Notes: generated from the sequence alone by a model not told the origin. Positions 1 to 64,000 are shown, numbered from the stretch's first letter. The stretch is DNA of 64,000 bases from Desulfurivibrio dismutans (GCF_029210385.1 NZ_JARGDQ010000008.1:1-64000), one strand, 5' to 3'. A program made the numbers and translations.

Positions 1-94
1 AAAATCAATAGTTTACAAAACACAAGCTATTGATTTGCGAGCCCATCCATGAGGGGCGCGTTGAAGACTTCTTGCGAAGTCATCGAATAAAGCG
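1..94. repeat. Dispersed repeat family B, copy 1
   Basis: This stretch aligns over most of its length with 12693-12790. Shared blocks include TTGATTTGCG, a TCCATG-centred hairpin, GGGGCGCG, GACTTCTTGCG and a terminal AATAAA. The arms AAATCAATAG and CTATTGATTT form a stem, and GACTTC-TTGC-GAAGTC forms another. It lies just upstream of the hybrid kinase and may continue beyond the window edge. Confidence 0.6.
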
Positions 95-124
95 ACAGCC
101 ATCAGCTTGGACCAAGGGAGTGTG

Positions 125-1861
125 ATGCAACCGATCAACAACGACGAACTGCTGCGCGAGGCCCTGCTCGACCTGGCCAAGGCCCGTGAACTTGAGGAGC
201 ACCAGCGGCGCAAATCGGAAGCCCTGTTGGCCGGGCTACGGGTGCTGATCAAACCCGCCGACAGCACCACCATGTTCAAGGAACTGCTGGCTGTGCTCCG
301 GGAAATTCTCAACTTTGAGGAGGCCTTTGTCCTGACCCGGCGCCCCAACGGTTCCATGGTACCCACGGTGGCCACCAACGACCTCCTGCTGACCGGCCGC
401 TGGCACCCCCGGGCCATGTTACAGCGAGTTATGGCCGGCAAGCCGGCCACCCTGTTTGATGTGCGCGAAAACGAAGAGTGGCGGCAACAACCGGCAGCAA
501 TTCTGGCCCTTGCTTCCTCGGCTCTGCATGTCCCGTTGCGTGAGGGGGAACAGGCGGCCATTATGGTCTGTACCCATTCCCGGCGCAGTTTCTTTAACCG
601 CAACCATCAACGGTTGGCGGAAAAATTTTCCACCCTGGCCTCCCAGGTACTACTCAACGCCGAACGCCAGCAGATGGAAGCCCAGCTTTTTCAAGCGCGC
701 AAACTTGAGGCGCTGGGCATTTTAGCCGGGGGAATTGCTCACGATTTCAACAACATCCTGACCCCAATCCTGATCAACGCGCAAATGGCCAGACTGGAAG
801 CGCCTGATCACCCTGTTCTACAACAGAGTCTTCAACAGATCGAACAGGCCGCCGAGCGGGCCGGAGCCCTGATCCAGCAGATTCTGGACTTCAACCGCCA
901 GGGCAAACATGAACCCAAACCCATCCACCTGGAACCAATTATCAAGGAAGCCTTAAAATTTCTCCGCTCCACCGTTGCTCCAAACATTGTAATGGAGTAT
1001 AAGAGAAGAGTGGACAATGACCTGGTGGCCGCCGATCCCACCCAAATGCTGCAGGTAGTCATGAACCTGGCAATCAACGCGGCGCGTGCCATGCGTGACA
1101 CCGGTGGTCGCCTGGAGCTCGAACTGACCGCCGCCGACCGCCAACCCGCAGTCGCTTCCGCAACCGCGAAGGAAGATATGCCGCCCTGGCTAAAGCTGGT
1201 GGTAAGAGACACCGGCCCGGGGATCGCGCCGGAACACCTGGATCGAATTTTTGATCCATTTTTCACCACCAAAGGCAAAGGGGAAGGGTCCGGCATGGGC
1301 CTAGCCGTGGTCCACGGAATTATCAGCAACCATGGCGGCCTCATCAGTTGCTACAGCCAGCCCGACCAAGGCGCCAGCTTTGAAATTCTGCTGCCCGAGA
1401 TAACCGGGCAAGAACCAACGGTGGCAACTCCGTCCTCGCCGGCCAGACTGAACGGCGGCCGGGAAAAAATTCTGCTGGTGGATGACGAACTGCCGGTGGT
1501 AGAGGCCTTTGCCCCCAACCTGGAAAAACTCGGCTACCAGGTGGACGCCACCACCAGCAGCGAGGCGGCCTTGGAGATGGTCAGTCGATCCCCCGGTATC
1601 TACGATCTGCTAATCACCGATTATAATATGCCGGGGCTCAACGGTTGCGAATTGGCCCGGCGGACAAAGCAAATCGACCCGGCCTTGCCGGTCATCCTAT
1701 GTACCGGTTTCAGCAGTTCTCTGGATCAGGACGTCAGTCGATCCCAAGGTATTGCCGCCTGGATTACCAAACCATTCAGTATCGGCGAGTTTGCCGCCGT
1801 CATCCGCAACACCCTGGATAAAAAGGGAAGACAAAAAAATGGCTCAAATACTGGTAATTGA
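125..1861 (+). CDS. Hybrid sensor histidine kinase with GAF-like and receiver domains
   Basis: A soluble kinase of 578 residues with no membrane segments. An N-terminal coiled region leads into a GAF-like sensor (about 50-185). The HisKA H-box reads GGIAHDFNN with phospho-acceptor His206. The ATPase domain has DTGPGIAP and GSGMGLAVVHG motifs, and a receiver (about 455-570) follows with acidic pocket VDDE and probable phospho-Asp499 in ITDYNMPG. The ATG at 125 is preferred over the TTG at 107 because AAGGGAG sits 5 bases upstream. It overlaps the next gene, a sigma-54 response regulator, so the two form a cognate pair in one operon. The signal sensed cannot be told from sequence. Confidence 0.93.
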   Translation: MQPINNDELLREALLDLAKARELEEHQRRKSEALLAGLRVLIKPADSTTMFKELLAVLREILNFEEAFVLTRRPNGSMVPTVATNDLLLTGRWHPRAMLQRVMAGKPATLFDVRENEEWRQQPAAILALASSALHVPLREGEQAAIMVCTHSRRSFFNRNHQRLAEKFSTLASQVLLNAERQQMEAQLFQARKLEALGILAGGIAHDFNNILTPILINAQMARLEAPDHPVLQQSLQQIEQAAERAGALIQQILDFNRQGKHEPKPIHLEPIIKEALKFLRSTVAPNIVMEYKRRVDNDLVAADPTQMLQVVMNLAINAARAMRDTGGRLELELTAADRQPAVASATAKEDMPPWLKLVVRDTGPGIAPEHLDRIFDPFFTTKGKGEGSGMGLAVVHGIISNHGGLISCYSQPDQGASFEILLPEITGQEPTVATPSSPARLNGGREKILLVDDELPVVEAFAPNLEKLGYQVDATTSSEAALEMVSRSPGIYDLLITDYNMPGLNGCELARRTKQIDPALPVILCTGFSSSLDQDVSRSQGIAAWITKPFSIGEFAAVIRNTLDKKGRQKNGSNTGN

Positions 1862-3260
1862 TGACGACAAAATGGTCTGCGAGACCCTTAAGACCCTGAT
1901 CAGCGCCCAGGGTCATCAAACCGAAAGCGCCCTGACCCTGAAAGAGGGCATGGAAAAGAACACCGCTACCACCTTTGATTTGGTTTTTCTGGATATCAAC
2001 CTGCCCGACGGCAGCGGTCTCGATGCGGTGGCGGAGTTTCGCCGGGCTCCCTCCCACCCGGAAATCATCATCATCACCGGTGAAGGCGGCCCGGACAACG
2101 CCGCCCTGGCCATGAAGAGCGACGCCTGGGATTATGTCCGCAAACCACTTTCCATGCAGGATGTGCTGCTACCCCTCACCAGAGCCCTGCAGTACCGGCG
2201 GGAGAAGGGGGGGGATCACAAACCACCACGGGCCCTGCGACGCACCGAGATCATCGGCAACAGCCCCCAGGTCAACACCTGTCTTGATTTGGTAGCCAAG
2301 GCGGCCGGCACCGACACCAGTGTGCTGATCACCGGGGAGACCGGCACCGGCAAGGAGCTTTTCGCCCGGGCCATCCATGCCAACAGCGACCGAGCCGGGG
2401 AGGATTTCGTCGTAGTGGATTGCGCCTCCCTGCCCGCCACTCTGGTGGAAAGTATTCTCTTTGGCCATGAAAAAGGCACTTTCACCGGCGCCGAACAGAC
2501 CCGTGAAGGCCTGTTTCACCAGGCCCACCGCGGCACCCTGTTTCTCGATGAAGTGGGGGAGCTGCCCTTGGAAACCCAGAAAAGCCTGCTGCGGGTTCTT
2601 CAGGAACAGCGCTTCCGCCCCATCGGCAGTTCCCGGGAAGTGAAAAGTAATTTCCGGCTGGTGGCCGCCACCAATCGCAACCTGGAAGCCATGACCACCG
2701 CCGGTGACTTCCGGCAGGATCTTCTCTATCGCCTGCGAGGTTTCTCCCTCGCACTGCCGCCGCTGCGCCAGCGTGGTGAGGACGTGATCGAACTGGCCCT
2801 GGCCCAGTTGAACAAACTGAGCAAACACTACCGGATCCCCACCAAAGGGCTCTGTCCCGGTTTTATGGAAACCCTGCGGGGCTATGACTGGCCCGGCAAT
2901 GTCCGGGAACTGTTTAACGCCGTGGGTTCCGCCTTCGTCCAGGCCAAGGATGAACCCACTCTTTTTTCCATGCACCTGCCGGCCGAGGTCCGGGCCGGAG
3001 CCAAGCTCAAACAGGTTAAGGATCAAACCGACACCGACCCCCAACCGCTGCCCTCAGCCTCCTGCTCCGGCAATTTCGAACTACCAGTCCCGCAACCGCT
3101 GAAAAAAGTTCGAGAAGAAGCATTGGCCCGCACCGAGCGCCGGTATCTGCATGAACTGATCAGCCACGTTAACCGCAATATGGGAGAGGCCTGCACCATT
3201 TCCGGCCTGTCCCGGTCCCAACTGTACCGCCTCATGCAAAAACACGGGATTCAACGTTGA
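1839..3260 (+). CDS. NtrC-family sigma-54-dependent response regulator
   Basis: A 473-residue bacterial enhancer-binding protein. The receiver (1-120) has probable phospho-Asp52 in FLDINLPDG and a conserved Lys in VRKPLS. The AAA+ domain has Walker A GETGTGKE near 165-173. The sigma-54 contact loop near 213-218 reads GTFTGA instead of the usual GAFTGA. A Fis-type helix-turn-helix ends the protein (GEACTISGLSRSQLYRLM). The ATG at 1839 follows AAGGGAAG and overlaps the 3' end of the kinase gene, implying translational coupling. By family knowledge it activates sigma-54 promoters on phosphorylation by its partner kinase. Its targets are unknown. Confidence 0.94.
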   Translation: MAQILVIDDDKMVCETLKTLISAQGHQTESALTLKEGMEKNTATTFDLVFLDINLPDGSGLDAVAEFRRAPSHPEIIIITGEGGPDNAALAMKSDAWDYVRKPLSMQDVLLPLTRALQYRREKGGDHKPPRALRRTEIIGNSPQVNTCLDLVAKAAGTDTSVLITGETGTGKELFARAIHANSDRAGEDFVVVDCASLPATLVESILFGHEKGTFTGAEQTREGLFHQAHRGTLFLDEVGELPLETQKSLLRVLQEQRFRPIGSSREVKSNFRLVAATNRNLEAMTTAGDFRQDLLYRLRGFSLALPPLRQRGEDVIELALAQLNKLSKHYRIPTKGLCPGFMETLRGYDWPGNVRELFNAVGSAFVQAKDEPTLFSMHLPAEVRAGAKLKQVKDQTDTDPQPLPSASCSGNFELPVPQPLKKVREEALARTERRYLHELISHVNRNMGEACTISGLSRSQLYRLMQKHGIQR

Positions 3261-3497
3261 GTCCATTTTTTCACACCCACGCCTGTCAGCTGGCTGGCAC
3301 ACGACCCTTTACACCCTCCAAAGGTCAGGAAAAACACCGATAATTACGTTTGTAGTTTTCACCTCCGATATGGTATGTTCACGTGATGCTAATCGGGGAC
3401 TATCACTTTAGTATCAATTACCATAACGTGACAGTAAAGCCGGTCACCCCCAGGGGGGGGGCACCGTTTGATTTTATTTTGCTGCAAGGAGGGATGA
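3261..3497. other. Intergenic region upstream of chemoreceptor
   Basis: About 237 bases between the response regulator and the chemoreceptor. It presumably holds the receptor's promoter. I see no convincing sigma-70 or sigma-54 promoter. A CCGATAA at 3338-3344 resembles a sigma-28 minus-10 box but lacks a properly spaced minus-35. A run of nine G follows CCCCC near 3450-3465. Confidence 0.4.
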
Positions 3498-5441
3498 ATG
3501 GGGTTCATTAACAGTCTTACCATCCAAAAACGGCTTGTGCTGGTACTGGCCATACCACTGCTTTTTCTATCTTACATCCTGATTAACGAGGCCATCGACA
3601 ACTACCTCGACCTGCGGCAGGCCAGAAACACCCTGAACATTGCCGACATCGCCATTCATGCTGCCCATATCGCCCATGGTTTGCAGGATGAACGCACCCA
3701 CTCCGACGCCTACCTCGGCAGCCGGGGGCAGACCGGAGGCAACCAGCTGGCCGCCACCCGCGCGGACAACGACCGGGCCATCGCGGCTCTGCGGGAACAC
3801 CTGGCCGCCACCGGAGCCGAGCAGCACGTGCCGGAACTGCGGGACCAGGTAAGGCAGACGGTCAACGACCTGGGCCGGCTGGCTGATCTTCGCCGCCAGA
3901 TCGACAATTTCAGTATCGGCGGTGGTGACTCCTTTGTCGCCTATGCGGAGATCCTGGCCGAAGTACGGGCCACCCTGCAGGTGGTCTCCCAGGTGATCCC
4001 CAATCAGGAGCTGATGCGACTGATCGCCGCTCACTACAATTTCCTCGAGTTCCTCATGCGCCTTAACGGCGAACGGCTGCTGATGGTCAACACCTTCGCG
4101 GCCAATGAATTTGCCCCCCTGGCATTCATGCGTTTCGCCGAAAGCCTGGCCGAACAGCGAGTTTACCTGGAAAGCTTTGAAACCCTGGCCGATCCGAAAA
4201 TTCGCCAATACTACCAGGACCAGATGAACGCCCCGGCCGTCACCCGGGTTGCCGACCTGCGCCAGGTGGCCATCGACCACCGTTTCGGCGGCGGCTTCAA
4301 CATCGAGCCCAATCGCTGGCTGCAGGCCATCAGCGGCAAGCTCGAGCTGATGAAAGGGGTCGAGGAACGGCTGGTTCAAAACTATCTGGACCATGGTGAA
4401 GCCTACCGTTCACAAAGCCTGACACAACTGGCAACCAAATTGGGTTTCGGGTTCGTGGTCTGGTGGTCGACAGCCATCATCGGAGCGCTGGTGATTATCA
4501 ACTTGGTTCGCGCCTTCAAAACCATTTCCACCGATATCGGTGATGGCACCGTCCAGGTCAACTCGGCTGCCCATCAGCTGGCATCCACCAGCCAGATGGT
4601 AGCCGACAGCTCGTCTCGTCAGGCGGCGGCCGTGGAGCAGACCTCCGCCTCCATGGAGGAGATGAGTTCGATGATCAACCGGGATGCCGACAACGCCCTG
4701 CAGGCCGATGCCCTGATGCGGGAAGCCAACGATGTCCTGAGCCGGGCCGACGGCTCCATGAAAAAGCTTATTGAGTCGATGAACGAAATCAGCAGCGCCT
4801 CTTTGGAGACCCAGAAGATCGTTAAAACCATCGATGAGATCGCTTTCCAGACCAACCTGCTGGCCCTGAACGCCGCAGTGGAGGCGGCCCGAGCCGGTGA
4901 GGCCGGCGCCGGGTTTGCGGTGGTGGCCGACGAGGTAAGGAACCTGGCCATGCGGGCCGCCGAAGCGGCTCAGAACACCTCAACCCTGATCGAGGGCACG
5001 GTGCAGAAGGTCCAGGGCGGCACCAGCCTGGTGGATGAAACCGGCGGCTCCTTCACCGCCGCCCGAGAAGCGGTACAAAAAATCGCCATCCTGCTGGCGG
5101 AGATTGCCACTGCCTCCCGTGAGGAGGCCGATGCCGCCAAACAGGTCAACGACGCCATCAGCCACATCGACAGCGCCACCCAGGAAAACGCCGCTTCCGC
5201 CGAAGAAACGGCCTCGGCGGCCAACGAGCTTTCCGGTCAGGCTGAATCAATCCAGCAACGGGTCGCCGAACTGATGGCCATGGTGGGCAAGGAGATGGCA
5301 TTAGAGCAGGAAGACCGCAGCCTGAAAAGGCCGCCCTCCGCTCCCTCCCAGCAGACCAGAAGGGCCCTGCCGGCCAAAAAGCAAGAAGACAAACCAAAAC
5401 CCCAGCCAAGGCAGGAATTAGAACCCTTCGACGATTTTTAG
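3498..5441 (+). CDS. Methyl-accepting chemotaxis protein with NIT-type sensor
   Basis: A 647-residue transmembrane chemoreceptor. The first membrane segment is near 13-30 and the second near 315-335. The periplasmic part between them begins with [13 protein letters not shown], which resembles the nitrate/nitrite-sensing NIT domain. The cytoplasmic methyl-accepting domain carries the conserved hairpin tip ([21 protein letters not shown]). I cannot discern a HAMP domain between TM2 and the signalling helices. The tail is proline/lysine-rich and ends in acidic EPFDDF. The start has a strong AAGGAGGG 4 bases upstream. A nitrate or nitrite ligand is an inference from the domain. No che genes are nearby. 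Confidence 0.93.
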
Positions 5442-5478
5442 CTGCATCATCAGGGCGATAACCCAAAAATAGCCAAAT

Positions 5479-5529
5479 AAAGCGACCACCGGACACCACC
5501 AGCTACAGCCCCGCGTGGTCGCTTTTTTT
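5479..5529 (+). terminator. Intrinsic terminator after chemoreceptor
   Basis: The arms AGCGACCAC (5481-5489) and GTGGTCGCT (5515-5523) pair perfectly and are followed by seven T. It lies 40 bases after the chemoreceptor stop codon. Confidence 0.85.
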
Positions 5530-5551
5530 ATTCCAACCCCGGTAAAATAAT

Positions 5552-5662
5552 CGGTAAACGGCCGTCAGTGCCGCAGCTTGCGGCAAGCGGGCCGGCGAAG
5601 CGTACCCCAGTATGCGAGCCGGCCTGATCGCCGCAAGATCCGGCACTGCCGGCCGTTTACCG
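5552..5662. repeat. Dispersed palindromic repeat family A, copy 1 (full length)
   Basis: A ~110-bp imperfect palindrome. Outer arms start CGGTAAACGGCC and end GGCCGTTTACCG. Inner arms are GGGCCGGC and GCCGGCC around an apex CGTAC-ccc-AGTATG. It is homologous to 49951-50059 in both outer and inner parts. The TAA stop codon of pepA (5657-5659, minus strand) lies inside its right arm. It may act as a terminator or mRNA-stabilising hairpin between convergent genes. Confidence 0.8.
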
Positions 5663-7267
5663 CCAGTGCCGGATCAGTTCTACCAGGGTCCGCACCCCGA
5701 ACCCCGAAGGCCCTTTGGGCACATATGATTTTTCGGTAAAGTTCCAGGCCGTACCGGCGATATCCAGATGCACCCAAGGGGTATTGCCGACAAATTCCTC
5801 CAGAAACGCCGCCCCTAAAATGGTACCGGCATCACGCTTGTCCACATTTTTCAGATCAGCCACTTTCGATTTAAGTTGCTTGCGGTACTCCGGCCCCAAT
5901 GGCAGACGCCAGTATGGCTCCCCGGCCCGCTCCCCGGCCGCCAGCACTTTTGCGCACAATTCATCATCGTTACCCAGTAAACCGGCCCGATGGTGCCCCA
6001 GAGCCACGATCACCGCCCCGGTGAGGGTGGCCAGGTCGACCACCGCCGTTGGCTTGAACTGCTCCACCCCGTACGCCAGGGCATCGGCCAGCAACAGGCG
6101 CCCTTCGGCATCGGTATTGATCACCTCCACACTTTTGCCGCCGTATTGGCGGATAATGTCACCCGGTTTCAACGCCGCCGGGCCGGGCAGATTTTCCGCC
6201 GCCGGAATCATGGCCACGATATTGATCCCTTTGGGCTGCTCCCGGGCCACCACGGCCATGGCCGCCAACACCGCCGCCCCGCCACACATGTCGTACTTCA
6301 TCTCTTCCATGCCGCTGCTGGGTTTCAAGGAAATCCCGCCGGAATCAAAGGTCAGCCCTTTACCCACCAGCAGCAGCGTCGGCCCTGGCAGCCCGGCTTG
6401 CTGCCGGCTGCGCCGCCGGCCGACAGCCTCCGGTTGCCCGCGATACTCCAGCACCACCAGCCGAGGCGGTTGGGCCGATCCTTGCGTGACCGCCAGCATC
6501 CCCCCCATCCCCAGTTTTTCCATGGCCTTGCGATCATGCACCGTAACTTTAAGACCATGTTGCCGCGCCAACTGGCGGGCCTGGCGGGCGAAATCATCGG
6601 GCGTCCAGCCGTTGCCCGGCTCATTGGCCATATCCCGGGCCCGGCAGACCGCCTTCGCCAGTTCCGCAGCCCGGCTGACCACGATACCAAGGCCTCGAGG
6701 CCCTTGAAAAATGAGCCGTTGCAGCGGTGATTCACTTTCTTCCGCATTTTCCGTCAACGCCGATTTTTTCTCCACCCCGGTTTGAGGCCCCGCCGCCACC
6801 GAAAAGTATTTACGAAAGCGATAGGCGGCCAGCAGCATCCCTTCACACAGGGGAGAGACAACCTCCGTCGCCGGGCGCTCATCAGTAACAGGCGGCAGCA
6901 CCGTGACCGCAACGGCCCGGGTTTTACGAACAGCAGCCATGGCCGTACCTCCCACCTGCCGCCAGCCCTCTCCCCCGCTCTCTGGCTCCCCCAGTCCGAC
7001 CATGACCACTCTTTGCAGTTTGCCGTCGGTCGCCTCGGCTAGCTTACGGGGCGGATAACAAACCAGCACCTGATCTTTTTTGCCGATGAAATCACCGCTT
7101 GCAAATGCACCTGCAAGACACTCGGCCAGGCCCGGATGATCCGGCATCACCGGCGGGCCCCCACCATCGACAGCCCTGACAAAACAGAGCAAGGTATCAC
7201 CTTCAATGGCGGACGAAGTGGTGGCCTTAACGGTTATCTCATGATTATTTTGATTTTTTTTAGACAT
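5657..7267 (-). CDS. pepA: Leucyl aminopeptidase (M17, cytosol aminopeptidase)
   Basis: A 536-residue protein, the usual PepA length. It removes N-terminal residues from peptides using two metal ions. The family signature NTDAEGRL is present near residue 380. The preceding metal/lysine region reads GKGLTFDSGG (metal-binding Asp). The N-terminal half is the less conserved M17 N-domain. The ATG at 7267 is preceded by a modest GAGGAT. The stop codon falls in palindromic repeat A1. It is monocistronic, and the gene upstream is divergent. Confidence 0.95.
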   Translation of the reverse strand: MSKKNQNNHEITVKATTSSAIEGDTLLCFVRAVDGGGPPVMPDHPGLAECLAGAFASGDFIGKKDQVLVCYPPRKLAEATDGKLQRVVMVGLGEPESGGEGWRQVGGTAMAAVRKTRAVAVTVLPPVTDERPATEVVSPLCEGMLLAAYRFRKYFSVAAGPQTGVEKKSALTENAEESESPLQRLIFQGPRGLGIVVSRAAELAKAVCRARDMANEPGNGWTPDDFARQARQLARQHGLKVTVHDRKAMEKLGMGGMLAVTQGSAQPPRLVVLEYRGQPEAVGRRRSRQQAGLPGPTLLLVGKGLTFDSGGISLKPSSGMEEMKYDMCGGAAVLAAMAVVAREQPKGINIVAMIPAAENLPGPAALKPGDIIRQYGGKSVEVINTDAEGRLLLADALAYGVEQFKPTAVVDLATLTGAVIVALGHHRAGLLGNDDELCAKVLAAGERAGEPYWRLPLGPEYRKQLKSKVADLKNVDKRDAGTILGAAFLEEFVGNTPWVHLDIAGTAWNFTEKSYVPKGPSGFGVRTLVELIRHWR

Positions 7268-7515
7268 AAAATCGCATCCTCGTTAAAGTTATAGGCATCG
7301 CAAAAAACCGCGCCGGTTCCCCGCTGATTATCACCAGAGGCCGGCCGACAAGAGGTGCCGCTCAGCGGCACCACATCTTCGGGTGATCAGCCAGGGCGCC
7401 CCTGAGATCAGTGACGATTGTTCTGGAATCTTGTTGTTAACCCCGGTAATATCGGGCCAATTGTCTGGATCGGCGTCGCCCGACCTCTCATCGGTCAGTT
7501 TAACTGGAGGAAAAA
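7268..7515. promoter_or_regulatory. Divergent intergenic region pepA / CNNM-CBS gene
   Basis: This 248-base spacer must hold promoters for both flanking genes, though I find no clear boxes. It contains a perfect hairpin GTGCCGCT-c-AGCGGCAC (7356-7372). The block CATCTTCGGGTGATCAGCCA that follows (near 7373-7392) recurs with one change inside the palindrome near 45851-45870. Confidence 0.45.
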
Positions 7516-8568
7516 GTGCTTACCCAACTAATCCTTGCCATCGGCTTTGCCGTGGTAGTCTCGGCCCTGTGCAGTATTTTTGAAGCGGTTCTCTACTCGG
7601 TACCTCTGAGCCGGGTGGAACTGCTGGCCCAGAAACGGCCTTATGTAGGCAACATTCTAAAAAAACTCAAGCAGGATATCCACCGGCCCATCACCGCCAT
7701 TCTGACCTTAAACACCATTGCCAACACCGCCGGTGCCGCCGTGGCGGGAGCAGCCGCCGCCGTGGTTTTTGGTGAACAGCACCTGACCCTTTTTTTTGCC
7801 GCCTTTACCGTCAGTATCCTGCTGTTTTCGGAAATTATACCCAAAACCCTGGGCGTCAGCTACAGCAAGCTACTGGCCCCTTGGATTGCCCTGCCCTTGC
7901 ACTGGCTGGTGAAAATAATGGCCCCGGCGGTGTGGGTGATCCATTTGATCACCCGACGGTTGGGCAGCAGCCAGAACGAGGAGGTCCTGGTTTCCGCCAA
8001 AGAGGTGGCGGCCTTTGCCGCCATCAGCCAACAGACCGGCGCCATCGACAACCAGGAGGCCAGTGTGATCACCAACATTCTTGAGCTGCGTCACCAGCGG
8101 GTGCGGGACGCCATGACCCCGCGCACCGTCACCTTCATCCTGGACGCCGAACTAACCGTTGGTGAAGCCCGGGAGTTTGAAAAAAAATGGAACTTTCACA
8201 GCCGGGTACCGGTTTATACCGGAGAAGCGGACAATATCGTGGGCATTGTTCTACGCAAGGATGTCCTGCTGGCCGCCGCCGCCGATAATCATCTGGTTAA
8301 GCTGAAAGATCTTATGCAGCCGGTCCATTTCGTGCCCGAATCCGCCCGGCTGACCCGGATACTGTTGGATTTTTTCGAGTTGCGCCGCCATCTTTTCGTG
8401 GTGGTGGATGAGTACGGCGGTTTTACCGGGGTCATCAGCCTGGAAGATGTCATCGAAGAGATTGTCGGCCGGGAAATCATCGACGAATCCGACCAGATCA
8501 AGGACATGCGGGAACTGGCCAAAAACAAGCGGGAGCTTTTTTTAAAACAGCTCAATAACCTTAAATAA
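7516..8568 (+). CDS. CNNM/DUF21 membrane protein with CBS pair (HlyC/CorC-like)
   Basis: A 350-residue protein. An N-terminal DUF21 (CNNM) membrane domain with about four hydrophobic segments spans roughly 1-150, including the EIIPKTLG motif typical of the family. A CBS pair (about 190-330) ends with VVDEYGGFTGVISLEDVIEEIVG. The C-terminal CorC_HlyC domain found in many relatives is missing. The start is a GTG with GGAGG 5 bases upstream. Family members are implicated in magnesium or other cation export, often gated by adenine nucleotides binding the CBS pair. The specific ion is not visible here. Confidence 0.88.
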   Translation: MLTQLILAIGFAVVVSALCSIFEAVLYSVPLSRVELLAQKRPYVGNILKKLKQDIHRPITAILTLNTIANTAGAAVAGAAAAVVFGEQHLTLFFAAFTVSILLFSEIIPKTLGVSYSKLLAPWIALPLHWLVKIMAPAVWVIHLITRRLGSSQNEEVLVSAKEVAAFAAISQQTGAIDNQEASVITNILELRHQRVRDAMTPRTVTFILDAELTVGEAREFEKKWNFHSRVPVYTGEADNIVGIVLRKDVLLAAAADNHLVKLKDLMQPVHFVPESARLTRILLDFFELRRHLFVVVDEYGGFTGVISLEDVIEEIVGREIIDESDQIKDMRELAKNKRELFLKQLNNLK

Positions 8569-8663
8569 CCGTCATTTATCGCCAAAAGGCAAACAACCGG
8601 CACAACCCTCCTGGCGTCAAACGACCTCGACGGTCAATAGCTGCCTGTTGCTTCTCTGTTTTG

Positions 8664-10022
8664 CTAAAAAATCACGATCAGGTATGACACCAAGAGGGCG
8701 ATGATCAGCAGGTTGATGCCGAGAAAATTGCGAAAACCGACCAGGCCGGCAAAATCACGCAAACAGAATTGCCACAGGATGTAACAGCCGGCAATGGACC
8801 CGTTGAGCATAAAGACCGCCGCCAAAACCTGGACCGGGAACTCCGGCACCGTAAACTGCAGCTTTTCCAACACCATCAGGCCGAACTGGCGGCCGGCGGT
8901 GGGAATAAAATCACCCACTCCGGCGGTGAAATAGTGCATCCGGTAAACCAGTTCCCCGGTAAACGACATGGGAATCAAGATTGGCACCATGGGCGAAAAC
9001 TTGCCGAACATCGGGTCCTCGGTGATGCCGAACAGCTTGGAACCATAGTGAATGACTCCCAACACCACGGCAAACCCGAGAACCAGAAGAATACTGAACA
9101 ACACCGCATCAGACATCCCGAAAGTCGCCTGTAATTTGGCATAATTAGGGCTTTCCCGAAAAAAACGGGCCAACTGCGAGCCGATGAGAAAGGGGACAAT
9201 ATAGGTGCATGTGATATACCGCCCTTTATTGCGGATCAGTTCAGAATAGGGGTTGCGCAGTAACAACTGGGGCGAGTCCCGGTCGCAGGCCGGCAGGCAG
9301 TGGCCACAGACCAGGCAGTGCAGGTTGTTCTGGACGTTGAAGGCCCCGAGGTAGACTGGACAGCCCCGTTTACCGGGCGCTCCACGCTTGCAGGCGAAGG
9401 TGGTACAGCCCCGGCACTTGTCGTGATCGGGCCGGAACTCGGTGATGGCCAGGGTGGCGGCCGCCCCGCTGATCCGGCCCAGCGGGCAGAGGTGACGGCA
9501 CCAGGCCTGGCCGGAAAACAGCACCGACAACAATGACGCGCCAAAAACAATGGCCAGCAGGAAAAACGCGGTGCCCAGCGGCGAGCGGTCAAGCCCGCCG
9601 ACAATCTCGGTCCAGATAATCAGGGCCAGCAAAAATACCGAGCTGTATACCCCGTATTTTTGCAGCAACCTGGGGACCGGCAGGTTCAGGGTCCAGCCCT
9701 TATTCTGGAGAAAAACCCCCAAACCGGGAAAAGGGCAGATCCCGCACCACATCCGGCCGACAAAAAACCAGCTTAGGACAATGGCCGGCCAGACCACCCC
9801 CCAACTGAGAAAAACGGCGATATTGTTCTCTGGCTCCCGGGGACCGAAGAGCCCCAGCAGGAGAATAAAGATAAAGAGCAGATCACTGGCAATCCGCATG
9901 TAGGCATAATGGTGCCGGGCAGCCAAGAAACGCCGGATGCTGGGGAACATCCGGAACAGATCGAGCCGGTCCCGCTCATCGGCGGAAACCAGACTTTTCA
10001 GGGCCCTTGTCCACCAGTTCAC
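8664..10022 (-). CDS. Membrane-bound polyferredoxin (NosR/NapH/CcoG-like)
   Basis: A 452-residue integral membrane protein with several hydrophobic segments at each end. It carries two CxxxCP motifs facing the membrane (CGICPFPG and CRHLCPLG) and cysteine clusters CRGCTTFAC...C and CLVCGHCLPAC for [4Fe-4S] clusters. This layout is shared by NapH, NosR C-termini and CcoG proteins, which move electrons across or along the membrane. It is the last gene of the mgtE–protease–polyferredoxin operon. The GTG start lies 2 bases after the protease stop, with GAGG about 10 bases upstream. The redox partner is unknown. Confidence 0.85.
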   Translation of the reverse strand: MNWWTRALKSLVSADERDRLDLFRMFPSIRRFLAARHHYAYMRIASDLLFIFILLLGLFGPREPENNIAVFLSWGVVWPAIVLSWFFVGRMWCGICPFPGLGVFLQNKGWTLNLPVPRLLQKYGVYSSVFLLALIIWTEIVGGLDRSPLGTAFFLLAIVFGASLLSVLFSGQAWCRHLCPLGRISGAAATLAITEFRPDHDKCRGCTTFACKRGAPGKRGCPVYLGAFNVQNNLHCLVCGHCLPACDRDSPQLLLRNPYSELIRNKGRYITCTYIVPFLIGSQLARFFRESPNYAKLQATFGMSDAVLFSILLVLGFAVVLGVIHYGSKLFGITEDPMFGKFSPMVPILIPMSFTGELVYRMHYFTAGVGDFIPTAGRQFGLMVLEKLQFTVPEFPVQVLAAVFMLNGSIAGCYILWQFCLRDFAGLVGFRNFLGINLLIIALLVSYLIVIF

Positions 10023-10024
10023 CT

Positions 10025-11143
10025 TCAGTCAACCTCTTGCAGCACTACTTCCACCAGCTTCTCTTCGCCGTCACGGATAATCCGCAATTCAACGGCGTCC
10101 CCCACCCGGAAATTGTCGAGCACATTGCGCAGGTCATCGAAGTTGGCCACTCGACGACCTGCCACCGCGACAATAATATCTCCCAGAATCAGCGCCCCTC
10201 CGACCTGCCGGCTGCCTTGCAGGCCGCTTTTCTCCGCCGCCCCGCCAGGCTGGATATTGACGAGCAGGACTCCTTCCACTCCCAGGCGCCGGGCCAGTTG
10301 CTCGTGGGCCACGGTGATCCCAAGACCGGGCTGGATGACCCGGCCGTAACGGATGATCTCCGGCACCACCCGGTTTACCACATCCACCGGCACGGCAAAA
10401 CCGATGCCGGCACTGCCTCCGGATGGACTGAAGATGGCGGTATTAACCCCGATCAGACGGCCGGCGCTGTCCAGCAGAGGACCGCCGGAGTTGCCGGGGT
10501 TAATGGCCGCGTCGGTCTGGATCACTCCCTGGATGGTCCGACCGGTCACCGCCTTGATTTCTCGCCCCAGGGCCGACACAATCCCCGAGGTCATGGTCTG
10601 GTCCAGCCCAAAGGGGTTGCCGATGGCAAAGACCTGCTGCCCAACCAGCAGGTTGGTCGATTCACCCACCGGCAACGGGGCCAGTTTTTCCTGCGGGGCA
10701 TCAATGCGCAGCACCGCGATATCCTTGTCCGGGGCTACTCCCACCACCCGGCCCGGCCAGGAGGTCTGGTCGGCCAGGGTCACCTCGACCCGGCTGGCGT
10801 CTTCAATGACATGATAGTTGGTTACCACATGCCCCCGCTCATCCCAGATAAAGCCGGTACCGGTCCCCCGGGGCAACTCATAAATATTGAGGGTAAAAAG
10901 GCTGCGGCGCAACTCGGTGGTGGTTATGAAGAGCACCGCAGGCGAGGCGGATTGGAAAATCTCAATGGTGGTCTGCTCGGCGGCGGCCAGATCTCCCCGG
11001 GCGGTAACGGCTCGGGGCTCCACCGGCGGCAGGGGCTCCTGACGGTCCTGAAAAAACCACCACCAGCCGCCGACAATCACCGCCAGCAACAACAGGACAG
11101 GCACCCGGCGAGCGGGTTTTCCAGAACGGGTAGATACTCTCAT
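10025..11143 (-). CDS. Membrane-anchored DegS/HtrA-like serine protease with one PDZ domain
   Basis: A 372-residue S1C protease. An N-terminal arginine-rich stretch precedes one membrane anchor (about 14-31). The trypsin-like domain shows a complete triad: His in TNYHVIE, Asp in KDIAVLRID and Ser in NPGNSGGPL. A single PDZ domain (about 270-365) follows. One anchor and one PDZ match DegS more than the two-PDZ periplasmic DegP/DegQ. By family knowledge it acts in the periplasm on misfolded proteins or regulatory anti-sigma factors. It begins 3 bases after the mgtE stop, so translation is probably coupled. Confidence 0.9.
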   Translation of the reverse strand: MRVSTRSGKPARRVPVLLLLAVIVGGWWWFFQDRQEPLPPVEPRAVTARGDLAAAEQTTIEIFQSASPAVLFITTTELRRSLFTLNIYELPRGTGTGFIWDERGHVVTNYHVIEDASRVEVTLADQTSWPGRVVGVAPDKDIAVLRIDAPQEKLAPLPVGESTNLLVGQQVFAIGNPFGLDQTMTSGIVSALGREIKAVTGRTIQGVIQTDAAINPGNSGGPLLDSAGRLIGVNTAIFSPSGGSAGIGFAVPVDVVNRVVPEIIRYGRVIQPGLGITVAHEQLARRLGVEGVLLVNIQPGGAAEKSGLQGSRQVGGALILGDIIVAVAGRRVANFDDLRNVLDNFRVGDAVELRIIRDGEEKLVEVVLQEVD

Positions 11144-11146
11144 CGC

Positions 11147-12532
11147 TTACAGACCGAGCAGCACTTTGGCAATGACAAAGTAGCCGGTAACCCCGACGAT
11201 GTCCATGGTGGTGGTGATAAACGGCCCGGTGGCCACCGCCGCATCAACATTGAGCCGCCGCAGAATCAAAGGGATTCCAGCCCCGATACTGGCCGCCAAA
11301 GTCATCACCAGAAAAATGGAAATAGCTATCACCAGCCCCAGCAAGGCCGGCTCGGCATAACCAAGCCAGGCCAGGATCCCGAGAAAAATGCCGTAGACGG
11401 TACCCAGGATCATCCCCACCCGCATCTCCTTGAAGATCACCCGGAACAGGGCTTCCATATTAACTCGGCCGGTGGCGATTCCGCGCACTACAATGGTGCT
11501 GGACTGGGTGCCGATGTTACCGCCCATGCCGGCCACCACCGGCATAAAAGCCGCCAGAGCCAGCACCTGGGACAACTCATCCTCAAACAAGGTGATAATC
11601 ACCGCCGCGGCCACTCCTCCCAGCAGGGTGGCAAAGAGCCAGGGAGCCCGGGTTCTGGCATTGGCCAGCACCGGTTTCAGGAGGATCTCCTGGTCTTTAC
11701 CAGCCCCGGCCATCTGCAGGAAATCTTCGGTGGCCTCATCCCGGATAACGTCGATGATGTCGTCAACGGTGACAATGCCAAGCAGCTTGTAGGAGGAATC
11801 CACCACCGGCAGAGCCAGGAAATTGTACTGGGAAACCAGATGGGCCACCTCATGCTGCGGGGTGGTTGTGGAAACGGCGATTACGCTGGGATTCATCACG
11901 TTCTTCAACTGTCGGTAGGGCGGATGCAACAGCAACTCTCGCAGGGAAAGCACCCCGGAGAGCTGCTGCTCCTGGCCGTGGGTAATGTAAAGATAAAAAG
12001 AAGTCTCCGATTCCTCGCTGCGCTCCTGGACGTTCTTGATCGCCTCATCCACCGTCATATCTTCATCAAAGGCCATGAAGTCTGGGGACATTAAGCCGCC
12101 GGCGGTCTCCGAATCGTACTTGAGCAGCGCGTCGACCTCTTCCCGGTCGGCCTTGCCCATGACTTGGCGGATATCGTTGGCGATCTCTTCGGGCAGGGCC
12201 TCCAGCAAGTCGGCGGCATCGTCTTTGTCCATCTCCTTGACGATGGCCGCCATATACTGGGGAGTGAGTTCGCTTACCAACTCCAGCATGATGGATTCAT
12301 CAAGCTCACTGATGAAATCCCCGACCATATCGGTCTGGGCAATGATGTTGAAGATGCTGCGCCGTTCGGCGGGGGTGAGATGGCGGAAGGTCCAGGCGAT
12401 ATCAGCGGGATGGGTTTTTTTGAGCATCTTCAGGAGATGATCCACGGCATGCCGGCGGTTCAACCGCCGGATGGTTTCCAGGATCACCCGCCCTTCGTTG
12501 CCGATCAGTTCTCGCTTTTGCCCTTTCCGCAT
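11147..12532 (-). CDS. mgtE: Magnesium transporter MgtE
   Basis: A 461-residue MgtE-type channel. The cytoplasmic N domain is of the helical superhelix type (RRSIFNIIAQTD, DKDDAADLLEALPEE). A CBS pair follows (about 140-265). The C-terminal pore domain has five hydrophobic segments, including PVVAGMGGNIGTQSSTIVVRG, the conserved stretch of the ion pore. Length and order match MgtE. It is first in an operon with a DegS-like protease and a polyferredoxin. The start lacks a clear ribosome binding site. No magnesium riboswitch is apparent upstream. Confidence 0.94.
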   Translation of the reverse strand: MRKGQKRELIGNEGRVILETIRRLNRRHAVDHLLKMLKKTHPADIAWTFRHLTPAERRSIFNIIAQTDMVGDFISELDESIMLELVSELTPQYMAAIVKEMDKDDAADLLEALPEEIANDIRQVMGKADREEVDALLKYDSETAGGLMSPDFMAFDEDMTVDEAIKNVQERSEESETSFYLYITHGQEQQLSGVLSLRELLLHPPYRQLKNVMNPSVIAVSTTTPQHEVAHLVSQYNFLALPVVDSSYKLLGIVTVDDIIDVIRDEATEDFLQMAGAGKDQEILLKPVLANARTRAPWLFATLLGGVAAAVIITLFEDELSQVLALAAFMPVVAGMGGNIGTQSSTIVVRGIATGRVNMEALFRVIFKEMRVGMILGTVYGIFLGILAWLGYAEPALLGLVIAISIFLVMTLAASIGAGIPLILRRLNVDAAVATGPFITTTMDIVGVTGYFVIAKVLLGL

Positions 12533-12628
12533 GAACCGTTTCCCGTCTGTCTTCGATCCCGACTGATAATGTTGATGGATTTACCCTTATATCGCGTCCC
12601 CTGCAGGGCGTCAATAAAGATGAATCCA

Positions 12629-12654
12629 CCAAAAGTCCGTCCATGGACTTTTGG
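12629..12654. repeat. Perfect hairpin with GTCCAT loop
   Basis: The arms CCAAAAGTCC and GGACTTTTGG pair perfectly around the loop GTCCAT. No T-run follows. The loop sequence RTCCAT recurs in hairpins of repeat families B and C. Confidence 0.7.
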
Positions 12655-12692
12655 CTCCCCGGAAAGTGAAAATGCGGTTTCCGCTTTTCTTA

Positions 12693-12790
12693 CAAATCGA
12701 TAAACACCAAGCAAGCTTATTGATTTGCGCAGCCGTCCATGGGGACGCAGGGGGCGCGCTGATGACTTCTTGCGCAGCCATCAATAAACC
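12693..12790. repeat. Dispersed repeat family B, copy 2
   Basis: Homologous to bases 1-94 of the window: AAATCGATAA...TTATTGATTTGCG, then TCCATGGGGACGC, GGGGCGCG, TGATGACTTCTTGCG and CATCAATAAA. The outer TTATTGAT and ATCAATAA can pair. It lies between mgtE and a small unknown gene. Confidence 0.65.
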
Positions 12791-12853
12791 AGTGCCGACA
12801 ATTCAGGACAACGTCAAAGTCATTGCCCCTGAGCCACGGAGCAAGAAGGGAAA

Positions 12854-13147
12854 TCAGGCTTCGGGAGCCTGCAACCAGCGCGCCAGGATATCGACAATCC
12901 TGGCGGCCTGGTCCCGGCTGGAGATATTGAACTTGGACTGCTGCCGGTACTGACCGCTCATCTTACGGTAACGCCGGATAGTGTACTGCTCGGAGCCGTA
13001 AGCTTCCTTTTTGCGATCCCACTGCTGGTAGCGAAAGATAATGGTGGTCCAGGCACCCTTGCTGAGCACTTCTTTATCCAACTCCTTAACCAGCAGAACC
13101 CCTTCTTCCTCGTAGTTGATCGTAATATCGGAGATTTCAGCAGACAT
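12854..13147 (-). CDS. Conserved-looking small protein of unknown function
   Basis: I do not recognise this 97-residue protein. It has no signal peptide, membrane segment or cysteines. It starts MSAEISDITINYEEEG, has a basic, aromatic middle (RKKEAYGSEQYTIRRYRKM) and ends in an amphipathic helix (AARIVDILARWLQAPEA). Codon use is like its neighbours, and it fills the space cleanly with a plausible start. It lies downstream of tRNA-fMet and its terminator, so it probably has its own promoter or depends on read-through. Confidence 0.7.
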   Translation of the reverse strand: MSAEISDITINYEEEGVLLVKELDKEVLSKGAWTTIIFRYQQWDRKKEAYGSEQYTIRRYRKMSGQYRQQSKFNISSRDQAARIVDILARWLQAPEA

Positions 13148-13172
13148 TTAATCTTCCTCGGGAATTACCAAC

Positions 13173-13208
13173 AAAAAAAGGGTTCAGCAACGCAATCTGC
13201 CAAACCCT
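13173..13208 (-). terminator. Intrinsic terminator after tRNA-fMet
   Basis: On the minus strand the arms AGGGTT (13203-13208) and AACCCT (13179-13184) pair and are followed by a run of T. The site is 17 bases beyond the tRNA 3' end. Confidence 0.7.
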
Positions 13209-13224
13209 ATTAAGGATCAAAAAA

Positions 13225-13301
<77 letters not shown>

Positions 13302-13337
13302 TCGCATCAGGGCATACTACCTCTTTTTGCAGAAAAG

Positions 13338-13775
13338 TCAAGGTGTGGCGGCAATTTTTTGTAACCCGGCAATAATTTCCGTCGGCAGACGGGTCAGCTT
13401 GCCCTGGCGGTCCACGGTCGCATGGGTGGTATAGGCCAGGGCCAGCAGGCGGCCCTGTTCATCGCTGAGCCGGTAGTTGAAGCGGCAGGATACGGCTTTG
13501 ATCTCCACCAGGGAGGTTTCCACGGTCAGCAGGTCATCGTAACGGGCCGAGGCCTTGTAGCGCACCCGGCAATCCACCACCGGCAGAATAATACCCCTTT
13601 CTTCCAGGCTGCGGTAGCTGACCACCAATTCCCGCATGAACTCCGTGCGGCCAGCCTCGCAAAATCGCAGATAGTTAGCGTAGTACACCACCCCACCGGC
13701 ATCGGTATCACCGTAAAGCACCCGCAAACGATGGGCGTGAATAGGTTCTTGTAAAGAAAATTCCCGAGCCGTCAT
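13338..13775 (-). CDS. ybgC: YbgC-type acyl-CoA thioesterase (hot-dog fold)
   Basis: About 145 residues, the usual length for YbgC/FadM thioesterases. The catalytic signature YGDTDAGGVVYYANYLRFCE near the N-terminus is intact, with the active-site Asp. Family members hydrolyse short or phospholipid-related acyl-CoA thioesters, and in many proteobacteria ybgC sits with tol-pal. Here it is instead the last gene of hom–apgM–ybgC, although tolQRAB begins about 3 kb away on the opposite strand. The start is the second of two adjacent ATG codons and overlaps the stop of the upstream gene. Confidence 0.9.
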   Translation of the reverse strand: MTAREFSLQEPIHAHRLRVLYGDTDAGGVVYYANYLRFCEAGRTEFMRELVVSYRSLEERGIILPVVDCRVRYKASARYDDLLTVETSLVEIKAVSCRFNYRLSDEQGRLLALAYTTHATVDRQGKLTRLPTEIIAGLQKIAATP

Positions 13776-15016
13776 CACTCATCTCCCAACAGTAGCCTGA
13801 TAAAGTCCCGGCCGTCGGCCAGCAGCGGGGCGGCAGCAGCCCGCCGTTCACTGTAATTGCCCCTGGCCGGCTCCATCCAGCAGGAACCATCGGCACAGGC
13901 CGGGTTCCGCACATTCCACCGTGAGTCAAAAAGCAGAAAAGGCACCGGCAGATCGGCATGAGTACGGGTGGCCAGGGGGGTAAAGTGATCCATGGTTACC
14001 GTCAAGCGGAAATCTTCGCCGCTTTTTTGCAGTCCTTCCAGCATGGGCCCCACCACCCTGTGGTCAAAATCGGTGATAGCCCGCAGCTTATCTTCGAGGT
14101 TACCCTGATGAGAAACCTCGTCGGGGGCCTCCACATGGACAAAAACAAGGTCGTGGCGCTTCAATGCCTCCAGGGCCGCCGACACCTTGCCGGCATAGTT
14201 GGTGTCGAGATAACCGGTCACCCCCGGCACATTAATGATTTCCATGCCGGCATATACCCCGATACCCTTCAAGAGATCGACGGCGGAAATCAAGGCGCCG
14301 CTGACCCCGAATTGCTCATGCAGGGTGGCCATGGTCGGCGGCCGCCCCTCACCCCAAAGCCAGATGGCATTGGCCGGGTTTTCGCCGGCCTCCTGCCGCC
14401 GCCGATTGGCCGGGGCGGCCGCCAGCAGTTCCGCCGCCCGGCTGACCACCTCGCCCAGCCCAGGCACCGCCAGGTAACGGCGCCAGTACTCTCCCACCTC
14501 CCGGTCGCTGTGGTCATGGGGCGGCACGGTGACCAGATCGGCGCAGTCATGACGCCATACCAGCAGATGCCGGTAGCTTACACCGGGGTAAAAACGGCAG
14601 TGCTCGTTGCCCAGCTCCCGGTCCAGAAGACCGATCAGTTCCGCCGCCGTGGGCGTATCGATATGCCCGCCGCTGTAGTCGACCATGCGTACCTGCCGGT
14701 CATCAAGGCGTTCCAGGGTGACCAGGTTGCAGCGAAAGGCGATGGCATCGGGGGGCAACTCTACTCCCATGCTGGCCGCCTCCAGCGGCGCTCGGCCGCT
14801 GTAGCATTCAGCCGGCCGGTAGCCCATCAGGGAAAGGTTGGCCACGTCGCTACCGGGGGCAAAACCCGGCGGCACCGTCTGCAGACGAAAAAGCCGCCCA
14901 CGGCCGGCCAGGAAATCCATCACCGGAGTGTCGGCGACCTCCAAGGGGGTGCGGCCATCGAGGGATTCCAGGGGCAGATCCCCCATCCCGTCTCCTACCA
15001 GGATAATATATTTCAT
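13775..15016 (-). CDS. Archaeal-type phosphoglycerate mutase family protein (ApgM or alternative homoserine kinase)
   Basis: A 413-residue member of the cofactor-independent, alkaline-phosphatase-like phosphoglycerate mutase family. The N-terminal metal-binding Asp is in ILVGDGMGD, the nucleophile serine is in PGSDVANLSLMGY, and C-terminal metal ligands lie in DEVSHQG and MDHFTPLATRTH. By sequence alone ApgM is the default call (3-phosphoglycerate to 2-phosphoglycerate). However, it lies 21 bases downstream of homoserine dehydrogenase. From memory, some proteins of this clade have been reported to act as homoserine kinase, so a threonine-pathway role is a real alternative. It overlaps ybgC by a few bases. 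Confidence 0.88.
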   Translation of the reverse strand: MKYIILVGDGMGDLPLESLDGRTPLEVADTPVMDFLAGRGRLFRLQTVPPGFAPGSDVANLSLMGYRPAECYSGRAPLEAASMGVELPPDAIAFRCNLVTLERLDDRQVRMVDYSGGHIDTPTAAELIGLLDRELGNEHCRFYPGVSYRHLLVWRHDCADLVTVPPHDHSDREVGEYWRRYLAVPGLGEVVSRAAELLAAAPANRRRQEAGENPANAIWLWGEGRPPTMATLHEQFGVSGALISAVDLLKGIGVYAGMEIINVPGVTGYLDTNYAGKVSAALEALKRHDLVFVHVEAPDEVSHQGNLEDKLRAITDFDHRVVGPMLEGLQKSGEDFRLTVTMDHFTPLATRTHADLPVPFLLFDSRWNVRNPACADGSCWMEPARGNYSERRAAAAPLLADGRDFIRLLLGDE

Positions 15017-15037
15017 TGGGCCAACCGTTTTCGTTTG

Positions 15038-16351
15038 TCAGCTACTCTCGTCGTCGTCCATGATCCGAATCTTCACTGTGGGGGCGGCGCATACCTCCAG
15101 GGCGTCGATTTCCGCCAGGGCCGCTCGCACCGCTTCTTCCTCCGCCTCGTATGCCCGCATCATCACCGGCACCACGCCCTTCTCTTCCCGCCCCTGCTGC
15201 AGCACCGACTGAATGCTGATACCGTGGCGACCCAGGATACCGGTAATGGCCGACAGCACACCGGGTTTGTCCTGCACCGTCACCCGAAAATAATAAGGGC
15301 AACGCAGACTGGCCAAGGGGGCAATGACCGCTTCCCGGAGGTTTTCCGGCAGGTAACTGAGGCTGGGCACCCGGTTGATCGCCCCGTTCAAGATATTGCG
15401 GGCGATATCGACGATATCGGCCACCACCGCGCTGCCGGTGGGCATTTTCCCGGCACCCTGGCCATAAAACAACACATCGTCAACCATATCTCCGGTGAAC
15501 TGAATGGCGTTAAAGGCGCCGCCGATATTGGCCAGCAACTCCCGGTTGGGCACCATGGTGGGATGCACCCGGGCCTCAAAGGAGCCGCCATGGTTACGGC
15601 TGATGGCCAGCAGCTTGATGCGGTAACCAAACTCCCGGGCAAATTCAATGTCGACGGGTTCAATACTGCTAATCCCTTCGGTGCTCACCTGGTCCAGCCG
15701 GACATGTACCCCGTAGGCCATACCCATCAGGATCACCAGCTTGTGGGCGGTGTCGATCCCTTCCACATCGTAGGTGGGATCGGCCTCGGCATAACCATGG
15801 GCCTGGGCTTCCTTGAGAACGGCATTGAAGTCCAGCCCCTCGTCGGTCATTCGGTTCAAAATGTAGTTGGCGGTACCGTTCATGATACCGATGATGGACT
15901 CGATCCGGTTGGCCACCAACCCTTCCTTCAAGGCCTTGATAACCGGAATCCCGCCACCGACACTGGCCTCAAAGCCCACTTCCACATTGTTGGCCGCCGC
16001 CGCAGCGAAGATCTCGCGGCCGTGCTGCGAGATGAGGGCCTTGTTGGCGGTCACCACGTGTTTGCCCGCGGCGATGGCCTTTAAAATAAAGGTCTTAGCC
16101 GGCTCAATCCCGCCGATCAGTTCCACCACGATATCGATATCCGGAGCCGCCACCACTTCATCGGCATTCCGGGTCAACTCCACCCCGGCGAACTCCGGCG
16201 GCAACTCATCGATGGCGATATCCGCCACCCTTTGCAAGCGCACATCCGCTCCGGTTTTCCGCTGCAGCCTGTCTCCCTGCAGGCGCAGTACCTCGGCGGT
16301 GCCGCTGCCCACCGTGCCAAAACCGATCAACCCAACCCTTATTTCACGCAT
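15038..16351 (-). CDS. hom: Homoserine dehydrogenase with C-terminal ACT domain
   Basis: A 437-residue enzyme reducing aspartate semialdehyde to homoserine for threonine and methionine synthesis. The Rossmann motif GFGTVGSGTAEV begins the NAD(P)-binding domain. The catalytic domain includes GGGIPVIKAL and the signature region GTANYILNRM with ANKALI before it. The C-terminal ~80 residues form an ACT domain (VTVQDKPGVLSAITGILG), which in the family binds threonine for feedback control. It is the first gene of the hom–apgM–ybgC operon. Confidence 0.96.
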   Translation of the reverse strand: MREIRVGLIGFGTVGSGTAEVLRLQGDRLQRKTGADVRLQRVADIAIDELPPEFAGVELTRNADEVVAAPDIDIVVELIGGIEPAKTFILKAIAAGKHVVTANKALISQHGREIFAAAAANNVEVGFEASVGGGIPVIKALKEGLVANRIESIIGIMNGTANYILNRMTDEGLDFNAVLKEAQAHGYAEADPTYDVEGIDTAHKLVILMGMAYGVHVRLDQVSTEGISSIEPVDIEFAREFGYRIKLLAISRNHGGSFEARVHPTMVPNRELLANIGGAFNAIQFTGDMVDDVLFYGQGAGKMPTGSAVVADIVDIARNILNGAINRVPSLSYLPENLREAVIAPLASLRCPYYFRVTVQDKPGVLSAITGILGRHGISIQSVLQQGREEKGVVPVMMRAYEAEEEAVRAALAEIDALEVCAAPTVKIRIMDDDESS

Positions 16352-16379
16352 CTATTCTTTCCCTGTCTTTCCTTAAAGC

Positions 16380-16407
16380 TTTGCTGGTGATAATTTGCTG
16401 GTGATAA
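16380..16407. repeat. 14-bp perfect tandem duplication upstream of hom
   Basis: TTTGCTGGTGATAA occurs twice without spacing, 29-56 bases upstream of the hom start codon. It may be an operator in the hom leader or simply a replication slip. Confidence 0.6.
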
Positions 16408-16660
16408 AAAGATCAACCCCTCGCTTCTGATGAATCCGCAAAAAGTCCACCCATCAAAAATCCCCCTTCCCGCCCGACCTCCCGGCGGTTCCGGCGCCTG
16501 CCGCCAGCGGCCTCTGATGTTCAAACAGGCTCAGAAATACCTTCTTTGATTCCTGATGTCAAAACCTATTCCCCGTAAACCGGCATAAACCGACCCCGTC
16601 GAGACCCCCCACCATGGTCCGGCAGCCCTGCTTTATTTTTGCCGAAACCCGTTGCAATCA

Positions 16661-16688
16661 TTGACTTTGCTTGAGAACCGGATAAAAT
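16661..16688 (+). promoter_or_regulatory. Sigma-70 promoter of the tol operon
   Basis: TTGACT, a 16-base spacer and TAAAAT, about 100 bases upstream of tolQ on the same strand. Five of six bases match consensus in each box. Confidence 0.65.
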
Positions 16689-16789
16689 ACGCGATTTGCA
16701 CTACCTGCCTTTACCGGTTTAATTCACAGACCCTCCCGGCCCCTTAACAGCCGGCTGTTTGCAACCACAAATTTTCAAGGACTATCCAC

Positions 16790-17494
16790 GTGGAGCTTAA
16801 TGTTTTCACCATGTTTTTGGAGGCGGGCCTGACCATCAAGGGCGTCATCCTCCTGCTGCTGGTTATGTCGCTTTATTCCTGGTTCATTGTTTTTCAGAAA
16901 GAAGTGCTGTACCGCAAAGTACGGCAAGCCTCCGAGGAGTTCAAGGAGCAGTTCTGGAAGTCCAAAAACCTGGCCGAGGCCCATAAAATCGCCAAGCAGG
17001 CTGAACTGGCCCCCGAGGCCATGGTTTTCCGGTCCGCCTATCAGGAACTACAGAAGCTCAACAAGGCCCAGGGCGGTGAGTTGCGCCTGGAAAACCGCCT
17101 GGCCGGCATGGAGCCCCTGAAAAGAGCGGCCAGCAAAAGCCTGGCCGGCGAGATCTCTCGCCTGGGCCGCTCATTGCCTTTCCTGGCCTCCACCGGCAGC
17201 GCCAGTCCTTTTATCGGCCTGTTCGGCACGGTGTGGGGGATCATGACCTCGTTTCACGAAATCGGCGTCAGGGGTTCGGCATCCTTAGCAGTGGTGGCGC
17301 CCGGGGTATCCGAGGCCCTGGTGGTAACCGCCGCCGGCCTGGCCGTAGCTATTCCGGCAGTAGTTTTCTACAACTACTACACCAACAAGCTGGTGGAAAT
17401 CGAAGGCGACTCGCAGGCCTTTGCCACCGATTTCATCAATCTCATTGAGCGGGATTTTCTCACCCGCCCCAGAACCGCTGAAACGCAGGAATAA
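16790..17494 (+). CDS. tolQ: TolQ proton-channel subunit (MotA/TolQ/ExbB family)
   Basis: A 234-residue inner-membrane protein with three membrane segments: near 15-35 and, after a long cytoplasmic loop, two more (about 140-210). The signature GLFGTVWGIMTSF and the proton-path stretch VAPGVSEALVVTAAGLAVAIPAV are present. TolQ with TolR forms the proton-driven stator that energises TolA during outer-membrane constriction. The start is a GTG preceded by AAGG. tolR follows 2 bases after its stop. ExbB is the alternative, but tolA and tolB downstream settle it as TolQ. Confidence 0.95.
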   Translation: MELNVFTMFLEAGLTIKGVILLLLVMSLYSWFIVFQKEVLYRKVRQASEEFKEQFWKSKNLAEAHKIAKQAELAPEAMVFRSAYQELQKLNKAQGGELRLENRLAGMEPLKRAASKSLAGEISRLGRSLPFLASTGSASPFIGLFGTVWGIMTSFHEIGVRGSASLAVVAPGVSEALVVTAAGLAVAIPAVVFYNYYTNKLVEIEGDSQAFATDFINLIERDFLTRPRTAETQE

Positions 17495-17496
17495 CC

Positions 17497-17922
17497 ATGG
17501 CCTTTGATATTCCCCCCGCCGGGCGGTCCAGTCGCCGGCTGGTTTCCGATATCAACGTCACCCCCCTGGTTGACGTGATGCTGGTGCTGCTCATCATCTT
17601 CATGATCGCCGCCCCGATGATGACCCAGGGGGTTGATGTGGATCTGCCGGAGACCACCACTCAGCCGCTACGCCAAGCCGCCGATCCGGTAATGATCACC
17701 GTGGACAGGAGTGGGGAAATTTATTTTGACGATATCAAAGGCACCCGGGAAATCCTGCGCCAGCAACTGGCATCACTGGCTCAGCGCCGGGGCACCGACC
17801 AAGCCGTACTGTTGCGAGCCGACCGGGAAGTGCCGTACGGACTGGTGGTGGCCGTCATGGCCGATATTAAGGATGCCGGTTTCAACCAGTTGGGGATGAT
17901 CACCCAGCCGTCAGCCGAATGA
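17497..17922 (+). CDS. tolR: TolR stator subunit (ExbD/TolR family)
   Basis: A 141-residue protein with a short cytoplasmic N-terminus, one membrane segment (about 27-46, LVDVMLVLLIIFMIAAPMM) and a periplasmic domain. The conserved membrane Asp in NVTPLVDVMLVLLIIF is intact and is the proton-binding residue in the family. The C-terminus (AVMADIKDAGFNQLGMIT) is typical. It is coupled to tolQ upstream. Its stop overlaps a short open frame by ATGA. Confidence 0.95.
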   Translation: MAFDIPPAGRSSRRLVSDINVTPLVDVMLVLLIIFMIAAPMMTQGVDVDLPETTTQPLRQAADPVMITVDRSGEIYFDDIKGTREILRQQLASLAQRRGTDQAVLLRADREVPYGLVVAVMADIKDAGFNQLGMITQPSAE

Positions 17923-18035
17923 TCGACACACTTCGTGACCGCTTACAGTTTGACCCCCTGTTATCAGTTACCCGACGTTTAATTATGCAACAAAGTGCCC
18001 GGCGCCACTACAGCTACCGACCGCAAACCAGGTGA
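17919..18035 (+). CDS. Candidate 38-residue small protein between tolR and tolA
   Basis: An open frame running from an ATGA overlap with the tolR stop to a GTGA overlap with the tolA start. It encodes a basic 38-residue peptide (MIDTLRDRLQFDPLLSV... ending YRPQTR). The double 4-base overlap tiles the gap exactly, and tolA's GTG lacks a good ribosome binding site. This suggests the frame is translated at least as a coupling device. It has no membrane segment and no family I recognise. Chance occurrence is possible at this length. Confidence 0.45.
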   Translation: MIDTLRDRLQFDPLLSVTRRLIMQQSARRHYSYRPQTR

Positions 18036-18997
18036 AACAGCTCGTGAACACAACAGGAAACCAACAACCATGGGGCATTCCCCTGGCCTTGGCGGTGGGT
18101 GTCCACCTGTTGGTCCTGCTGCCGGCCACCCTGGCCCCACAACTGGGATTCTGGCAGCGCCAACGCCCCCCCGTGGATATCCAGACGGTCAGCCTGTTCA
18201 GTGTCGCCGACCTGGCACCGGCCGCCCCCACGGCCCCGTCGCCTCCCGCTCCGACACCGCCGGCGCCGGTCGCGGTCCCAACCCCGCCCCCCCCTCCTGA
18301 TGCGGTGGTCATCCCCCAAGAGAGCCCGGCCAAGATCACGATACCGGAACCTGCCCCCAGCGGTGAACCCCGCACCATCGCTCCCCAGGCGCCGGCCAAG
18401 GTGGCCGCCCGGCCGGACCCACCTCCAGCTCCCCTTTCCACGCAACCCATCCGCACCCGGGCGGATGATGAACAGTTACGGCAGTTAAGGGAGTATTACC
18501 AGCTGGAGGCCGAGGCCAGGGAAGCCCAACGGGAGGCGGAAACCGCCCGGCAACGGGCTCTGGACGCGGTGCGTGAAAATATCGTTGCCCAGGCGGCGCC
18601 ACCGGTGCAGGCCGAACGCCGGGATGCTCCCGTACCGCCACCAACCAACGCTACCGAACAGGCCGGCCAGGATTTCGCCCAACGGGGCGGGGATACCACT
18701 CTGGATGCCGCCACCCGCGAGTACCTGGTCCGGCTGACCCAACATATCCAGTCTTACTGGGCACTGCCCAACCTGCCCACCTGGGACGAAAACCTGGTTG
18801 CGGTCATGGTGATTACCGTCCGCCGGGACGGCACCATCCGTCATACGACCTTTGAAAAACAATCGGAAAACGTGTACTTTAATCAGTTAGTCCGAAAAGC
18901 CGTCGACGACGCCACCCCCCTGCCCGTTTTCCCGCCAGCCTTGCGGGACAGTGAAATGGAAATCGGACTGCGCTTCCGCCCCGGTGAAGTTTTTTAA
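18032..18997 (+). CDS. tolA: TolA/TonB-type energy transducer
   Basis: A 321-residue protein with a GTG start. One N-terminal membrane anchor (about 15-33) is followed by a long proline/alanine-rich stretch (about 60-135), a charged coiled region with AREAQREAETARQRA (about 160-190), and a C-terminal domain (about 225-321) resembling TolA/TonB C-termini (YWALPNLPTWDENLVAVMVI...RRDGTI). It spans the periplasm to reach TolB and the outer membrane. Upstream coupling to the 38-residue frame is likely. The position between tolR and tolB supports TolA over TonB. Confidence 0.88.
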   Translation: MKQLVNTTGNQQPWGIPLALAVGVHLLVLLPATLAPQLGFWQRQRPPVDIQTVSLFSVADLAPAAPTAPSPPAPTPPAPVAVPTPPPPPDAVVIPQESPAKITIPEPAPSGEPRTIAPQAPAKVAARPDPPPAPLSTQPIRTRADDEQLRQLREYYQLEAEAREAQREAETARQRALDAVRENIVAQAAPPVQAERRDAPVPPPTNATEQAGQDFAQRGGDTTLDAATREYLVRLTQHIQSYWALPNLPTWDENLVAVMVITVRRDGTIRHTTFEKQSENVYFNQLVRKAVDDATPLPVFPPALRDSEMEIGLRFRPGEVF

Positions 18998-19011
18998 CCA
19001 CAGGATTTTTT

Positions 19012-20301
19012 ATGAAACATCAACTAATAACCCTGCCTATCCTGCTGCTGCTGGCTCTGTTGCTGCCGGGCCGGGCCGACGCCCGGATCTATCTGGATAT
19101 CACCTCTCCGGAGTTACGCAAAATCGCCATGGCAGTACCACCCCTGGTGGATCAGGCCAACGACGAGCAGCCCACCGACAGCGGCCGCCGGCTGGCCGAT
19201 ATCCTGGGGCGAGCCATGGAACTACACGGTTTCGTCACAATCATCGACCCGCAACTTTATGGTGAGCGCCAAGAGGTCAACTGGGAGCGCCACGGGGCGG
19301 AGTTTGTCATCCAGGGAAGTTACCGGGAAGGCGACGGCAGCTTTCAACTGGAATTACGGCTGCTGGACATCGGCGCCGGCCGGATGATTCACGGCCGCCG
19401 CTACCAGGCGCCGCGGGAGCTGGTGCGCCGTCAACTGCTGCGGTTCGTTGACGAGGCAGTGGAGGTGCTGACCGGCGAAAAGGGCATCAGCCGCAGCAAA
19501 ATCACCTTCGTCTCCGACGCCACCGATCATAAGGAAATTTTTCTGGCCGACATCCTGGGCGACAACGTTCGCCAGGTCACCCGCCATCAGTACCTGGCCC
19601 TATCCCCCCGCTTTACCCGGGACGGGGAGCACCTCACATACACTTCCTACCACCGGGGCAACGCCAACCTTTATCAGACCAATATCCGGGAACTAAAGAC
19701 CACCAGGGCCATTTCCCGCTGGGTGGGGCTCAACATGACCCCAACCTGGCCGCCGGAAGGCGACCGTATGGTGCTAACCCTCAGTCGGGATGACAACCCC
19801 GATCTTTATCTGGCCGAAATCAGCGGCCGGGTTATCCGCCGCCTGACCCACGGCGAAGGGGTCAATGTTTCTCCCAGTTTTTCTCCGGACGGTCGGCGGC
19901 TGGCCTTTGTCTCCGACCGCAGCGGCACTCCCCAGATCTACATCATGGACATGAGTACCATGGCGGTGCAACGCCTCACCTTCCAGGGCCACGACAACAC
20001 CACCCCCAGTTGGTCCCCCGACGGCAAATGGATTGCCTACACCAGCCGGATTGACGGAGTGCTGCACATTGCAGTGATCAGCCCCGACGGCGGCCCACCC
20101 CGTCAGGTTACCCGCGCCTGGGGCCACCATGAAACCCCCAGTTGGTCGCCGGACAGCCGCCAGCTGGTTTTCTCCCGCCAGCGCCATGAACGGGAGGAAC
20201 TCTGTACCATTTTTCTGGATGGCAGCGGCCTGAGGGTCTTGTTTGACAATCAGCCGGGCAATCATTCCATGCCCCAGTGGTCGCCCCGCCTGGAATGGTA
20301 G
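19012..20301 (+). CDS. tolB: Tol-Pal system beta-propeller protein TolB
   Basis: A 429-residue periplasmic protein with a cleavable signal peptide ending near GRADA. An N-terminal alpha/beta domain (about 25-160) is followed by a six-bladed propeller with repeated SPSFSPDGRRLAF, TPSWSPDGKWIAY and TPSWSPDSRQLVF motifs. Length matches TolB. TolB normally binds Pal and links it to TolA. It is 14 bases downstream of tolA. No pal gene follows; cpoB is next after 85 bases. Confidence 0.95.
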   Translation: MKHQLITLPILLLLALLLPGRADARIYLDITSPELRKIAMAVPPLVDQANDEQPTDSGRRLADILGRAMELHGFVTIIDPQLYGERQEVNWERHGAEFVIQGSYREGDGSFQLELRLLDIGAGRMIHGRRYQAPRELVRRQLLRFVDEAVEVLTGEKGISRSKITFVSDATDHKEIFLADILGDNVRQVTRHQYLALSPRFTRDGEHLTYTSYHRGNANLYQTNIRELKTTRAISRWVGLNMTPTWPPEGDRMVLTLSRDDNPDLYLAEISGRVIRRLTHGEGVNVSPSFSPDGRRLAFVSDRSGTPQIYIMDMSTMAVQRLTFQGHDNTTPSWSPDGKWIAYTSRIDGVLHIAVISPDGGPPRQVTRAWGHHETPSWSPDSRQLVFSRQRHEREELCTIFLDGSGLRVLFDNQPGNHSMPQWSPRLEW

Positions 20302-20386
20302 AGGCGACAAGCTGGCGAATGAGCTGGATAGTTACAGTTTTTTAACAATTTAAACAACCACAACGCAATGCGGAGGTTTCAATACC

Positions 20387-21484
20387 ATGAAGAAAACAAT
20401 GCTCAGCTGTGCCCTGCTGCTTGGCATCTCACCCTTTCTGGTCCAGTGTATAGCCACGGAACAGGATCTTCGTGGCCTGGAAATGCGGACCCGGGTCATG
20501 GACAACCGGATCAGCGATCTGGAACGCCTCAATGAAACGGTTCGCGGCCAGGCCACCTCCCAGGCCCGGCTGGGCAATGAACTGGAAACTTTTGGCAACC
20601 GTCTGCTGCAGCAGGAAGGACGAATGGACGAAGCCGACCACCGGTTCCAGCTTTTACAGGAATCGTTCCACGATACCCAGCAGGCCACCAGCATGCGGCT
20701 GGATAACATCGACATCACCCTGCAGGAGATCAGACGCCGGCTGGACGACCAAGACCAACGTCTGGACGATAGCGATCAGCGCCTGGCGGACTCGCTGGCG
20801 GAACTTCAGACCTCGTTGCAGGCCTTGGAGGAAAAACAGGAGAGAAACCGGCGCCAGCTTATGGAGCTTAAGGAGGAGCTGGCCCGGGAGGCGTCCCGGA
20901 GGGCCGAAGCGGCCCAAAGAGCTGCCGAACAGGCCCGCAGGGAAACCGAAGAAAGGGCCCGACGGGAAACCGCCCCCCCCCCTACGACCGGTACACCCCG
21001 GCAAATGACGCCGGAAAATGTTAAACAGAAAGTGGGCGAAGCGACGGTGATTGCCCCCACCGCCACGGCGACAATGCCTGCCGGACCGGCACCCACCAAC
21101 GTTGCCGCCCCCGAAGAGGATGATCACTATCGCCAGGGCCTGCGGCAGTTGGAACGCAATAACCACCGTGAGGCCTACACCGCTTTTGCCCGCTACCTGG
21201 AAGAAGAGCCCCGGGGGGAACATGCAGCCGACGCCCGCTTCCGGCTGGGAGAAAGCCTCTTTGGCCAACAGGAGTACGAACTGGCCATCCTGGAATACCA
21301 GAAGGTCATCGCCGATTTCAGCGGCCATGATCGAGTACCGGCGGCCATGCTCCGCCAGGGAGTGGCCTTCGAGGAACTGCGTGAACCGGCCACCGCCGCC
21401 ATTATCTATGAGCGCCTGATCGGCGAATTCCCTGACCGCCGGGAAGCCCGACAGGCCAAAGAACGGCTGGATAAAATCAACTGA
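20387..21484 (+). CDS. cpoB: CpoB/YbgF-like coiled-coil TPR lipoprotein
   Basis: A 365-residue exported protein. The N-terminal hydrophobic stretch ends FLVQC, so Cys21 may be a lipidation site, though Gln at -1 is atypical. A long coiled coil (about 25-190) with repeated DDQDQRLDDSDQRL is followed by a proline/threonine linker and C-terminal TPRs (about 240-365: YRQGLRQLERNNHREAYTAF, FRLGESLFGQQEYELAI). CpoB coordinates peptidoglycan synthesis with Tol-driven constriction. The start has GGAGG 11 bases upstream. It is longer than E. coli CpoB because of the extended coiled coil. Confidence 0.88.
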   Translation: MKKTMLSCALLLGISPFLVQCIATEQDLRGLEMRTRVMDNRISDLERLNETVRGQATSQARLGNELETFGNRLLQQEGRMDEADHRFQLLQESFHDTQQATSMRLDNIDITLQEIRRRLDDQDQRLDDSDQRLADSLAELQTSLQALEEKQERNRRQLMELKEELAREASRRAEAAQRAAEQARRETEERARRETAPPPTTGTPRQMTPENVKQKVGEATVIAPTATATMPAGPAPTNVAAPEEDDHYRQGLRQLERNNHREAYTAFARYLEEEPRGEHAADARFRLGESLFGQQEYELAILEYQKVIADFSGHDRVPAAMLRQGVAFEELREPATAAIIYERLIGEFPDRREARQAKERLDKIN

Positions 21485-21506
21485 GCGACAGCTTTATTGC
21501 CATGGA

Positions 21507-21561
21507 CCAAAACAGCCAAAGGCCGACGGGACTAGCACCCGCCGGCCTTTGGCTGTTTTGG
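21507..21561. terminator. Hairpin terminator between convergent cpoB and ppsA
   Basis: A perfect 19-base stem (CCAAAACAGCCAAAGGCCG and its complement) with a 17-base loop lies between two convergent genes. The T-rich part is inside the stem (TGTTTTGG) rather than after it, so it is probably a bidirectional terminator or mRNA-end protector. Confidence 0.75.
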
Positions 21562-21612
21562 CTGCCTTGGAGCAATTTATCACTGCCAGCTCACTGCCCG
21601 GCAGTATAATGC

Positions 21613-24057
<2,445 letters not shown>

Positions 24058-24472
24058 CGTGTACTCTCCCATGCTTTTACTGGTTAAATTATCAACAAAA
24101 AAGACAAATTGTTGGCTGTTTAAAAACCGCCACCGCCGACACCGCCGACACCGCCGCAGCAACGGTGACGATTCTGACCGGTTGCCTCTGGTTTATAGCT
24201 AATCTTCCACCATGGGTCAACCGAATATAACGGGGGCCGGTCAGGGATAAGGGTTATTTTTGCCGACCTTGCAAATAACGCATACCCTGCTGACCGGCCA
24301 GGCAAAGAGCATGATTTACCATTCGCAACCGGTTAAAGAGCGATGCCGGCAAGGCTGACATTTTTGACCAAAAAACTGTAAAGAGCGCTGGAGTTTGAGA
24401 CCAATCAAAGCTAGAATCAAAAGATTCGTCAGCCAGCACAATCAACAACCGCAACCTTGCAATAGAGACGCC
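24058..24472. promoter_or_regulatory. Divergent region ppsA / phosphoglucomutase
   Basis: 415 bases without a gene. It holds a short run of the 9-mer CCGCCGACA (near 24128-24155) and an inverted repeat TTTTTGACCAAAAA near 24360. I could not define a convincing promoter in either direction. Confidence 0.4.
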
Positions 24473-26203
24473 ATGGAAAACTCAAGCCTGCCTGAAAAGA
24501 TTTGCCTGACCCACATCGTACCCGGCAACCATGCCGCCAGCGATTACTTTGCCGCTTTGCGGGAACTGCTCAAGCATCGTCAGCAGGAGAACGAACATAC
24601 GGAAAAGTCCCGCTGGCAACAAGCCATCGACGACATCTACCGGTTATTGGACGACGAGATTCGTACCAACCGGGCCGCACCGATCAAACCGGTCAGTTTC
24701 GGCACCTCGGGCTGGCGGGGTCTGCTGGGCAAGGATGTCCATGTCCACTCGGTGCGCCAGGTTACCCAGGCCATCATCAATATTTACCAGCAGGCCGCCG
24801 GGGAGCCGAAACTGGCCCGGGCCCTGGGGGTGCAAAACATCGATGAAGCCCGGCGGCGGGGGGTGGTGCTGGGCCACGACAACCGTTTTGGTGGCCCGGT
24901 ACTGGCGGAAGCGGCGGCCGCACTGCTCAGCGGCAAAGGTTTTACCGTCCATTTCGCCGGTGAAACCACCACCGGTGTTATCTCGGCGGCCGTTCTGGTA
25001 ACCGGGGCGGCCTTTTCCATCAACCTGACACCCAGCCATAACCCACTGGAATATGGCGGTTTTAAGTACAATGCCGCCGATGCCGGACCGGCGGCGGCCA
25101 TTATCACCAACCGGATCACCAAGGAAGCCGAAAAAATCATCAGGGCCGGGGAAGAACCCGTCGCCGACCCGGCCCCAAACCTGATCCACCCCCTGGATTC
25201 CCTGGCCTGCTGGCAACAACTGGTGCGCGACAACCACCACCGGCACGGGCTGGACTACGATGCCATCCTGGCCGCTTTGAAGCAGCGGGATGATTACGTC
25301 CTGGCCATCGATTGTGCGCACGGAGCCAGCCGGGTGCACCTCGACACCCTGCTGGCCGGTCTGCCGGCCCGGCGCCTGCTGCGTTTCCGCGATCAGGCCG
25401 ACCCCACCTTCAACGGCATTGCCCCCGAACCATCTTCGGAAAACATGGCCATGGTCCGTCAGGCCCTGCAGGACCGACCGGAACCCCTGAAACTGGGGGC
25501 CATCATCGATCCCGACGGCGACCGGATCCGTTTCACCGACGGCACCCGGGAGTTCGATATGAACATGTTCGGGGCCATGAGTTATCACTATCTCCATGAA
25601 CATAAAGGCAAACAAGGTCCGGTGGCGAAAACCGTGGCCAGCAGCAACTTCGCCAACAGCATTGCCGCCGGCCTCGGCGAAGAGGTGTTTGAGCCGCCGG
25701 TGGGTTTCAAGGAGTTCAAGCCGGTGATCGGCAAGGCCCTGGTACTTTTCGAGGAATCCGACGGTATTTCGGTGATTGGCCACACCCCGGAAAAGGACGC
25801 CTACATTGGGCTGCTGCTGGCCCTGGACATGATGCTGCAGCGACCGGGCGGGCTTTATGACTACCTGCAGGATATCCGATCCCGTTTCGGGGAATTTTTC
25901 CCCGGCCGGGGCGGGGTAACGGTGAGCAAGCAGGGAGAGGCGCTGCAGGAGGCCCTGGCCGGGCTGGAACATTACCGCGTCGGCGACAGCCTGCCGGTGG
26001 GCGACACCCCCAGGACCATCAAGGAACTGATCACCATTGACGGACGCAAAATGATTTTCGAGGACGAAAGCTGGCTGATGATCCGCCCCTCCGGCACCGA
26101 ACCCAAGGTGCGTTTCTACGTGGAAGCCCGGACCGAGGCGGATAAAACCCAACTTCTGGCCGCCGCCCATGCCTTACTTAAAGAGATCGGCCTGCTGGAG
26201 TAG
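24473..26203 (+). CDS. pgm: Phosphoglucomutase (alpha-D-phosphohexomutase family)
   Basis: A 576-residue phosphohexomutase interconverting glucose 1- and 6-phosphate. The catalytic serine loop reads TPSHNPLEYGGFKYN, the metal loop DPDGDRIR, a sugar loop GVSKQGEA/ESDGISVIGH, and the C-terminal phosphate loop RPSGTEPKVRFYVEA, in the family order. An N-terminal extension of about 70 residues precedes SFGTSGWRG. The ATG at 24473 is chosen because the upstream extension has no support, though the ribosome site is weak. Phosphomannomutase activity cannot be excluded. Confidence 0.9.
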   Translation: MENSSLPEKICLTHIVPGNHAASDYFAALRELLKHRQQENEHTEKSRWQQAIDDIYRLLDDEIRTNRAAPIKPVSFGTSGWRGLLGKDVHVHSVRQVTQAIINIYQQAAGEPKLARALGVQNIDEARRRGVVLGHDNRFGGPVLAEAAAALLSGKGFTVHFAGETTTGVISAAVLVTGAAFSINLTPSHNPLEYGGFKYNAADAGPAAAIITNRITKEAEKIIRAGEEPVADPAPNLIHPLDSLACWQQLVRDNHHRHGLDYDAILAALKQRDDYVLAIDCAHGASRVHLDTLLAGLPARRLLRFRDQADPTFNGIAPEPSSENMAMVRQALQDRPEPLKLGAIIDPDGDRIRFTDGTREFDMNMFGAMSYHYLHEHKGKQGPVAKTVASSNFANSIAAGLGEEVFEPPVGFKEFKPVIGKALVLFEESDGISVIGHTPEKDAYIGLLLALDMMLQRPGGLYDYLQDIRSRFGEFFPGRGGVTVSKQGEALQEALAGLEHYRVGDSLPVGDTPRTIKELITIDGRKMIFEDESWLMIRPSGTEPKVRFYVEARTEADKTQLLAAAHALLKEIGLLE

Positions 26204-26210
26204 CCTGACG

Positions 26211-26939
26211 ATGATGAAAAGCAAAATCATGCTGTTGCTGTTGGTTGGTATCATGGCCGCCGGCCCTGGCCCGACGAAGGCCGGGGCCGAGGCCGACGAT
26301 TGGGCCCAAACGGCGACGGCACTGGAAACCAGCCAGGATTGGCCGGAACTGCTTAAACATGCCTTCCGCTGGACCCGCAATGCCCCCGGTGATTACCGCG
26401 CCTGGTTCACCATGGGACGGGCCCAGCAGCAACTGCATCTGCCCGAACAGGCCCTGGGCAGTTACCGCCAGGCCCTGCGCTTAAACGATGAATTGACCGC
26501 CGCCTGGTTCCACTTGGGAGTTTTGCTGCGGGAGAAGGGTGAATATGAAGAGGCGGTGGCCGCCAACCACCGGGCTTTGGAGTTGACCCCGGAGTTGACC
26601 GTCGCCCGCTACAACCTGGGGGTGTTGTACGAAAAACTGGAACAACCGGACAAGGCCATTGCGTCCTACCGGCAAATTACCGAGCATGATCCGGGGTTTG
26701 CGCCGGCCTGGCACAACCTGGGGGCAATCCTGGGCAACCAGGGGCAACTGACCGATGCCATCGCCGCCTTCCAGCAGGCGACTCAACTGAACCCCGATAA
26801 CCCCCAGGCCTGGCTGAGTCTGGCCACCGCCTATCTTGCCGCCGACCGACGAGAAGAAAGCGAAGAGGCCCTGGCCCGGCTGCAGCGACTTGATCCGGCC
26901 ATGGCGGCGGAATTTAAACGCCGACATTTTTCGCAATAA
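26211..26939 (+). CDS. Exported tetratricopeptide repeat protein
   Basis: About 242 residues. An N-terminal signal peptide (MKSKIMLLLLVGIMAAGPGP) is followed by about five TPRs, e.g. AWFTMGRAQQQLHLPEQALGSYRQAL, YNLGVLYEKLEQPDKAIASYRQI and WHNLGAILGNQGQLTDAIAAFQQA. It probably scaffolds a protein complex in the periplasm. It starts 7 bases after the phosphoglucomutase stop, with GGAG about 10 bases upstream, so the two are co-transcribed. The partner is unknown. Confidence 0.85.
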   Translation: MMKSKIMLLLLVGIMAAGPGPTKAGAEADDWAQTATALETSQDWPELLKHAFRWTRNAPGDYRAWFTMGRAQQQLHLPEQALGSYRQALRLNDELTAAWFHLGVLLREKGEYEEAVAANHRALELTPELTVARYNLGVLYEKLEQPDKAIASYRQITEHDPGFAPAWHNLGAILGNQGQLTDAIAAFQQATQLNPDNPQAWLSLATAYLAADRREESEEALARLQRLDPAMAAEFKRRHFSQ

Positions 26940-27036
26940 CCTTCGCAGTAACCCTGACAAAGGCCAGTCGCTGCCATGACCGGCGACCAGCAGATCGCAG
27001 ACCGCCGATTGCCCGATAACAGCCAGAAAACAATTT

Positions 27037-27870
27037 CTAATACAACTCGAACAACACCAGACTCAGGGCCATCACCAGCATGCCGGAGAGCAGGCCGATG
27101 ATCGGGGTGTGGGCATTACCGTAGAGGCGGGCGGAGGGAATAAGCTCGTCAAACGAAATATAAACCATGATCCCGGCCACCATGGCCAGGATCAGCCCCA
27201 AACTGCCCTCCCCCAAAAACGGCGCCAGGAGCAGAAACCCCACCACCGCTCCCACGGGCTGAGCCAGGCCGGACAACAGGGAACTGACGAAGCCTTTGGT
27301 CCGGCTGCCGCTGCCGTGATAGATCGGCAAAGCCACCGCCACCCCTTCGGGAATATTGTGAATGGCGATGGCGATGGCGATGGGAATCCCCAGGGCGGGA
27401 TCAAGCAAGGCCACACTGAAGGTGGCAAAACCTTCGGGAAAATTGTGAAGAGCCACCGCCAGGGCGGTAAACAACCCGGTACGTTTCAGGGAGCGGGCCT
27501 TGTCGGCATGAAAATCAACCGTGGCGCTGAACTCTGACGCCGCCCGGTACTCGTGAGGGTTAACATCACCGGGAATCAGCAGGTCAACCAGGGCGGCGAC
27601 GGCAATCCCGGCAAAAAAAGCTCCGGTGGCGATGGCATAACCCCACTGGTCGCCATGGACCAGCGAAAAAGCCGCCACGGACTCGGGCAACAGCTCCACC
27701 AGGGAGACGTAGATCATCACCCCGGCGGAAAAACCAAGCCCCAGGGAAAGCCCCACGGTATTGTGAGGGCGAACGAACATGCTCACCACCCCGCCAATGG
27801 CGGTGGAAAGACCGGCCAGCAGCGTCAGGCCGAAGGCAAAGAGAATGGCAGAAAACTCAAAGCCGCTCAT
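27037..27870 (-). CDS. zupT: Zinc transporter ZupT (ZIP family)
   Basis: A 277-residue inner-membrane protein with eight predicted hydrophobic segments. The paired metal-site motifs HNFPEG and HNIPEG in the fourth and fifth helices are intact. ZupT imports zinc and other divalent metals. The histidine-rich loop is modest (FHADKARS). It lies downstream of the FKBP gene on the same strand but is separated by repeat C copy 1, which contains terminator-like hairpins, so it may be transcribed separately. Confidence 0.92.
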   Translation of the reverse strand: MSGFEFSAILFAFGLTLLAGLSTAIGGVVSMFVRPHNTVGLSLGLGFSAGVMIYVSLVELLPESVAAFSLVHGDQWGYAIATGAFFAGIAVAALVDLLIPGDVNPHEYRAASEFSATVDFHADKARSLKRTGLFTALAVALHNFPEGFATFSVALLDPALGIPIAIAIAIHNIPEGVAVALPIYHGSGSRTKGFVSSLLSGLAQPVGAVVGFLLLAPFLGEGSLGLILAMVAGIMVYISFDELIPSARLYGNAHTPIIGLLSGMLVMALSLVLFELY

Positions 27871-27893
27871 GTTGCAATAACTCCACCAACGAT

Positions 27894-28054
27894 TAACAGT
27901 CCGTTAAAAAAAGCGATCCTTGGCTTTTTTAACCAACGGTTGGCCAAAGAGGGCTTTGGCCAACCTCACGAATTCATTGCCATTTTTCAGTGCCAATGAA
28001 TTCGGCGGCCCATCCATGGGCCGCTTAACAGCCCGTTTTTCAACGGGCTGTTAA
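27894..28054. repeat. Dispersed five-hairpin repeat family C, copy 1
   Basis: A 161-base element nearly identical to 54784-54941. It folds as consecutive hairpins: GTTAAAAAAAGC/GGCTTTTTTAAC, GGTTGGCCAAAG/CTTTGGCCAACC, GAATTCATTG/CAATGAATTC, GCGGCCC-ATCCAT-GGGCCGC and TTAACAGCCCG/CGGGCTGTTAA. TAACAG at the left end can also pair with CTGTTA at the right end. Its right end supplies the TAA stop codon of the FKBP gene (28051-28053). Confidence 0.9.
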
Positions 28055-28767
28055 GGGTTTATCTCCAACAGCTCAACCCTGAACACCAGTACCGAGTCGG
28101 GGCCGATCACCGGCGGCACACCCTGTTTGCCGTAAGCCAGTTCGGCCGGCAAGACAATTTCCCATTTGTCACCTTCCTGCATCAACTGTAGGGCCTCGGT
28201 CCAGCCGGGGATCACGCCGGCCACCGGAAAGACCGCCGGCTCACCCCGTTCCAGCGAGCTGTCGAACACCGTACCATCCACCAGGCGTCCCTCGTAGTGG
28301 ACCGACACCACATCATCGACCCCGGGGCTGTCACCGGCACCCTCGTCAAACACCCGGTACTGCAAACCGCTGTCGGTGACCACCACATCTTCACGGTCAG
28401 CGTTTTCAGCCAGGAACTGCTGCCCACGCCGGACATTTTCCTCGCTCTGGGCGGTGAGTTCCGCCTCCTGACGCCCCAGCATGTCTTCCTGGAAAGCAGT
28501 AATCGCCTCATGCATCTGCTGTTCACTGAGCAAGGGCTCCTGCCCGGCCAGGGCATGCTTGATTCCCAGAGCCAGCAGATCAGGATCGATCTCCAGGTCC
28601 TGGGCCACAAAATCCTCCCCGATGTTCAGACCGATACTGTAGCTCACCCGCTCATTGACACTATCGAGCGCGGGGTGTTCTTCTTCACGACTGTTGCAGC
28701 CGGACAGCACCAGCCCCAAACCCAGACCGACCAGCAGCACACCGCTGCCAAACCTTTTCATCATCAC
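28051..28767 (-). CDS. FKBP-type peptidyl-prolyl isomerase lipoprotein (FkpA/Mip-like)
   Basis: A 238-residue protein. The signal peptide ends LVLSGC, a clear lipobox. A helical dimerisation domain (about 35-125) typical of FkpA/Mip begins VSYSIGLNIGEDF. The C-terminal FKBP domain (about 135-238) has the core VSVHYEGRLVDGTVFDSS and AYGKQGVPPVIGPDSVLVF. It should catalyse prolyl isomerisation and chaperone proteins in the periplasm, attached to a membrane. Any of three adjacent ATG codons could be the start. Its last codon is followed by a TAA from repeat C1. Confidence 0.92.
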   Translation of the reverse strand: MMMKRFGSGVLLVGLGLGLVLSGCNSREEEHPALDSVNERVSYSIGLNIGEDFVAQDLEIDPDLLALGIKHALAGQEPLLSEQQMHEAITAFQEDMLGRQEAELTAQSEENVRRGQQFLAENADREDVVVTDSGLQYRVFDEGAGDSPGVDDVVSVHYEGRLVDGTVFDSSLERGEPAVFPVAGVIPGWTEALQLMQEGDKWEIVLPAELAYGKQGVPPVIGPDSVLVFRVELLEINP

Positions 28768-28818
28768 AATTTTCCCCCGTTAGTTGGGTTTTCCCTTGAT
28801 AAAACTACCGCTGTACAA

Positions 28819-28847
28819 ACAAAAAAACCAGGACCTCGGGCCTGGTT
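28819..28847 (-). terminator. Intrinsic terminator downstream of tRNA-Pro
   Basis: On the minus strand AACCAGG and CCTGGTT form a stem followed by seven T. It lies between tRNA-Pro and the FKBP gene and would end the tRNA transcript. Confidence 0.7.
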
Positions 28848-29061
28848 GGTATCTTCACTGCGTTATATAAATATCTTTGTTTAAGATGCCTGTCCACCAT
28901 AACACGCAAAAAATAATAGAGAAAAGCAAACCCAAAGTTGCCGGCGCCGCCGACTGGGCACGCTTGGTAACTGCTTGTTTTCGCATTCCCGCCCAACTTG
29001 CTTGGCGGGTTTTTGCGAGGTTATCAAAGTTCCAGCAGTAACCGTAACAGACTTAAAATAC

Positions 29062-29138
29062 TGGTCGGGACGAGAGGATTTGAACCTCCGACCCCATGCT
29101 CCCGAAGCATGTGCTCTACCAGGCTGAGCCACGTCCCG
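29062..29138 (-). tRNA. tRNA-Pro (CGG)
   Basis: A 77-base cloverleaf. The acceptor CGGGACG pairs with CGTCCCG, the D-arm contains CAGCCTGGTAGAG, the anticodon stem CATGC/GCATG flanks loop TTCGGGA with anticodon CGG, the T-loop is GGTTCAAATCC, and CCA is encoded. Confidence 0.96.
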
Positions 29139-29308
29139 ACATCTGTACTAGTTTATTTACCACTGAAAAGAACTAAAAAAACCGGACCGCCGCCGGCAAG
29201 GCCGGTAATCCTGATCCAAACGGGCCGAAACGAGCTAAACCACTTTCACGGCTGTACTCGGTCCCGGCAACGGCGCCCATAATGCTCAACTTACCGGGAT
29301 TATGCAAG

Positions 29309-29332
29309 TAAAAAATGGGGCACGGACGCCCC
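29309..29332 (-). terminator. Second terminator-like hairpin downstream of hup
   Basis: On the minus strand GGGGC and GCCCC pair around GTCCGT and are followed by ATTTTTT. It is about 60 bases beyond the first hup terminator. Confidence 0.55.
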
Positions 29333-29388
29333 GTCACTCCTGGCCTCCGAGAGAGTATCAGGAGTATCAACTGATGACCGGCCCAGGC

Positions 29389-29431
29389 GAAAAAAATAAG
29401 GCCGGCACCCTCGTGGCGAGAGATACCGGCC
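29389..29431 (-). terminator. Intrinsic terminator of hup
   Basis: On the minus strand GGCCGGTA and TGCCGGCC pair and are followed by TTATTTTTTT, 38 bases after the HU stop codon. Confidence 0.8.
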
Positions 29432-29468
29432 GATCAGGCTCAAGAATGAACCTGGCAAACAAAAAAAA

Positions 29469-29741
29469 CTACTTCACGGCATCGGACAGTTTGCTGCCGG
29501 CCTTGAAGCGAGCAACTTTGCGAGCCTTGATGGTGATCGGTTTGCCGGTCTGGGGATTGCGGCCTTGGCGAGCAGCTCGCTTGGTAACGGAAAAGGTGCC
29601 AAAGCCGACCAAGGTAACCTTGTCCCCTTTCTTCAGGGCCTTGGTGATACCGTCCAGGGCACCGGCCAGAGCTTTCTCCGCAGCAGCTTTACTGATGCCA
29701 CCAGTCTTTGCCATCTGTTCCACCAGTTCACTTTTGTTCAT
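29469..29741 (-). CDS. hup: DNA-binding protein HU
   Basis: A 90-residue nucleoid protein of exact HU length. It has the dimer core (MNKSELVEQMAKTGGISKAA), GFGTFSVTKRAARQGRNPQTG across the DNA-binding arm with the intercalating Pro, and IKARKVARFKAGSKL at the C-terminus. It binds and bends DNA non-specifically. A strong GGAGGAAGGA precedes the ATG. It has its own promoter and tandem terminators, so it is monocistronic and probably highly expressed. Confidence 0.97.
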   Translation of the reverse strand: MNKSELVEQMAKTGGISKAAAEKALAGALDGITKALKKGDKVTLVGFGTFSVTKRAARQGRNPQTGKPITIKARKVARFKAGSKLSDAVK

Positions 29742-29807
29742 TCCTTCCTCCTCGAGCTTCTAGTTTGGTTTTTTCCCGTGCCAACACGTAATCGCAGGCA
29801 CAACAAG

Positions 29808-29836
29808 GCTTTAATAAGACGTCCTGTGATTGTCAA
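29808..29836 (-). promoter_or_regulatory. Promoter of hup
   Basis: On the minus strand TTGACA, a 17-base spacer and TAAAGC lie about 70 bases upstream of the HU start. The minus-35 is perfect and the minus-10 weak. Confidence 0.5.
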
Positions 29837-29853
29837 TAAAAAAAAGCCCTCTG

Positions 29854-30681
29854 TCAAACAAAAAAAGAACCCGTCTCCTTCTGTTTTCCAGGCTGGGGGC
29901 GCTTTCCCCGCTCGACAACGGTAAAACCAAGGGTCCGGCAACGGGAATCGGTTATGCTGACAATTTCACGTTTGTTCAAACGTTTATAGTCATCGTGGCC
30001 CACTTCCAAAAGGCACTTGTGGCCGTAGTGGCGAAAACGACAACCGGCAAAACCCAAATCGGCCAGCATCTTCTCCCCTTCCACTACCACAGCGAGGCGT
30101 TCCGGGGTAATGGCCTGACCGGCCATGATCCGGGTCGCCAGACAGGAGGCCGCCGGTTTATGCCAGTTGGCCAACCTTCTTTGTCTGGCCAGTTGCCGCA
30201 CTTCTTGTTTGCGCAAGCCGATATCGGCCAAGGGGGTTTGCACCTTGAGTTCTTTCAGGGCGCGCAAGCCGGGGCGGTCGTCACTTTGCCGATCATCACT
30301 GTTGGTGCCGTCCAGCAACACCGCTCGATCATGCTTACGGGCGTGATCCTGAAAGATGTTGTACAGCCTGACTTTGCAACGATAACAGCGGTCGGGAGGA
30401 TTGACGACAAACTCCGGCCAGGTGTAAGGATCTATCTCCACCACCGTGGGCCGGCACCCCAAGCCGGCGGCCAGCGCCAGCGCTTTTTCGTACTCACCGG
30501 GCGCCTGCAGGGGGGAACGGGCATGCAGCACCAGGGCCTGCTCACCATGTACCGCCAAGGCGGCAGACAGCAGCAGTGAGCTGTCCACGCCGCCGGAAAA
30601 CGCCACCGCCACACTGGAATATTCCCGCAAGCGGGCGCAGAGTTCGGCAAACCTGTGGCTGGCGCCCTCCCCTTCCGGCAT
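29854..30681 (-). CDS. larE: ATP-dependent sacrificial sulfur transferase LarE
   Basis: About 275 residues of the PP-loop ATPase superfamily. The nucleotide loop SGGVDSS is near residue 31. NPPDRCYRCK and KPAASCLATRI follow, the latter carrying the cysteine that in LarE donates sulfur for the nickel-pincer nucleotide of lactate racemase and related enzymes. The extra CxxC suggests the three-cysteine LarE subtype reported to hold an iron-sulfur cluster (inference). No larB, larC or larA is nearby. The ATG at 30681 overlaps the stop of the CBS-ACT gene, so the two are coupled. Confidence 0.88.
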   Translation of the reverse strand: MPEGEGASHRFAELCARLREYSSVAVAFSGGVDSSLLLSAALAVHGEQALVLHARSPLQAPGEYEKALALAAGLGCRPTVVEIDPYTWPEFVVNPPDRCYRCKVRLYNIFQDHARKHDRAVLLDGTNSDDRQSDDRPGLRALKELKVQTPLADIGLRKQEVRQLARQRRLANWHKPAASCLATRIMAGQAITPERLAVVVEGEKMLADLGFAGCRFRHYGHKCLLEVGHDDYKRLNKREIVSITDSRCRTLGFTVVERGKRPQPGKQKETGSFFV

Positions 30682-31289
30682 CAATCCACCACCGCCACCA
30701 CCTTGTGCCCCCCTTCTTCCAGGGCTTCAATGACCTCGTCAAAGTCGCATTTTTCCAGGCGAAAACCGTAAAGTTTCTTGCGCGACGAATGCTGTTCGGA
30801 GGAAACACTGATGATTTCTCCGCCATGTTCCTTGATGATCCTGGTTACATCATCCACCCCACCCTTTTTACCGACCAGAACATCGATACGGGTGGAGGCC
30901 TGCAGCAGGCCCATTACCGAAATCAGGGCGGAGAGCAAGTCGGTGGCGGTGATGATGCCCACCAGTTTTTTCTTGTCCAGCACCGGCAGCCCCCCGATTT
31001 TATAATCATGAATCAGGCGGGCGGCCTTTTCGATGGTGGCGTTGATATTAATGGTTATGATATTGCGGACCATTACTTCATGGACGAAAATATCTCGCTC
31101 CATGGAGGGAAAAGCGTAATGCCGGATATCACTTTCGGTGATAAAACCGACCATCTGACCATCCTCCATGACCGGCAGGTGGCGGATGCCATGTTTTTTC
31201 ATCAGGGTGCCAGCTTCCTGGAGCAGGGCTTCGCGACCGATGGTCACCAGCTTTTTGCGGGCACTCTGCATACAGTGTTTAACCTTCAT
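30681..31289 (-). CDS. CBS-pair protein with C-terminal ACT-like domain (AcuB-like)
   Basis: About 202 residues. A tandem CBS pair (about 5-130: HGIRHLPVMEDGQMVGFITESD and YKIGGLPVLDKKKLVGIITATD) is followed by an ACT-like domain (about 137-200: IDVLVGKKGGVDDVTRIIKEHG). This order matches AcuB-type proteins. CBS pairs usually bind adenine nucleotides, so it is probably a small-molecule-sensing regulator. The Met at 31289 is chosen because upstream residues lack family resemblance and GGATGGG precedes it. It is co-transcribed with larE. Confidence 0.82.
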   Translation of the reverse strand: MKVKHCMQSARKKLVTIGREALLQEAGTLMKKHGIRHLPVMEDGQMVGFITESDIRHYAFPSMERDIFVHEVMVRNIITININATIEKAARLIHDYKIGGLPVLDKKKLVGIITATDLLSALISVMGLLQASTRIDVLVGKKGGVDDVTRIIKEHGGEIISVSSEQHSSRKKLYGFRLEKCDFDEVIEALEEGGHKVVAVVD

Positions 31290-31549
31290 CAAAACCCATC
31301 CACGATGTATTATTACGGCAACAAGCAACTCTTGGCATCTTCACCACTTTTCCGTACTTACCGAGTTTCCCTAAGACTGTCAACCACGACCCGGTCCGAT
31401 TACGGCTGGAAAACTCTTTTCACCCCGTTAATTTTACTTTAATATGCGCGAGTTTACCGGTATCTTCCACAACAACTTCCCATAATACCGGCGGACCTCC
31501 GGCTGACAGCTGCCCGCAGCCTCCATCAACCCGAAAACCAGTGACCAAA

Positions 31550-32650
31550 ATGCCGCAAAAAAAAGACCATCCCAGCCAGGAACAGGCCCTGGGTTCCATT
31601 CGCCGACAAATCGACGACATCGACGACCAATTACTTACTCTGCTGCGGCGACGCATTAAGCTGGCCCAGGAAGTGGGCAAAATAAAAAACGTCAACAATC
31701 GCGATAAATGGGATCCCAAGCGGGAGCGGGAAATTATCCGGCGGCTGCTGCAGGAAAACGCCGGAGAATTTCCGGAACCGTCCCTGAAAGCTGTTCTCTT
31801 TGAGATTATCGCCGCCTGCCGGCTTTCGCAAAAGCCGATTGAAATCGCCTACCTGGGGCCGGAAGCCACTTTCTCCCATCTGGCTGGCATTGTCATGTTC
31901 GGCAGCGCCGCCAGTTTTCGACCCATGGAAACCATCGAAGACACCTTCATCGAGGTGGAAAGAGGACGGGTTGAATATGGTGTGGTACCGGTGGAAAACT
32001 CCATTGAGGGAGCGGTCACCTCCACCCTGGATTCCTTTACCCGCTCCCAGGTCAAAATCTGCGGGGAGTTGAACCTGCCCATCAGCCATAATCTGATCAA
32101 CCAGAGCGGTCGCCTGGAAGATGTCAAACTGGTAGCCTCCCACCCCCAACCCCTGGCGCAGTGCCGCCAGTGGCTACAACGCAACCTGCCGGATACCCCG
32201 CGCCACAACGCCAGCAGCACCGGCGCGGCGGCGGCCATGGCAGCGGCGGACCCCCAGGTGGGAGCCATCGCCAGCTCCCTGGCGGTTAAAACCTATCAGC
32301 TCCAGGTGGCGGTCAAGGGGATTGAAGATTACCGGGGCAACACCACCCGGTTTCTGCTTATCGGCAGCGAGCCGCCCAAGGCCAGCGGCGACGACAAAAC
32401 CTCCCTGCTGGTGGCCCTGCTTGATCGACCCGGAGCCCTGCACGAAGCCCTGAGCACCCTGGCCGCACACAACATCAACTTGACCCGGATTGAATCCCGT
32501 CCCTTCAAGGATGAACCCGGACGCTACCTGTTTTTCATCGACATGCTGGGCCACCTGGACGACCACCAGGTCCGGGAGAGTTGCGAACAACTGCGGCAAC
32601 TATGCAGCCATTACCAATGGCTGGGATCCTACCCCCGGTCCCGGGAGTAG
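31550..32650 (+). CDS. pheA: Bifunctional chorismate mutase / prephenate dehydratase (P-protein)
   Basis: About 366 residues. It has an N-terminal AroQ chorismate mutase domain (about 12-90: IRRQIDDIDDQLLTLLRRR), a prephenate dehydratase domain (about 95-270: IAYLGPEATFSHLA, GVVPVENSIEGAV, and NTTRFLLIG with the conserved Thr), and a C-terminal ACT domain (DRPGALHEALSTLAAHNINLTRIESRP) that binds phenylalanine for feedback inhibition. It makes phenylpyruvate from chorismate. The ATG at 31550 and a GTG at 31541 are both possible starts; neither has a good ribosome site. It is first in pheA-tsaD-DUF2062-rsmA. Confidence 0.95.
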   Translation: MPQKKDHPSQEQALGSIRRQIDDIDDQLLTLLRRRIKLAQEVGKIKNVNNRDKWDPKREREIIRRLLQENAGEFPEPSLKAVLFEIIAACRLSQKPIEIAYLGPEATFSHLAGIVMFGSAASFRPMETIEDTFIEVERGRVEYGVVPVENSIEGAVTSTLDSFTRSQVKICGELNLPISHNLINQSGRLEDVKLVASHPQPLAQCRQWLQRNLPDTPRHNASSTGAAAAMAAADPQVGAIASSLAVKTYQLQVAVKGIEDYRGNTTRFLLIGSEPPKASGDDKTSLLVALLDRPGALHEALSTLAAHNINLTRIESRPFKDEPGRYLFFIDMLGHLDDHQVRESCEQLRQLCSHYQWLGSYPRSRE

Positions 32651-32660
32651 GCGGCTCGAC

Positions 32661-33719
32661 ATGCTGATCCTGGGCCTGGAAACATCATGCGACGACACGG
32701 CGGCGGCGGTTCTGCACCTGAAACAGCCGCCCGAGGTTGTTGCCGACGCCGGGGAGCCCGGCCCGAACGTCGAGATCCTGGCCAACCTGGTGCAGTCCCA
32801 GGCCGAAGTTCATACCCCTTATGGCGGCGTGGTGCCGGAACTGGCCTCCCGCCGCCACCTGGAGAACATCCACCCGGTGACCGCCACCGCCCTGGCCCGG
32901 GCCGGGGTGCAACTCAACCAGATCGATCTGCTGGCCGTCACCCAGGGGCCTGGCCTGGTGGGTTCTTTACTGGTCGGGCTGAACTTTGCCAAAGCCCTGT
33001 CCCTGGTCAGCAACATTCCCTGTGTCGGGGTGGACCACATCGCTGGCCACCTGGCCTCAACCTTTTTATCCCACCCCCGGCCATCGTTTCCCTACCTGGC
33101 CCTGACGGTTTCCGGCGGCCACTCCAACATCTTTGTGGTTGACGATTCCACCCGTTTCACCCTCCATGGTCGCACCCGGGATGATGCCGCCGGCGAAGCC
33201 TTCGACAAGGTAGCCAAATTGCTGAAACTGGGGTATCCCGGTGGCCCGGCCGTCAGCCGGCTGGCCGCCCAGGGTGACCCCCGGGCCTTCGCCTTCCCCA
33301 GAGCCCGGCTGGGCGAGAGTTTTGACTTCAGTTTCAGCGGTCTGAAAACGGCGGTGGCCAACCAGGTTCACCGCCAGACCGAGTGGTCGGAGCAGGGACG
33401 GGCCGACATCTGCGCCTCTTTCCAGGAAGCGGTGGTGGAGATTCTAGTGGAAAAAACCCTGGCGGCGGCCCGTCATTTCGCCTGCCGCCAGGTGGTGCTC
33501 AGCGGCGGGGTGGCGGCCAACCCCCGCCTGCGGCAACAACTGGTGGCCGTCGCCAAACAGGAAGGCGACCTGGAGGTTTTCCTGCCGGAACCAATTTTTT
33601 GCACCGACAATGCCGCCATGATCGCCATGGCCGGTTTTTTTAACCGTCACCGGGCCGGCCGCCCCCTGGCAATGGACGTTTACTCCCGCTTCAGCACCGC
33701 TGCAGCAAGCGCCGCCTGA
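32661..33719 (+). CDS. tsaD: tRNA N6-threonylcarbamoyladenosine transferase subunit TsaD
   Basis: A 352-residue ASKHA-fold enzyme transferring threonylcarbamoyl to A37 of ANN-reading tRNAs. It starts MLILGLETSCDDTAAAV, with metal-binding histidines in DHIAGHLAS, GGHSNIFVV and RDDAAGEAFDKVA for nucleotide binding, and the C-terminal GGVAANPRLRQQL and CTDNAAMIAMAG. Length matches family members. The ATG at 32661 lies 10 bases after pheA, and a longer upstream reading is not homologous. TsaB, TsaC and TsaE partners are not in this window. Confidence 0.96.
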   Translation: MLILGLETSCDDTAAAVLHLKQPPEVVADAGEPGPNVEILANLVQSQAEVHTPYGGVVPELASRRHLENIHPVTATALARAGVQLNQIDLLAVTQGPGLVGSLLVGLNFAKALSLVSNIPCVGVDHIAGHLASTFLSHPRPSFPYLALTVSGGHSNIFVVDDSTRFTLHGRTRDDAAGEAFDKVAKLLKLGYPGGPAVSRLAAQGDPRAFAFPRARLGESFDFSFSGLKTAVANQVHRQTEWSEQGRADICASFQEAVVEILVEKTLAAARHFACRQVVLSGGVAANPRLRQQLVAVAKQEGDLEVFLPEPIFCTDNAAMIAMAGFFNRHRAGRPLAMDVYSRFSTAAASAA

Positions 33720-33725
33720 TTCAAC

Positions 33726-34235
33726 ATGGAACCGCAACGCACCGCCCGCTATTACTACCTGAAACTGCTGCGCCTGAAGGGAGATCCTTACAGTCTGGCC
33801 CGAGGGGTTACCGTGGGGGTTGGAGTCGGCATCATCCCCATCGTCCCGCTGCAAACCCTGATCATCCTGATTGTCGCGCCCCTCCTGCGAGGCAACAGTA
33901 TTGCCGGCATTATCTCCGGCCTGCTGGTCAGCAACCCTTTCACCCTGCTGCCGCAGTATTACCTTTCCTGGAAAATCGGCAAACTGATCTACCCGGTGGA
34001 CGTCACCTGGAGCAGGGTCCAGGAAACCCTGGAATATGCCCTGACCGGCGGCAATTCCGCCACCTTGGGCGAACGCCTGACGGCCTTCGGACATTTGGGC
34101 TACGAGTCCATCGCCATTCTGATCCTCGGTGGTCTAATTCTGGCCATCCCGCTGGTCCTGATCGCTTACCCCCTGTCCCTGCAGCTGTTTCTCACCATTC
34201 AACGCAAACGGCGCCAAAAACAGATTCTTTCATGA
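33726..34235 (+). CDS. DUF2062 membrane protein
   Basis: A 169-residue membrane protein. The DUF2062 signature is visible: SLARGVTVGVGVGIIPIVPLQTL, then a second hydrophobic stretch ending in SNPFTLLPQYY. A further membrane segment lies near the C-terminus (ILILGGLILAIPLVLIAYPL), followed by a basic tail (RKRRQKQ). The function of the family is not established. It lies 6 bases after tsaD and its stop overlaps the rsmA start (ATGA). Confidence 0.85.
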   Translation: MEPQRTARYYYLKLLRLKGDPYSLARGVTVGVGVGIIPIVPLQTLIILIVAPLLRGNSIAGIISGLLVSNPFTLLPQYYLSWKIGKLIYPVDVTWSRVQETLEYALTGGNSATLGERLTAFGHLGYESIAILILGGLILAIPLVLIAYPLSLQLFLTIQRKRRQKQILS

Positions 34236-35089
34236 ACCAGACTGAAATAAAAAAAATTCTAGAAGAACGCGGACTGGCCCCCAGCAAACAACTGGGACAG
34301 AATTTTCTCATCCAGCCGGGCTTGGCCGAGAAAATCATCAACGCAGCCGGAATCACCGCCGACGACCAGGTGATTGAACTGGGGGTCGGCCTCGGCGCCC
34401 TGACCCGGCCCCTGGCTGCAGGTGCCGCCAGGGTAATCGGCCTGGAGATTGACTCCGGGATCATCAAATATCACCGGGAGACCCAGGGGCTGCCGGCCAA
34501 CGTGGAGTTACGCCACCAGGATCTGTTGCACGCCGATTTCACCGCTTTGGCCGAGGAAGTCGGCGGGCGCGTGAAAATAATCGCCAACCTGCCGTATGCC
34601 ATCACCAATCCCCTGCTCTTCAAGCTGGTGGAGCAGCACCGGGCCGTAAAACAGGCGGTGCTGATGATCCAGAAGGAAGTGGCCCTGCGCCTGACCGCCA
34701 AACCTAGCACCAAGGATTACGGGGTGCTTTCGGTGCTGCTGGGGACCTGTGCGACGGTGCAGCGTCTGCTGGAGGTGGGGCCGGCCAATTTTTATCCCCG
34801 CCCCAAGGTAGACTCCGTGGTGATCGCCATCAACTTCCATGAGCGGCCGGTCGGCTTGGAAAATATCGACTTGGCGCTGCTGCGCCGGGTGGTGGACAGT
34901 GCTTTTGGCCAGCGGCGCAAAACCCTGCTCAACAGCCTCAGCGCCGGCGGCAGCCTCGGCCTGGACCGTAACCGGGCGGCAGCCGTCCTGGCGGCAGCCG
35001 GCATCGACCAGCGCCTGCGGGCCGAAAACCTGAGCACCGCGGATTTCCTGCGACTCAGCCAGGCCGTTGCCGCCCAACCGAAGGCGTAA
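34232..35089 (+). CDS. rsmA: 16S rRNA dimethyladenosine transferase RsmA (KsgA)
   Basis: A 285-residue SAM-dependent methyltransferase that dimethylates two adjacent adenines near the 3' end of 16S rRNA during 30S assembly. It has LGQNFLIQPGLAEKI, the SAM motif VIELGVGLGALT, the acidic LEIDSG, and the catalytic NLPYAITNPLLF. The C-terminal domain has FYPRPKVDSVV and AFGQRRKTLLNSL. All motifs are intact. It overlaps the DUF2062 gene by 4 bases. Confidence 0.96.
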   Translation: MNQTEIKKILEERGLAPSKQLGQNFLIQPGLAEKIINAAGITADDQVIELGVGLGALTRPLAAGAARVIGLEIDSGIIKYHRETQGLPANVELRHQDLLHADFTALAEEVGGRVKIIANLPYAITNPLLFKLVEQHRAVKQAVLMIQKEVALRLTAKPSTKDYGVLSVLLGTCATVQRLLEVGPANFYPRPKVDSVVIAINFHERPVGLENIDLALLRRVVDSAFGQRRKTLLNSLSAGGSLGLDRNRAAAVLAAAGIDQRLRAENLSTADFLRLSQAVAAQPKA

Positions 35090-35196
35090 CTACCAAGCTC
35101 GTTCCGGAAAGTAACTGCTCACCAGGCTCCACAGTCTGCTGATCCCGGCTCAATCCCGGGAGTGGTTGAATGGGCCGCAAACCTTGATTAGCCGCA

Positions 35197-36411
35197 ATGG
35201 AACCTTTTGTCTTCCACCACGACTGTAAAACCATCTTCGGCCGCCGGGCGCTGGCGCATTTGGGGTCGGAATGCGCTGCTCGGGGCAACAAGGTACTGCT
35301 GCTCTACGGCCGGCGCCATTGTCAGGACTCCGGCCTGTACCGGCGGGTAACCGAAACGCTGACCCGGGCGGGAGTAACCTGGCTGGCACTAGGCGGCATA
35401 CGACCCAACCCCACCCTGGCCAAGGTCCGGGAGGGCATCAACCTGGCCCGAAAACGCAAGGTGCAAGCGGTGGTGGCGGTGGGGGGCGGCAGTGTCATGG
35501 ACAGTGCCAAAGCGGTGGCGGCGGGGGCTTGCGTGGACCATGATGTCTGGCTTTTTTTCCGCGGCAAAAAGAGCATCCGTCGGGCGCTGCCGGTGCTTTG
35601 CGTGCCCACCGTGGCCGGTTCCGGTTCGGAATGCAATCATGGCATGGTGCTGACCAACGAAGCCGACCGGCAAAAAATCGGTATTGGCAATCGCCACCTG
35701 CTGCCGGCGGTGGCCCTGATGGACCCAGAACTGACCTGCAGCGTGAGCTGGTCGCAAACTCTCTACGGTGCCGTGGACACCATCAGCCACCTGCTGGAAA
35801 TATTCGGCACCGCCAAGCCAAGTCCCCTGCAGGATCGGCTGGCCACCGCGCTGGTCAGCAGCATCATGACAAGCTGTGAAAAACTCCGAATGTACCCCAC
35901 CGATTACCCCAGCCGGGCCGAACTCTTATGGGCCTCGGCCCTGGCCTTAAACGGGCTCACCAGCGCCGGCCGGGGGCGGGTCGGCATGCCGGCCCATTTA
36001 CTGGCCCACACCCTGGGCGGGCGCTATGATCTGGCCCATGGGGCACTGCTGTCGGTAACGCTGCCGGCCTGGCTGCGTTTTATCGCCGAGCGTAACCCGC
36101 AACGAATCGCCGCCTGGGCTAAAGCTATTTTTACCGACGATTCAACAAGATACTACAGGCACCAGCAAGATGACGAGCGGGCCCGGGCTGCCAGCGGCAT
36201 CCAGGCCCTGGTCGCCTGGCTGAACAGAATGGGAGCGCCGGCCAGCCTGGGTGACCTGGGGATCGATGCCGGCCCGGCCCAACTGGCAGCCCTGGTCGAC
36301 CATGCCTTGCCCCAGGCCCGTCTCTGGCGACTGCACTACAGTCAGGCGGATTTACGACAAATGTTGCAAAATTCCGGCAACGCCGCCAAAACGGCAGGCG
36401 CGATAAACTAA
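35197..36411 (+). CDS. Iron-containing alcohol dehydrogenase (type III)
   Basis: A 404-residue group III alcohol dehydrogenase. The NAD(P)-binding half has AVVAVGGGSVMDSAKAVAAG and PTVAGSGSE. The metal site residues are Asp and His in AVDTISHLLE and the two histidines in PAHLLAHTLGGRYDLAHG. It resembles butanol dehydrogenase/YqhD-type enzymes that reduce aldehydes. The substrate cannot be told. It follows rsmA by 107 bases and may be separately transcribed. Confidence 0.88.
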   Translation: MEPFVFHHDCKTIFGRRALAHLGSECAARGNKVLLLYGRRHCQDSGLYRRVTETLTRAGVTWLALGGIRPNPTLAKVREGINLARKRKVQAVVAVGGGSVMDSAKAVAAGACVDHDVWLFFRGKKSIRRALPVLCVPTVAGSGSECNHGMVLTNEADRQKIGIGNRHLLPAVALMDPELTCSVSWSQTLYGAVDTISHLLEIFGTAKPSPLQDRLATALVSSIMTSCEKLRMYPTDYPSRAELLWASALALNGLTSAGRGRVGMPAHLLAHTLGGRYDLAHGALLSVTLPAWLRFIAERNPQRIAAWAKAIFTDDSTRYYRHQQDDERARAASGIQALVAWLNRMGAPASLGDLGIDAGPAQLAALVDHALPQARLWRLHYSQADLRQMLQNSGNAAKTAGAIN

Positions 36412-36487
36412 CTTGCAGGTGAGCACCGCGGCCACGAGGTAAGTGACCACGGGGGCCGAACGATGGGGGGCGGCTGAAAGGTTACCC

Positions 36488-37294
36488 TTATTTTTCGCCA
36501 AACTCCCCGGCCGGGCCCTGGTAGTAAACCAGGGTGGCAACCAGAGAACCGATGGCAATCTGGGAGCGCACCCGCACCGGAATCCGGTAACGATCAGGGG
36601 TCAGCCAAATTTCCGGATCACCCGCCTTTTCATACAGGCCGACAAAATCCAACCGGGGCCTGACCCGCAGATATTCCTGCCGCCCGATGAGGCTTTGAAA
36701 AGTATCACCGCCCGCCACCTCCACCTTGACTTTGTTACGCCGCTCATCGGCAAAGGTGGGGATCATGATGCTCTCCTCCCCCGTCAAGGGCATCACCCGG
36801 GTGGCGTAAAAGGCGGAAAACTCGTTGTGCACCGGGCCGTCCACCCGATACTCCCGCACTGAATCAGAGCGGCGCTGATAAACGATGTGGCCCCTCTGCT
36901 GATCGTAGACGGTGCTCCTGACCCGGCGTTTTCCCCGCTTGGTCTCGTCGATCCGGTAATGACTGGGCAGACGTGCCGCTCCCGCCACCACCACCCGATA
37001 ATCATCCTGCACCGGATACACCCGGCCCAGCATACCGACGGTCCGGGCCCGAATGGTAATGGCCAGCAACTCCCCCTGCTTATCGAGCTGCTTGACTTCA
37101 AAGGTCAACTCCCCGGCCCGCAGCCCCATCCAGGTTACCTCATAGCGCAAAATTTCCCCGGCGGGGTAAGCGGTGGCCAGCAGTTCCTCGACGGGCTTGG
37201 TCATCTTGGCCATCACCGGCTGAGGCAGCAAGCACCCCACCAACCATAACAGCACCAGCACCCTGGCCGAGTAAATACGGTAGAGAAAACGCAT
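36488..37294 (-). CDS. DUF3108 exported protein
   Basis: A 268-residue protein with an N-terminal signal peptide cleaved near PVMA-KM. The body matches the DUF3108 pattern: GEILRYEVTWMGLRAGELTFEV near 44, HYRIDETKRGKRR..STVYD, ..DGPVHNEFSAFYATR, and a C-terminal WLTPDRYRIPVRVRSQIAIGSLVATL. These proteins are periplasmic beta-rich proteins of unknown role. It is convergent with the alcohol dehydrogenase gene and appears monocistronic. Confidence 0.85.
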   Translation of the reverse strand: MRFLYRIYSARVLVLLWLVGCLLPQPVMAKMTKPVEELLATAYPAGEILRYEVTWMGLRAGELTFEVKQLDKQGELLAITIRARTVGMLGRVYPVQDDYRVVVAGAARLPSHYRIDETKRGKRRVRSTVYDQQRGHIVYQRRSDSVREYRVDGPVHNEFSAFYATRVMPLTGEESIMIPTFADERRNKVKVEVAGGDTFQSLIGRQEYLRVRPRLDFVGLYEKAGDPEIWLTPDRYRIPVRVRSQIAIGSLVATLVYYQGPAGEFGEK

Positions 37295-37483
37295 CTTAAA
37301 AAAACCCTATCATCCTCTTTTGGTTAAAAGGCGGCTGCCCGGCAGCTTAACTCAACCCGCAAACGGCGGCAACGAAAACCCCATAAACCGGTAACAACCT
37401 CTGACTCGATCGGAAGAAAACTTGCCGACCTGCATTAATCTTGCTAGGTTGAAAACATCAATCCAGTAAAGGAGACATGTTCA

Positions 37484-37909
37484 ATGGCCTCAGAAACCAT
37501 CCGCCTGGCAAACGGGACCGAGTACAGCGGCGAAATGCAGGACGACAAACCCCACGGCTGGGGAACCCTGGTGGACGGTTCCGGCAACCGTTACGAGGGG
37601 GAGTTCAAACATGGCAATATGGACGGCAAGGGAACCCTGACCCAGGTGGACGGCATGGTTTACCAGGGCGAGTTCAAAGACAATATGTTTCACGGCAAAG
37701 GGACTTTGATCCAGCCGGACAACTGCCGCTATGACGGAGAGTTCGCCAATAACCGCTTTCATGGCCTGGGGCGTCTGGTGCAGGCCGACGGCAGCAAATG
37801 GGAGGGCGAATTCACCGAGGGGGCTATCAGCGGCCTGGGCACCATTTCCATGCCCGACGGCCAACAGATCCCCGGCCGGTTCAAAGAAGGCCAGTTTCAG
37901 CCGATGTGA
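37484..37909 (+). CDS. MORN-repeat protein
   Basis: A 141-residue protein made almost wholly of six MORN repeats, e.g. YSGEMQDDKPHGWGTL, YEGEFKHGNMDGKGTL, YQGEFKDNMFHGKGTL and WEGEFTEGAISGLGTI. It has no signal peptide, membrane segment or fused catalytic domain. MORN repeats form elongated beta sheets that bind membranes or proteins, but the bacterial role is unclear. The start has AAGGAG about 10 bases upstream. It appears monocistronic and is convergent with the ZraP-like gene. Confidence 0.9.
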   Translation: MASETIRLANGTEYSGEMQDDKPHGWGTLVDGSGNRYEGEFKHGNMDGKGTLTQVDGMVYQGEFKDNMFHGKGTLIQPDNCRYDGEFANNRFHGLGRLVQADGSKWEGEFTEGAISGLGTISMPDGQQIPGRFKEGQFQPM

Positions 37910-37937
37910 AATCTGATCGGTAAAACTGACCAGTCAA

Positions 37938-38450
37938 TCAATGGTGACTATGGCCTCCGCCGTCCTCGGAAGTTTCATCCTCAGCGGTTGAGTCCCCGGA
38001 ACCTTGATTCATCATCGGGCAAGGCCTCTCACCAGCGCCAGTGCCCGCTCCCATCATTGGGCGGCCACTCGTCATGCCTCGGGCTGATCGCCCCGGCCCC
38101 ATTTGCATGCCCATCCCCTTCCCGGGCAGATCAATCCCTTGTTCCCTCGCTTTAAGATGTTTCTCCGTACGCAGGTCAAACAGTTCCTGGGACAGGGTGG
38201 CGGCTTTTTCAGGGTCGGGATTCTGGCCCGCCAACACGGCTTGTAAAGCGGTTTGATGGCTGACGATCTGGCGTCTTAACTCCACGGTTTCGTCGTAAAA
38301 CTGCTGCCTGGCCTTGAGGGTTTCTTCATCCAGCCCAATACCGACCCCGCCGCCCATGGCCGGACCCGCACCCATCCGGGCTTCGACATTCTGAACCCCG
38401 ACCACGGCGATGGCGGCAACCAAAGCAAAACCGCAAATAACTTTTTTCAT
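37938..38450 (-). CDS. ZraP/Spy-like periplasmic metal-stress protein
   Basis: A 170-residue exported protein with a signal peptide (to about residue 24). The helical core with LKARQQFYDETVELRRQIVSHQTALQAVLAG resembles the LTxxQ/ZraP family of periplasmic chaperones. The C-terminus is Met/Gly-rich (GKGMGMQMGPG, RPMMGAGTG, CPMM) and ends GGGHSHH, a plausible zinc or copper site. It is divergent from a ZraS-like kinase, as in the ZraPSR system. A sigma-54-like box lies upstream. Confidence 0.8.
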   Translation of the reverse strand: MKKVICGFALVAAIAVVGVQNVEARMGAGPAMGGGVGIGLDEETLKARQQFYDETVELRRQIVSHQTALQAVLAGQNPDPEKAATLSQELFDLRTEKHLKAREQGIDLPGKGMGMQMGPGRSARGMTSGRPMMGAGTGAGERPCPMMNQGSGDSTAEDETSEDGGGHSHH

Positions 38451-38514
38451 GACTTAACCTCCGGTGTTTTTTATCAAGTGACGGCCAATATTGCCGTTTC
38501 CTGAGGCAAGGTAT

Positions 38515-38530
38515 TTCAACAAGCGTGCCA
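38515..38530 (-). promoter_or_regulatory. Candidate sigma-54 promoter of the zraP-like gene
   Basis: On the minus strand TGGCAC-N5-TTGAA, about 65 bases upstream of the start. The minus-24 element is perfect and spacing is correct. The minus-12 has GA where GC is expected. In the E. coli counterpart this promoter depends on sigma-54. Confidence 0.4.
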
Positions 38531-38736
38531 AAGTTTCAATAAACAACATAAAAGATGACTATACAGAAAGATAGCCTGGTCAACCAATTGCCACATTGTG
38601 GCCATAAAAAATAAGCCGCCACAAACTGGCTACTTTTTATCCATTTGCCCACGGAGTCGGATATATTTTATCCAGGTAAGCATTCATCGCCCCCGCCCCA
38701 CCGGCAAACCAACCGTGTAACCAGGAGGGGACAACC

Positions 38737-38772
38737 ATGATGTTATTTTTGGGTGACGAGCGGCACGAATAG
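38737..38772 (+). other. Short leader frame with strong ribosome binding site
   Basis: AGGAGGGG lies 6 bases upstream of ATGATG, opening an 11-residue frame (MMLFLGDERHE) that ends 147 bases before the kinase start. It may be a leader peptide controlling the kinase gene or the relic of a lost gene. Confidence 0.35.
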
Positions 38773-38919
38773 TGTATTCGTTTAATCGGTGTATTTGTTC
38801 AGTCGCCTGACGGAATCGCCATAACAGCGGCGCCGGGAGAGCAAAATTTCCTGTAAAGCGACTTTTTGCGGCTGCCCCGGCAAGGTAAACTGGCCGCCAA
38901 AAAACAAGTGGAACTATTG

Positions 38920-40716
38920 ATGGAAAAACTGCCCGGCAAGAAAATAATTTTTGCTTCGCCCTGGATCCTGATCACCGCCGTGGGGTTGTTGCTGGCCATT
39001 GTTCTGGTCTTTGCTGTCAATAATCTGCAACGGGAACAGCGGCTGGCCGAGGAAAACCTGTTCAACCAGGGGCAAGGTATCATCCGTATGCTGGAGGCCG
39101 GCACCAGGGCCGCCACCATGCGGATGGGCGGCCAGGATATCGGTCATTTGCAGCAGTTGCTTGAGCAGGTGGCGGCAGAGCCAGAAATTGTTTACATCGC
39201 CCTGATAGATCGGGCAGGAAACATCCTGGCCCACAACAATCCCGATCTTCTGGACATATCCCTGCCCTTCTCCCTTCCCCCAATGCCCGACGCCGACGCT
39301 CCGGCCGCCGCTTCCCACCGCCTGCGCCACGACTCCGAGCAGGAAGCCCGAGTGTTCGAGGTCAGCGCTTCCTTTGCCCCATTTGCTGGCCGGGGTGGTC
39401 GGCACTGGCATGAACGCATGGAACACCGTCCGCGTATGCGCCACCCCGGCGTCGAGCCGGCCAATGAAACGGCCGGCCGGCTGTGGCGGGCCGCCACCGA
39501 AGGAGAACTGCTGATTCTGGTGGGACTGGATATGAGTGAGGCGGACAAGGTGCTCAGCCAGAATCGCCGCCACATCTTCTTCATCTCGCTGGCTATGTTA
39601 CTGGTCGGCGTCGGCGGCTGGCTGGCCCTGTTGGGGGCCCAGGGATACCGCACGGCGGCTGGCACCCTGAACTATATCCAGGCTTTTACCGGCCTGTTGA
39701 TCTCACGCCTGCCCTTGGGAATCATTGCCGTCGACCGACAGGGCCGGATTGAAACCTGCAACGAGGTGGCGGCCGGGATGTGTGGCGTTACTCCGGCCAA
39801 GGTGGTTGGGGCAATGGCGACCAAGGTGCTGCCGGAACTGGTTGCCGGGCACCTGCAGCGCCCGCTGACTGATGTGGAGGTTATCGACCGGGAGATCAGA
39901 CTTTCGCCCGCCGCAGCCAACGGTGACGATGATCAGCTTACCATCATGCTAAGCGCCGTACCGATTCGGGACCGGGAGCAGCAAATCATCGGCCGGGCGG
40001 TGCTGCTCCACGATATCACCAGACTGCAGGCCATGGAAAAGGAGGTGCAACGGCATGAACGCCTGGTGGCTTTGGGAAAAATGGCGGCAGGGGTGGCCCA
40101 TGAAATCCGCAATCCCTTAAGTTCCATCAAGGGACTGGCCACCCTACTGGGCTCACGGGGTGGCGAAACGCCACAGGAAACTGAAGCTGCCCGTCTGCTG
40201 GTCGGTGAGGTGGAAAGGATCAACCGCAGCATCAGTGAACTGCTGGATTTTGCCCGCCCCCAGCCACTGCAGCGCCGGCCGGTAGATTTGAACGAACTGC
40301 TGGCCAACTCCCTGCAGCTGGTGACCGCCGATGCCCAAAGCCTGGGGGTGGAACTGAAACTGCACCCACCGGCCGCAGCTGTCCCCCCGGCAATGATTGA
40401 TGCCGACCGGATCATCCAGGTGCTGCTCAATCTCTACCTCAACAGCCTGCAGGCCATGCCCAAGGGCGGCAGCCTGATGGTTGCCTGGGAAAAACCGGCG
40501 GAACAACCGGCGGTCAGGATCAAGGTCAGCGACACCGGCCGGGGTATCGCCCCGGAAATTTTACCGAAAATCACCGACCCTTACTTCACCACCAAACCGG
40601 AAGGCTCCGGCCTTGGCCTGGCCCTGGCCCAAAAAATCATCGACGACCACGGCGGCAAAATGGAAATTACCAGCCGGCCCGGTCAGGGCACCACCGTCAC
40701 CATCACCCTGCCGTAA
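38920..40716 (+). CDS. ZraS/HydH-like sensor histidine kinase
   Basis: A 598-residue kinase. TM1 is about 8-32, a periplasmic sensor about 33-210, and TM2 lies near 215-240 (FFISLAMLLVGVGGWLALL). A PAS domain (about 265-370, IIAVDRQGRIETCNE) precedes HisKA with MAAGVAHEIRNPLSS and the ATPase motifs DTGRGIAPE and GSGLGLALAQ. The sensor contains a His/Met/Arg-rich loop (HWHERMEHRPRMRH) suited to metal binding. The ATG at 38920 replaces an unlikely upstream TTG. The TAA stop lies in half-repeat A5. No response regulator is adjacent. Confidence 0.88.
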   Translation: MEKLPGKKIIFASPWILITAVGLLLAIVLVFAVNNLQREQRLAEENLFNQGQGIIRMLEAGTRAATMRMGGQDIGHLQQLLEQVAAEPEIVYIALIDRAGNILAHNNPDLLDISLPFSLPPMPDADAPAAASHRLRHDSEQEARVFEVSASFAPFAGRGGRHWHERMEHRPRMRHPGVEPANETAGRLWRAATEGELLILVGLDMSEADKVLSQNRRHIFFISLAMLLVGVGGWLALLGAQGYRTAAGTLNYIQAFTGLLISRLPLGIIAVDRQGRIETCNEVAAGMCGVTPAKVVGAMATKVLPELVAGHLQRPLTDVEVIDREIRLSPAAANGDDDQLTIMLSAVPIRDREQQIIGRAVLLHDITRLQAMEKEVQRHERLVALGKMAAGVAHEIRNPLSSIKGLATLLGSRGGETPQETEAARLLVGEVERINRSISELLDFARPQPLQRRPVDLNELLANSLQLVTADAQSLGVELKLHPPAAAVPPAMIDADRIIQVLLNLYLNSLQAMPKGGSLMVAWEKPAEQPAVRIKVSDTGRGIAPEILPKITDPYFTTKPEGSGLGLALAQKIIDDHGGKMEITSRPGQGTTVTITLP

Positions 40717-40733
40717 ACGTTCAGCAGTGCCGC
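40712..40733. repeat. Half-copy of palindromic repeat family A (copy 5)
   Basis: CGTAAACGTTCAGCAGTGCC matches the left arm of the copy at 52375. No complementary right arm follows. The kinase TAA stop codon lies inside it. Confidence 0.7.
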
Positions 40734-40754
40734 CCTTTAAAGCGACAGGTGAGC

Positions 40755-42011
<1,257 letters not shown>

Positions 42012-42015
42012 CAGA

Positions 42016-42963
42016 TCACCTCCGTCGGCAGCGCAACACCCGCGGCAAACCGGCCAGATCGTTTAATATTTCTACTTGCCGATAGGCGGGGTCATGGGCA
42101 AAAAGTCCGGCCACCGCCTCCTTCTGATCCCAGCCGATTTCCATCAGCAGCAGACCGCCGGACGCCAGCACCGCCGGCAACTGGCGGGCGATGGTGGCGA
42201 TGTCGTCAAGCCCCTGCTCACCGCCATCCAAAGCGCCACGTGGCTCATAATTCCGCACTTCCGGCTGCAAGGTTTGCAGATCCCGCCGGACCACATAGGG
42301 TGGATTGGCCACCACCAGGTCAAAGGCGGGACGGACCGCCAGGGCGCTCAACCAGTCGCTGCCAACAAAACTGATCCTGGCCGCCACCCCGTGCCGACGG
42401 GCATTGGCTGAAGCCAGAGCCAGGGCGGCGGGGGAGCGGTCCAGCGCCATCACCCGGGCGGCGGGAAGCTCGCGGGCCAAAACCACCGCCAGGATCCCGC
42501 TGCCGGTACCCAGGTCCAGGATCCGCCAGGAACGCTGACGGCCGGCGGCCGTTTCAGTCAGCCGCACAAAGGCCAGGGCCTGCTCCACCAGCAGTTCCGT
42601 TTCCGGCCGGGGAATAAGCACTGCCGGGTTAACGGCAAAGGGCAGCGACCAGAATTCCCACTCACCCATAATATAGGCCAGCGGTTCCCGGCGCTCCCGG
42701 CGCGCCAGGGCGGCCAGCAGCCGCTGGCGCCGAGTTTCGGCCAGTGGCTGCTCGGCGGCCAGCACCAGCCCGGCCCGATCACAGCCCAGCAACCATCGCA
42801 ACAGCAGGTCGGCCTCGAAGGTGTCCTCTTCGATCCCGGCCCGGCGCAGCCGGTTGGCAAGAGCCGCCCGCAGCTCACTTAGCCGGGCACCGGGCGGCAA
42901 TTCCGCCGCCATGCCAGCATCAGGCTCAACCACCGGCCCGGCTTTATGAAGATCACCGCTCAC
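42016..42963 (-). CDS. prmC: Release-factor glutamine methyltransferase PrmC
   Basis: A 315-residue SAM methyltransferase that methylates the Gln of the GGQ motif in release factors. The N-terminal helical substrate domain ends before [16 protein letters not shown] (SAM motif I). The catalytic NPPYV binds the glutamine side chain. [14 protein letters not shown] is also typical. It starts with GTG overlapping the prfA stop (GTGA), so the enzyme is translationally coupled to its substrate, the usual arrangement. Confidence 0.95.
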
Positions 42964-44030
42964 TGGGACTGACTTTTTAAAGCCTCGGTCTGAAAATGGA
43001 GCATCAAGGGATCGATCACCTCGCTCATATGGCCCATCATCACTGTATCCAGGCGGTAAATGGTGAGGTTGATGCGATGTTCGGTGAGGCGATTCTGGGG
43101 AAAGTTGTAGGTCCGGATGCGTTCACTGCGATCACCGCTGCCCACCTGGCTTTTGCGATCACTGGAAATCTGGTCGTGCTGCTCCCGTTCCAGCTTGTCC
43201 AGCAGCCGGGCGCGCAAAACCTGCAGGGCCTTAGCCTTGTTCTTGTGCTGGGATTTTTCATCCTGGCAACTGACTACCAGACCGGTGGGCAAATGGGTGA
43301 CCCTTACCGCCGAGTCGGTGGTATTGACACTCTGACCGCCGGGGCCGGAAGAGCGGAAAACGTCGAATTTAAGCTCGGCGGGGTTGATCTTGAGTTCCAC
43401 TTCCTCGGCCTCGGGCAGCACCGCCACCGTCACCGCCGAAGTGTGGACCCGGCCCTGGGTTTCGGTGGCCGGCACCCTTTGGACCCGATGTACCCCCGAT
43501 TCATATTTGAGGCGGGAGTACACCCGCTCACCGCTGATCAGGGCAATGATCTCCTTGTAGCCACCAATTCCGATGGGGTTGCTGCTCAGCACTTCCACCT
43601 TCCAGCCCAGTTCCTCGGCGTAACGGCTGTACATGCGAAACAGGTCGGCGGCAAAGAGGGCGGCCTCGTCACCGCCGGTACCGGCCCGGATTTCCAGCAG
43701 CACATTCTTCTCGTCATTGGGGTCTTTAGGTAGCAGGGCAAGGCGCAAGTCCCGTTCCAGGGCGGCAATTTCTTCCTGCAACTCATCGTTTTCCGCCCGC
43801 GCCAGGGTCAGCAACTCTTCATCATCTTCTTCATTGAGGAGCTGCCGGTTGGCGGCGTAACCATCCAGAGCCTTAAGATAACGGGAATAAAGCCCCTCCA
43901 GCCGGCTGACCTGAGCGTGCTCCTTGGCCAGGCTCCGGAAACGGGCCTGATCCTGCATCAGATCAGGATCTGAGAGCCGATCTTCCAGGGTCTTTTTACG
44001 GTCTTTGATATCAGTGAGCTGTTCAAACAT
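42960..44030 (-). CDS. prfA: Peptide chain release factor 1
   Basis: About 356 residues, the usual RF1 length. It terminates translation at UAA and UAG. The catalytic GGQ is in [19 protein letters not shown]1-type surroundings [22 protein letters not shown] are present instead of the RF2 pattern. The ATG at 44030 ([10 protein letters not shown]) is chosen over an upstream start that reads into the rpmE terminator. It is co-transcribed with prmC. Confidence 0.96.
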
Positions 44031-44080
44031 GGCACCGACTAAGGGGAAGATGGAGGTTGGCCGGGACAACACCCGGAGAC

Positions 44081-44142
44081 AAAAAAACGCCCCAAGGACC
44101 GGCACCGTCAGGCAAAATTAACGGCGCACCACCTGGGGCGTT
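44081..44142 (-). terminator. Intrinsic terminator after rpmE
   Basis: On the minus strand AACGCCCC (44135-44142) pairs with GGGGCGTT (44086-44093), with a ~40-base loop that can fold further, followed by a T-run. It lies 22 bases after the rpmE stop and upstream of prfA. Confidence 0.7.
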
Positions 44143-44164
44143 ATTTAAGGCAGAGAGAAGAAAA

Positions 44165-44374
44165 CTATTTTTCCATGGTCCGGCCATACTTCTTGAGGAA
44201 CTTCTCCACCCGGCCGGCGGAATCGATGAGTTTCTGCTTACCGGTAAAAAAGGGATGGCAGGCGGAGCAAATTTCCACCTTGACCTCTTCAATGGTCGAA
44301 CCGACCTCCACTTCGTTACCGCAAGCGCATGATGCCTTAATTTTATGATATTCCGGATGGATACCTTCCTTCAT
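44165..44374 (-). CDS. rpmE: 50S ribosomal protein L31 (zinc-binding form)
   Basis: A 69-residue ribosomal protein. Cysteines in SCACG and [14 protein letters not shown] form the zinc site of the C+ type, with the conserved HPFFTGKQK box. GGAGG lies 9 bases before the ATG. A terminator follows. Between rho and prfA is its usual place in this group. Confidence 0.96.
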
Positions 44375-44520
44375 GACCGCAAACCTCCAAATAGAATGAG
44401 CAAATTACAATATTAAAACAGGGGATTATAACTTTTTTCCACCACGATGCAAGCAAAAAACCAAACGGGGTCCCGAAGCATCAGAACAAGATAAAAGTAA
44501 TCCAACGCCCGGACGGTTGA

Positions 44521-45789
44521 TTAATAACTGCTGCTGCTGACCATGGAGGCAAAAAACTCCTCATTGGTCTTGGTCCGCTTCATCTTATCCAATAAAAATT
44601 CCATGGCATCGACGGGATTCATGGAGGACAGCAGTTTGCGGAGAATCCAGATCTTGTTCATCTCCTCCGGGCTCAGCAGCAAATCTTCCTTACGGGTGCC
44701 GGACTTGGTGATATCAATAGAGGGAAAGACCCGCCGGTCGGCCAGTTTACGATCCAGCACCAGTTCCATGTTGCCGGTGCCCTTAAACTCTTCAAAGATC
44801 ACGTCGTCCATACGGCTGCCGGTTTCAATCAGGGCCGAAGCGATGATGGTCAGGCTGCCGCCTTCCTCGATATTTCGGGCGGCGCCAAAGAAGCGCTTGG
44901 GGCGATGCAGGGCGTTGGAATCCACCCCGCCGGAGAGAATCTTGCCACTGGGCGGCACCACGGTGTTATAAGCCCGGGCCAGACGGGTGATGCTGTCCAA
45001 CAGGATGACCACATCCTTCTGGTGCTCCACCAGCCGGCGGGCCTTATCCAGGACCATCTCCGCCACCTGGATGTGGCGCTGGGGCGGTTCGTCGAAAGTG
45101 GAACTGATCACCTCGGCATTAACGCTGCGGGCCATGTCGGTGACCTCCTCCGGCCGCTCATCGATGAGCAGCACGATCAGGATCACCTCTGGATGGTTTT
45201 TGATGATACTGTTGGCGATATCGGTGATCAGCACGGTTTTGCCGGTCCGCGGCGGAGCCACGATCAAGCCGCGCTGCCCCTTGCCGATGGGGGCCATCAT
45301 GTCCATGATCCGGGTGGAAAAATTGGCGGGATCCCGTTCCAGGTTGAGCCGTTCATTGGGGTGCAGCGGGGTGAGGTTGGAAAAAAGGGTTTTGTCGCGG
45401 GATTTCTCCGGTGGATCGAAGTTGATCCGATCCACTTTGAGCAGGGCAAAGTAACGCTCGCCCTCTTTGGGGAAGCGCACCGGACCCTCGACGGTATCAC
45501 CGGTACGCAGGTTCAGACGCCGAATCTGGGAGGGAGAAACGTAGATATCGTCAGGCCCCGGCAAGTAATTATAGTCGGGCGCCCGCAAAAAACCGAACCC
45601 GTCCGGCAGAACCTCCAGCACCCCGCCGCCGTAATTTTCCCCGTTTTTGCCCTGGGCGGCGCTCTGGTGCTGCAAAATGGCAAAAATAAGCTCCTGCTTG
45701 CGCAGGCCGGCATAACCTTCGATATTCATCGACTTGGCAATGCTGGTAAGTTCGGCAATTTTTTTTCGTTTCAACTCCCCAATGTTCAT
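44521..45789 (-). CDS. rho: Transcription termination factor Rho
   Basis: About 422 residues. It has an N-terminal helical Rho-N domain ([20 protein letters not shown]), an RNA-binding cold-shock domain ([20 protein letters not shown]), and an ATPase with Walker A APPRTGKT, Walker [17 protein letters not shown]-loop [11 protein letters not shown] and R-loop [20 protein letters not shown]. Rho is a hexameric helicase that ends transcription. The ATG at 45789 has AAGGAG about 10 bases upstream; a longer frame would read through palindrome A3. Its leader is long and pyrimidine-rich, consistent with autoregulation. Confidence 0.97.
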
Positions 45790-45830
45790 GAACGTATACT
45801 CTCCTTGCTGCATGATAACGACAGGATGGA

Positions 45831-45937
45831 CGTAAACGAACAGCCGCACCCATCTTCGGGCGATCAGCCAAGCTTACGTACACGGAGTACGTAAGCTTGG
45901 CTGCAAAACCTCATCTGGAGCGGCTGTTCGTTTACAG
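45831..45937. repeat. Palindromic repeat family A-like element, copy 3
   Basis: Outer arms GTAAACGAACAGCCGC and GCGGCTGTTCGTTTAC are perfect complements. The inner arms CAGCCAAGCTTACGTA (45865-45880) and TACGTAAGCTTGGCTG (45888-45903) are also perfect around loop CACGGAG. The apex CGTAC...AGTACG and GTAAAC ends match copies A1 and A2, but the middle differs. It lies in the 5' leader of rho, about 40 bases from the start codon. Confidence 0.8.
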
Positions 45938-46080
45938 CCCGTTAAATCAACACTTCATTGGCCCTGGTGAACGGTTACGGATGGATCGACCCCATGAAAC
46001 GGCGGAAAGCCGCTGGTACGGGCTGGCAAATTCAATTAAATAACAAATTGTCGACAACGCCAATAAAACGTCGCCGGAGA

Positions 46081-46160
46081 AACAAATAAACCAGAGATCA
46101 GAAGGGCAGAAAAATCCGCGTGAAAACAAAGGTGTAAGTCAGGAAAGGAAAAACAAGCGC
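46081..46160 (-). promoter_or_regulatory. Pyrimidine-rich, rut-like stretch in rho leader
   Basis: On the minus strand this 80-base stretch is roughly three-quarters C and T (e.g. CTTGTTTTTCCTTTCCTG), unlike the balanced sequence around it. Unstructured YC-rich RNA is what Rho loads on, and E. coli rho autoregulates in its leader. The role here is inferred. Confidence 0.4.
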
Positions 46161-46190
46161 AACCGCCGGGGGTTTCCCCGCTTCCTTTAT

Positions 46191-46219
46191 ATACTATAGC
46201 TCAAAAAAATGATTGTCAT
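46191..46219 (-). promoter_or_regulatory. Candidate promoter of rho
   Basis: On the minus strand ATGACA, 17 bases and TAGTAT (or TATAGT two bases earlier), in an AT-rich patch. It would give a leader of about 400 bases. Confidence 0.5.
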
Positions 46220-46299
46220 CTTTGCCCGAGGGAATGATGGGAAAAAAAGTCCGCTGGTCAGCGAAATTTTGAGGATAGTATTGACTCGACCTCCCGCTG

Positions 46300-47031
46300 T
46301 CAAGTTTTTTCCTCGTTTCTCATCTTTTTTTGTTGTGCTGCCAGTAAAAACGGGTCGTCACGCCACTGCTGCAGGCGAATAATCAGGGGATCGAGCAAGA
46401 GCCGGGTCTGCTCCCAGCCACCGGCATTGTCAATCAACAGATCGGCTCGCCTCGCCTTCTCTTCGGGCGACAGTTGAGCATCCAGGGCCGCCAGGGCCTC
46501 CCGGCGGCTGACTTGGTCCCGGGCCTGCAAACGTTGGCGGCACTGCCCGGCCGAGGCCTGTACCACCAGTACCAAGTCAAAGTCATCCTCCCAGGCCGCC
46601 TCGTAGAGCAACGGCACCTCCACCACAACCACCCCGTTGCCGACAACCAACAACTCGGCAGCCCGGGCCAGCATGACCCGGCGCAGCAACGGATGCAGCC
46701 GGCGATCAAGCTGCGTCCGCAGATCGGCATCGGCAAAGATGGCCCGCCGCAGGCCGAGACGATCAAGCTCACCGTCCCGGTTGAAAAAGCGCTCACCACA
46801 ATGCTGCCGCAGGGCCAGCCAGCCTTCCCCTCCCGGCGCCATTAGTTCACGGGCAAGTTCATCCACATCGAGGCGGGAAAAACCGCCCCGGTCCGCCAGA
46901 TATGCCGCCACCCGGCTCTTACCGGCGGCAATGCCGCCGGTAATACCGACCAGCAAACCGTTGCCGACGACCGGCCGTTCATTGCCGCCATTATTGAATT
47001 CTTGGGGGCTTTCTTGATTTTCAGCCATCAT
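46300..47031 (-). CDS. coaE: Dephospho-CoA kinase
   Basis: About 243 residues, slightly longer than usual because of an N-terminal extension of about 25 residues. It phosphorylates dephospho-CoA in the last step of coenzyme A synthesis. P-loop GITGGIAAGKS near 28-38, LDVDELARELM for the substrate, and VVVEVPLLYEA are typical. The C-terminal ~20 residues are charged. It lies between rluD and rho on the same strand. The start may be either of two adjacent ATG codons. Confidence 0.93.
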   Translation of the reverse strand: MMAENQESPQEFNNGGNERPVVGNGLLVGITGGIAAGKSRVAAYLADRGGFSRLDVDELARELMAPGGEGWLALRQHCGERFFNRDGELDRLGLRRAIFADADLRTQLDRRLHPLLRRVMLARAAELLVVGNGVVVVEVPLLYEAAWEDDFDLVLVVQASAGQCRQRLQARDQVSRREALAALDAQLSPEEKARRADLLIDNAGGWEQTRLLLDPLIIRLQQWRDDPFLLAAQQKKMRNEEKT

Positions 47032-47058
47032 CTTCAGCCCCGCAACGCTCCCACAAGC

Positions 47059-48045
47059 TCATTTCTCAATCTTTGCCAACTCCTGCAGCCTGGCCAGACT
47101 GGCCTGCAGGTCCGGCCACAGCGGAGCCGTAAAGGATAACCGGTGGCCGCTGCGGGGATGATTAAAGGCCAGTTGCCAGGCATGCAGCCATTGCCGTTCA
47201 ATGCCATACTGCCGGTCGGCTTCGACGTTGCGGCCATACAGCCGATCACCGGCCAGAGGATGCCCCATAGCCGCCATGTGGACTCGGATCTGATGAGTCC
47301 GGCCGGTTTCCAGCCGCACATCCACCAAAGTGTAACCAACGCTGAAACGCTGCCGCACCCGCCAGTGGGTCAACGCCTCTCGCCCCTCCTCCCGGCGCAC
47401 CGCCATCTTTTTCCGGTTGACGGGATGACGCCCGATGGGCAACTCAACCCGTCCGGCATCCTCCACCAGGATGCCACGCAGCAGGGCCTGGTATTTTTTC
47501 TCCACTTGCTGGCCCTTAAATTGCCGCACCAGGCTGTGGTGGGCCTGATCATTTTTGGCCACCACCAGGCAACCGGAAGTATCCTTGTCCAACCGATGCA
47601 CGATGCCCGGCCGCAACTGACCGCTGATCCCGGACAATGTCCGGCAGTGGTAGAGCAGTCCATGAACCAGAGTCCCTTGCCGGTGGCCGTCGGCGGGATG
47701 CACCACCAGCCCGGGCGGCTTGGTCAACACCAGAATGTCGTCATCTTCATAAAGCAGGGAAAAATCTACATGCTCGGCCACCAGGTCGACTGGCTCGGGG
47801 GGCGGCACCCGCAGATCAATCCGATCGCCAGCTTTAAGCAGCGTGCCGGGCTTAACCGGAGCGCCGGTTGCGGTTCCGGCGGCGGATGCCACCGTCACCT
47901 GCCCCTGCCGAATCAGGGCCTGCAATCGGGAACGGGTAAACCCCAAAGGCTTAACCACTCTCATGGCCAGCACCTGGTCCAAACGTCTGCCCGCCTCGTG
48001 GGGAGCAACGACGAAGGCAAAGGATGATGGTTCAACCAAGGTCAC
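47059..48045 (-). CDS. rluD: RluD-type 23S rRNA pseudouridine synthase
   Basis: A 328-residue RluA-family enzyme. An N-terminal S4 RNA-binding domain (RRLDQVLAMRVVKPLGFTRSRLQALIRQGQV) is followed by the catalytic domain with HRLDKDTSGCLVVAKN, carrying the catalytic Asp, and RLETGRTHQIRVHMAAMGHPLAGD. RluD modifies helix 69 of 23S rRNA; other RluA paralogues cannot be excluded. The start is a GTG without a clear ribosome site. It is downstream of carD. Confidence 0.9.
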   Translation of the reverse strand: MTLVEPSSFAFVVAPHEAGRRLDQVLAMRVVKPLGFTRSRLQALIRQGQVTVASAAGTATGAPVKPGTLLKAGDRIDLRVPPPEPVDLVAEHVDFSLLYEDDDILVLTKPPGLVVHPADGHRQGTLVHGLLYHCRTLSGISGQLRPGIVHRLDKDTSGCLVVAKNDQAHHSLVRQFKGQQVEKKYQALLRGILVEDAGRVELPIGRHPVNRKKMAVRREEGREALTHWRVRQRFSVGYTLVDVRLETGRTHQIRVHMAAMGHPLAGDRLYGRNVEADRQYGIERQWLHAWQLAFNHPRSGHRLSFTAPLWPDLQASLARLQELAKIEK

Positions 48046-48124
48046 GTAAGCAGGGCACGGATTTTATTAAATGAAAGAAAGAAAGAGGGCGACCATCGGC
48101 GAAAAAAAGCAGCCGGGAAAATAT

Positions 48125-48622
48125 TCAGGAGAAGATCCGGTCGATATGCTCGGCAACCTGCTCTTCCTGGATTTGTTTGGCCAAGGCGATTTCCTTGACC
48201 AGCAGGGTTTTGGCAGTATCCACCATCTTGCGCTCGCCAAAAGAGAGATCCTTATCCCCCCGCAGCAACAGTAAATCGCGCAGGACCGCGGCAATTTCGA
48301 AAATCGAGCCGGTTTTGATCTTGTTGGTATATTCGCGGTAACGCTGATTCCAGGGCTGGGACTCGGTTTCCACATCCCGATGGTTGAGGATGGCAAAGAC
48401 GCTCTGCACATCATCGGCGGAAATTATGTTGCGCAGGCCCACCGTGCCACAGGTGGTGGTGGGGATCATCACCGTCATATTGGATTCGATGAACCGCATT
48501 ACATAGAACGACTGCTCCATCTCGCCAACCTTGCGGGACTCGATGGACTCTATTTTGCCGACGCCATGGGCCGGATAAACGGCCATATCACCAACCCGAA
48601 ACATCTCCACCGTAGCACTCAT
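48125..48622 (-). CDS. CarD/CdnL-family transcriptional regulator
   Basis: About 165 residues. An N-terminal RNA-polymerase-interacting domain (FRVGDMAVYPAHGVGKIESIE) and a helical C-terminal DNA-contacting domain (ILNHRDVETESQPWNQRYREYTNKIKTGSIFEIAAVLRDL) match CarD/CdnL in full length. These proteins stabilise the open promoter complex, often at rRNA promoters. The ATG at 48622 has GGGAGAG 6 bases upstream. It lies downstream of pth. Confidence 0.93.
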   Translation of the reverse strand: MSATVEMFRVGDMAVYPAHGVGKIESIESRKVGEMEQSFYVMRFIESNMTVMIPTTTCGTVGLRNIISADDVQSVFAILNHRDVETESQPWNQRYREYTNKIKTGSIFEIAAVLRDLLLLRGDKDLSFGERKMVDTAKTLLVKEIALAKQIQEEQVAEHIDRIFS

Positions 48623-48685
48623 AAGCTTCTCTCCCACTACCAAGGAATTAACGAAGCTTCACTATAGCATGCCCGCTGGAATTTA

Positions 48686-49279
48686 TCAATCACTCTCTTC
48701 CAAAGCCGCGCCAGTAGAGGCATTGATCAAGTTCATGGCCGTTTTCAGGTCACGTTTGAACAGCGTCTCCAGGCCCTCTTCCAGGAAGGGGAGCAGTTTA
48801 TCCAGCACCTGCAACTCAGACTGGGAAAAACGGGAGAGCACAAAGCCGGCCGCCGCCCGGGACGCGGTCGGCCGGCCAACGCCGATGCGAATGCGGACAA
48901 AGTCGCGGCTGGCCAGATGATCCATCACCGACTTGATGCCGTTATGGCCGCCGGCTCCCCGGCCCTGGGCCAAACGGCAGGCGCCGAGGGGAAGATCCAA
49001 TTCGTCCTGAAAAACCACCACCGAGGCCGGATCCAGCTGAAAAAAACGGGCGATCTTGCCAACCGCCAGCCCGCTGCGATTCATATAAGTGAGGGGCTTG
49101 ACCAGCATCACCGGTTGTCCCCAGAGAGCCCCCCGCCCGACCTCGGCGTCCCATTTTTTTTCGTTTTTCAGACTGATCCCATGCCGGTCGGCCAGGTAAT
49201 CAGCGAAGATAAAACCAACGTTGTGGCGAGTAAGTTCATACTCACCACCGGGATTTCCCAGTCCGACCAAAAGACGCAT
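48686..49279 (-). CDS. pth: Peptidyl-tRNA hydrolase
   Basis: About 197 residues. It recycles peptidyl-tRNAs dropped from ribosomes. It has the N-terminal LLVGLGNPGGEYELTRHNVGF with the catalytic His, PLTYMNRSG, FQDELDLPLG and GGHNGIKSV, all intact. The ATG at 49279 is chosen because the family starts here (MRLLVGLGNPG). It directly follows rplY with a gap of 5 bases. Confidence 0.96.
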   Translation of the reverse strand: MRLLVGLGNPGGEYELTRHNVGFIFADYLADRHGISLKNEKKWDAEVGRGALWGQPVMLVKPLTYMNRSGLAVGKIARFFQLDPASVVVFQDELDLPLGACRLAQGRGAGGHNGIKSVMDHLASRDFVRIRIGVGRPTASRAAAGFVLSRFSQSELQVLDKLLPFLEEGLETLFKRDLKTAMNLINASTGAALEESD

Positions 49280-49284
49280 GGGAT

Positions 49285-49854
49285 TTATTCGGTGCCGCCG
49301 ACAACCGCCACACAAACCTCATCTTTCTCCTGCACCAGTTCAACCCCGGCAGGCAGGGACAACTCGCCACAGGTCATCTGGCTGTTGGGACCAAGGCCGG
49401 AAATATCAATTTCGACCTCATCGGGGATATCCAAAGCCTTACCCTTGAGGCTGATCTTGTAGAGGGAAGTAACCAGGTCACCACCCATATCCACCCCTTT
49501 GGCCTTGCCGCGATAACGCAAGGGCACCTGAAAAACAAGGGGTTCTTCAAGCGAGATCACGTAAAAATCAGCATGCAGGACGTTGTCCAGAATGGGATCG
49601 GTCTGAATCTCGCGAGCGACCACATGGTGAACATTTTTATTCTGTCCATCAGACACTTCCAAGTTGATCACCGAATTGCGGCGATGCACCGAGAACAGGG
49701 CCTTGGTAAAGGAATGGGTATCAAGGCTCAGGGCCTGGGGATCAATTTGCGGGCCATAAAGCACCGCCGGGGTCCGGCCGGCACGACGCAGGCTACGGGC
49801 CGCGCCTTTACCACGCTGATCGCGCTTGGCGGCTTGGACATCTACTTGTAACAT
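49285..49854 (-). CDS. rplY: 50S ribosomal protein L25 (general stress protein Ctc form)
   Basis: A 189-residue protein of the two-domain bL25/TL5/Ctc type that binds 5S rRNA. The N-terminal domain (KGAARSLRRAGRTPAVLYG) and the C-terminal beta-domain (VPLRYRGKAKGVDMGGDL, VEIDISGL) are both present. It lies downstream of prs, separated by palindrome A2. Confidence 0.95.
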   Translation of the reverse strand: MLQVDVQAAKRDQRGKGAARSLRRAGRTPAVLYGPQIDPQALSLDTHSFTKALFSVHRRNSVINLEVSDGQNKNVHHVVAREIQTDPILDNVLHADFYVISLEEPLVFQVPLRYRGKAKGVDMGGDLVTSLYKISLKGKALDIPDEVEIDISGLGPNSQMTCGELSLPAGVELVQEKDEVCVAVVGGTE

Positions 49855-49950
49855 GATCTTCTTCCTCCTGGATTAAACAACTGACTCAAAGCCGCCCCCA
49901 ACTAAAACAGGGTTGACGGTAAAAAAACAAAACTAATCGGCAGATAAAGC

Positions 49951-50059
49951 GGTAAAAGTTCAGCAGTGCCGCTGAAAGCGGCAAGCGGGCCGGCACCGCG
50001 TACATCAGTACGCAAGCCGGGCCGATCGCCGCTTTCAGCGGTGCTGCTGGACTTTTACC
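49951..50059. repeat. Dispersed palindromic repeat family A, copy 2 (full length)
   Basis: A 109-base palindrome between prs and rplY. Outer arms GGTAAAAGTTCAGCAGTGCC and their near-complement end in CTTTTACC. The inner part GCAAGCGGGCCGGC...GCGTAC-atc-AGTACGC...CCGGGCC matches copy A1 almost base for base. It ends 1 base from the prs stop codon. Confidence 0.85.
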
Positions 50060-50060
50060 A

Positions 50061-51008
50061 TCAAACAAACAGCGAGCTTACCGAGTCATCGGCATGAATC
50101 CGGTGAATTGCTTCGGCCAGCAGCTTGTTGACCGACAGCACCTTTATCTTGCTACAATCCTTGGCGGCGCCGCGCAGGGGTACACTGTCGGTGATCACCA
50201 GACGGCTGAGCCGGGACTCTTCCAGCCGGTCGATGGCCGGCCCGGAGAGCACTCCATGGGAACAGCAGGCGATCACCTCTTTGGCGCCGGCCTCCAGCAG
50301 CACGTTGGCCGCCGAACACAGGGTGCCGGCGGTATCCACCATATCATCAAGAAGCACGGCGACTTTGCCTTTGACATCGCCGATCACACTCATCGCTTCA
50401 CACTCGTTGGCCCGCTCCCGGCGCTTGTCAACAATAGCCAGGGTGGTATTGAGCCGCTTGGCAAAGGCCCGGGTACGCTCCACCCCGCCGGCATCCGGCG
50501 AAACCATCACCACACGGGAAACATCCACCTGCTCCCGCAGGTAATCAAGCAAAACCGGAGCGGCAAAAAGGTTGTCCACCGGAATATTGAAAAAACCCTG
50601 AATCTGACCGGCATGCAAGTCCATGGTCAGCACCCGGCGCACCCCCACCACCATCAGCATCTCAGCCACCACCTTGGCAGTGATGGGCACCCGCGGAGCC
50701 ACCTTGCGATCCTGGCGAGCGTAGCCGTAGTAGGGCATAACGGCGGTAATCCGCCGGGCCGATGCCCGCCGCAAGGCGTCGGTGATGATCATCAGTTCCA
50801 TCAGGTTATCGTTAACCGGCGGACAGGTGGACTGAATGATAAAAACATCCCGCCCGCGGACATTTTCCCCGATTTCGACGAAAATTTCGCCGTCGCTGAA
50901 GCGACGCACCTCGGCCTTGGTAAGGGGGGTCTGCAGCTGGTGGCAAATACTTTCCGCCAGAGCCGGGTTGGCATTACCAGCGATGATTTTCATCTCGTTG
51001 ACAGGCAA
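50061..51008 (-). CDS. prs: Ribose-phosphate pyrophosphokinase
   Basis: A 315-residue enzyme making PRPP from ribose 5-phosphate and ATP. It has an N-terminal [16 protein letters not shown], the flexible loop [17 protein letters not shown], and the PRPP-binding [15 protein letters not shown]. The TTG at 51008 has AAGGAG 9 bases upstream and gives an N-terminus like that of E. coli Prs; the ATG at 50993 is the alternative but is poorly spaced. It lies just downstream of tRNA-Gln, so transcript processing of the tRNA probably creates its 5' end. Confidence 0.96.
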
Positions 51009-51036
51009 GGGACAAGGCTCCTTAATTTGGCTGAAA

Positions 51037-51111
51037 TGGCTGGGGCGGCAGGATTCGAACCTGCGAATGCAAGAGTCAAAGTCTTGTGTCTTACCGCTTG
51101 ACGACGCCCCA
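51037..51111 (-). tRNA. tRNA-Gln (TTG)
   Basis: A 75-base cloverleaf. Acceptor TGGGGCG pairs with CGCCCCA, the D-arm is AAGCGGTAAG, the anticodon stem CAAGA/TCTTG flanks loop CTTTGAC (anticodon TTG), the T-loop is GGTTCGAATCC, and CCA is encoded. Its first 21 bases also encode the C-terminus and stop codon of ispE. Confidence 0.97.
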
Positions 51112-51972
51112 GCAGGGTCTGGTCACATAAACTTTCCGATACTGCCGGGCCAGGCCGGCGGCACAGGCGCGGGCCGCCGGTTCTTCAACAAAGACGGCGA
51201 ACATGGTGGGACCGCTGCCGGACATCAAAGCCGCTTCGGCCCCCGCCGCCAGCAACTGCTCACGAATGGCCTCCAGTTCCGGGTAACCGGCCATGGTCAC
51301 GGCCTCCAGGTCGTTAAATGGCCGCAAATCAGCCGCCGCTGAAGAGCCGGTAAAAATAGCGGGATCGCTCTGTTTTGTCAATGGAAAGTTGTCATAAACC
51401 CACTTGGTGGAGACCCCGAAACCGGGGTTTACCAGGACAATCCAATTGACCCCGGCCGGCACCGGCGCCGGGGTCAGCAATTCGCCGATACCTCGGGCCC
51501 GGGCCGCCGGCGAAGGCTGCACGAAAAAGGGGACATCGGCCCCCAGCGGCCGGGCCAGGGCCAGCAAAACATCCTCCTCCAGCCCGGTATCGTAAAGCAG
51601 GTTCAGCCCCAGCAGCGCGGCGGCGGCATCGCTGCTGCCGCCGCCCAGGCCGGCGGCCACCGGAATCTGTTTGTCCAGGGTGATCGCCAGAGCAGGCGCC
51701 AACTCGCAATGGGCGAAGAAAGCTGCCGCCGCTTTATAAACCAGATTATCCGGCCCGGCCGGCACCTCCCCGCCGGGGCAGGACACGGCAATGCCGGCCG
51801 TCTTCCGCCGTTGCAGGAGCAAACGGTCGGCCAGTTCCAGCTTGATCATCAGGGAGTCAAGGTCGTGGTAACCGTCGGGGCGCCTGCCCAGAATGTGCAG
51901 AAAGTAATTGATCTTGGCCGGCGCCTTGATTTCCAGCTCACCGGCCGGTAAATCAGCGGGTGAGCTGGACAT
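51091..51972 (-). CDS. ispE: 4-diphosphocytidyl-2-C-methyl-D-erythritol kinase
   Basis: A 293-residue GHMP kinase of the non-mevalonate isoprenoid pathway. It has an N-terminal [22 protein letters not shown], the ATP loop [19 protein letters not shown], and the C-terminal [12 protein letters not shown]. The start ATG overlaps the end of the DUF1844 gene. The last seven codons and the stop (CWGVVKR then TAA) lie inside tRNA-Gln on the same strand, so one transcript must serve either as full ispE mRNA or as tRNA precursor. Confidence 0.95.
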
Positions 51973-52270
51973 AGCGCATCCGCAGGTCGTAGAGCATATT
52001 GGTCAGCAGCTCTTTTTCCTGCGTGGTGAGATTGCCCGCCGTCTTTTCTTCCAACAGGCGCAGGGTATCAATGGTATGCTTGGCCAGGGCCAGATCCCGG
52101 CTTTTGCCCCCGATCTCCGGATCCTCCAACTCCCCGAGGTGCAGCAAAGCTGAGGTATTCAAGGAAAGCACCAGGGTCGTAAAGGTAACCTCGGGCAACA
52201 CGCATTTGCCGTCTCTCAACACCTGCCCCGGCGGACAGCACTTTTCCCGCTTACCATTATCCTCGGCCAT
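51953..52270 (-). CDS. DUF1844 protein
   Basis: About 105 residues. After a cysteine-containing start (REKCCPPGQVLRDGKCV), the DUF1844 core reads VTFTTLVLSLNTSALLHLGELEDPEIGG, then [39 protein letters not shown]. The family is small, helical and of unknown function, commonly next to ispE or serA in delta-proteobacteria. The ATG at 52270 has GGGAGG upstream. It overlaps ispE. Confidence 0.85.
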   Translation of the reverse strand: MAEDNGKREKCCPPGQVLRDGKCVLPEVTFTTLVLSLNTSALLHLGELEDPEIGGKSRDLALAKHTIDTLRLLEEKTAGNLTTQEKELLTNMLYDLRMRYVQLTR

Positions 52271-52374
52271 ACCAACCTCCCACCCGCAAGCAGACCCGCA
52301 AAAAAACACCACTTAAATCAATAAAACCAGGGTATCTACTCACAAAAGCCACCCGTTCATGCCCAAGCCAAACC

Positions 52375-52426
52375 CGTAAACGTTCAGCAGTGCCGCAGAT
52401 TGCGGCGATGCTACTGAACGTTTACG
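52375..52426. repeat. Mini copy of palindromic repeat family A (copy 4)
   Basis: A 52-base palindrome: CGTAAACGTTCAGCAG and CTACTGAACGTTTACG with TGCCGCA/TGCGGC inside. It matches the outer arms of A1/A2 but lacks their inner hairpin. The serA stop codon TAA (52422-52424, minus strand) is in its right arm. It probably also works as a transcript-end hairpin. Confidence 0.8.
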
Positions 52427-54008
52427 GCAGATCCAGGACCATGGCGTCGTGGATGTTATCCAGGGCCCTAACCTTCTTCAACAACTCACGGTCCAGCAGA
52501 CTGTCGGTATTCAGCAGGATGATGTTGCGCCCGGAATCCTGCTCCCGTCCGACGGTCATCCGGGAAATATTGACCCCGGCCTCGCCGATGGTGGTCGCCA
52601 GCCGACCGATCACTCCCGGCACGTCATTGTTATGAACAAAAAGCATGGGCCCTTCCGGCAGAGCCTCCATGCGGAAAGTGTTGAAACGCACCAGGCGTGG
52701 CTCTTTTTTGCCGAACACGGTGCCGGCCAGCACGTTTTCACCTTCGCTGGTCTTGACCCGTACGCTCAACAGGTTGAGGAAATCATCGGACTGTCCGGTC
52801 TTGGACTCCACCACCCGAATCCCGCGTTCTTTAGCGATCAGGGGGGCGTTAACGTAGTTGACCGCCTCCCGCAGGATGGGCGTGAACAGCCCTTTGAGCA
52901 GGGCCACGGTGATGGGGGTGGTGGTCTGCTGGGCAAGATCCCCGCTGAACTCAACCACCACTTCATCCACCCCACCCTTGGCGATCTGCATGTGCAGGGC
53001 GCCGATCATTTCCGCCAGTTTCACGTAAGGACCGACTTTGGCCATCACATCGGCGCTTACCGAGGGGACGTTGACTGCGTTGACCACCGAACCGTGGAGC
53101 AGGTAATTGCTCATCTGCTCGGCAATAGCCACCGCCACGTTTTCCTGGGCCTCGGCGGTGGAGGCTCCCAGGTGGGGGGTACAGATAAAGTTGTCCAGTG
53201 CCAGCAGCGGGCAGTTTTCTTTGGTGGTAGGCTCCACCTCAAAGACATCCAGGGCCGCACCACGGATGGTGCCATTCTTCAAAGCCTCGTAAAGAGCCTT
53301 TTCCTCCACCACACCGCCCCGGGCGCAGTCAACCAGCATGGCCTCGGGCTTCATCAGGGCAAACTGCTCGGCCCCCAGCACGTGCTTGGTTTCCGGGGTA
53401 AGCGGGACATGAACCGAGATATAGTCGGCCCGGCGACAGAGTTCATCCAGGGAGACCAGTTCGGCGCCGATTTTTTCCACCTGCTCTTTGGGCATGTGGG
53501 GATCATAGGCAATGACCTTCATCCGCAAGCCCTGGGCCCGTTCGGCAAAAATCCGGCCGATCCGACCGATACCCACCACGCCCATGGTCTTGCCGGTGAC
53601 CTCGCGACCCTGGAATTTCTTCTTCTCCCATTTGCCTTCCTTCATGGAGGCGGTGGCCTGGGGAATTTTGCGGGTTAAGGCCATCATCATGGCCACGGCA
53701 TGCTCGGCGGCGGTGGTGGCGTTGCCGTCCGGGGCGTTCATCACCACGATCCCCTTCTGGCTGGCGGCGGCCACGTCGACATTGTCCAGGCCGATTCCGG
53801 CCCGGCCAACCACCTTGAGCTTATCGGCCGCCGCGATGATTTCGGCGGTGACCTTGGTGGCGCTGCGGATCACCAGCCCGTCATACTCGCCAATAATGGC
53901 CCGCAACTCTTCTGGTCTCAAACCGGTGCGTACATCGACTTCGAGGCCGGCATCACGCAAGATGGTCTCGCCCACCGAGGCCAGGTTGTCACTGATCAAT
54001 ACCTTCAT
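52422..54008 (-). CDS. serA: D-3-phosphoglycerate dehydrogenase
   Basis: A 528-residue type I enzyme for the first step of serine synthesis. The substrate/NAD domains have the Rossmann motif VVGIGRIGRIFAERA, DCARGGVVEEKAL, and catalytic His in FICTPHLGAST. The allosteric substrate-binding domain (about 320-450) precedes a C-terminal ACT domain (MLFVHNNDVPGVIGRLATTIGEAGVNI) for serine feedback. The ATG at 54008 has GGAG 8 bases upstream. The stop codon comes from palindrome A4. Confidence 0.97.
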   Translation of the reverse strand: MKVLISDNLASVGETILRDAGLEVDVRTGLRPEELRAIIGEYDGLVIRSATKVTAEIIAAADKLKVVGRAGIGLDNVDVAAASQKGIVVMNAPDGNATTAAEHAVAMMMALTRKIPQATASMKEGKWEKKKFQGREVTGKTMGVVGIGRIGRIFAERAQGLRMKVIAYDPHMPKEQVEKIGAELVSLDELCRRADYISVHVPLTPETKHVLGAEQFALMKPEAMLVDCARGGVVEEKALYEALKNGTIRGAALDVFEVEPTTKENCPLLALDNFICTPHLGASTAEAQENVAVAIAEQMSNYLLHGSVVNAVNVPSVSADVMAKVGPYVKLAEMIGALHMQIAKGGVDEVVVEFSGDLAQQTTTPITVALLKGLFTPILREAVNYVNAPLIAKERGIRVVESKTGQSDDFLNLLSVRVKTSEGENVLAGTVFGKKEPRLVRFNTFRMEALPEGPMLFVHNNDVPGVIGRLATTIGEAGVNISRMTVGREQDSGRNIILLNTDSLLDRELLKKVRALDNIHDAMVLDLP

Positions 54009-54213
54009 CAAATTAACTCCAGTTGTTGACTGTTTAGCCGGCCGATTCCGGCTTCACCGGGCACCCCGCATTCAATTGACGGAGCAGACTGCCCCCGCCT
54101 TCCCCTTTTAAAACAGGGGTCTCCCGTTAAGTAAGAAAAAGGCTCGAATATGATGCCATCGCTTTGGTTTGTCAAGCGGTAAACGTATAACCGCTGTCCG
54201 CCTCCGCGTCTGG

Positions 54214-54684
54214 TCAGCGGGGAGACTGGCCACGGAAGAGATGGGAAAAATCCGCCGGCCCCTCGTCGTCATCGGCTTCCGGTTGCTCCCGGGAGCGCAG
54301 CCGGGACAACCGGCATTCTTCCCGCAATTTTCCACAGGCATCGAGCAAAAGCCGGCGGGGAAAATCCGGCCGGGCAAAATAGGCCAGCACATGTTCCTGG
54401 AGCCGAGACGACAGCTCGGCCAGCGCCTGTTCTTTTTCATGCTCATCAATAAAATGGCGGGTGCGGTTAACGGTAAACTCCAGCTTTTCACCCAGGCGGG
54501 TCAGTACCTCAGCCCGCAACTCTTCGTCGGGTTCGGTAAACTCCGCAGTCAGGGTTGCCGTGACCGGATACTCCGCAGTACACTGCAGTTCCACCAACCA
54601 CCGATCACCGGCCAACCGCCGCGATTTGTCGTAAAAGGCCAGTTGCAGGCCGTTGGCCAGCGTGCTTTCTTCCATGAGAATCAT
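54214..54684 (-). CDS. Conserved-looking protein of unknown function
   Basis: About 156 residues, not recognised. It begins MILMEESTLANGLQLAFYDKS, followed by RRLAGDRWLVELQCTAEYPV, then a charged helical middle (NRTRHFIDEHEKEQALAELSSRLQEHVLAYF) and an acidic tail (QPEADDDEGPADFSHLF). It has no signal peptide or membrane segment. The frame continues upstream to 54999, but that part reads through repeat C2 and is rejected. GGGAG lies 12 bases before the chosen start. It is monocistronic by spacing. Confidence 0.7.
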   Translation of the reverse strand: MILMEESTLANGLQLAFYDKSRRLAGDRWLVELQCTAEYPVTATLTAEFTEPDEELRAEVLTRLGEKLEFTVNRTRHFIDEHEKEQALAELSSRLQEHVLAYFARPDFPRRLLLDACGKLREECRLSRLRSREQPEADDDEGPADFSHLFRGQSPR

Positions 54685-55138
54685 AGTTTCAATGTACTCC
54701 CGGCAAACTTTGTATTCATGATTTTGGGGCCACACCGGGGCCCGGGCGCATCTCCCGACAACCGTTTTCTCTGCCACACCCACTAACAGTCCGTTGAAAA
54801 AGCCATCCCTGGCTTTTTCAACTAACGGTTGGCCAAAGATGGCTTTGGCCAACCTCACGAATTCATTGCCACTTTCAGTGCCACTGAATTCGGCGGCCCA
54901 TCCATGGGCCGCTACCAGCCCGTTTTTCAACGGGCTGGTAAAACACGGCACCGCAAGCCGGTGCCGGCTATGCCGGCTATGGTTGATACCCGGCGGCAAA
55001 AGAAGTATATATGGGCTGAAGTTTTTTTACCGGGCCATCATAATTTATTCCGGCGGCAACGACAAACAATAATGCCAACCCCCGAGCCGGGGTCACCCCG
55101 GTACTTGTCAACCACTACCCAACGGAAACGGTTCCTGC
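54685..55138. other. Divergent region with repeat C2, upstream of cysS
   Basis: 454 bases between an unknown gene and cysS. It is mostly repeat family C copy 2 (54784-54941). The rest must hold promoters for the divergent genes, but I see no clear boxes. Confidence 0.5.
54784..54941. repeat. Dispersed five-hairpin repeat family C, copy 2
   Basis: A 158-base element aligned end to end with 27894-28054. It has the same five hairpins, e.g. GTTGAAAAAGCCA/TGGCTTTTTCAAC, GGTTGGCCAAAG.../CTTTGGCCAACC and GCGGCCC-ATCCAT-GGGCCGC. Differences from copy 1 are concentrated at paired positions (TTA/TAA becomes TTG/CAA; ACAG/CTGT becomes CCAG/CTGG). Confidence 0.9.
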
Positions 55139-56614
<1,476 letters not shown>

Positions 56615-56668
56615 GCAATTACAACTGTGAGAACCATTGCTATTACGCCTTTCCCGGCAGTTATGCTC

Positions 56669-56698
56669 TTGACACGATTTTTTTTTCCAGGTAATCAT
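56669..56698 (+). promoter_or_regulatory. Candidate promoter of the Mgl/roadblock module
   Basis: A perfect TTGACA followed after 18 bases by AATCAT, with a T-rich spacer. It points toward the roadblock-GTPase operon and leaves a leader of about 150 bases. A hairpin CGCCTG/CAGGCG lies in that leader (56772-56794). Confidence 0.5.
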
Positions 56699-56853
56699 AC
56701 CTGCGTCAGTTTCGTACAGGATACAACGTTGAAGTTCAGTTCGGTTAAAATCGAGCACAAACGCTGGTTGCCGCCTGACGTACATAAGCAGGCGACGGCC
56801 ATATTTCCCGGCGCACGCCATCAGCTTAGCATCTCTCCATGACGAGGAATTCC

Positions 56854-57252
56854 ATGCGAGATTTTATCCTTACTGCGGGAATGATTGAAAAAACCCGCAT
56901 GGCCATCGAAAACTCGCTGATCAGCGCCGGCGTACGCACCGCCCTGTTAATTGACGGGGCCGGCAACATTCTGTCCAACTGCGGCAAAGACTCATCCGAC
57001 ATCGACACCATCTCTCTGGCCGCCCTGGCGGCGGCCAATCTCGGCGCCACTTCCCAGATCGCCAAACTCATCGGCGAAGAAGACTTCTCCCTGCTGTTTC
57101 ACAAGGGAAAAACCGATAACATCCATTTCGGCCGCATCGGCAGTGAACTGATCCTGATCACCATCTTCCGGGAAGACGTTTCCCTGGGCCTGGTCCGTTG
57201 CCGGGTATCCGAGCTGGCTAAAACCATCACGGAGATCTTCGAGGATAATTAA
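56854..57252 (+). CDS. Roadblock/LC7 protein, MglB-like
   Basis: A 132-residue protein with the Roadblock/LC7 fold pattern: an N-terminal helix (TAGMIEKTRMAIENSLI), AGVRTALLIDGAGNILSNCG, then LAALAAANLGATSQIAKLIGEEDFSLLFHKG and ELILITIFREDVSLGLVR. MglB-type roadblock proteins are GTPase-activating partners of MglA. Here the MglA-type gene begins at its stop codon. The ATG at 56854 has GAGGA 5 bases upstream, preferred over 56839. It is first in the module operon. Confidence 0.85.
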   Translation: MRDFILTAGMIEKTRMAIENSLISAGVRTALLIDGAGNILSNCGKDSSDIDTISLAALAAANLGATSQIAKLIGEEDFSLLFHKGKTDNIHFGRIGSELILITIFREDVSLGLVRCRVSELAKTITEIFEDN

Positions 57253-57872
57253 TGGCCCTGATCGATCTCAGCAAAAGAGAAGTGCACTGCAAAATTGTTT
57301 ATTGCGGCCCGGGGCGTTGCGGAAAAACCACCAACCTCCTCAGCGTTTACGAGTCCATGGCCGAAAAAGACCGGGGCAAGATGCTCACCATCGACACCAA
57401 AGGTGACCGGACCCTCTTTTTCGACCTGCTGCCGCTCAACCTGGGTACCATCCGGGGGTTCAACATCCGCATCCAGCTATACACCGTTCCCGGTCAGACC
57501 ATGTACGAGGCCACCCGCAAGCTGGTGCTGAAGGGAGTTGACGGGCTGGTTTTTGTCGCCGACCCCCTGAAGGTACGGCGGCAAAGCAACATCGAAAGTC
57601 TGGATGACCTCCGCCGCCACTTACAGGACTACGGCTTGAAAATCGAAAAAATGCCCCTGGTCATTCAGTACAACAAAAGGGATCTGGCCGATACCCCCAC
57701 CCCAACCCTGACCATCGAAGAGCTTGAAAGCGACCTGAACGACACCCTCAAGGTCAAAACCTTTCCGGCTTCGGCCATTGAAGGCGTCGGGGTTTTTGAA
57801 ACCCTGCAGGAGATCAGCAAACAGACGGTCCGTTACGTGGCCAACAAGCACCTACTGGCCGACATGAAATAA
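57252..57872 (+). CDS. MglA-type Ras-like GTPase
   Basis: A 206-residue small GTPase. P-loop GPGRCGKTTNLLSVY near 20, LTIDTKGDRTLFFDLLP, switch region VPGQTMYEATRKLVLKGVDGLVFVAD, and the guanine-specificity motif QYNKRDL. Length and motifs match MglA, which sets cell polarity and motility direction in Myxococcus. It starts at the last base of the roadblock gene stop codon (TAATG), so translation is coupled. Targets are probably the scaffold and ATPase downstream (inference). Confidence 0.92.
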   Translation: MALIDLSKREVHCKIVYCGPGRCGKTTNLLSVYESMAEKDRGKMLTIDTKGDRTLFFDLLPLNLGTIRGFNIRIQLYTVPGQTMYEATRKLVLKGVDGLVFVADPLKVRRQSNIESLDDLRRHLQDYGLKIEKMPLVIQYNKRDLADTPTPTLTIEELESDLNDTLKVKTFPASAIEGVGVFETLQEISKQTVRYVANKHLLADMK

Positions 57873-57949
57873 GATAGGTTTGCAACGCCGGCAAATTGTT
57901 AAGTTAAGGTCAGGCGCTCCACATCCGTAAATCCCGTCAGGAGTTGAGT

Positions 57950-59356
57950 ATGACCCAGAACATGGTAGAGCAGGAACTCCACAGCGAAATCGACAACGCC
58001 ATCGACAATCTCTTTGGTCAATACACCGGCAACAAGGAAAAAAGCAAAGAACAACCAGCAGCTAAGCCGACGTCGTCCAGTGACGCCGGACCGGCCGGCG
58101 ACGACCCGTCCTTCCAGGAACCGCCGGCCAACCAGGAGATACTCCGACTCGAGGAGGCCCTGCTCTCCCTTGACTGGGAAATTTCATCCGCCAACATCGA
58201 AGAAACCGCCCGGGCCCTACAAGGTATTCAGGCCATCCTCAACCGGGAGCAGCAGGATGTCCTGGCGGAACTGCTGGCCGTGATGCAGGAGATCCTGGAG
58301 GCCATTGCCGACTCTCCCCGCAGCGTTCCCACCACCGTGCCTAAAACCATGCAGGACGGCATGGAAGCGATCAAGGCCGCCATGACCACCGAGGAAATGC
58401 CGATGGTCGAGCAGAACATGATCGCCCCGGCGATGGCCAAACTGCGGGCGGCCATCGCCCATGTACATGAAGCCGGTCGGCTGGAGCCAGCCGCAACCGA
58501 AACCAGCCCACCCCCGGAAACCCGGCCTCAACCGGCAACAACCAACCGGGCCGCAGACTTCATAAAAACCGACAACCAGGAAAAACCGGCGCCCCAGGCA
58601 TCATCCGCCGCCGATCAGGCCACCACCCCCGAAGTCGACCCACCGCTGGTCACCGCGATCAAAGCCCACCTGACGATTCTGGATAAATGCATCAACAAGC
58701 GAATCGTACCCATGGAAAAGCTGTTTGCCAAAAACCGGGGCTATGAAAAACTGCAAGCGGTCCACACCGATCTGCGCAAGCATCTCGAAAGGCAACAAAA
58801 GATGCTTGGCCAGGCCCTGACGGAAGCCCGGCGGGCAAGCGAAACGGTCGGCCCGGCGACACCTTCTTCGCGGCAATCATCCTCGGCCCCGGCGGTCTGC
58901 CCGTGGAAAAGCCTGGCGGTCACCACCCGCAACGACCGCCGGGTGGCCTTCGTTCCCGATGAGATCGCCTTTCAGGGAATTCCGGGGCGTAAAAAGTACA
59001 GCGGCCCCTTTTTCCCGCTGAAAAATTTAAAAAAGGGGCTGTTTGGCAAAGTCCGCCGCCAAGTCAGCGGCGACCTGACCGGACTGGCAGAAGACACGCT
59101 AAAAAACATGCTGCTGCCCCTGGCCCCGGATGAAGCCCCCAAGCGAGGCGACAAAAGCCCCATTGTCCTGCTGTTCAAGGAGAATGCCGGCGCCGTTTTC
59201 CGGGTGGAGAGCACCATCGAACTGCTGCAGGTTACCTCGGAATGGCAATGGTTCCCAACCAGCGATCCCGGCTCCATGGTCGCTGGAGAACTGAAAAGGG
59301 GGGAGGAAACCGTCACCGTCATCACCGCCCGCCCCGCCTCCCTGCCCGAGGGCTGA
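57950..59356 (+). CDS. Scaffold-like protein with possible CheW-like C-terminus
   Basis: I do not recognise this 468-residue soluble protein. An N-terminal amphipathic start, a disordered Pro/Ser/Ala linker, a helical domain (about 65-180, NQEILRLEEALLSLDWEIS...), a second linker, a coiled helix pair (about 235-300), and a C-terminal beta-rich domain (about 315-468). The last has RVAFVPDEIAFQGIPG, FFPLKNL, VLLFKENAGAVFRVESTIELLQV and VAGELKRGEETVTVITA, spaced like a divergent CheW domain (inference). AGGAG lies 6 bases before the ATG at 57950. Confidence 0.75.
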   Translation: MTQNMVEQELHSEIDNAIDNLFGQYTGNKEKSKEQPAAKPTSSSDAGPAGDDPSFQEPPANQEILRLEEALLSLDWEISSANIEETARALQGIQAILNREQQDVLAELLAVMQEILEAIADSPRSVPTTVPKTMQDGMEAIKAAMTTEEMPMVEQNMIAPAMAKLRAAIAHVHEAGRLEPAATETSPPPETRPQPATTNRAADFIKTDNQEKPAPQASSAADQATTPEVDPPLVTAIKAHLTILDKCINKRIVPMEKLFAKNRGYEKLQAVHTDLRKHLERQQKMLGQALTEARRASETVGPATPSSRQSSSAPAVCPWKSLAVTTRNDRRVAFVPDEIAFQGIPGRKKYSGPFFPLKNLKKGLFGKVRRQVSGDLTGLAEDTLKNMLLPLAPDEAPKRGDKSPIVLLFKENAGAVFRVESTIELLQVTSEWQWFPTSDPGSMVAGELKRGEETVTVITARPASLPEG

Positions 59357-59367
59357 TGACGGGCTAA

Positions 59368-61713
59368 ATGAAAATGAATTCACCCGCATCACTCCCCGAC
59401 AACCTGGAAGCCAAACTGGCCGAAGCGGATCTCTACGCCTCCCAGGGGCTGGTGGATGAAGCCCTGGAGATCTACCAATCGCTGCTGTTCGGGCTGGGCA
59501 ACGACCAGCCCATCCTCAGGGATCAGTTGGAAGAGCGGATGGTGGCCCTTCAAACCGGCGGTAACGGGCACCAAGCAAACGCGCAGTCGACCGCAGTCGG
59601 GGCCGAAACCAGCGAAGTTGATCGTTTTGAAAACGCCATGGGCCTGATGATGGCCGGTTTTTACGCCGAGGCGGACAGCGAGTTACGCCTGCTGCTGGGC
59701 AGCGCCTTCCGGCCGGTGGTGGTGCACAGTAAAATCGGCGAATGCTGTCTGCAGCTGGACCGTCCCTTCGAGGCCATCGAACACTTTGAAAAGGCCTGTA
59801 AACTCAAAGGCTCCATGCGCCAGAACGAGCGCCTCCATCTCCTGGATGCCCTGGCCATCACCTATGAGCGTACCGGCTCAATGGCGCCGGCGATCAAAAC
59901 CCTGGAACAGATCGTCGCCGTCGACCCCGTTTTTCGCAACGCCAAAAAAAGGCTGGCCTCCCTTTCCCAAACCGCCGGCAAATACGGCCGTTTCTTCAGC
60001 CTGATCCGCAATCAACTGCTCACCCCAGAGCAGTTTGAGGCCGCCAAAAAACAAGCAAAAAAGCACAACAACACGCTGGACAACATCCTGCTGGCTGAAT
60101 TCGGCATCAGCAAACAGCAGCTTGGCGCGGCTCTGAGCGAATATTACCGCTGCCCCTTTGTCGAATTCGATGACTCCCAAAAGCTCATCCCGCCCGCCTG
60201 CCTACGCGGCACCAAGGAAAGCTATTTCCGCAGCAACGTCTTTGTGCCCGTCAACGGCCCCGAAGGCAAGATCAGAGTGCTGACCGACGACCCCAACAAC
60301 CTGGGCAAACATGAAAATATCCGTTCGGTACTCTACGGCACCGAATACCAACTGGCAGTGGCCCTGAAGGAAGACATCAACCGCTATCTCGATGTTTTTT
60401 ACGATAAATCCGGCGTAGACGGCAAGCCGGAAGAGCAGGATATCTTTGCCAGAATCGAGCTGTTGGATGAACCGGGCGAAGACCCCGAAGAAGAGGAAGA
60501 GAGCCGCGGGGCCGCCGACGGGGTGGTGGTGCAGATGGCCAACAGAATCATCGAAGATGCGGTGACCAGACGGGCTTCAGATATCCATATCGAAAGCATG
60601 CCAGGCCGCAAGGGAACCGCCATCCGCTTCCGGATCGACGGCGCCTGCAGCCACTACAAGACCATCCCCCACAACTTCAAGCGGGCCCTGATTTCCCGGC
60701 TTAAAATCATCTCCAAACTCGATATCTCGGAAAAACGGCTGCCCCAGGACGGTAAAATTAACCTGAAAACCAGCCACGGCACCATCGAACTCCGGGTCGC
60801 CACCCTGCCCACCCACGGCGGCAACGAGGACGTGGTCCTGCGCATCCTGGCCGGCGGCGGGGCTGTCCCCCTGGACCGGATGAACCTTTCCCGCCGCAAT
60901 TACCAGGAACTCTGCCGCCTGCTGGAAATGCCCTATGGCTTGATCCTGGTGGTCGGCCCCACCGGCTCGGGCAAAACCACCACCCTGCACGGGGCCTTGA
61001 ATTACGTCAACCGGCCGGACAAAAAGGTCTGGACCATTGAGGATCCGGTGGAAATAGTCCAGGAGGGGGTGCGTCAGGTCCAGGTGGAAAGAAAAATCGG
61101 GCTGGATTTTGCCCGGGCCCTGCGCGCTTTTCTGCGGGCTGATCCCGACATCATCATGGTAGGGGAAACCCGGGACCAGGAGACGGCGGAAATCGTGATC
61201 GAAAGCGCTCTCACCGGTCACCTGGTGTTCTCCACCCTGCACACCAACAGCGCCCCGGAAACGGTCAGCCGGCTGCTGGGGATGAAAATCGATCCCTTCA
61301 ATTTCTCCGATTCACTGCTGGGTATTCTGGCCCAGCGCCTGGTACGCCGTCTTTGTACCCAATGCCGGGAGGCTTATCAGCCGGACCATGATGAGTGTGA
61401 GTTGCTGCTCGAGGAATACGGCTCCCATCCCCTCTACTCCCTGAGACGGCAAAAAGTCGCCGAAGCAACTCTTTACCGTCCGGTTGGCTGCGAAAAATGT
61501 GGAAAAAGCGGCTATGTCGGCCGGATCGCCCTGCATGAGCTGATGACCGTCACCGACGCCCTTAAAAATATGATCGTCCGCAACCGCCCTATCACCGAAA
61601 TTCGCGATGAAGGCCTGCGCGGCGGCATGCTGACCCTGAAGCAGGACGGCATCTGGAAGGTGTTGCAGGGAGTAACCGATTTGCGCCAGGTCCGAGCTGC
61701 CTGTATCAAGTAG
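59368..61713 (+). CDS. GspE/PilB-type ATPase with N-terminal TPR region
   Basis: A 781-residue protein. TPR-like helices (about 10-215) are followed by an MshEN-like domain (about 215-350, LLTPEQFEAAKKQAKKHNNTL...CPFVEFDD) and the T2SE/PilB ATPase (about 385-780). The ATPase has Walker A GPTGSGKTTT, Asp box TIEDPVEI, Walker B ADPDIIMVGETRD and His box TGHLVFSTLHTNSAPE. A zinc tetracysteine motif (CTQC...CEKCGKSGY) is complete. Such ATPases power pilus extension or type II secretion. No platform or pilin gene is adjacent. It follows the scaffold gene by 11 bases. Confidence 0.9.
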   Translation: MKMNSPASLPDNLEAKLAEADLYASQGLVDEALEIYQSLLFGLGNDQPILRDQLEERMVALQTGGNGHQANAQSTAVGAETSEVDRFENAMGLMMAGFYAEADSELRLLLGSAFRPVVVHSKIGECCLQLDRPFEAIEHFEKACKLKGSMRQNERLHLLDALAITYERTGSMAPAIKTLEQIVAVDPVFRNAKKRLASLSQTAGKYGRFFSLIRNQLLTPEQFEAAKKQAKKHNNTLDNILLAEFGISKQQLGAALSEYYRCPFVEFDDSQKLIPPACLRGTKESYFRSNVFVPVNGPEGKIRVLTDDPNNLGKHENIRSVLYGTEYQLAVALKEDINRYLDVFYDKSGVDGKPEEQDIFARIELLDEPGEDPEEEEESRGAADGVVVQMANRIIEDAVTRRASDIHIESMPGRKGTAIRFRIDGACSHYKTIPHNFKRALISRLKIISKLDISEKRLPQDGKINLKTSHGTIELRVATLPTHGGNEDVVLRILAGGGAVPLDRMNLSRRNYQELCRLLEMPYGLILVVGPTGSGKTTTLHGALNYVNRPDKKVWTIEDPVEIVQEGVRQVQVERKIGLDFARALRAFLRADPDIIMVGETRDQETAEIVIESALTGHLVFSTLHTNSAPETVSRLLGMKIDPFNFSDSLLGILAQRLVRRLCTQCREAYQPDHDECELLLEEYGSHPLYSLRRQKVAEATLYRPVGCEKCGKSGYVGRIALHELMTVTDALKNMIVRNRPITEIRDEGLRGGMLTLKQDGIWKVLQGVTDLRQVRAACIK

Positions 61714-61774
61714 AGAAAGACCAGGCAGGTAGCACATCTGCAACGGCAAGCTTATTATTCAGCACGAGGCGACC

Positions 61775-62902
61775 ATGAAAAGAGTTTTAATTGTCGATGA
61801 TGACCAGGGGTTCTTGCTCAGCCTGCAGGATATGTGCAGGGATCACGCCGACCAATTCGAAATCGTCACAGCCCAGAACGGCAAAGAGGCGCTGGAACGA
61901 CTAGCGGAAAAACCGGTACATCTACTGGTTACCGACCTGAAGATGCCGGAAATGGACGGTTTTGAACTGATTGGTCGGCTCAGTAAAAGAGGGGTCATTA
62001 TTCCGGTGATTGCCATGACCGCATACGGCACCCCGGAGATGGAAGATCGGTTGATGACCATGGGGGCCTTCCAGTACATTGAAAAACCCATCGACTTCAA
62101 CCTGCTGCTCAAGAAGATTCTCGATGGGCTGGCGGCGGGCGCCAAAGGGCGGGTCACCGGCATCTCCCTGCCCTCTTTCCTGCAACTGCTGGAGATGGAC
62201 CGTAAAACCTGCACCATCACGGTGAAATCCGGCCGACATTACGGCATGCTCTGTTTTGAAAACGGTGAGCTGCTCAATGCCTTTACCGAACCGCTGGAGG
62301 GCCTGGAGGCGGCATTTGAAATCATCAACTGGGACCAGGGCGAAATTGAGATTTACAACTTTTGTCGGAACCGCAAACGGACCATCAATGAGCCCTTGGG
62401 CTTCATTCTCCTGGAGGCCGCCCGCTTCAGCGACGAAAAAACGGAAAGGGAAGCGGTGGCCGCCGGCAAGAAACAACCAGAAGAGGACCTCGACCCACCT
62501 CCCGCCAATCTCCCGTCGGCCCCCGACCTGCCGGAGCCATCCGGGCTGAGTTCCATCGGCGCTGAAATGGAGACCTTGCTCAACGCCACTCCGGGTATCA
62601 ACCGGATGGTGCTGGTGACCAACGGTGGCTCCACCATTATTCGCAAAAACGTCGATAACCGTGAGTTCAGACCCTTTATCAGCTACGTGGTGATAACCGC
62701 CGACAAACTGCGCAAAGCCATGGGTTACCAGGAACTTCCGCGTCACATCATTCTCTCGCAGGACCGAGGCGGCAAGCTGCTGATCATCCCCGGCCCCGAG
62801 GTCACCCTGGGCCTGGAAGTGGACCCGGAGGTATCACCGGTAAAAATCTCGGCCGCCCTCGCTCCGGCCATCGCCGCCGCCAAAATCGGCCACACCGCCT
62901 AA
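61775..62902 (+). CDS. Response regulator: receiver, PATAN (DUF4388) and roadblock-like domains
   Basis: A 375-residue protein. The receiver (1-120) has VDDD, probable phospho-Asp in LVTDLKMPEMDG and Lys in IEKPID. A PATAN/DUF4388-type domain (about 125-210) has SLPSFLQLLEMDRKTCTITV and YGMLCFENGELLNAF. The C-terminal ~115 residues look roadblock-like (GINRMVLVTNGGSTIIRKNVD...VVITADKLRKAM). It could link a two-component signal to the GTPase module. GAGG lies upstream of the ATG. The upstream kinase is not in view. Confidence 0.82.
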   Translation: MKRVLIVDDDQGFLLSLQDMCRDHADQFEIVTAQNGKEALERLAEKPVHLLVTDLKMPEMDGFELIGRLSKRGVIIPVIAMTAYGTPEMEDRLMTMGAFQYIEKPIDFNLLLKKILDGLAAGAKGRVTGISLPSFLQLLEMDRKTCTITVKSGRHYGMLCFENGELLNAFTEPLEGLEAAFEIINWDQGEIEIYNFCRNRKRTINEPLGFILLEAARFSDEKTEREAVAAGKKQPEEDLDPPPANLPSAPDLPEPSGLSSIGAEMETLLNATPGINRMVLVTNGGSTIIRKNVDNREFRPFISYVVITADKLRKAMGYQELPRHIILSQDRGGKLLIIPGPEVTLGLEVDPEVSPVKISAALAPAIAAAKIGHTA

Positions 62903-62918
62903 CACAAGGAGAGCAGGC

Positions 62919-63560
62919 ATGGATGACTTACTGCAAGAAATCACAATGCTGCCGGGGGTTAAAGGAGCTTTCCTGGCCATGAGCGAACCTCAACTGGTGT
63001 TTTCCGATCTGCCCGACGGTTACCCGCCGGAGACCATGGCCCAGATCGAGGTCGCCATGGAGCGGATCTTTAAGATGAACGAGCCCTGCAAGCTCACCGT
63101 CAACTCCGTGGAGATGCTCTTTGACGATACCATGATGCTGGCCAAACAGGTCAGCGAAGGCTGCAACCTGGTAATCCTCGGTGAGCCGGACAGCAACTTC
63201 GCGCTGCTTAACATGACCAGCACCATGTTGCTGGGTGAGTTGCGCAGCCAGGCAGAAAGGATTCGCCGTGACCCGCCGGCGGCGGCCCCGGCCGCCACCG
63301 GCGATGGCGACAGCCGGGATTTTGAGGTGGTCAGGGAAAAAGACCCCCTGAAAAGTGCGCTGCCGGTGTTGGAGGAATCACTGGCCCGGGCCATCGGCCC
63401 CATTGCCGGCATGGTGACCAGGGAAACCGTTGAACAGTGGCTGCAGGAGGGATCCTGTCAAAAAGCGCGGTTCCCCGAACTGATCGATGCTTTTTGCCGG
63501 GAAATCGATGACCCGGCCATGGAAAAGGAGTTCCGGGCCAATGTCGCATCACTGCTGTAA
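62919..63560 (+). CDS. Roadblock-like protein with C-terminal DUF8082-type domain
   Basis: A 213-residue protein. The N-terminal ~110 residues have roadblock-like order (LPGVKGAFLAMSEPQLVFSDL, CKLTVNSVEMLFDDTMMLAK, CNLVILGEPDSNFALLNMT). A Pro/Ala linker follows, then a helical domain (LPVLEESLARAIGPIAGMVTRETVEQWLQEG...FPELIDAFCREI) like the small domain often fused to such proteins. It starts 16 bases after the receiver-PATAN gene. Probably a partner of the MglA-type GTPase or of the other roadblock proteins. Confidence 0.75.
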   Translation: MDDLLQEITMLPGVKGAFLAMSEPQLVFSDLPDGYPPETMAQIEVAMERIFKMNEPCKLTVNSVEMLFDDTMMLAKQVSEGCNLVILGEPDSNFALLNMTSTMLLGELRSQAERIRRDPPAAAPAATGDGDSRDFEVVREKDPLKSALPVLEESLARAIGPIAGMVTRETVEQWLQEGSCQKARFPELIDAFCREIDDPAMEKEFRANVASLL

Positions 63561-63669
63561 TCGACTTTTAGTGTAACCAAACAGAACCTTGGCCAAGGTC
63601 GCGCCCGGAAAACGGGCAGCCGGCGAACCGGGCAGGTAACTGCTTACCGTATCAGAAAAGGAGTAAAAG

Positions 63670-64000
63670 ATGGGCATTCGTATGAGATCCGTTTTGGTCA
63701 TGGGGGTTTTGGGTTTTCTGGCTATCGCCGTGATCGGTTTTGCCAGCTATCGTTTAAGTGTCAATAATGCCTTAAACGAAGCACAGATCAAGAGCGATAT
63801 CGTTTTGAACTACGCCATGGCCACCCGTTTGTACATGCAACGCGTCCAGCGTCCCCTGGCCCTGGCCCTGGTGGAGGAAGACCGTTTCTACCCCGAGCTG
63901 ATGTCCGGCTTCGTCTCCGCCCGGGGAACTTTTGAGATTTTCGAAGAACTCTATCCCGGCTACATCTTCAAACAGGCCACCCTGGATCCTCTCAACCCTT
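63670..64000 (+). CDS. Membrane sensor protein with DUF3365/Tll0287-like domain (partial)
   Basis: Only the first 110 residues are in the window. A membrane segment (about 7-27, VLVMGVLGFLAIAVIGFASY) precedes a periplasmic region with TRLYMQRVQRPLA, FYPELMSGFVSARGTFEIFEELYPGYIFKQATLDPLNP, which follows the Tll0287-like (DUF3365) heme/redox sensor pattern. The remainder is probably a chemoreceptor or kinase. AAGGAG lies 6 bases upstream of the ATG. It follows the roadblock module by 110 bases and could feed its signal. Confidence 0.75.
   Translation, partial: MGIRMRSVLVMGVLGFLAIAVIGFASYRLSVNNALNEAQIKSDIVLNYAMATRLYMQRVQRPLALALVEEDRFYPELMSGFVSARGTFEIFEELYPGYIFKQATLDPLNP

Follow-up and report, generated by a model that had tools for sequence, protein, structure and literature searches.

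A conserved mglA gene cassette with a TPR-armed PilB-type ATPase and a predicted CheA-like adaptor in Desulfurivibrio dismutans

Desulfurivibrio dismutans carries a conserved gene cassette in which an MglA GTPase and its roadblock partner (RB1) are encoded together with a predicted CheA-like adaptor (SCAF), a PilB-type ATPase that bears an N-terminal TPR arm, a PATAN response regulator and a roadblock-fold protein of 213 residues (D213). By analogy with known systems, the cassette is, with moderate confidence, a GTPase-controlled pilus-motor unit that would act in trans on a pilus platform encoded elsewhere in the genome, and we infer that control of the motor lies with the GTPase. The stretch of DNA that was analysed (64,000 nucleotides; hereafter the window) forms the first 64 kb of a 152-kb contig from a 2.84-Mb genome.

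The six genes lie 3' of cysS on the plus strand (Table 1) and are separated by intergenic gaps of -1 to 77 bases. For RB1, the start at 56854 matches the length of the relatives, many of which are 131–133 residues long, better than the start at 56839, where the ORF can also open. The SCAF gene probably begins at the ATG at 57950 rather than at the TTG at 57944, from which the SCAF residue numbers used below are counted. Promoter and terminator scans of the locus yielded matches at chance level only. All of the genes named in the original prediction of a co-directional run are present on the plus strand. The prediction also holds in placing the ATPase inside the GTPase gene run and away from pilus genes, as no pilin, platform, secretin or PilM gene is found on the 152-kb contig.

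Table 1. Genes of the cassette and the adjoining sensor gene in the window
Feature	Position	Strand	Basis
RB1, MglB-like roadblock protein, putative GAP	56854..57252	+	PF03259 42 bits
MglA GTPase	57252..57872	+	Invariant Arg53, Thr78, Gln82; start overlaps RB1 stop by one base
SCAF, 470-residue adaptor	57950..59356	+	Predicted model, Foldseek, VIA, P1 profile
TPR-MshEN-T2SSE ATPase	59368..61713	+	T2SSE 391 bits plus MshEN and TPR matches
Receiver-PATAN(DUF4388)-roadblock-like response regulator	61775..62902	+	Receiver 93.2 bits, DUF4388 61.9 bits
D213, 213-residue roadblock-fold protein with C-terminal helical domain	62919..63560	+	Predicted model, Foldseek
Tll0287-like haem-c sensor with HAMP, neighbour and not core	63670..64000, on to contig position 64545	+	

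The best solved relatives of the cassette MglA are M. xanthus MglA (E 5e-60) and Thermus MglA (E 5e-54). The alignment with M. xanthus MglA is free of gaps to beyond Gln82, and the three residues listed in Table 1 are identical in 21 sequences. Full-length similarity, together with these key residues, assigns the protein to the MglA GTPases. RB1 is assigned by its sequence matches to the MglB/roadblock family: it matches Robl_LC7, its closest solved relative is M. xanthus MglB (E 3e-21) and its gene adjoins mglA. Because RB1 scores 56 bits against the MglB equivalog NF052242, for which the threshold is 200 bits, it is described as MglB-like and not as a member of NF052242.

The ATPase consists of a TPR arm at approximately residues 1–200 (positions 59368–59967) and a catalytic part at residues 384–775. 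The Walker A, Asp box, Walker B and His box motifs and both CxxC pairs are conserved in 45 cassette ATPase orthologs. These motifs and the domain matches in Table 1 bear out the predicted TPR-GspE/PilB-type identity and, at the level of sequence, place the protein in the PilB/GspE secretion ATPase superfamily. The c-di-GMP motif of MshEN (RLG..L..G.I type repeats) is absent from the ortholog consensus, and the MshEN region scores 19 bits against NF053729 (threshold 38 bits). Against the PilB equivalog TIGR02538, the cassette ATPase scores 495 bits, below the cut-off of 675.65, and the canonical PilB of the genome (C30 copy) scores 760 bits. The tree places the cassette ATPases in one clade (support 0.98) that excludes four further PilB-type ATPases encoded in the genome. 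The GspE ORF that had been chosen for the motif table is antisense noise and was left out of this tree, and an ORF considered as the T2SS ATPase (C12) was rejected as a lytic transglycosylase.

SCAF, originally described as an unknown scaffold, is indeed encoded in the run but can be defined more specifically by its fold as a kinase-less CheA-like adaptor. A Pfam search with SCAF gave nothing above cut-off, and the relatives of SCAF and D213 likewise gave nothing useful. The predicted SCAF model (pLDDT 78.7) contains a P1/HPt-like bundle (residues 55–177), a helical hairpin (residues 229–300) and a CheW/P5-like β domain (residues 317–465); the corresponding structural elements of the model span residues 62–179, 233–300 and 323–460. 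Foldseek matches the β domain to CheW and CheA P5 (8c5v_E, E 6e-5, probability 1.00) and the helical bundle to CheA P1. In VIA, the β domain aligns to P5 with a Z of 9.4. The bundle reaches Z values of 12.9 with 3kyj_A (CheA3 P1) and 12.8 with 1i5n_D, and a sequence profile of the bundle was also run because helical bundles can approach a Z of ~13 incidentally. In a search space of 1364 ORFs plus 29 CheA/CheW proteins, the best matches of this P1 profile outside the family are to the HPt domains of two CheAs (E 1e-5 and 0.002). Profile alignment of the CheW-like part to CheA/CheW is not significant, and the CheW identity of this part is therefore assigned from the fold. No HATPase match indicative of a P4 kinase domain is obtained for SCAF, the model running from the hairpin to the β domain, and helix B (residues 82–98) contains no conserved histidine that could serve as the phospho-histidine. 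As modelled, SCAF resembles a CheA without its kinase domain, with the P1-hairpin-P5 order as in CheA.

The response regulator had been predicted to combine receiver, PATAN and roadblock domains. The receiver and PATAN domains are detected directly, both over their cut-offs, and the roadblock C-terminus is recognised only through the alignment, in which 11 of the 23 members match Robl_LC7 and the window protein itself does not. The predicted second roadblock protein is D213, which adopts a roadblock fold at approximately residues 1–117 in its predicted model (pLDDT 85.7) despite having no Pfam match. Foldseek relates D213 to MglB, LAMTOR and archaeal roadblocks with a probability of 1.00, and its C-terminal helical tail is conserved. 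In three genomes, D213 is fused to a PATAN protein that lacks the receiver, and the fused protein of one of these genomes aligns to D213 over nearly the full D213 length. As judged from this fusion, the PATAN regulator and D213 therefore probably act together.

The membrane sensor, which the original prediction had included in the unit, was rejected as a cassette member on gene orientation and occurrence. In the window genome, the haem-c sensor gene is followed, outside the window, by genes for a TPR-OmpA protein and then a convergent histidine kinase. The sensor, TPR-OmpA and histidine kinase genes adjoin the cassette in most relatives but lie convergently on the opposite strand in all 17 relatives that have them there. 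Close sensor homologs also occur in cassette-free genomes, and the sensor is absent from some cassette genomes. Because of this orientation and independent occurrence, the sensor is regarded not as a core component but as a frequent neighbour, which may supply the kinase input for the receiver.

Related genomes retain the gene order, the loss of which in relatives had been named as refuting the original prediction, with six genes in the order and a four-gene core that recurs across the phylum. SCAF is encoded in 27 of the 96 genomes of the order, and full-length TPR-ATPase orthologs are encoded in 28, of which 27 are the SCAF genomes (Fisher p ~5e-23 over the 96 genomes, with no correction for shared ancestry). 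All 24 order loci that were fetched have RB1, MglA, SCAF, ATPase, PATAN and D213 in this order on the same strand as far as the contigs extend, with PATAN and D213 forming a single gene in three. Since the arrangement is repeated in all relatives where the contig reaches, the gene order is, by sequence comparison, conserved far beyond chance. A phylum-wide SCAF profile matches 63 of 395 genomes. SCAF is followed by the TPR-ATPase in 21 of the phylum loci read, and RB1 and MglA lie directly upstream in 17 of these 21. Only MglA is found upstream in L143, and in L157, L163 and L166 the RB1-MglA pair lies a few kb from SCAF-ATPase with PATAN genes in between. Several phylum loci contain divergently oriented receiver and CheB-like genes, one of them with PATAN (L135). 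The search beyond the phylum was a single pattern-based scan of genome contigs, partly overlapping the assemblies of the order sample, and it located the same gene order in titled MAGs of Desulfobulbaceae, Desulfurivibrio and other delta-proteobacteria; the nearest titled relative of SCAF is a Desulfurivibrio MAG. Across 43 loci, the pairwise distances obtained for RB1, MglA, SCAF and the ATPase are correlated with one another (0.75 to 0.86), for which shared ancestry alone could be sufficient.

Variant loci differ in the output that follows the RB1-MglA-SCAF genes. In five of them, the fourth slot is occupied by a TPR-Ser/Thr kinase fusion, and the TPR part of these kinase proteins is homologous to the ATPase TPR arm by profile comparison (E 1e-10 to 3e-27). 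Other loci have a short SCAF followed by a histidine kinase, after which L148 also has a sigma-54 regulator. As this TPR region is shared between the ATPase and the Ser/Thr kinase fusions of the variant loci, it has the look of a docking arm whose outputs can be exchanged. In the phylum sample, all 21 loci with the ATPase have a detectable CheW-like half of SCAF, against 1 of the 16 loci that lack the ATPase; these loci are related and not independent. The variant outputs and the tracking of the ATPase by the CheW-like half suggest that the GTPase side of the system includes the P1-like half of SCAF and the TPR arm, and the ATPase side the CheW-like half. Tentatively, SCAF may be a kinase-less CheA that serves as a GTPase effector, its P1-like half reading MglA and its CheW-like half clamping the ATPase without phosphotransfer, while the P1-plus-TPR front end would drive other outputs in related loci. 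The other outputs meant here are the Ser/Thr kinase and the histidine kinase with the sigma-54 regulator.

Pilus components are encoded on other contigs of the genome, which carry two PilT-family ATPases, a stand-alone PilC, PilM and the canonical PilB. Three secretins, three platform proteins and 12 pilin-type signal matches are found in the genome, none of them on the cassette contig, and the several PilB-type ATPases are more numerous than the platform proteins. The cassette ATPase, if it is a pilus motor, would therefore act in trans beside the housekeeping PilB, in support of the predicted action on a distant pilus. The conserved neighbourhood likewise supports the original proposal of a compact signalling unit of GTPase and roadblock proteins that has an extension-type motor of its own. 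A PilM match is obtained in 94 of the 96 order genomes with or without the cassette, and pilus presence is thus no predictor of the cassette.

In the proposed mechanism, MglA-GTP would engage both the ATPase, through its TPR arm, and SCAF, whose P1-like half would face MglA and whose CheW-like half would face the ATPase, and RB1 would be the off switch for MglA. The ATPase would be positioned or licensed on the type IV pilus platform and would thus give the cell, in addition to the housekeeping PilB, a second extension motor that can be switched. This scheme is drawn by analogy with M. xanthus, in which PilB is placed through the binding of MglA-GTP to the TPR protein SgmX (PMC7519303, PMC11580455). 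The PATAN protein and D213 would constitute one regulatory pair that relays two-component signals to the motor. The PATAN regulator PixE reportedly binds PilB1 (PMC7690835 and its reference 61), and this cyanobacterial link agrees with a role of the PATAN-D213 pair as a second input. The score below the PilB equivalog cut-off (495 vs 676 bits), the genes between RB1-MglA and SCAF-ATPase in L157, L163 and L166, and the presence of PilM regardless of the cassette count against the pilus-motor reading.

The ATPase could instead drive another machine of the type IV filament family under MglA, such as a T2SS, an MSHA-like system or an unrecognised one, rather than type IVa pili. The numbers of secretins, platform proteins and PilB-type ATPases in the genome and the distance of the cassette ATPase from all genome ATPases compared in the tree are in its favour. 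We consider it unlikely, however, as the MglA and PATAN precedents are of type IVa pili and an ATPase match adjoins the platform genes of both the T2SS and the MSHA-like cluster. Attachment of SCAF to chemoreceptor arrays through its CheW-like half, which would link chemosensing to MglA without CheA-CheY phosphotransfer, appears quite improbable. The CheW-like fold and the bona fide CheW and CheA proteins encoded elsewhere in the genome are consistent with such attachment, but across the phylum the occurrence of the CheW-like half follows that of the ATPase, and SCAF has no detectable sequence-level similarity to CheW. We also doubt that the ATPase is regulatory and, at the platform, competes with the housekeeping PilB or caps it, which would make the cassette a brake and not a motor. 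Although a canonical PilB exists (760 bits) and PilB-type ATPases exceed platform proteins in number, a mere competitor would not need the catalytic motifs, all of which are kept in the 45 orthologs. That the cassette genes are functionally unrelated neighbours, for which their patchy presence in the order could be cited, is scarcely credible given their all-or-none co-occurrence, an order kept over many families, the gene fusion and the correlated gene trees.

The pilus-motor reading can be set against several known systems. By fold, SCAF resembles CheA/CheW in having a P1-like bundle, a helical hairpin and a P5/CheW-like barrel, arranged as in CheA, but the P4 kinase domain, a conserved phospho-histidine and a significant sequence match to CheW are missing. 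It is suggested that a Ras-like GTPase can take over chemotaxis adaptors that have lost kinase activity, and that the MglA systems of the phylum are built of modules whose outputs can be exchanged. The cassette ATPase has the MshEN-T2SSE architecture and catalytic motifs of the canonical PilB, from which it differs in its N-terminal TPR arm, degenerate c-di-GMP motif, separate clade and lack of pilus genes alongside. Cyanobacterial PATAN regulators (PixE, PixG and LsiR) also combine PATAN with a receiver and are linked to type IV pilus motors (PMC7690835), whereas the regulator described here has a receiver-PATAN-roadblock order, lies in an mglA operon and is paired with a second roadblock protein. 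In the accessible part of the mglA survey by Wuichet and Sogaard-Andersen 2014 (PMC4316618), group 1 and 5 mglA genes are occasionally near PATAN genes; unlike the present cassette, an adjacent pilus ATPase, a CheA-like adaptor and a TPR-fused output are not mentioned in that part. A literature search that covered mainly openly available papers retrieved no description of an ATPase-containing mglA cassette.

The closest parallel is the MglA-MglB-SgmX-PilB pathway of Myxococcus xanthus, which likewise combines MglA and its roadblock partner with a TPR module and an extension ATPase of the PilB type. In Myxococcus, the 14 TPRs are carried by a protein of their own, SgmX, for which direct contact with PilB has not been detected (PMC11580455). 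In the cassette, by contrast, ATPase and TPR module form one fused protein, and all components are encoded in one operon. The fusion of a TPR arm to a PilB-type ATPase in an mglA operon suggests that the polarity, TPR and motor functions act as one. The cassette hints at a more direct route for pilus steering than the multi-protein relay of Myxococcus and offers a small set of proteins for in vitro study of the MglA-to-PilB step. On our best reading, it would work like the MglA-SgmX-PilB system of Myxococcus but in a compact, new variant.

In three loci from relatives in the same order (L059, L062 and L064), a PATAN protein lacking the receiver is fused to D213, the roadblock-fold protein. At five loci from the phylum (L147, L151, L159, L164 and L171), the position of the TPR-ATPase, after RB1 (the MglB-like roadblock protein), MglA and the adaptor SCAF, is occupied by a TPR-Ser/Thr kinase protein. 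In L148, L149, L152, L155 and L160, RB1-MglA precedes a short SCAF, after which come a histidine kinase and another regulator. The kinase in L148 is a PAS histidine kinase, and its regulator is of the NtrC-type sigma-54 class. The long run of L157 also encodes a sensor-like protein and a cytochrome-like protein with CxxCH.

Stand-alone SCAF-like proteins are encoded in L167 and L168. Judged by eye, the gene that follows the one in L168 looks like one for a PilZ-domain protein. The 1349-aa protein of L169 has no Pfam match. Homologs of the Tll0287-like sensor adjoining the cassette are also common in genomes without the cassette.

MshE-type c-di-GMP motif matches lie upstream of the divided T2SSE ATPase, which is possibly a decayed or frameshifted gene.

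Coordinates of features in and beyond the cassette (L, locus from a relative; G000:C33, genome and contig)
Feature	Position	Description
Stand-alone SCAF-like protein	L168:8617-9654	~340 aa; match mainly to CheW-like half
Stand-alone SCAF-like protein	L167:9019-10023	~340 aa; match mainly to CheW-like half
1349-aa protein	L169:2009-6058	Immediately 3' of RB1-MglA; SCAF P1 profile match, E 2e-9
T2SSE ATPase	G000:C33:112734-113905	Match divided over two adjacent reading frames
Single long co-directional run	L157:2247-12290	RB1, MglA, several PATAN-like genes, SCAF, ATPase
Tll0287-like sensor	From 63670 in the window up to 64545 on the contig	Has a haem-c motif (CxxCH) plus HAMP; output domain absent
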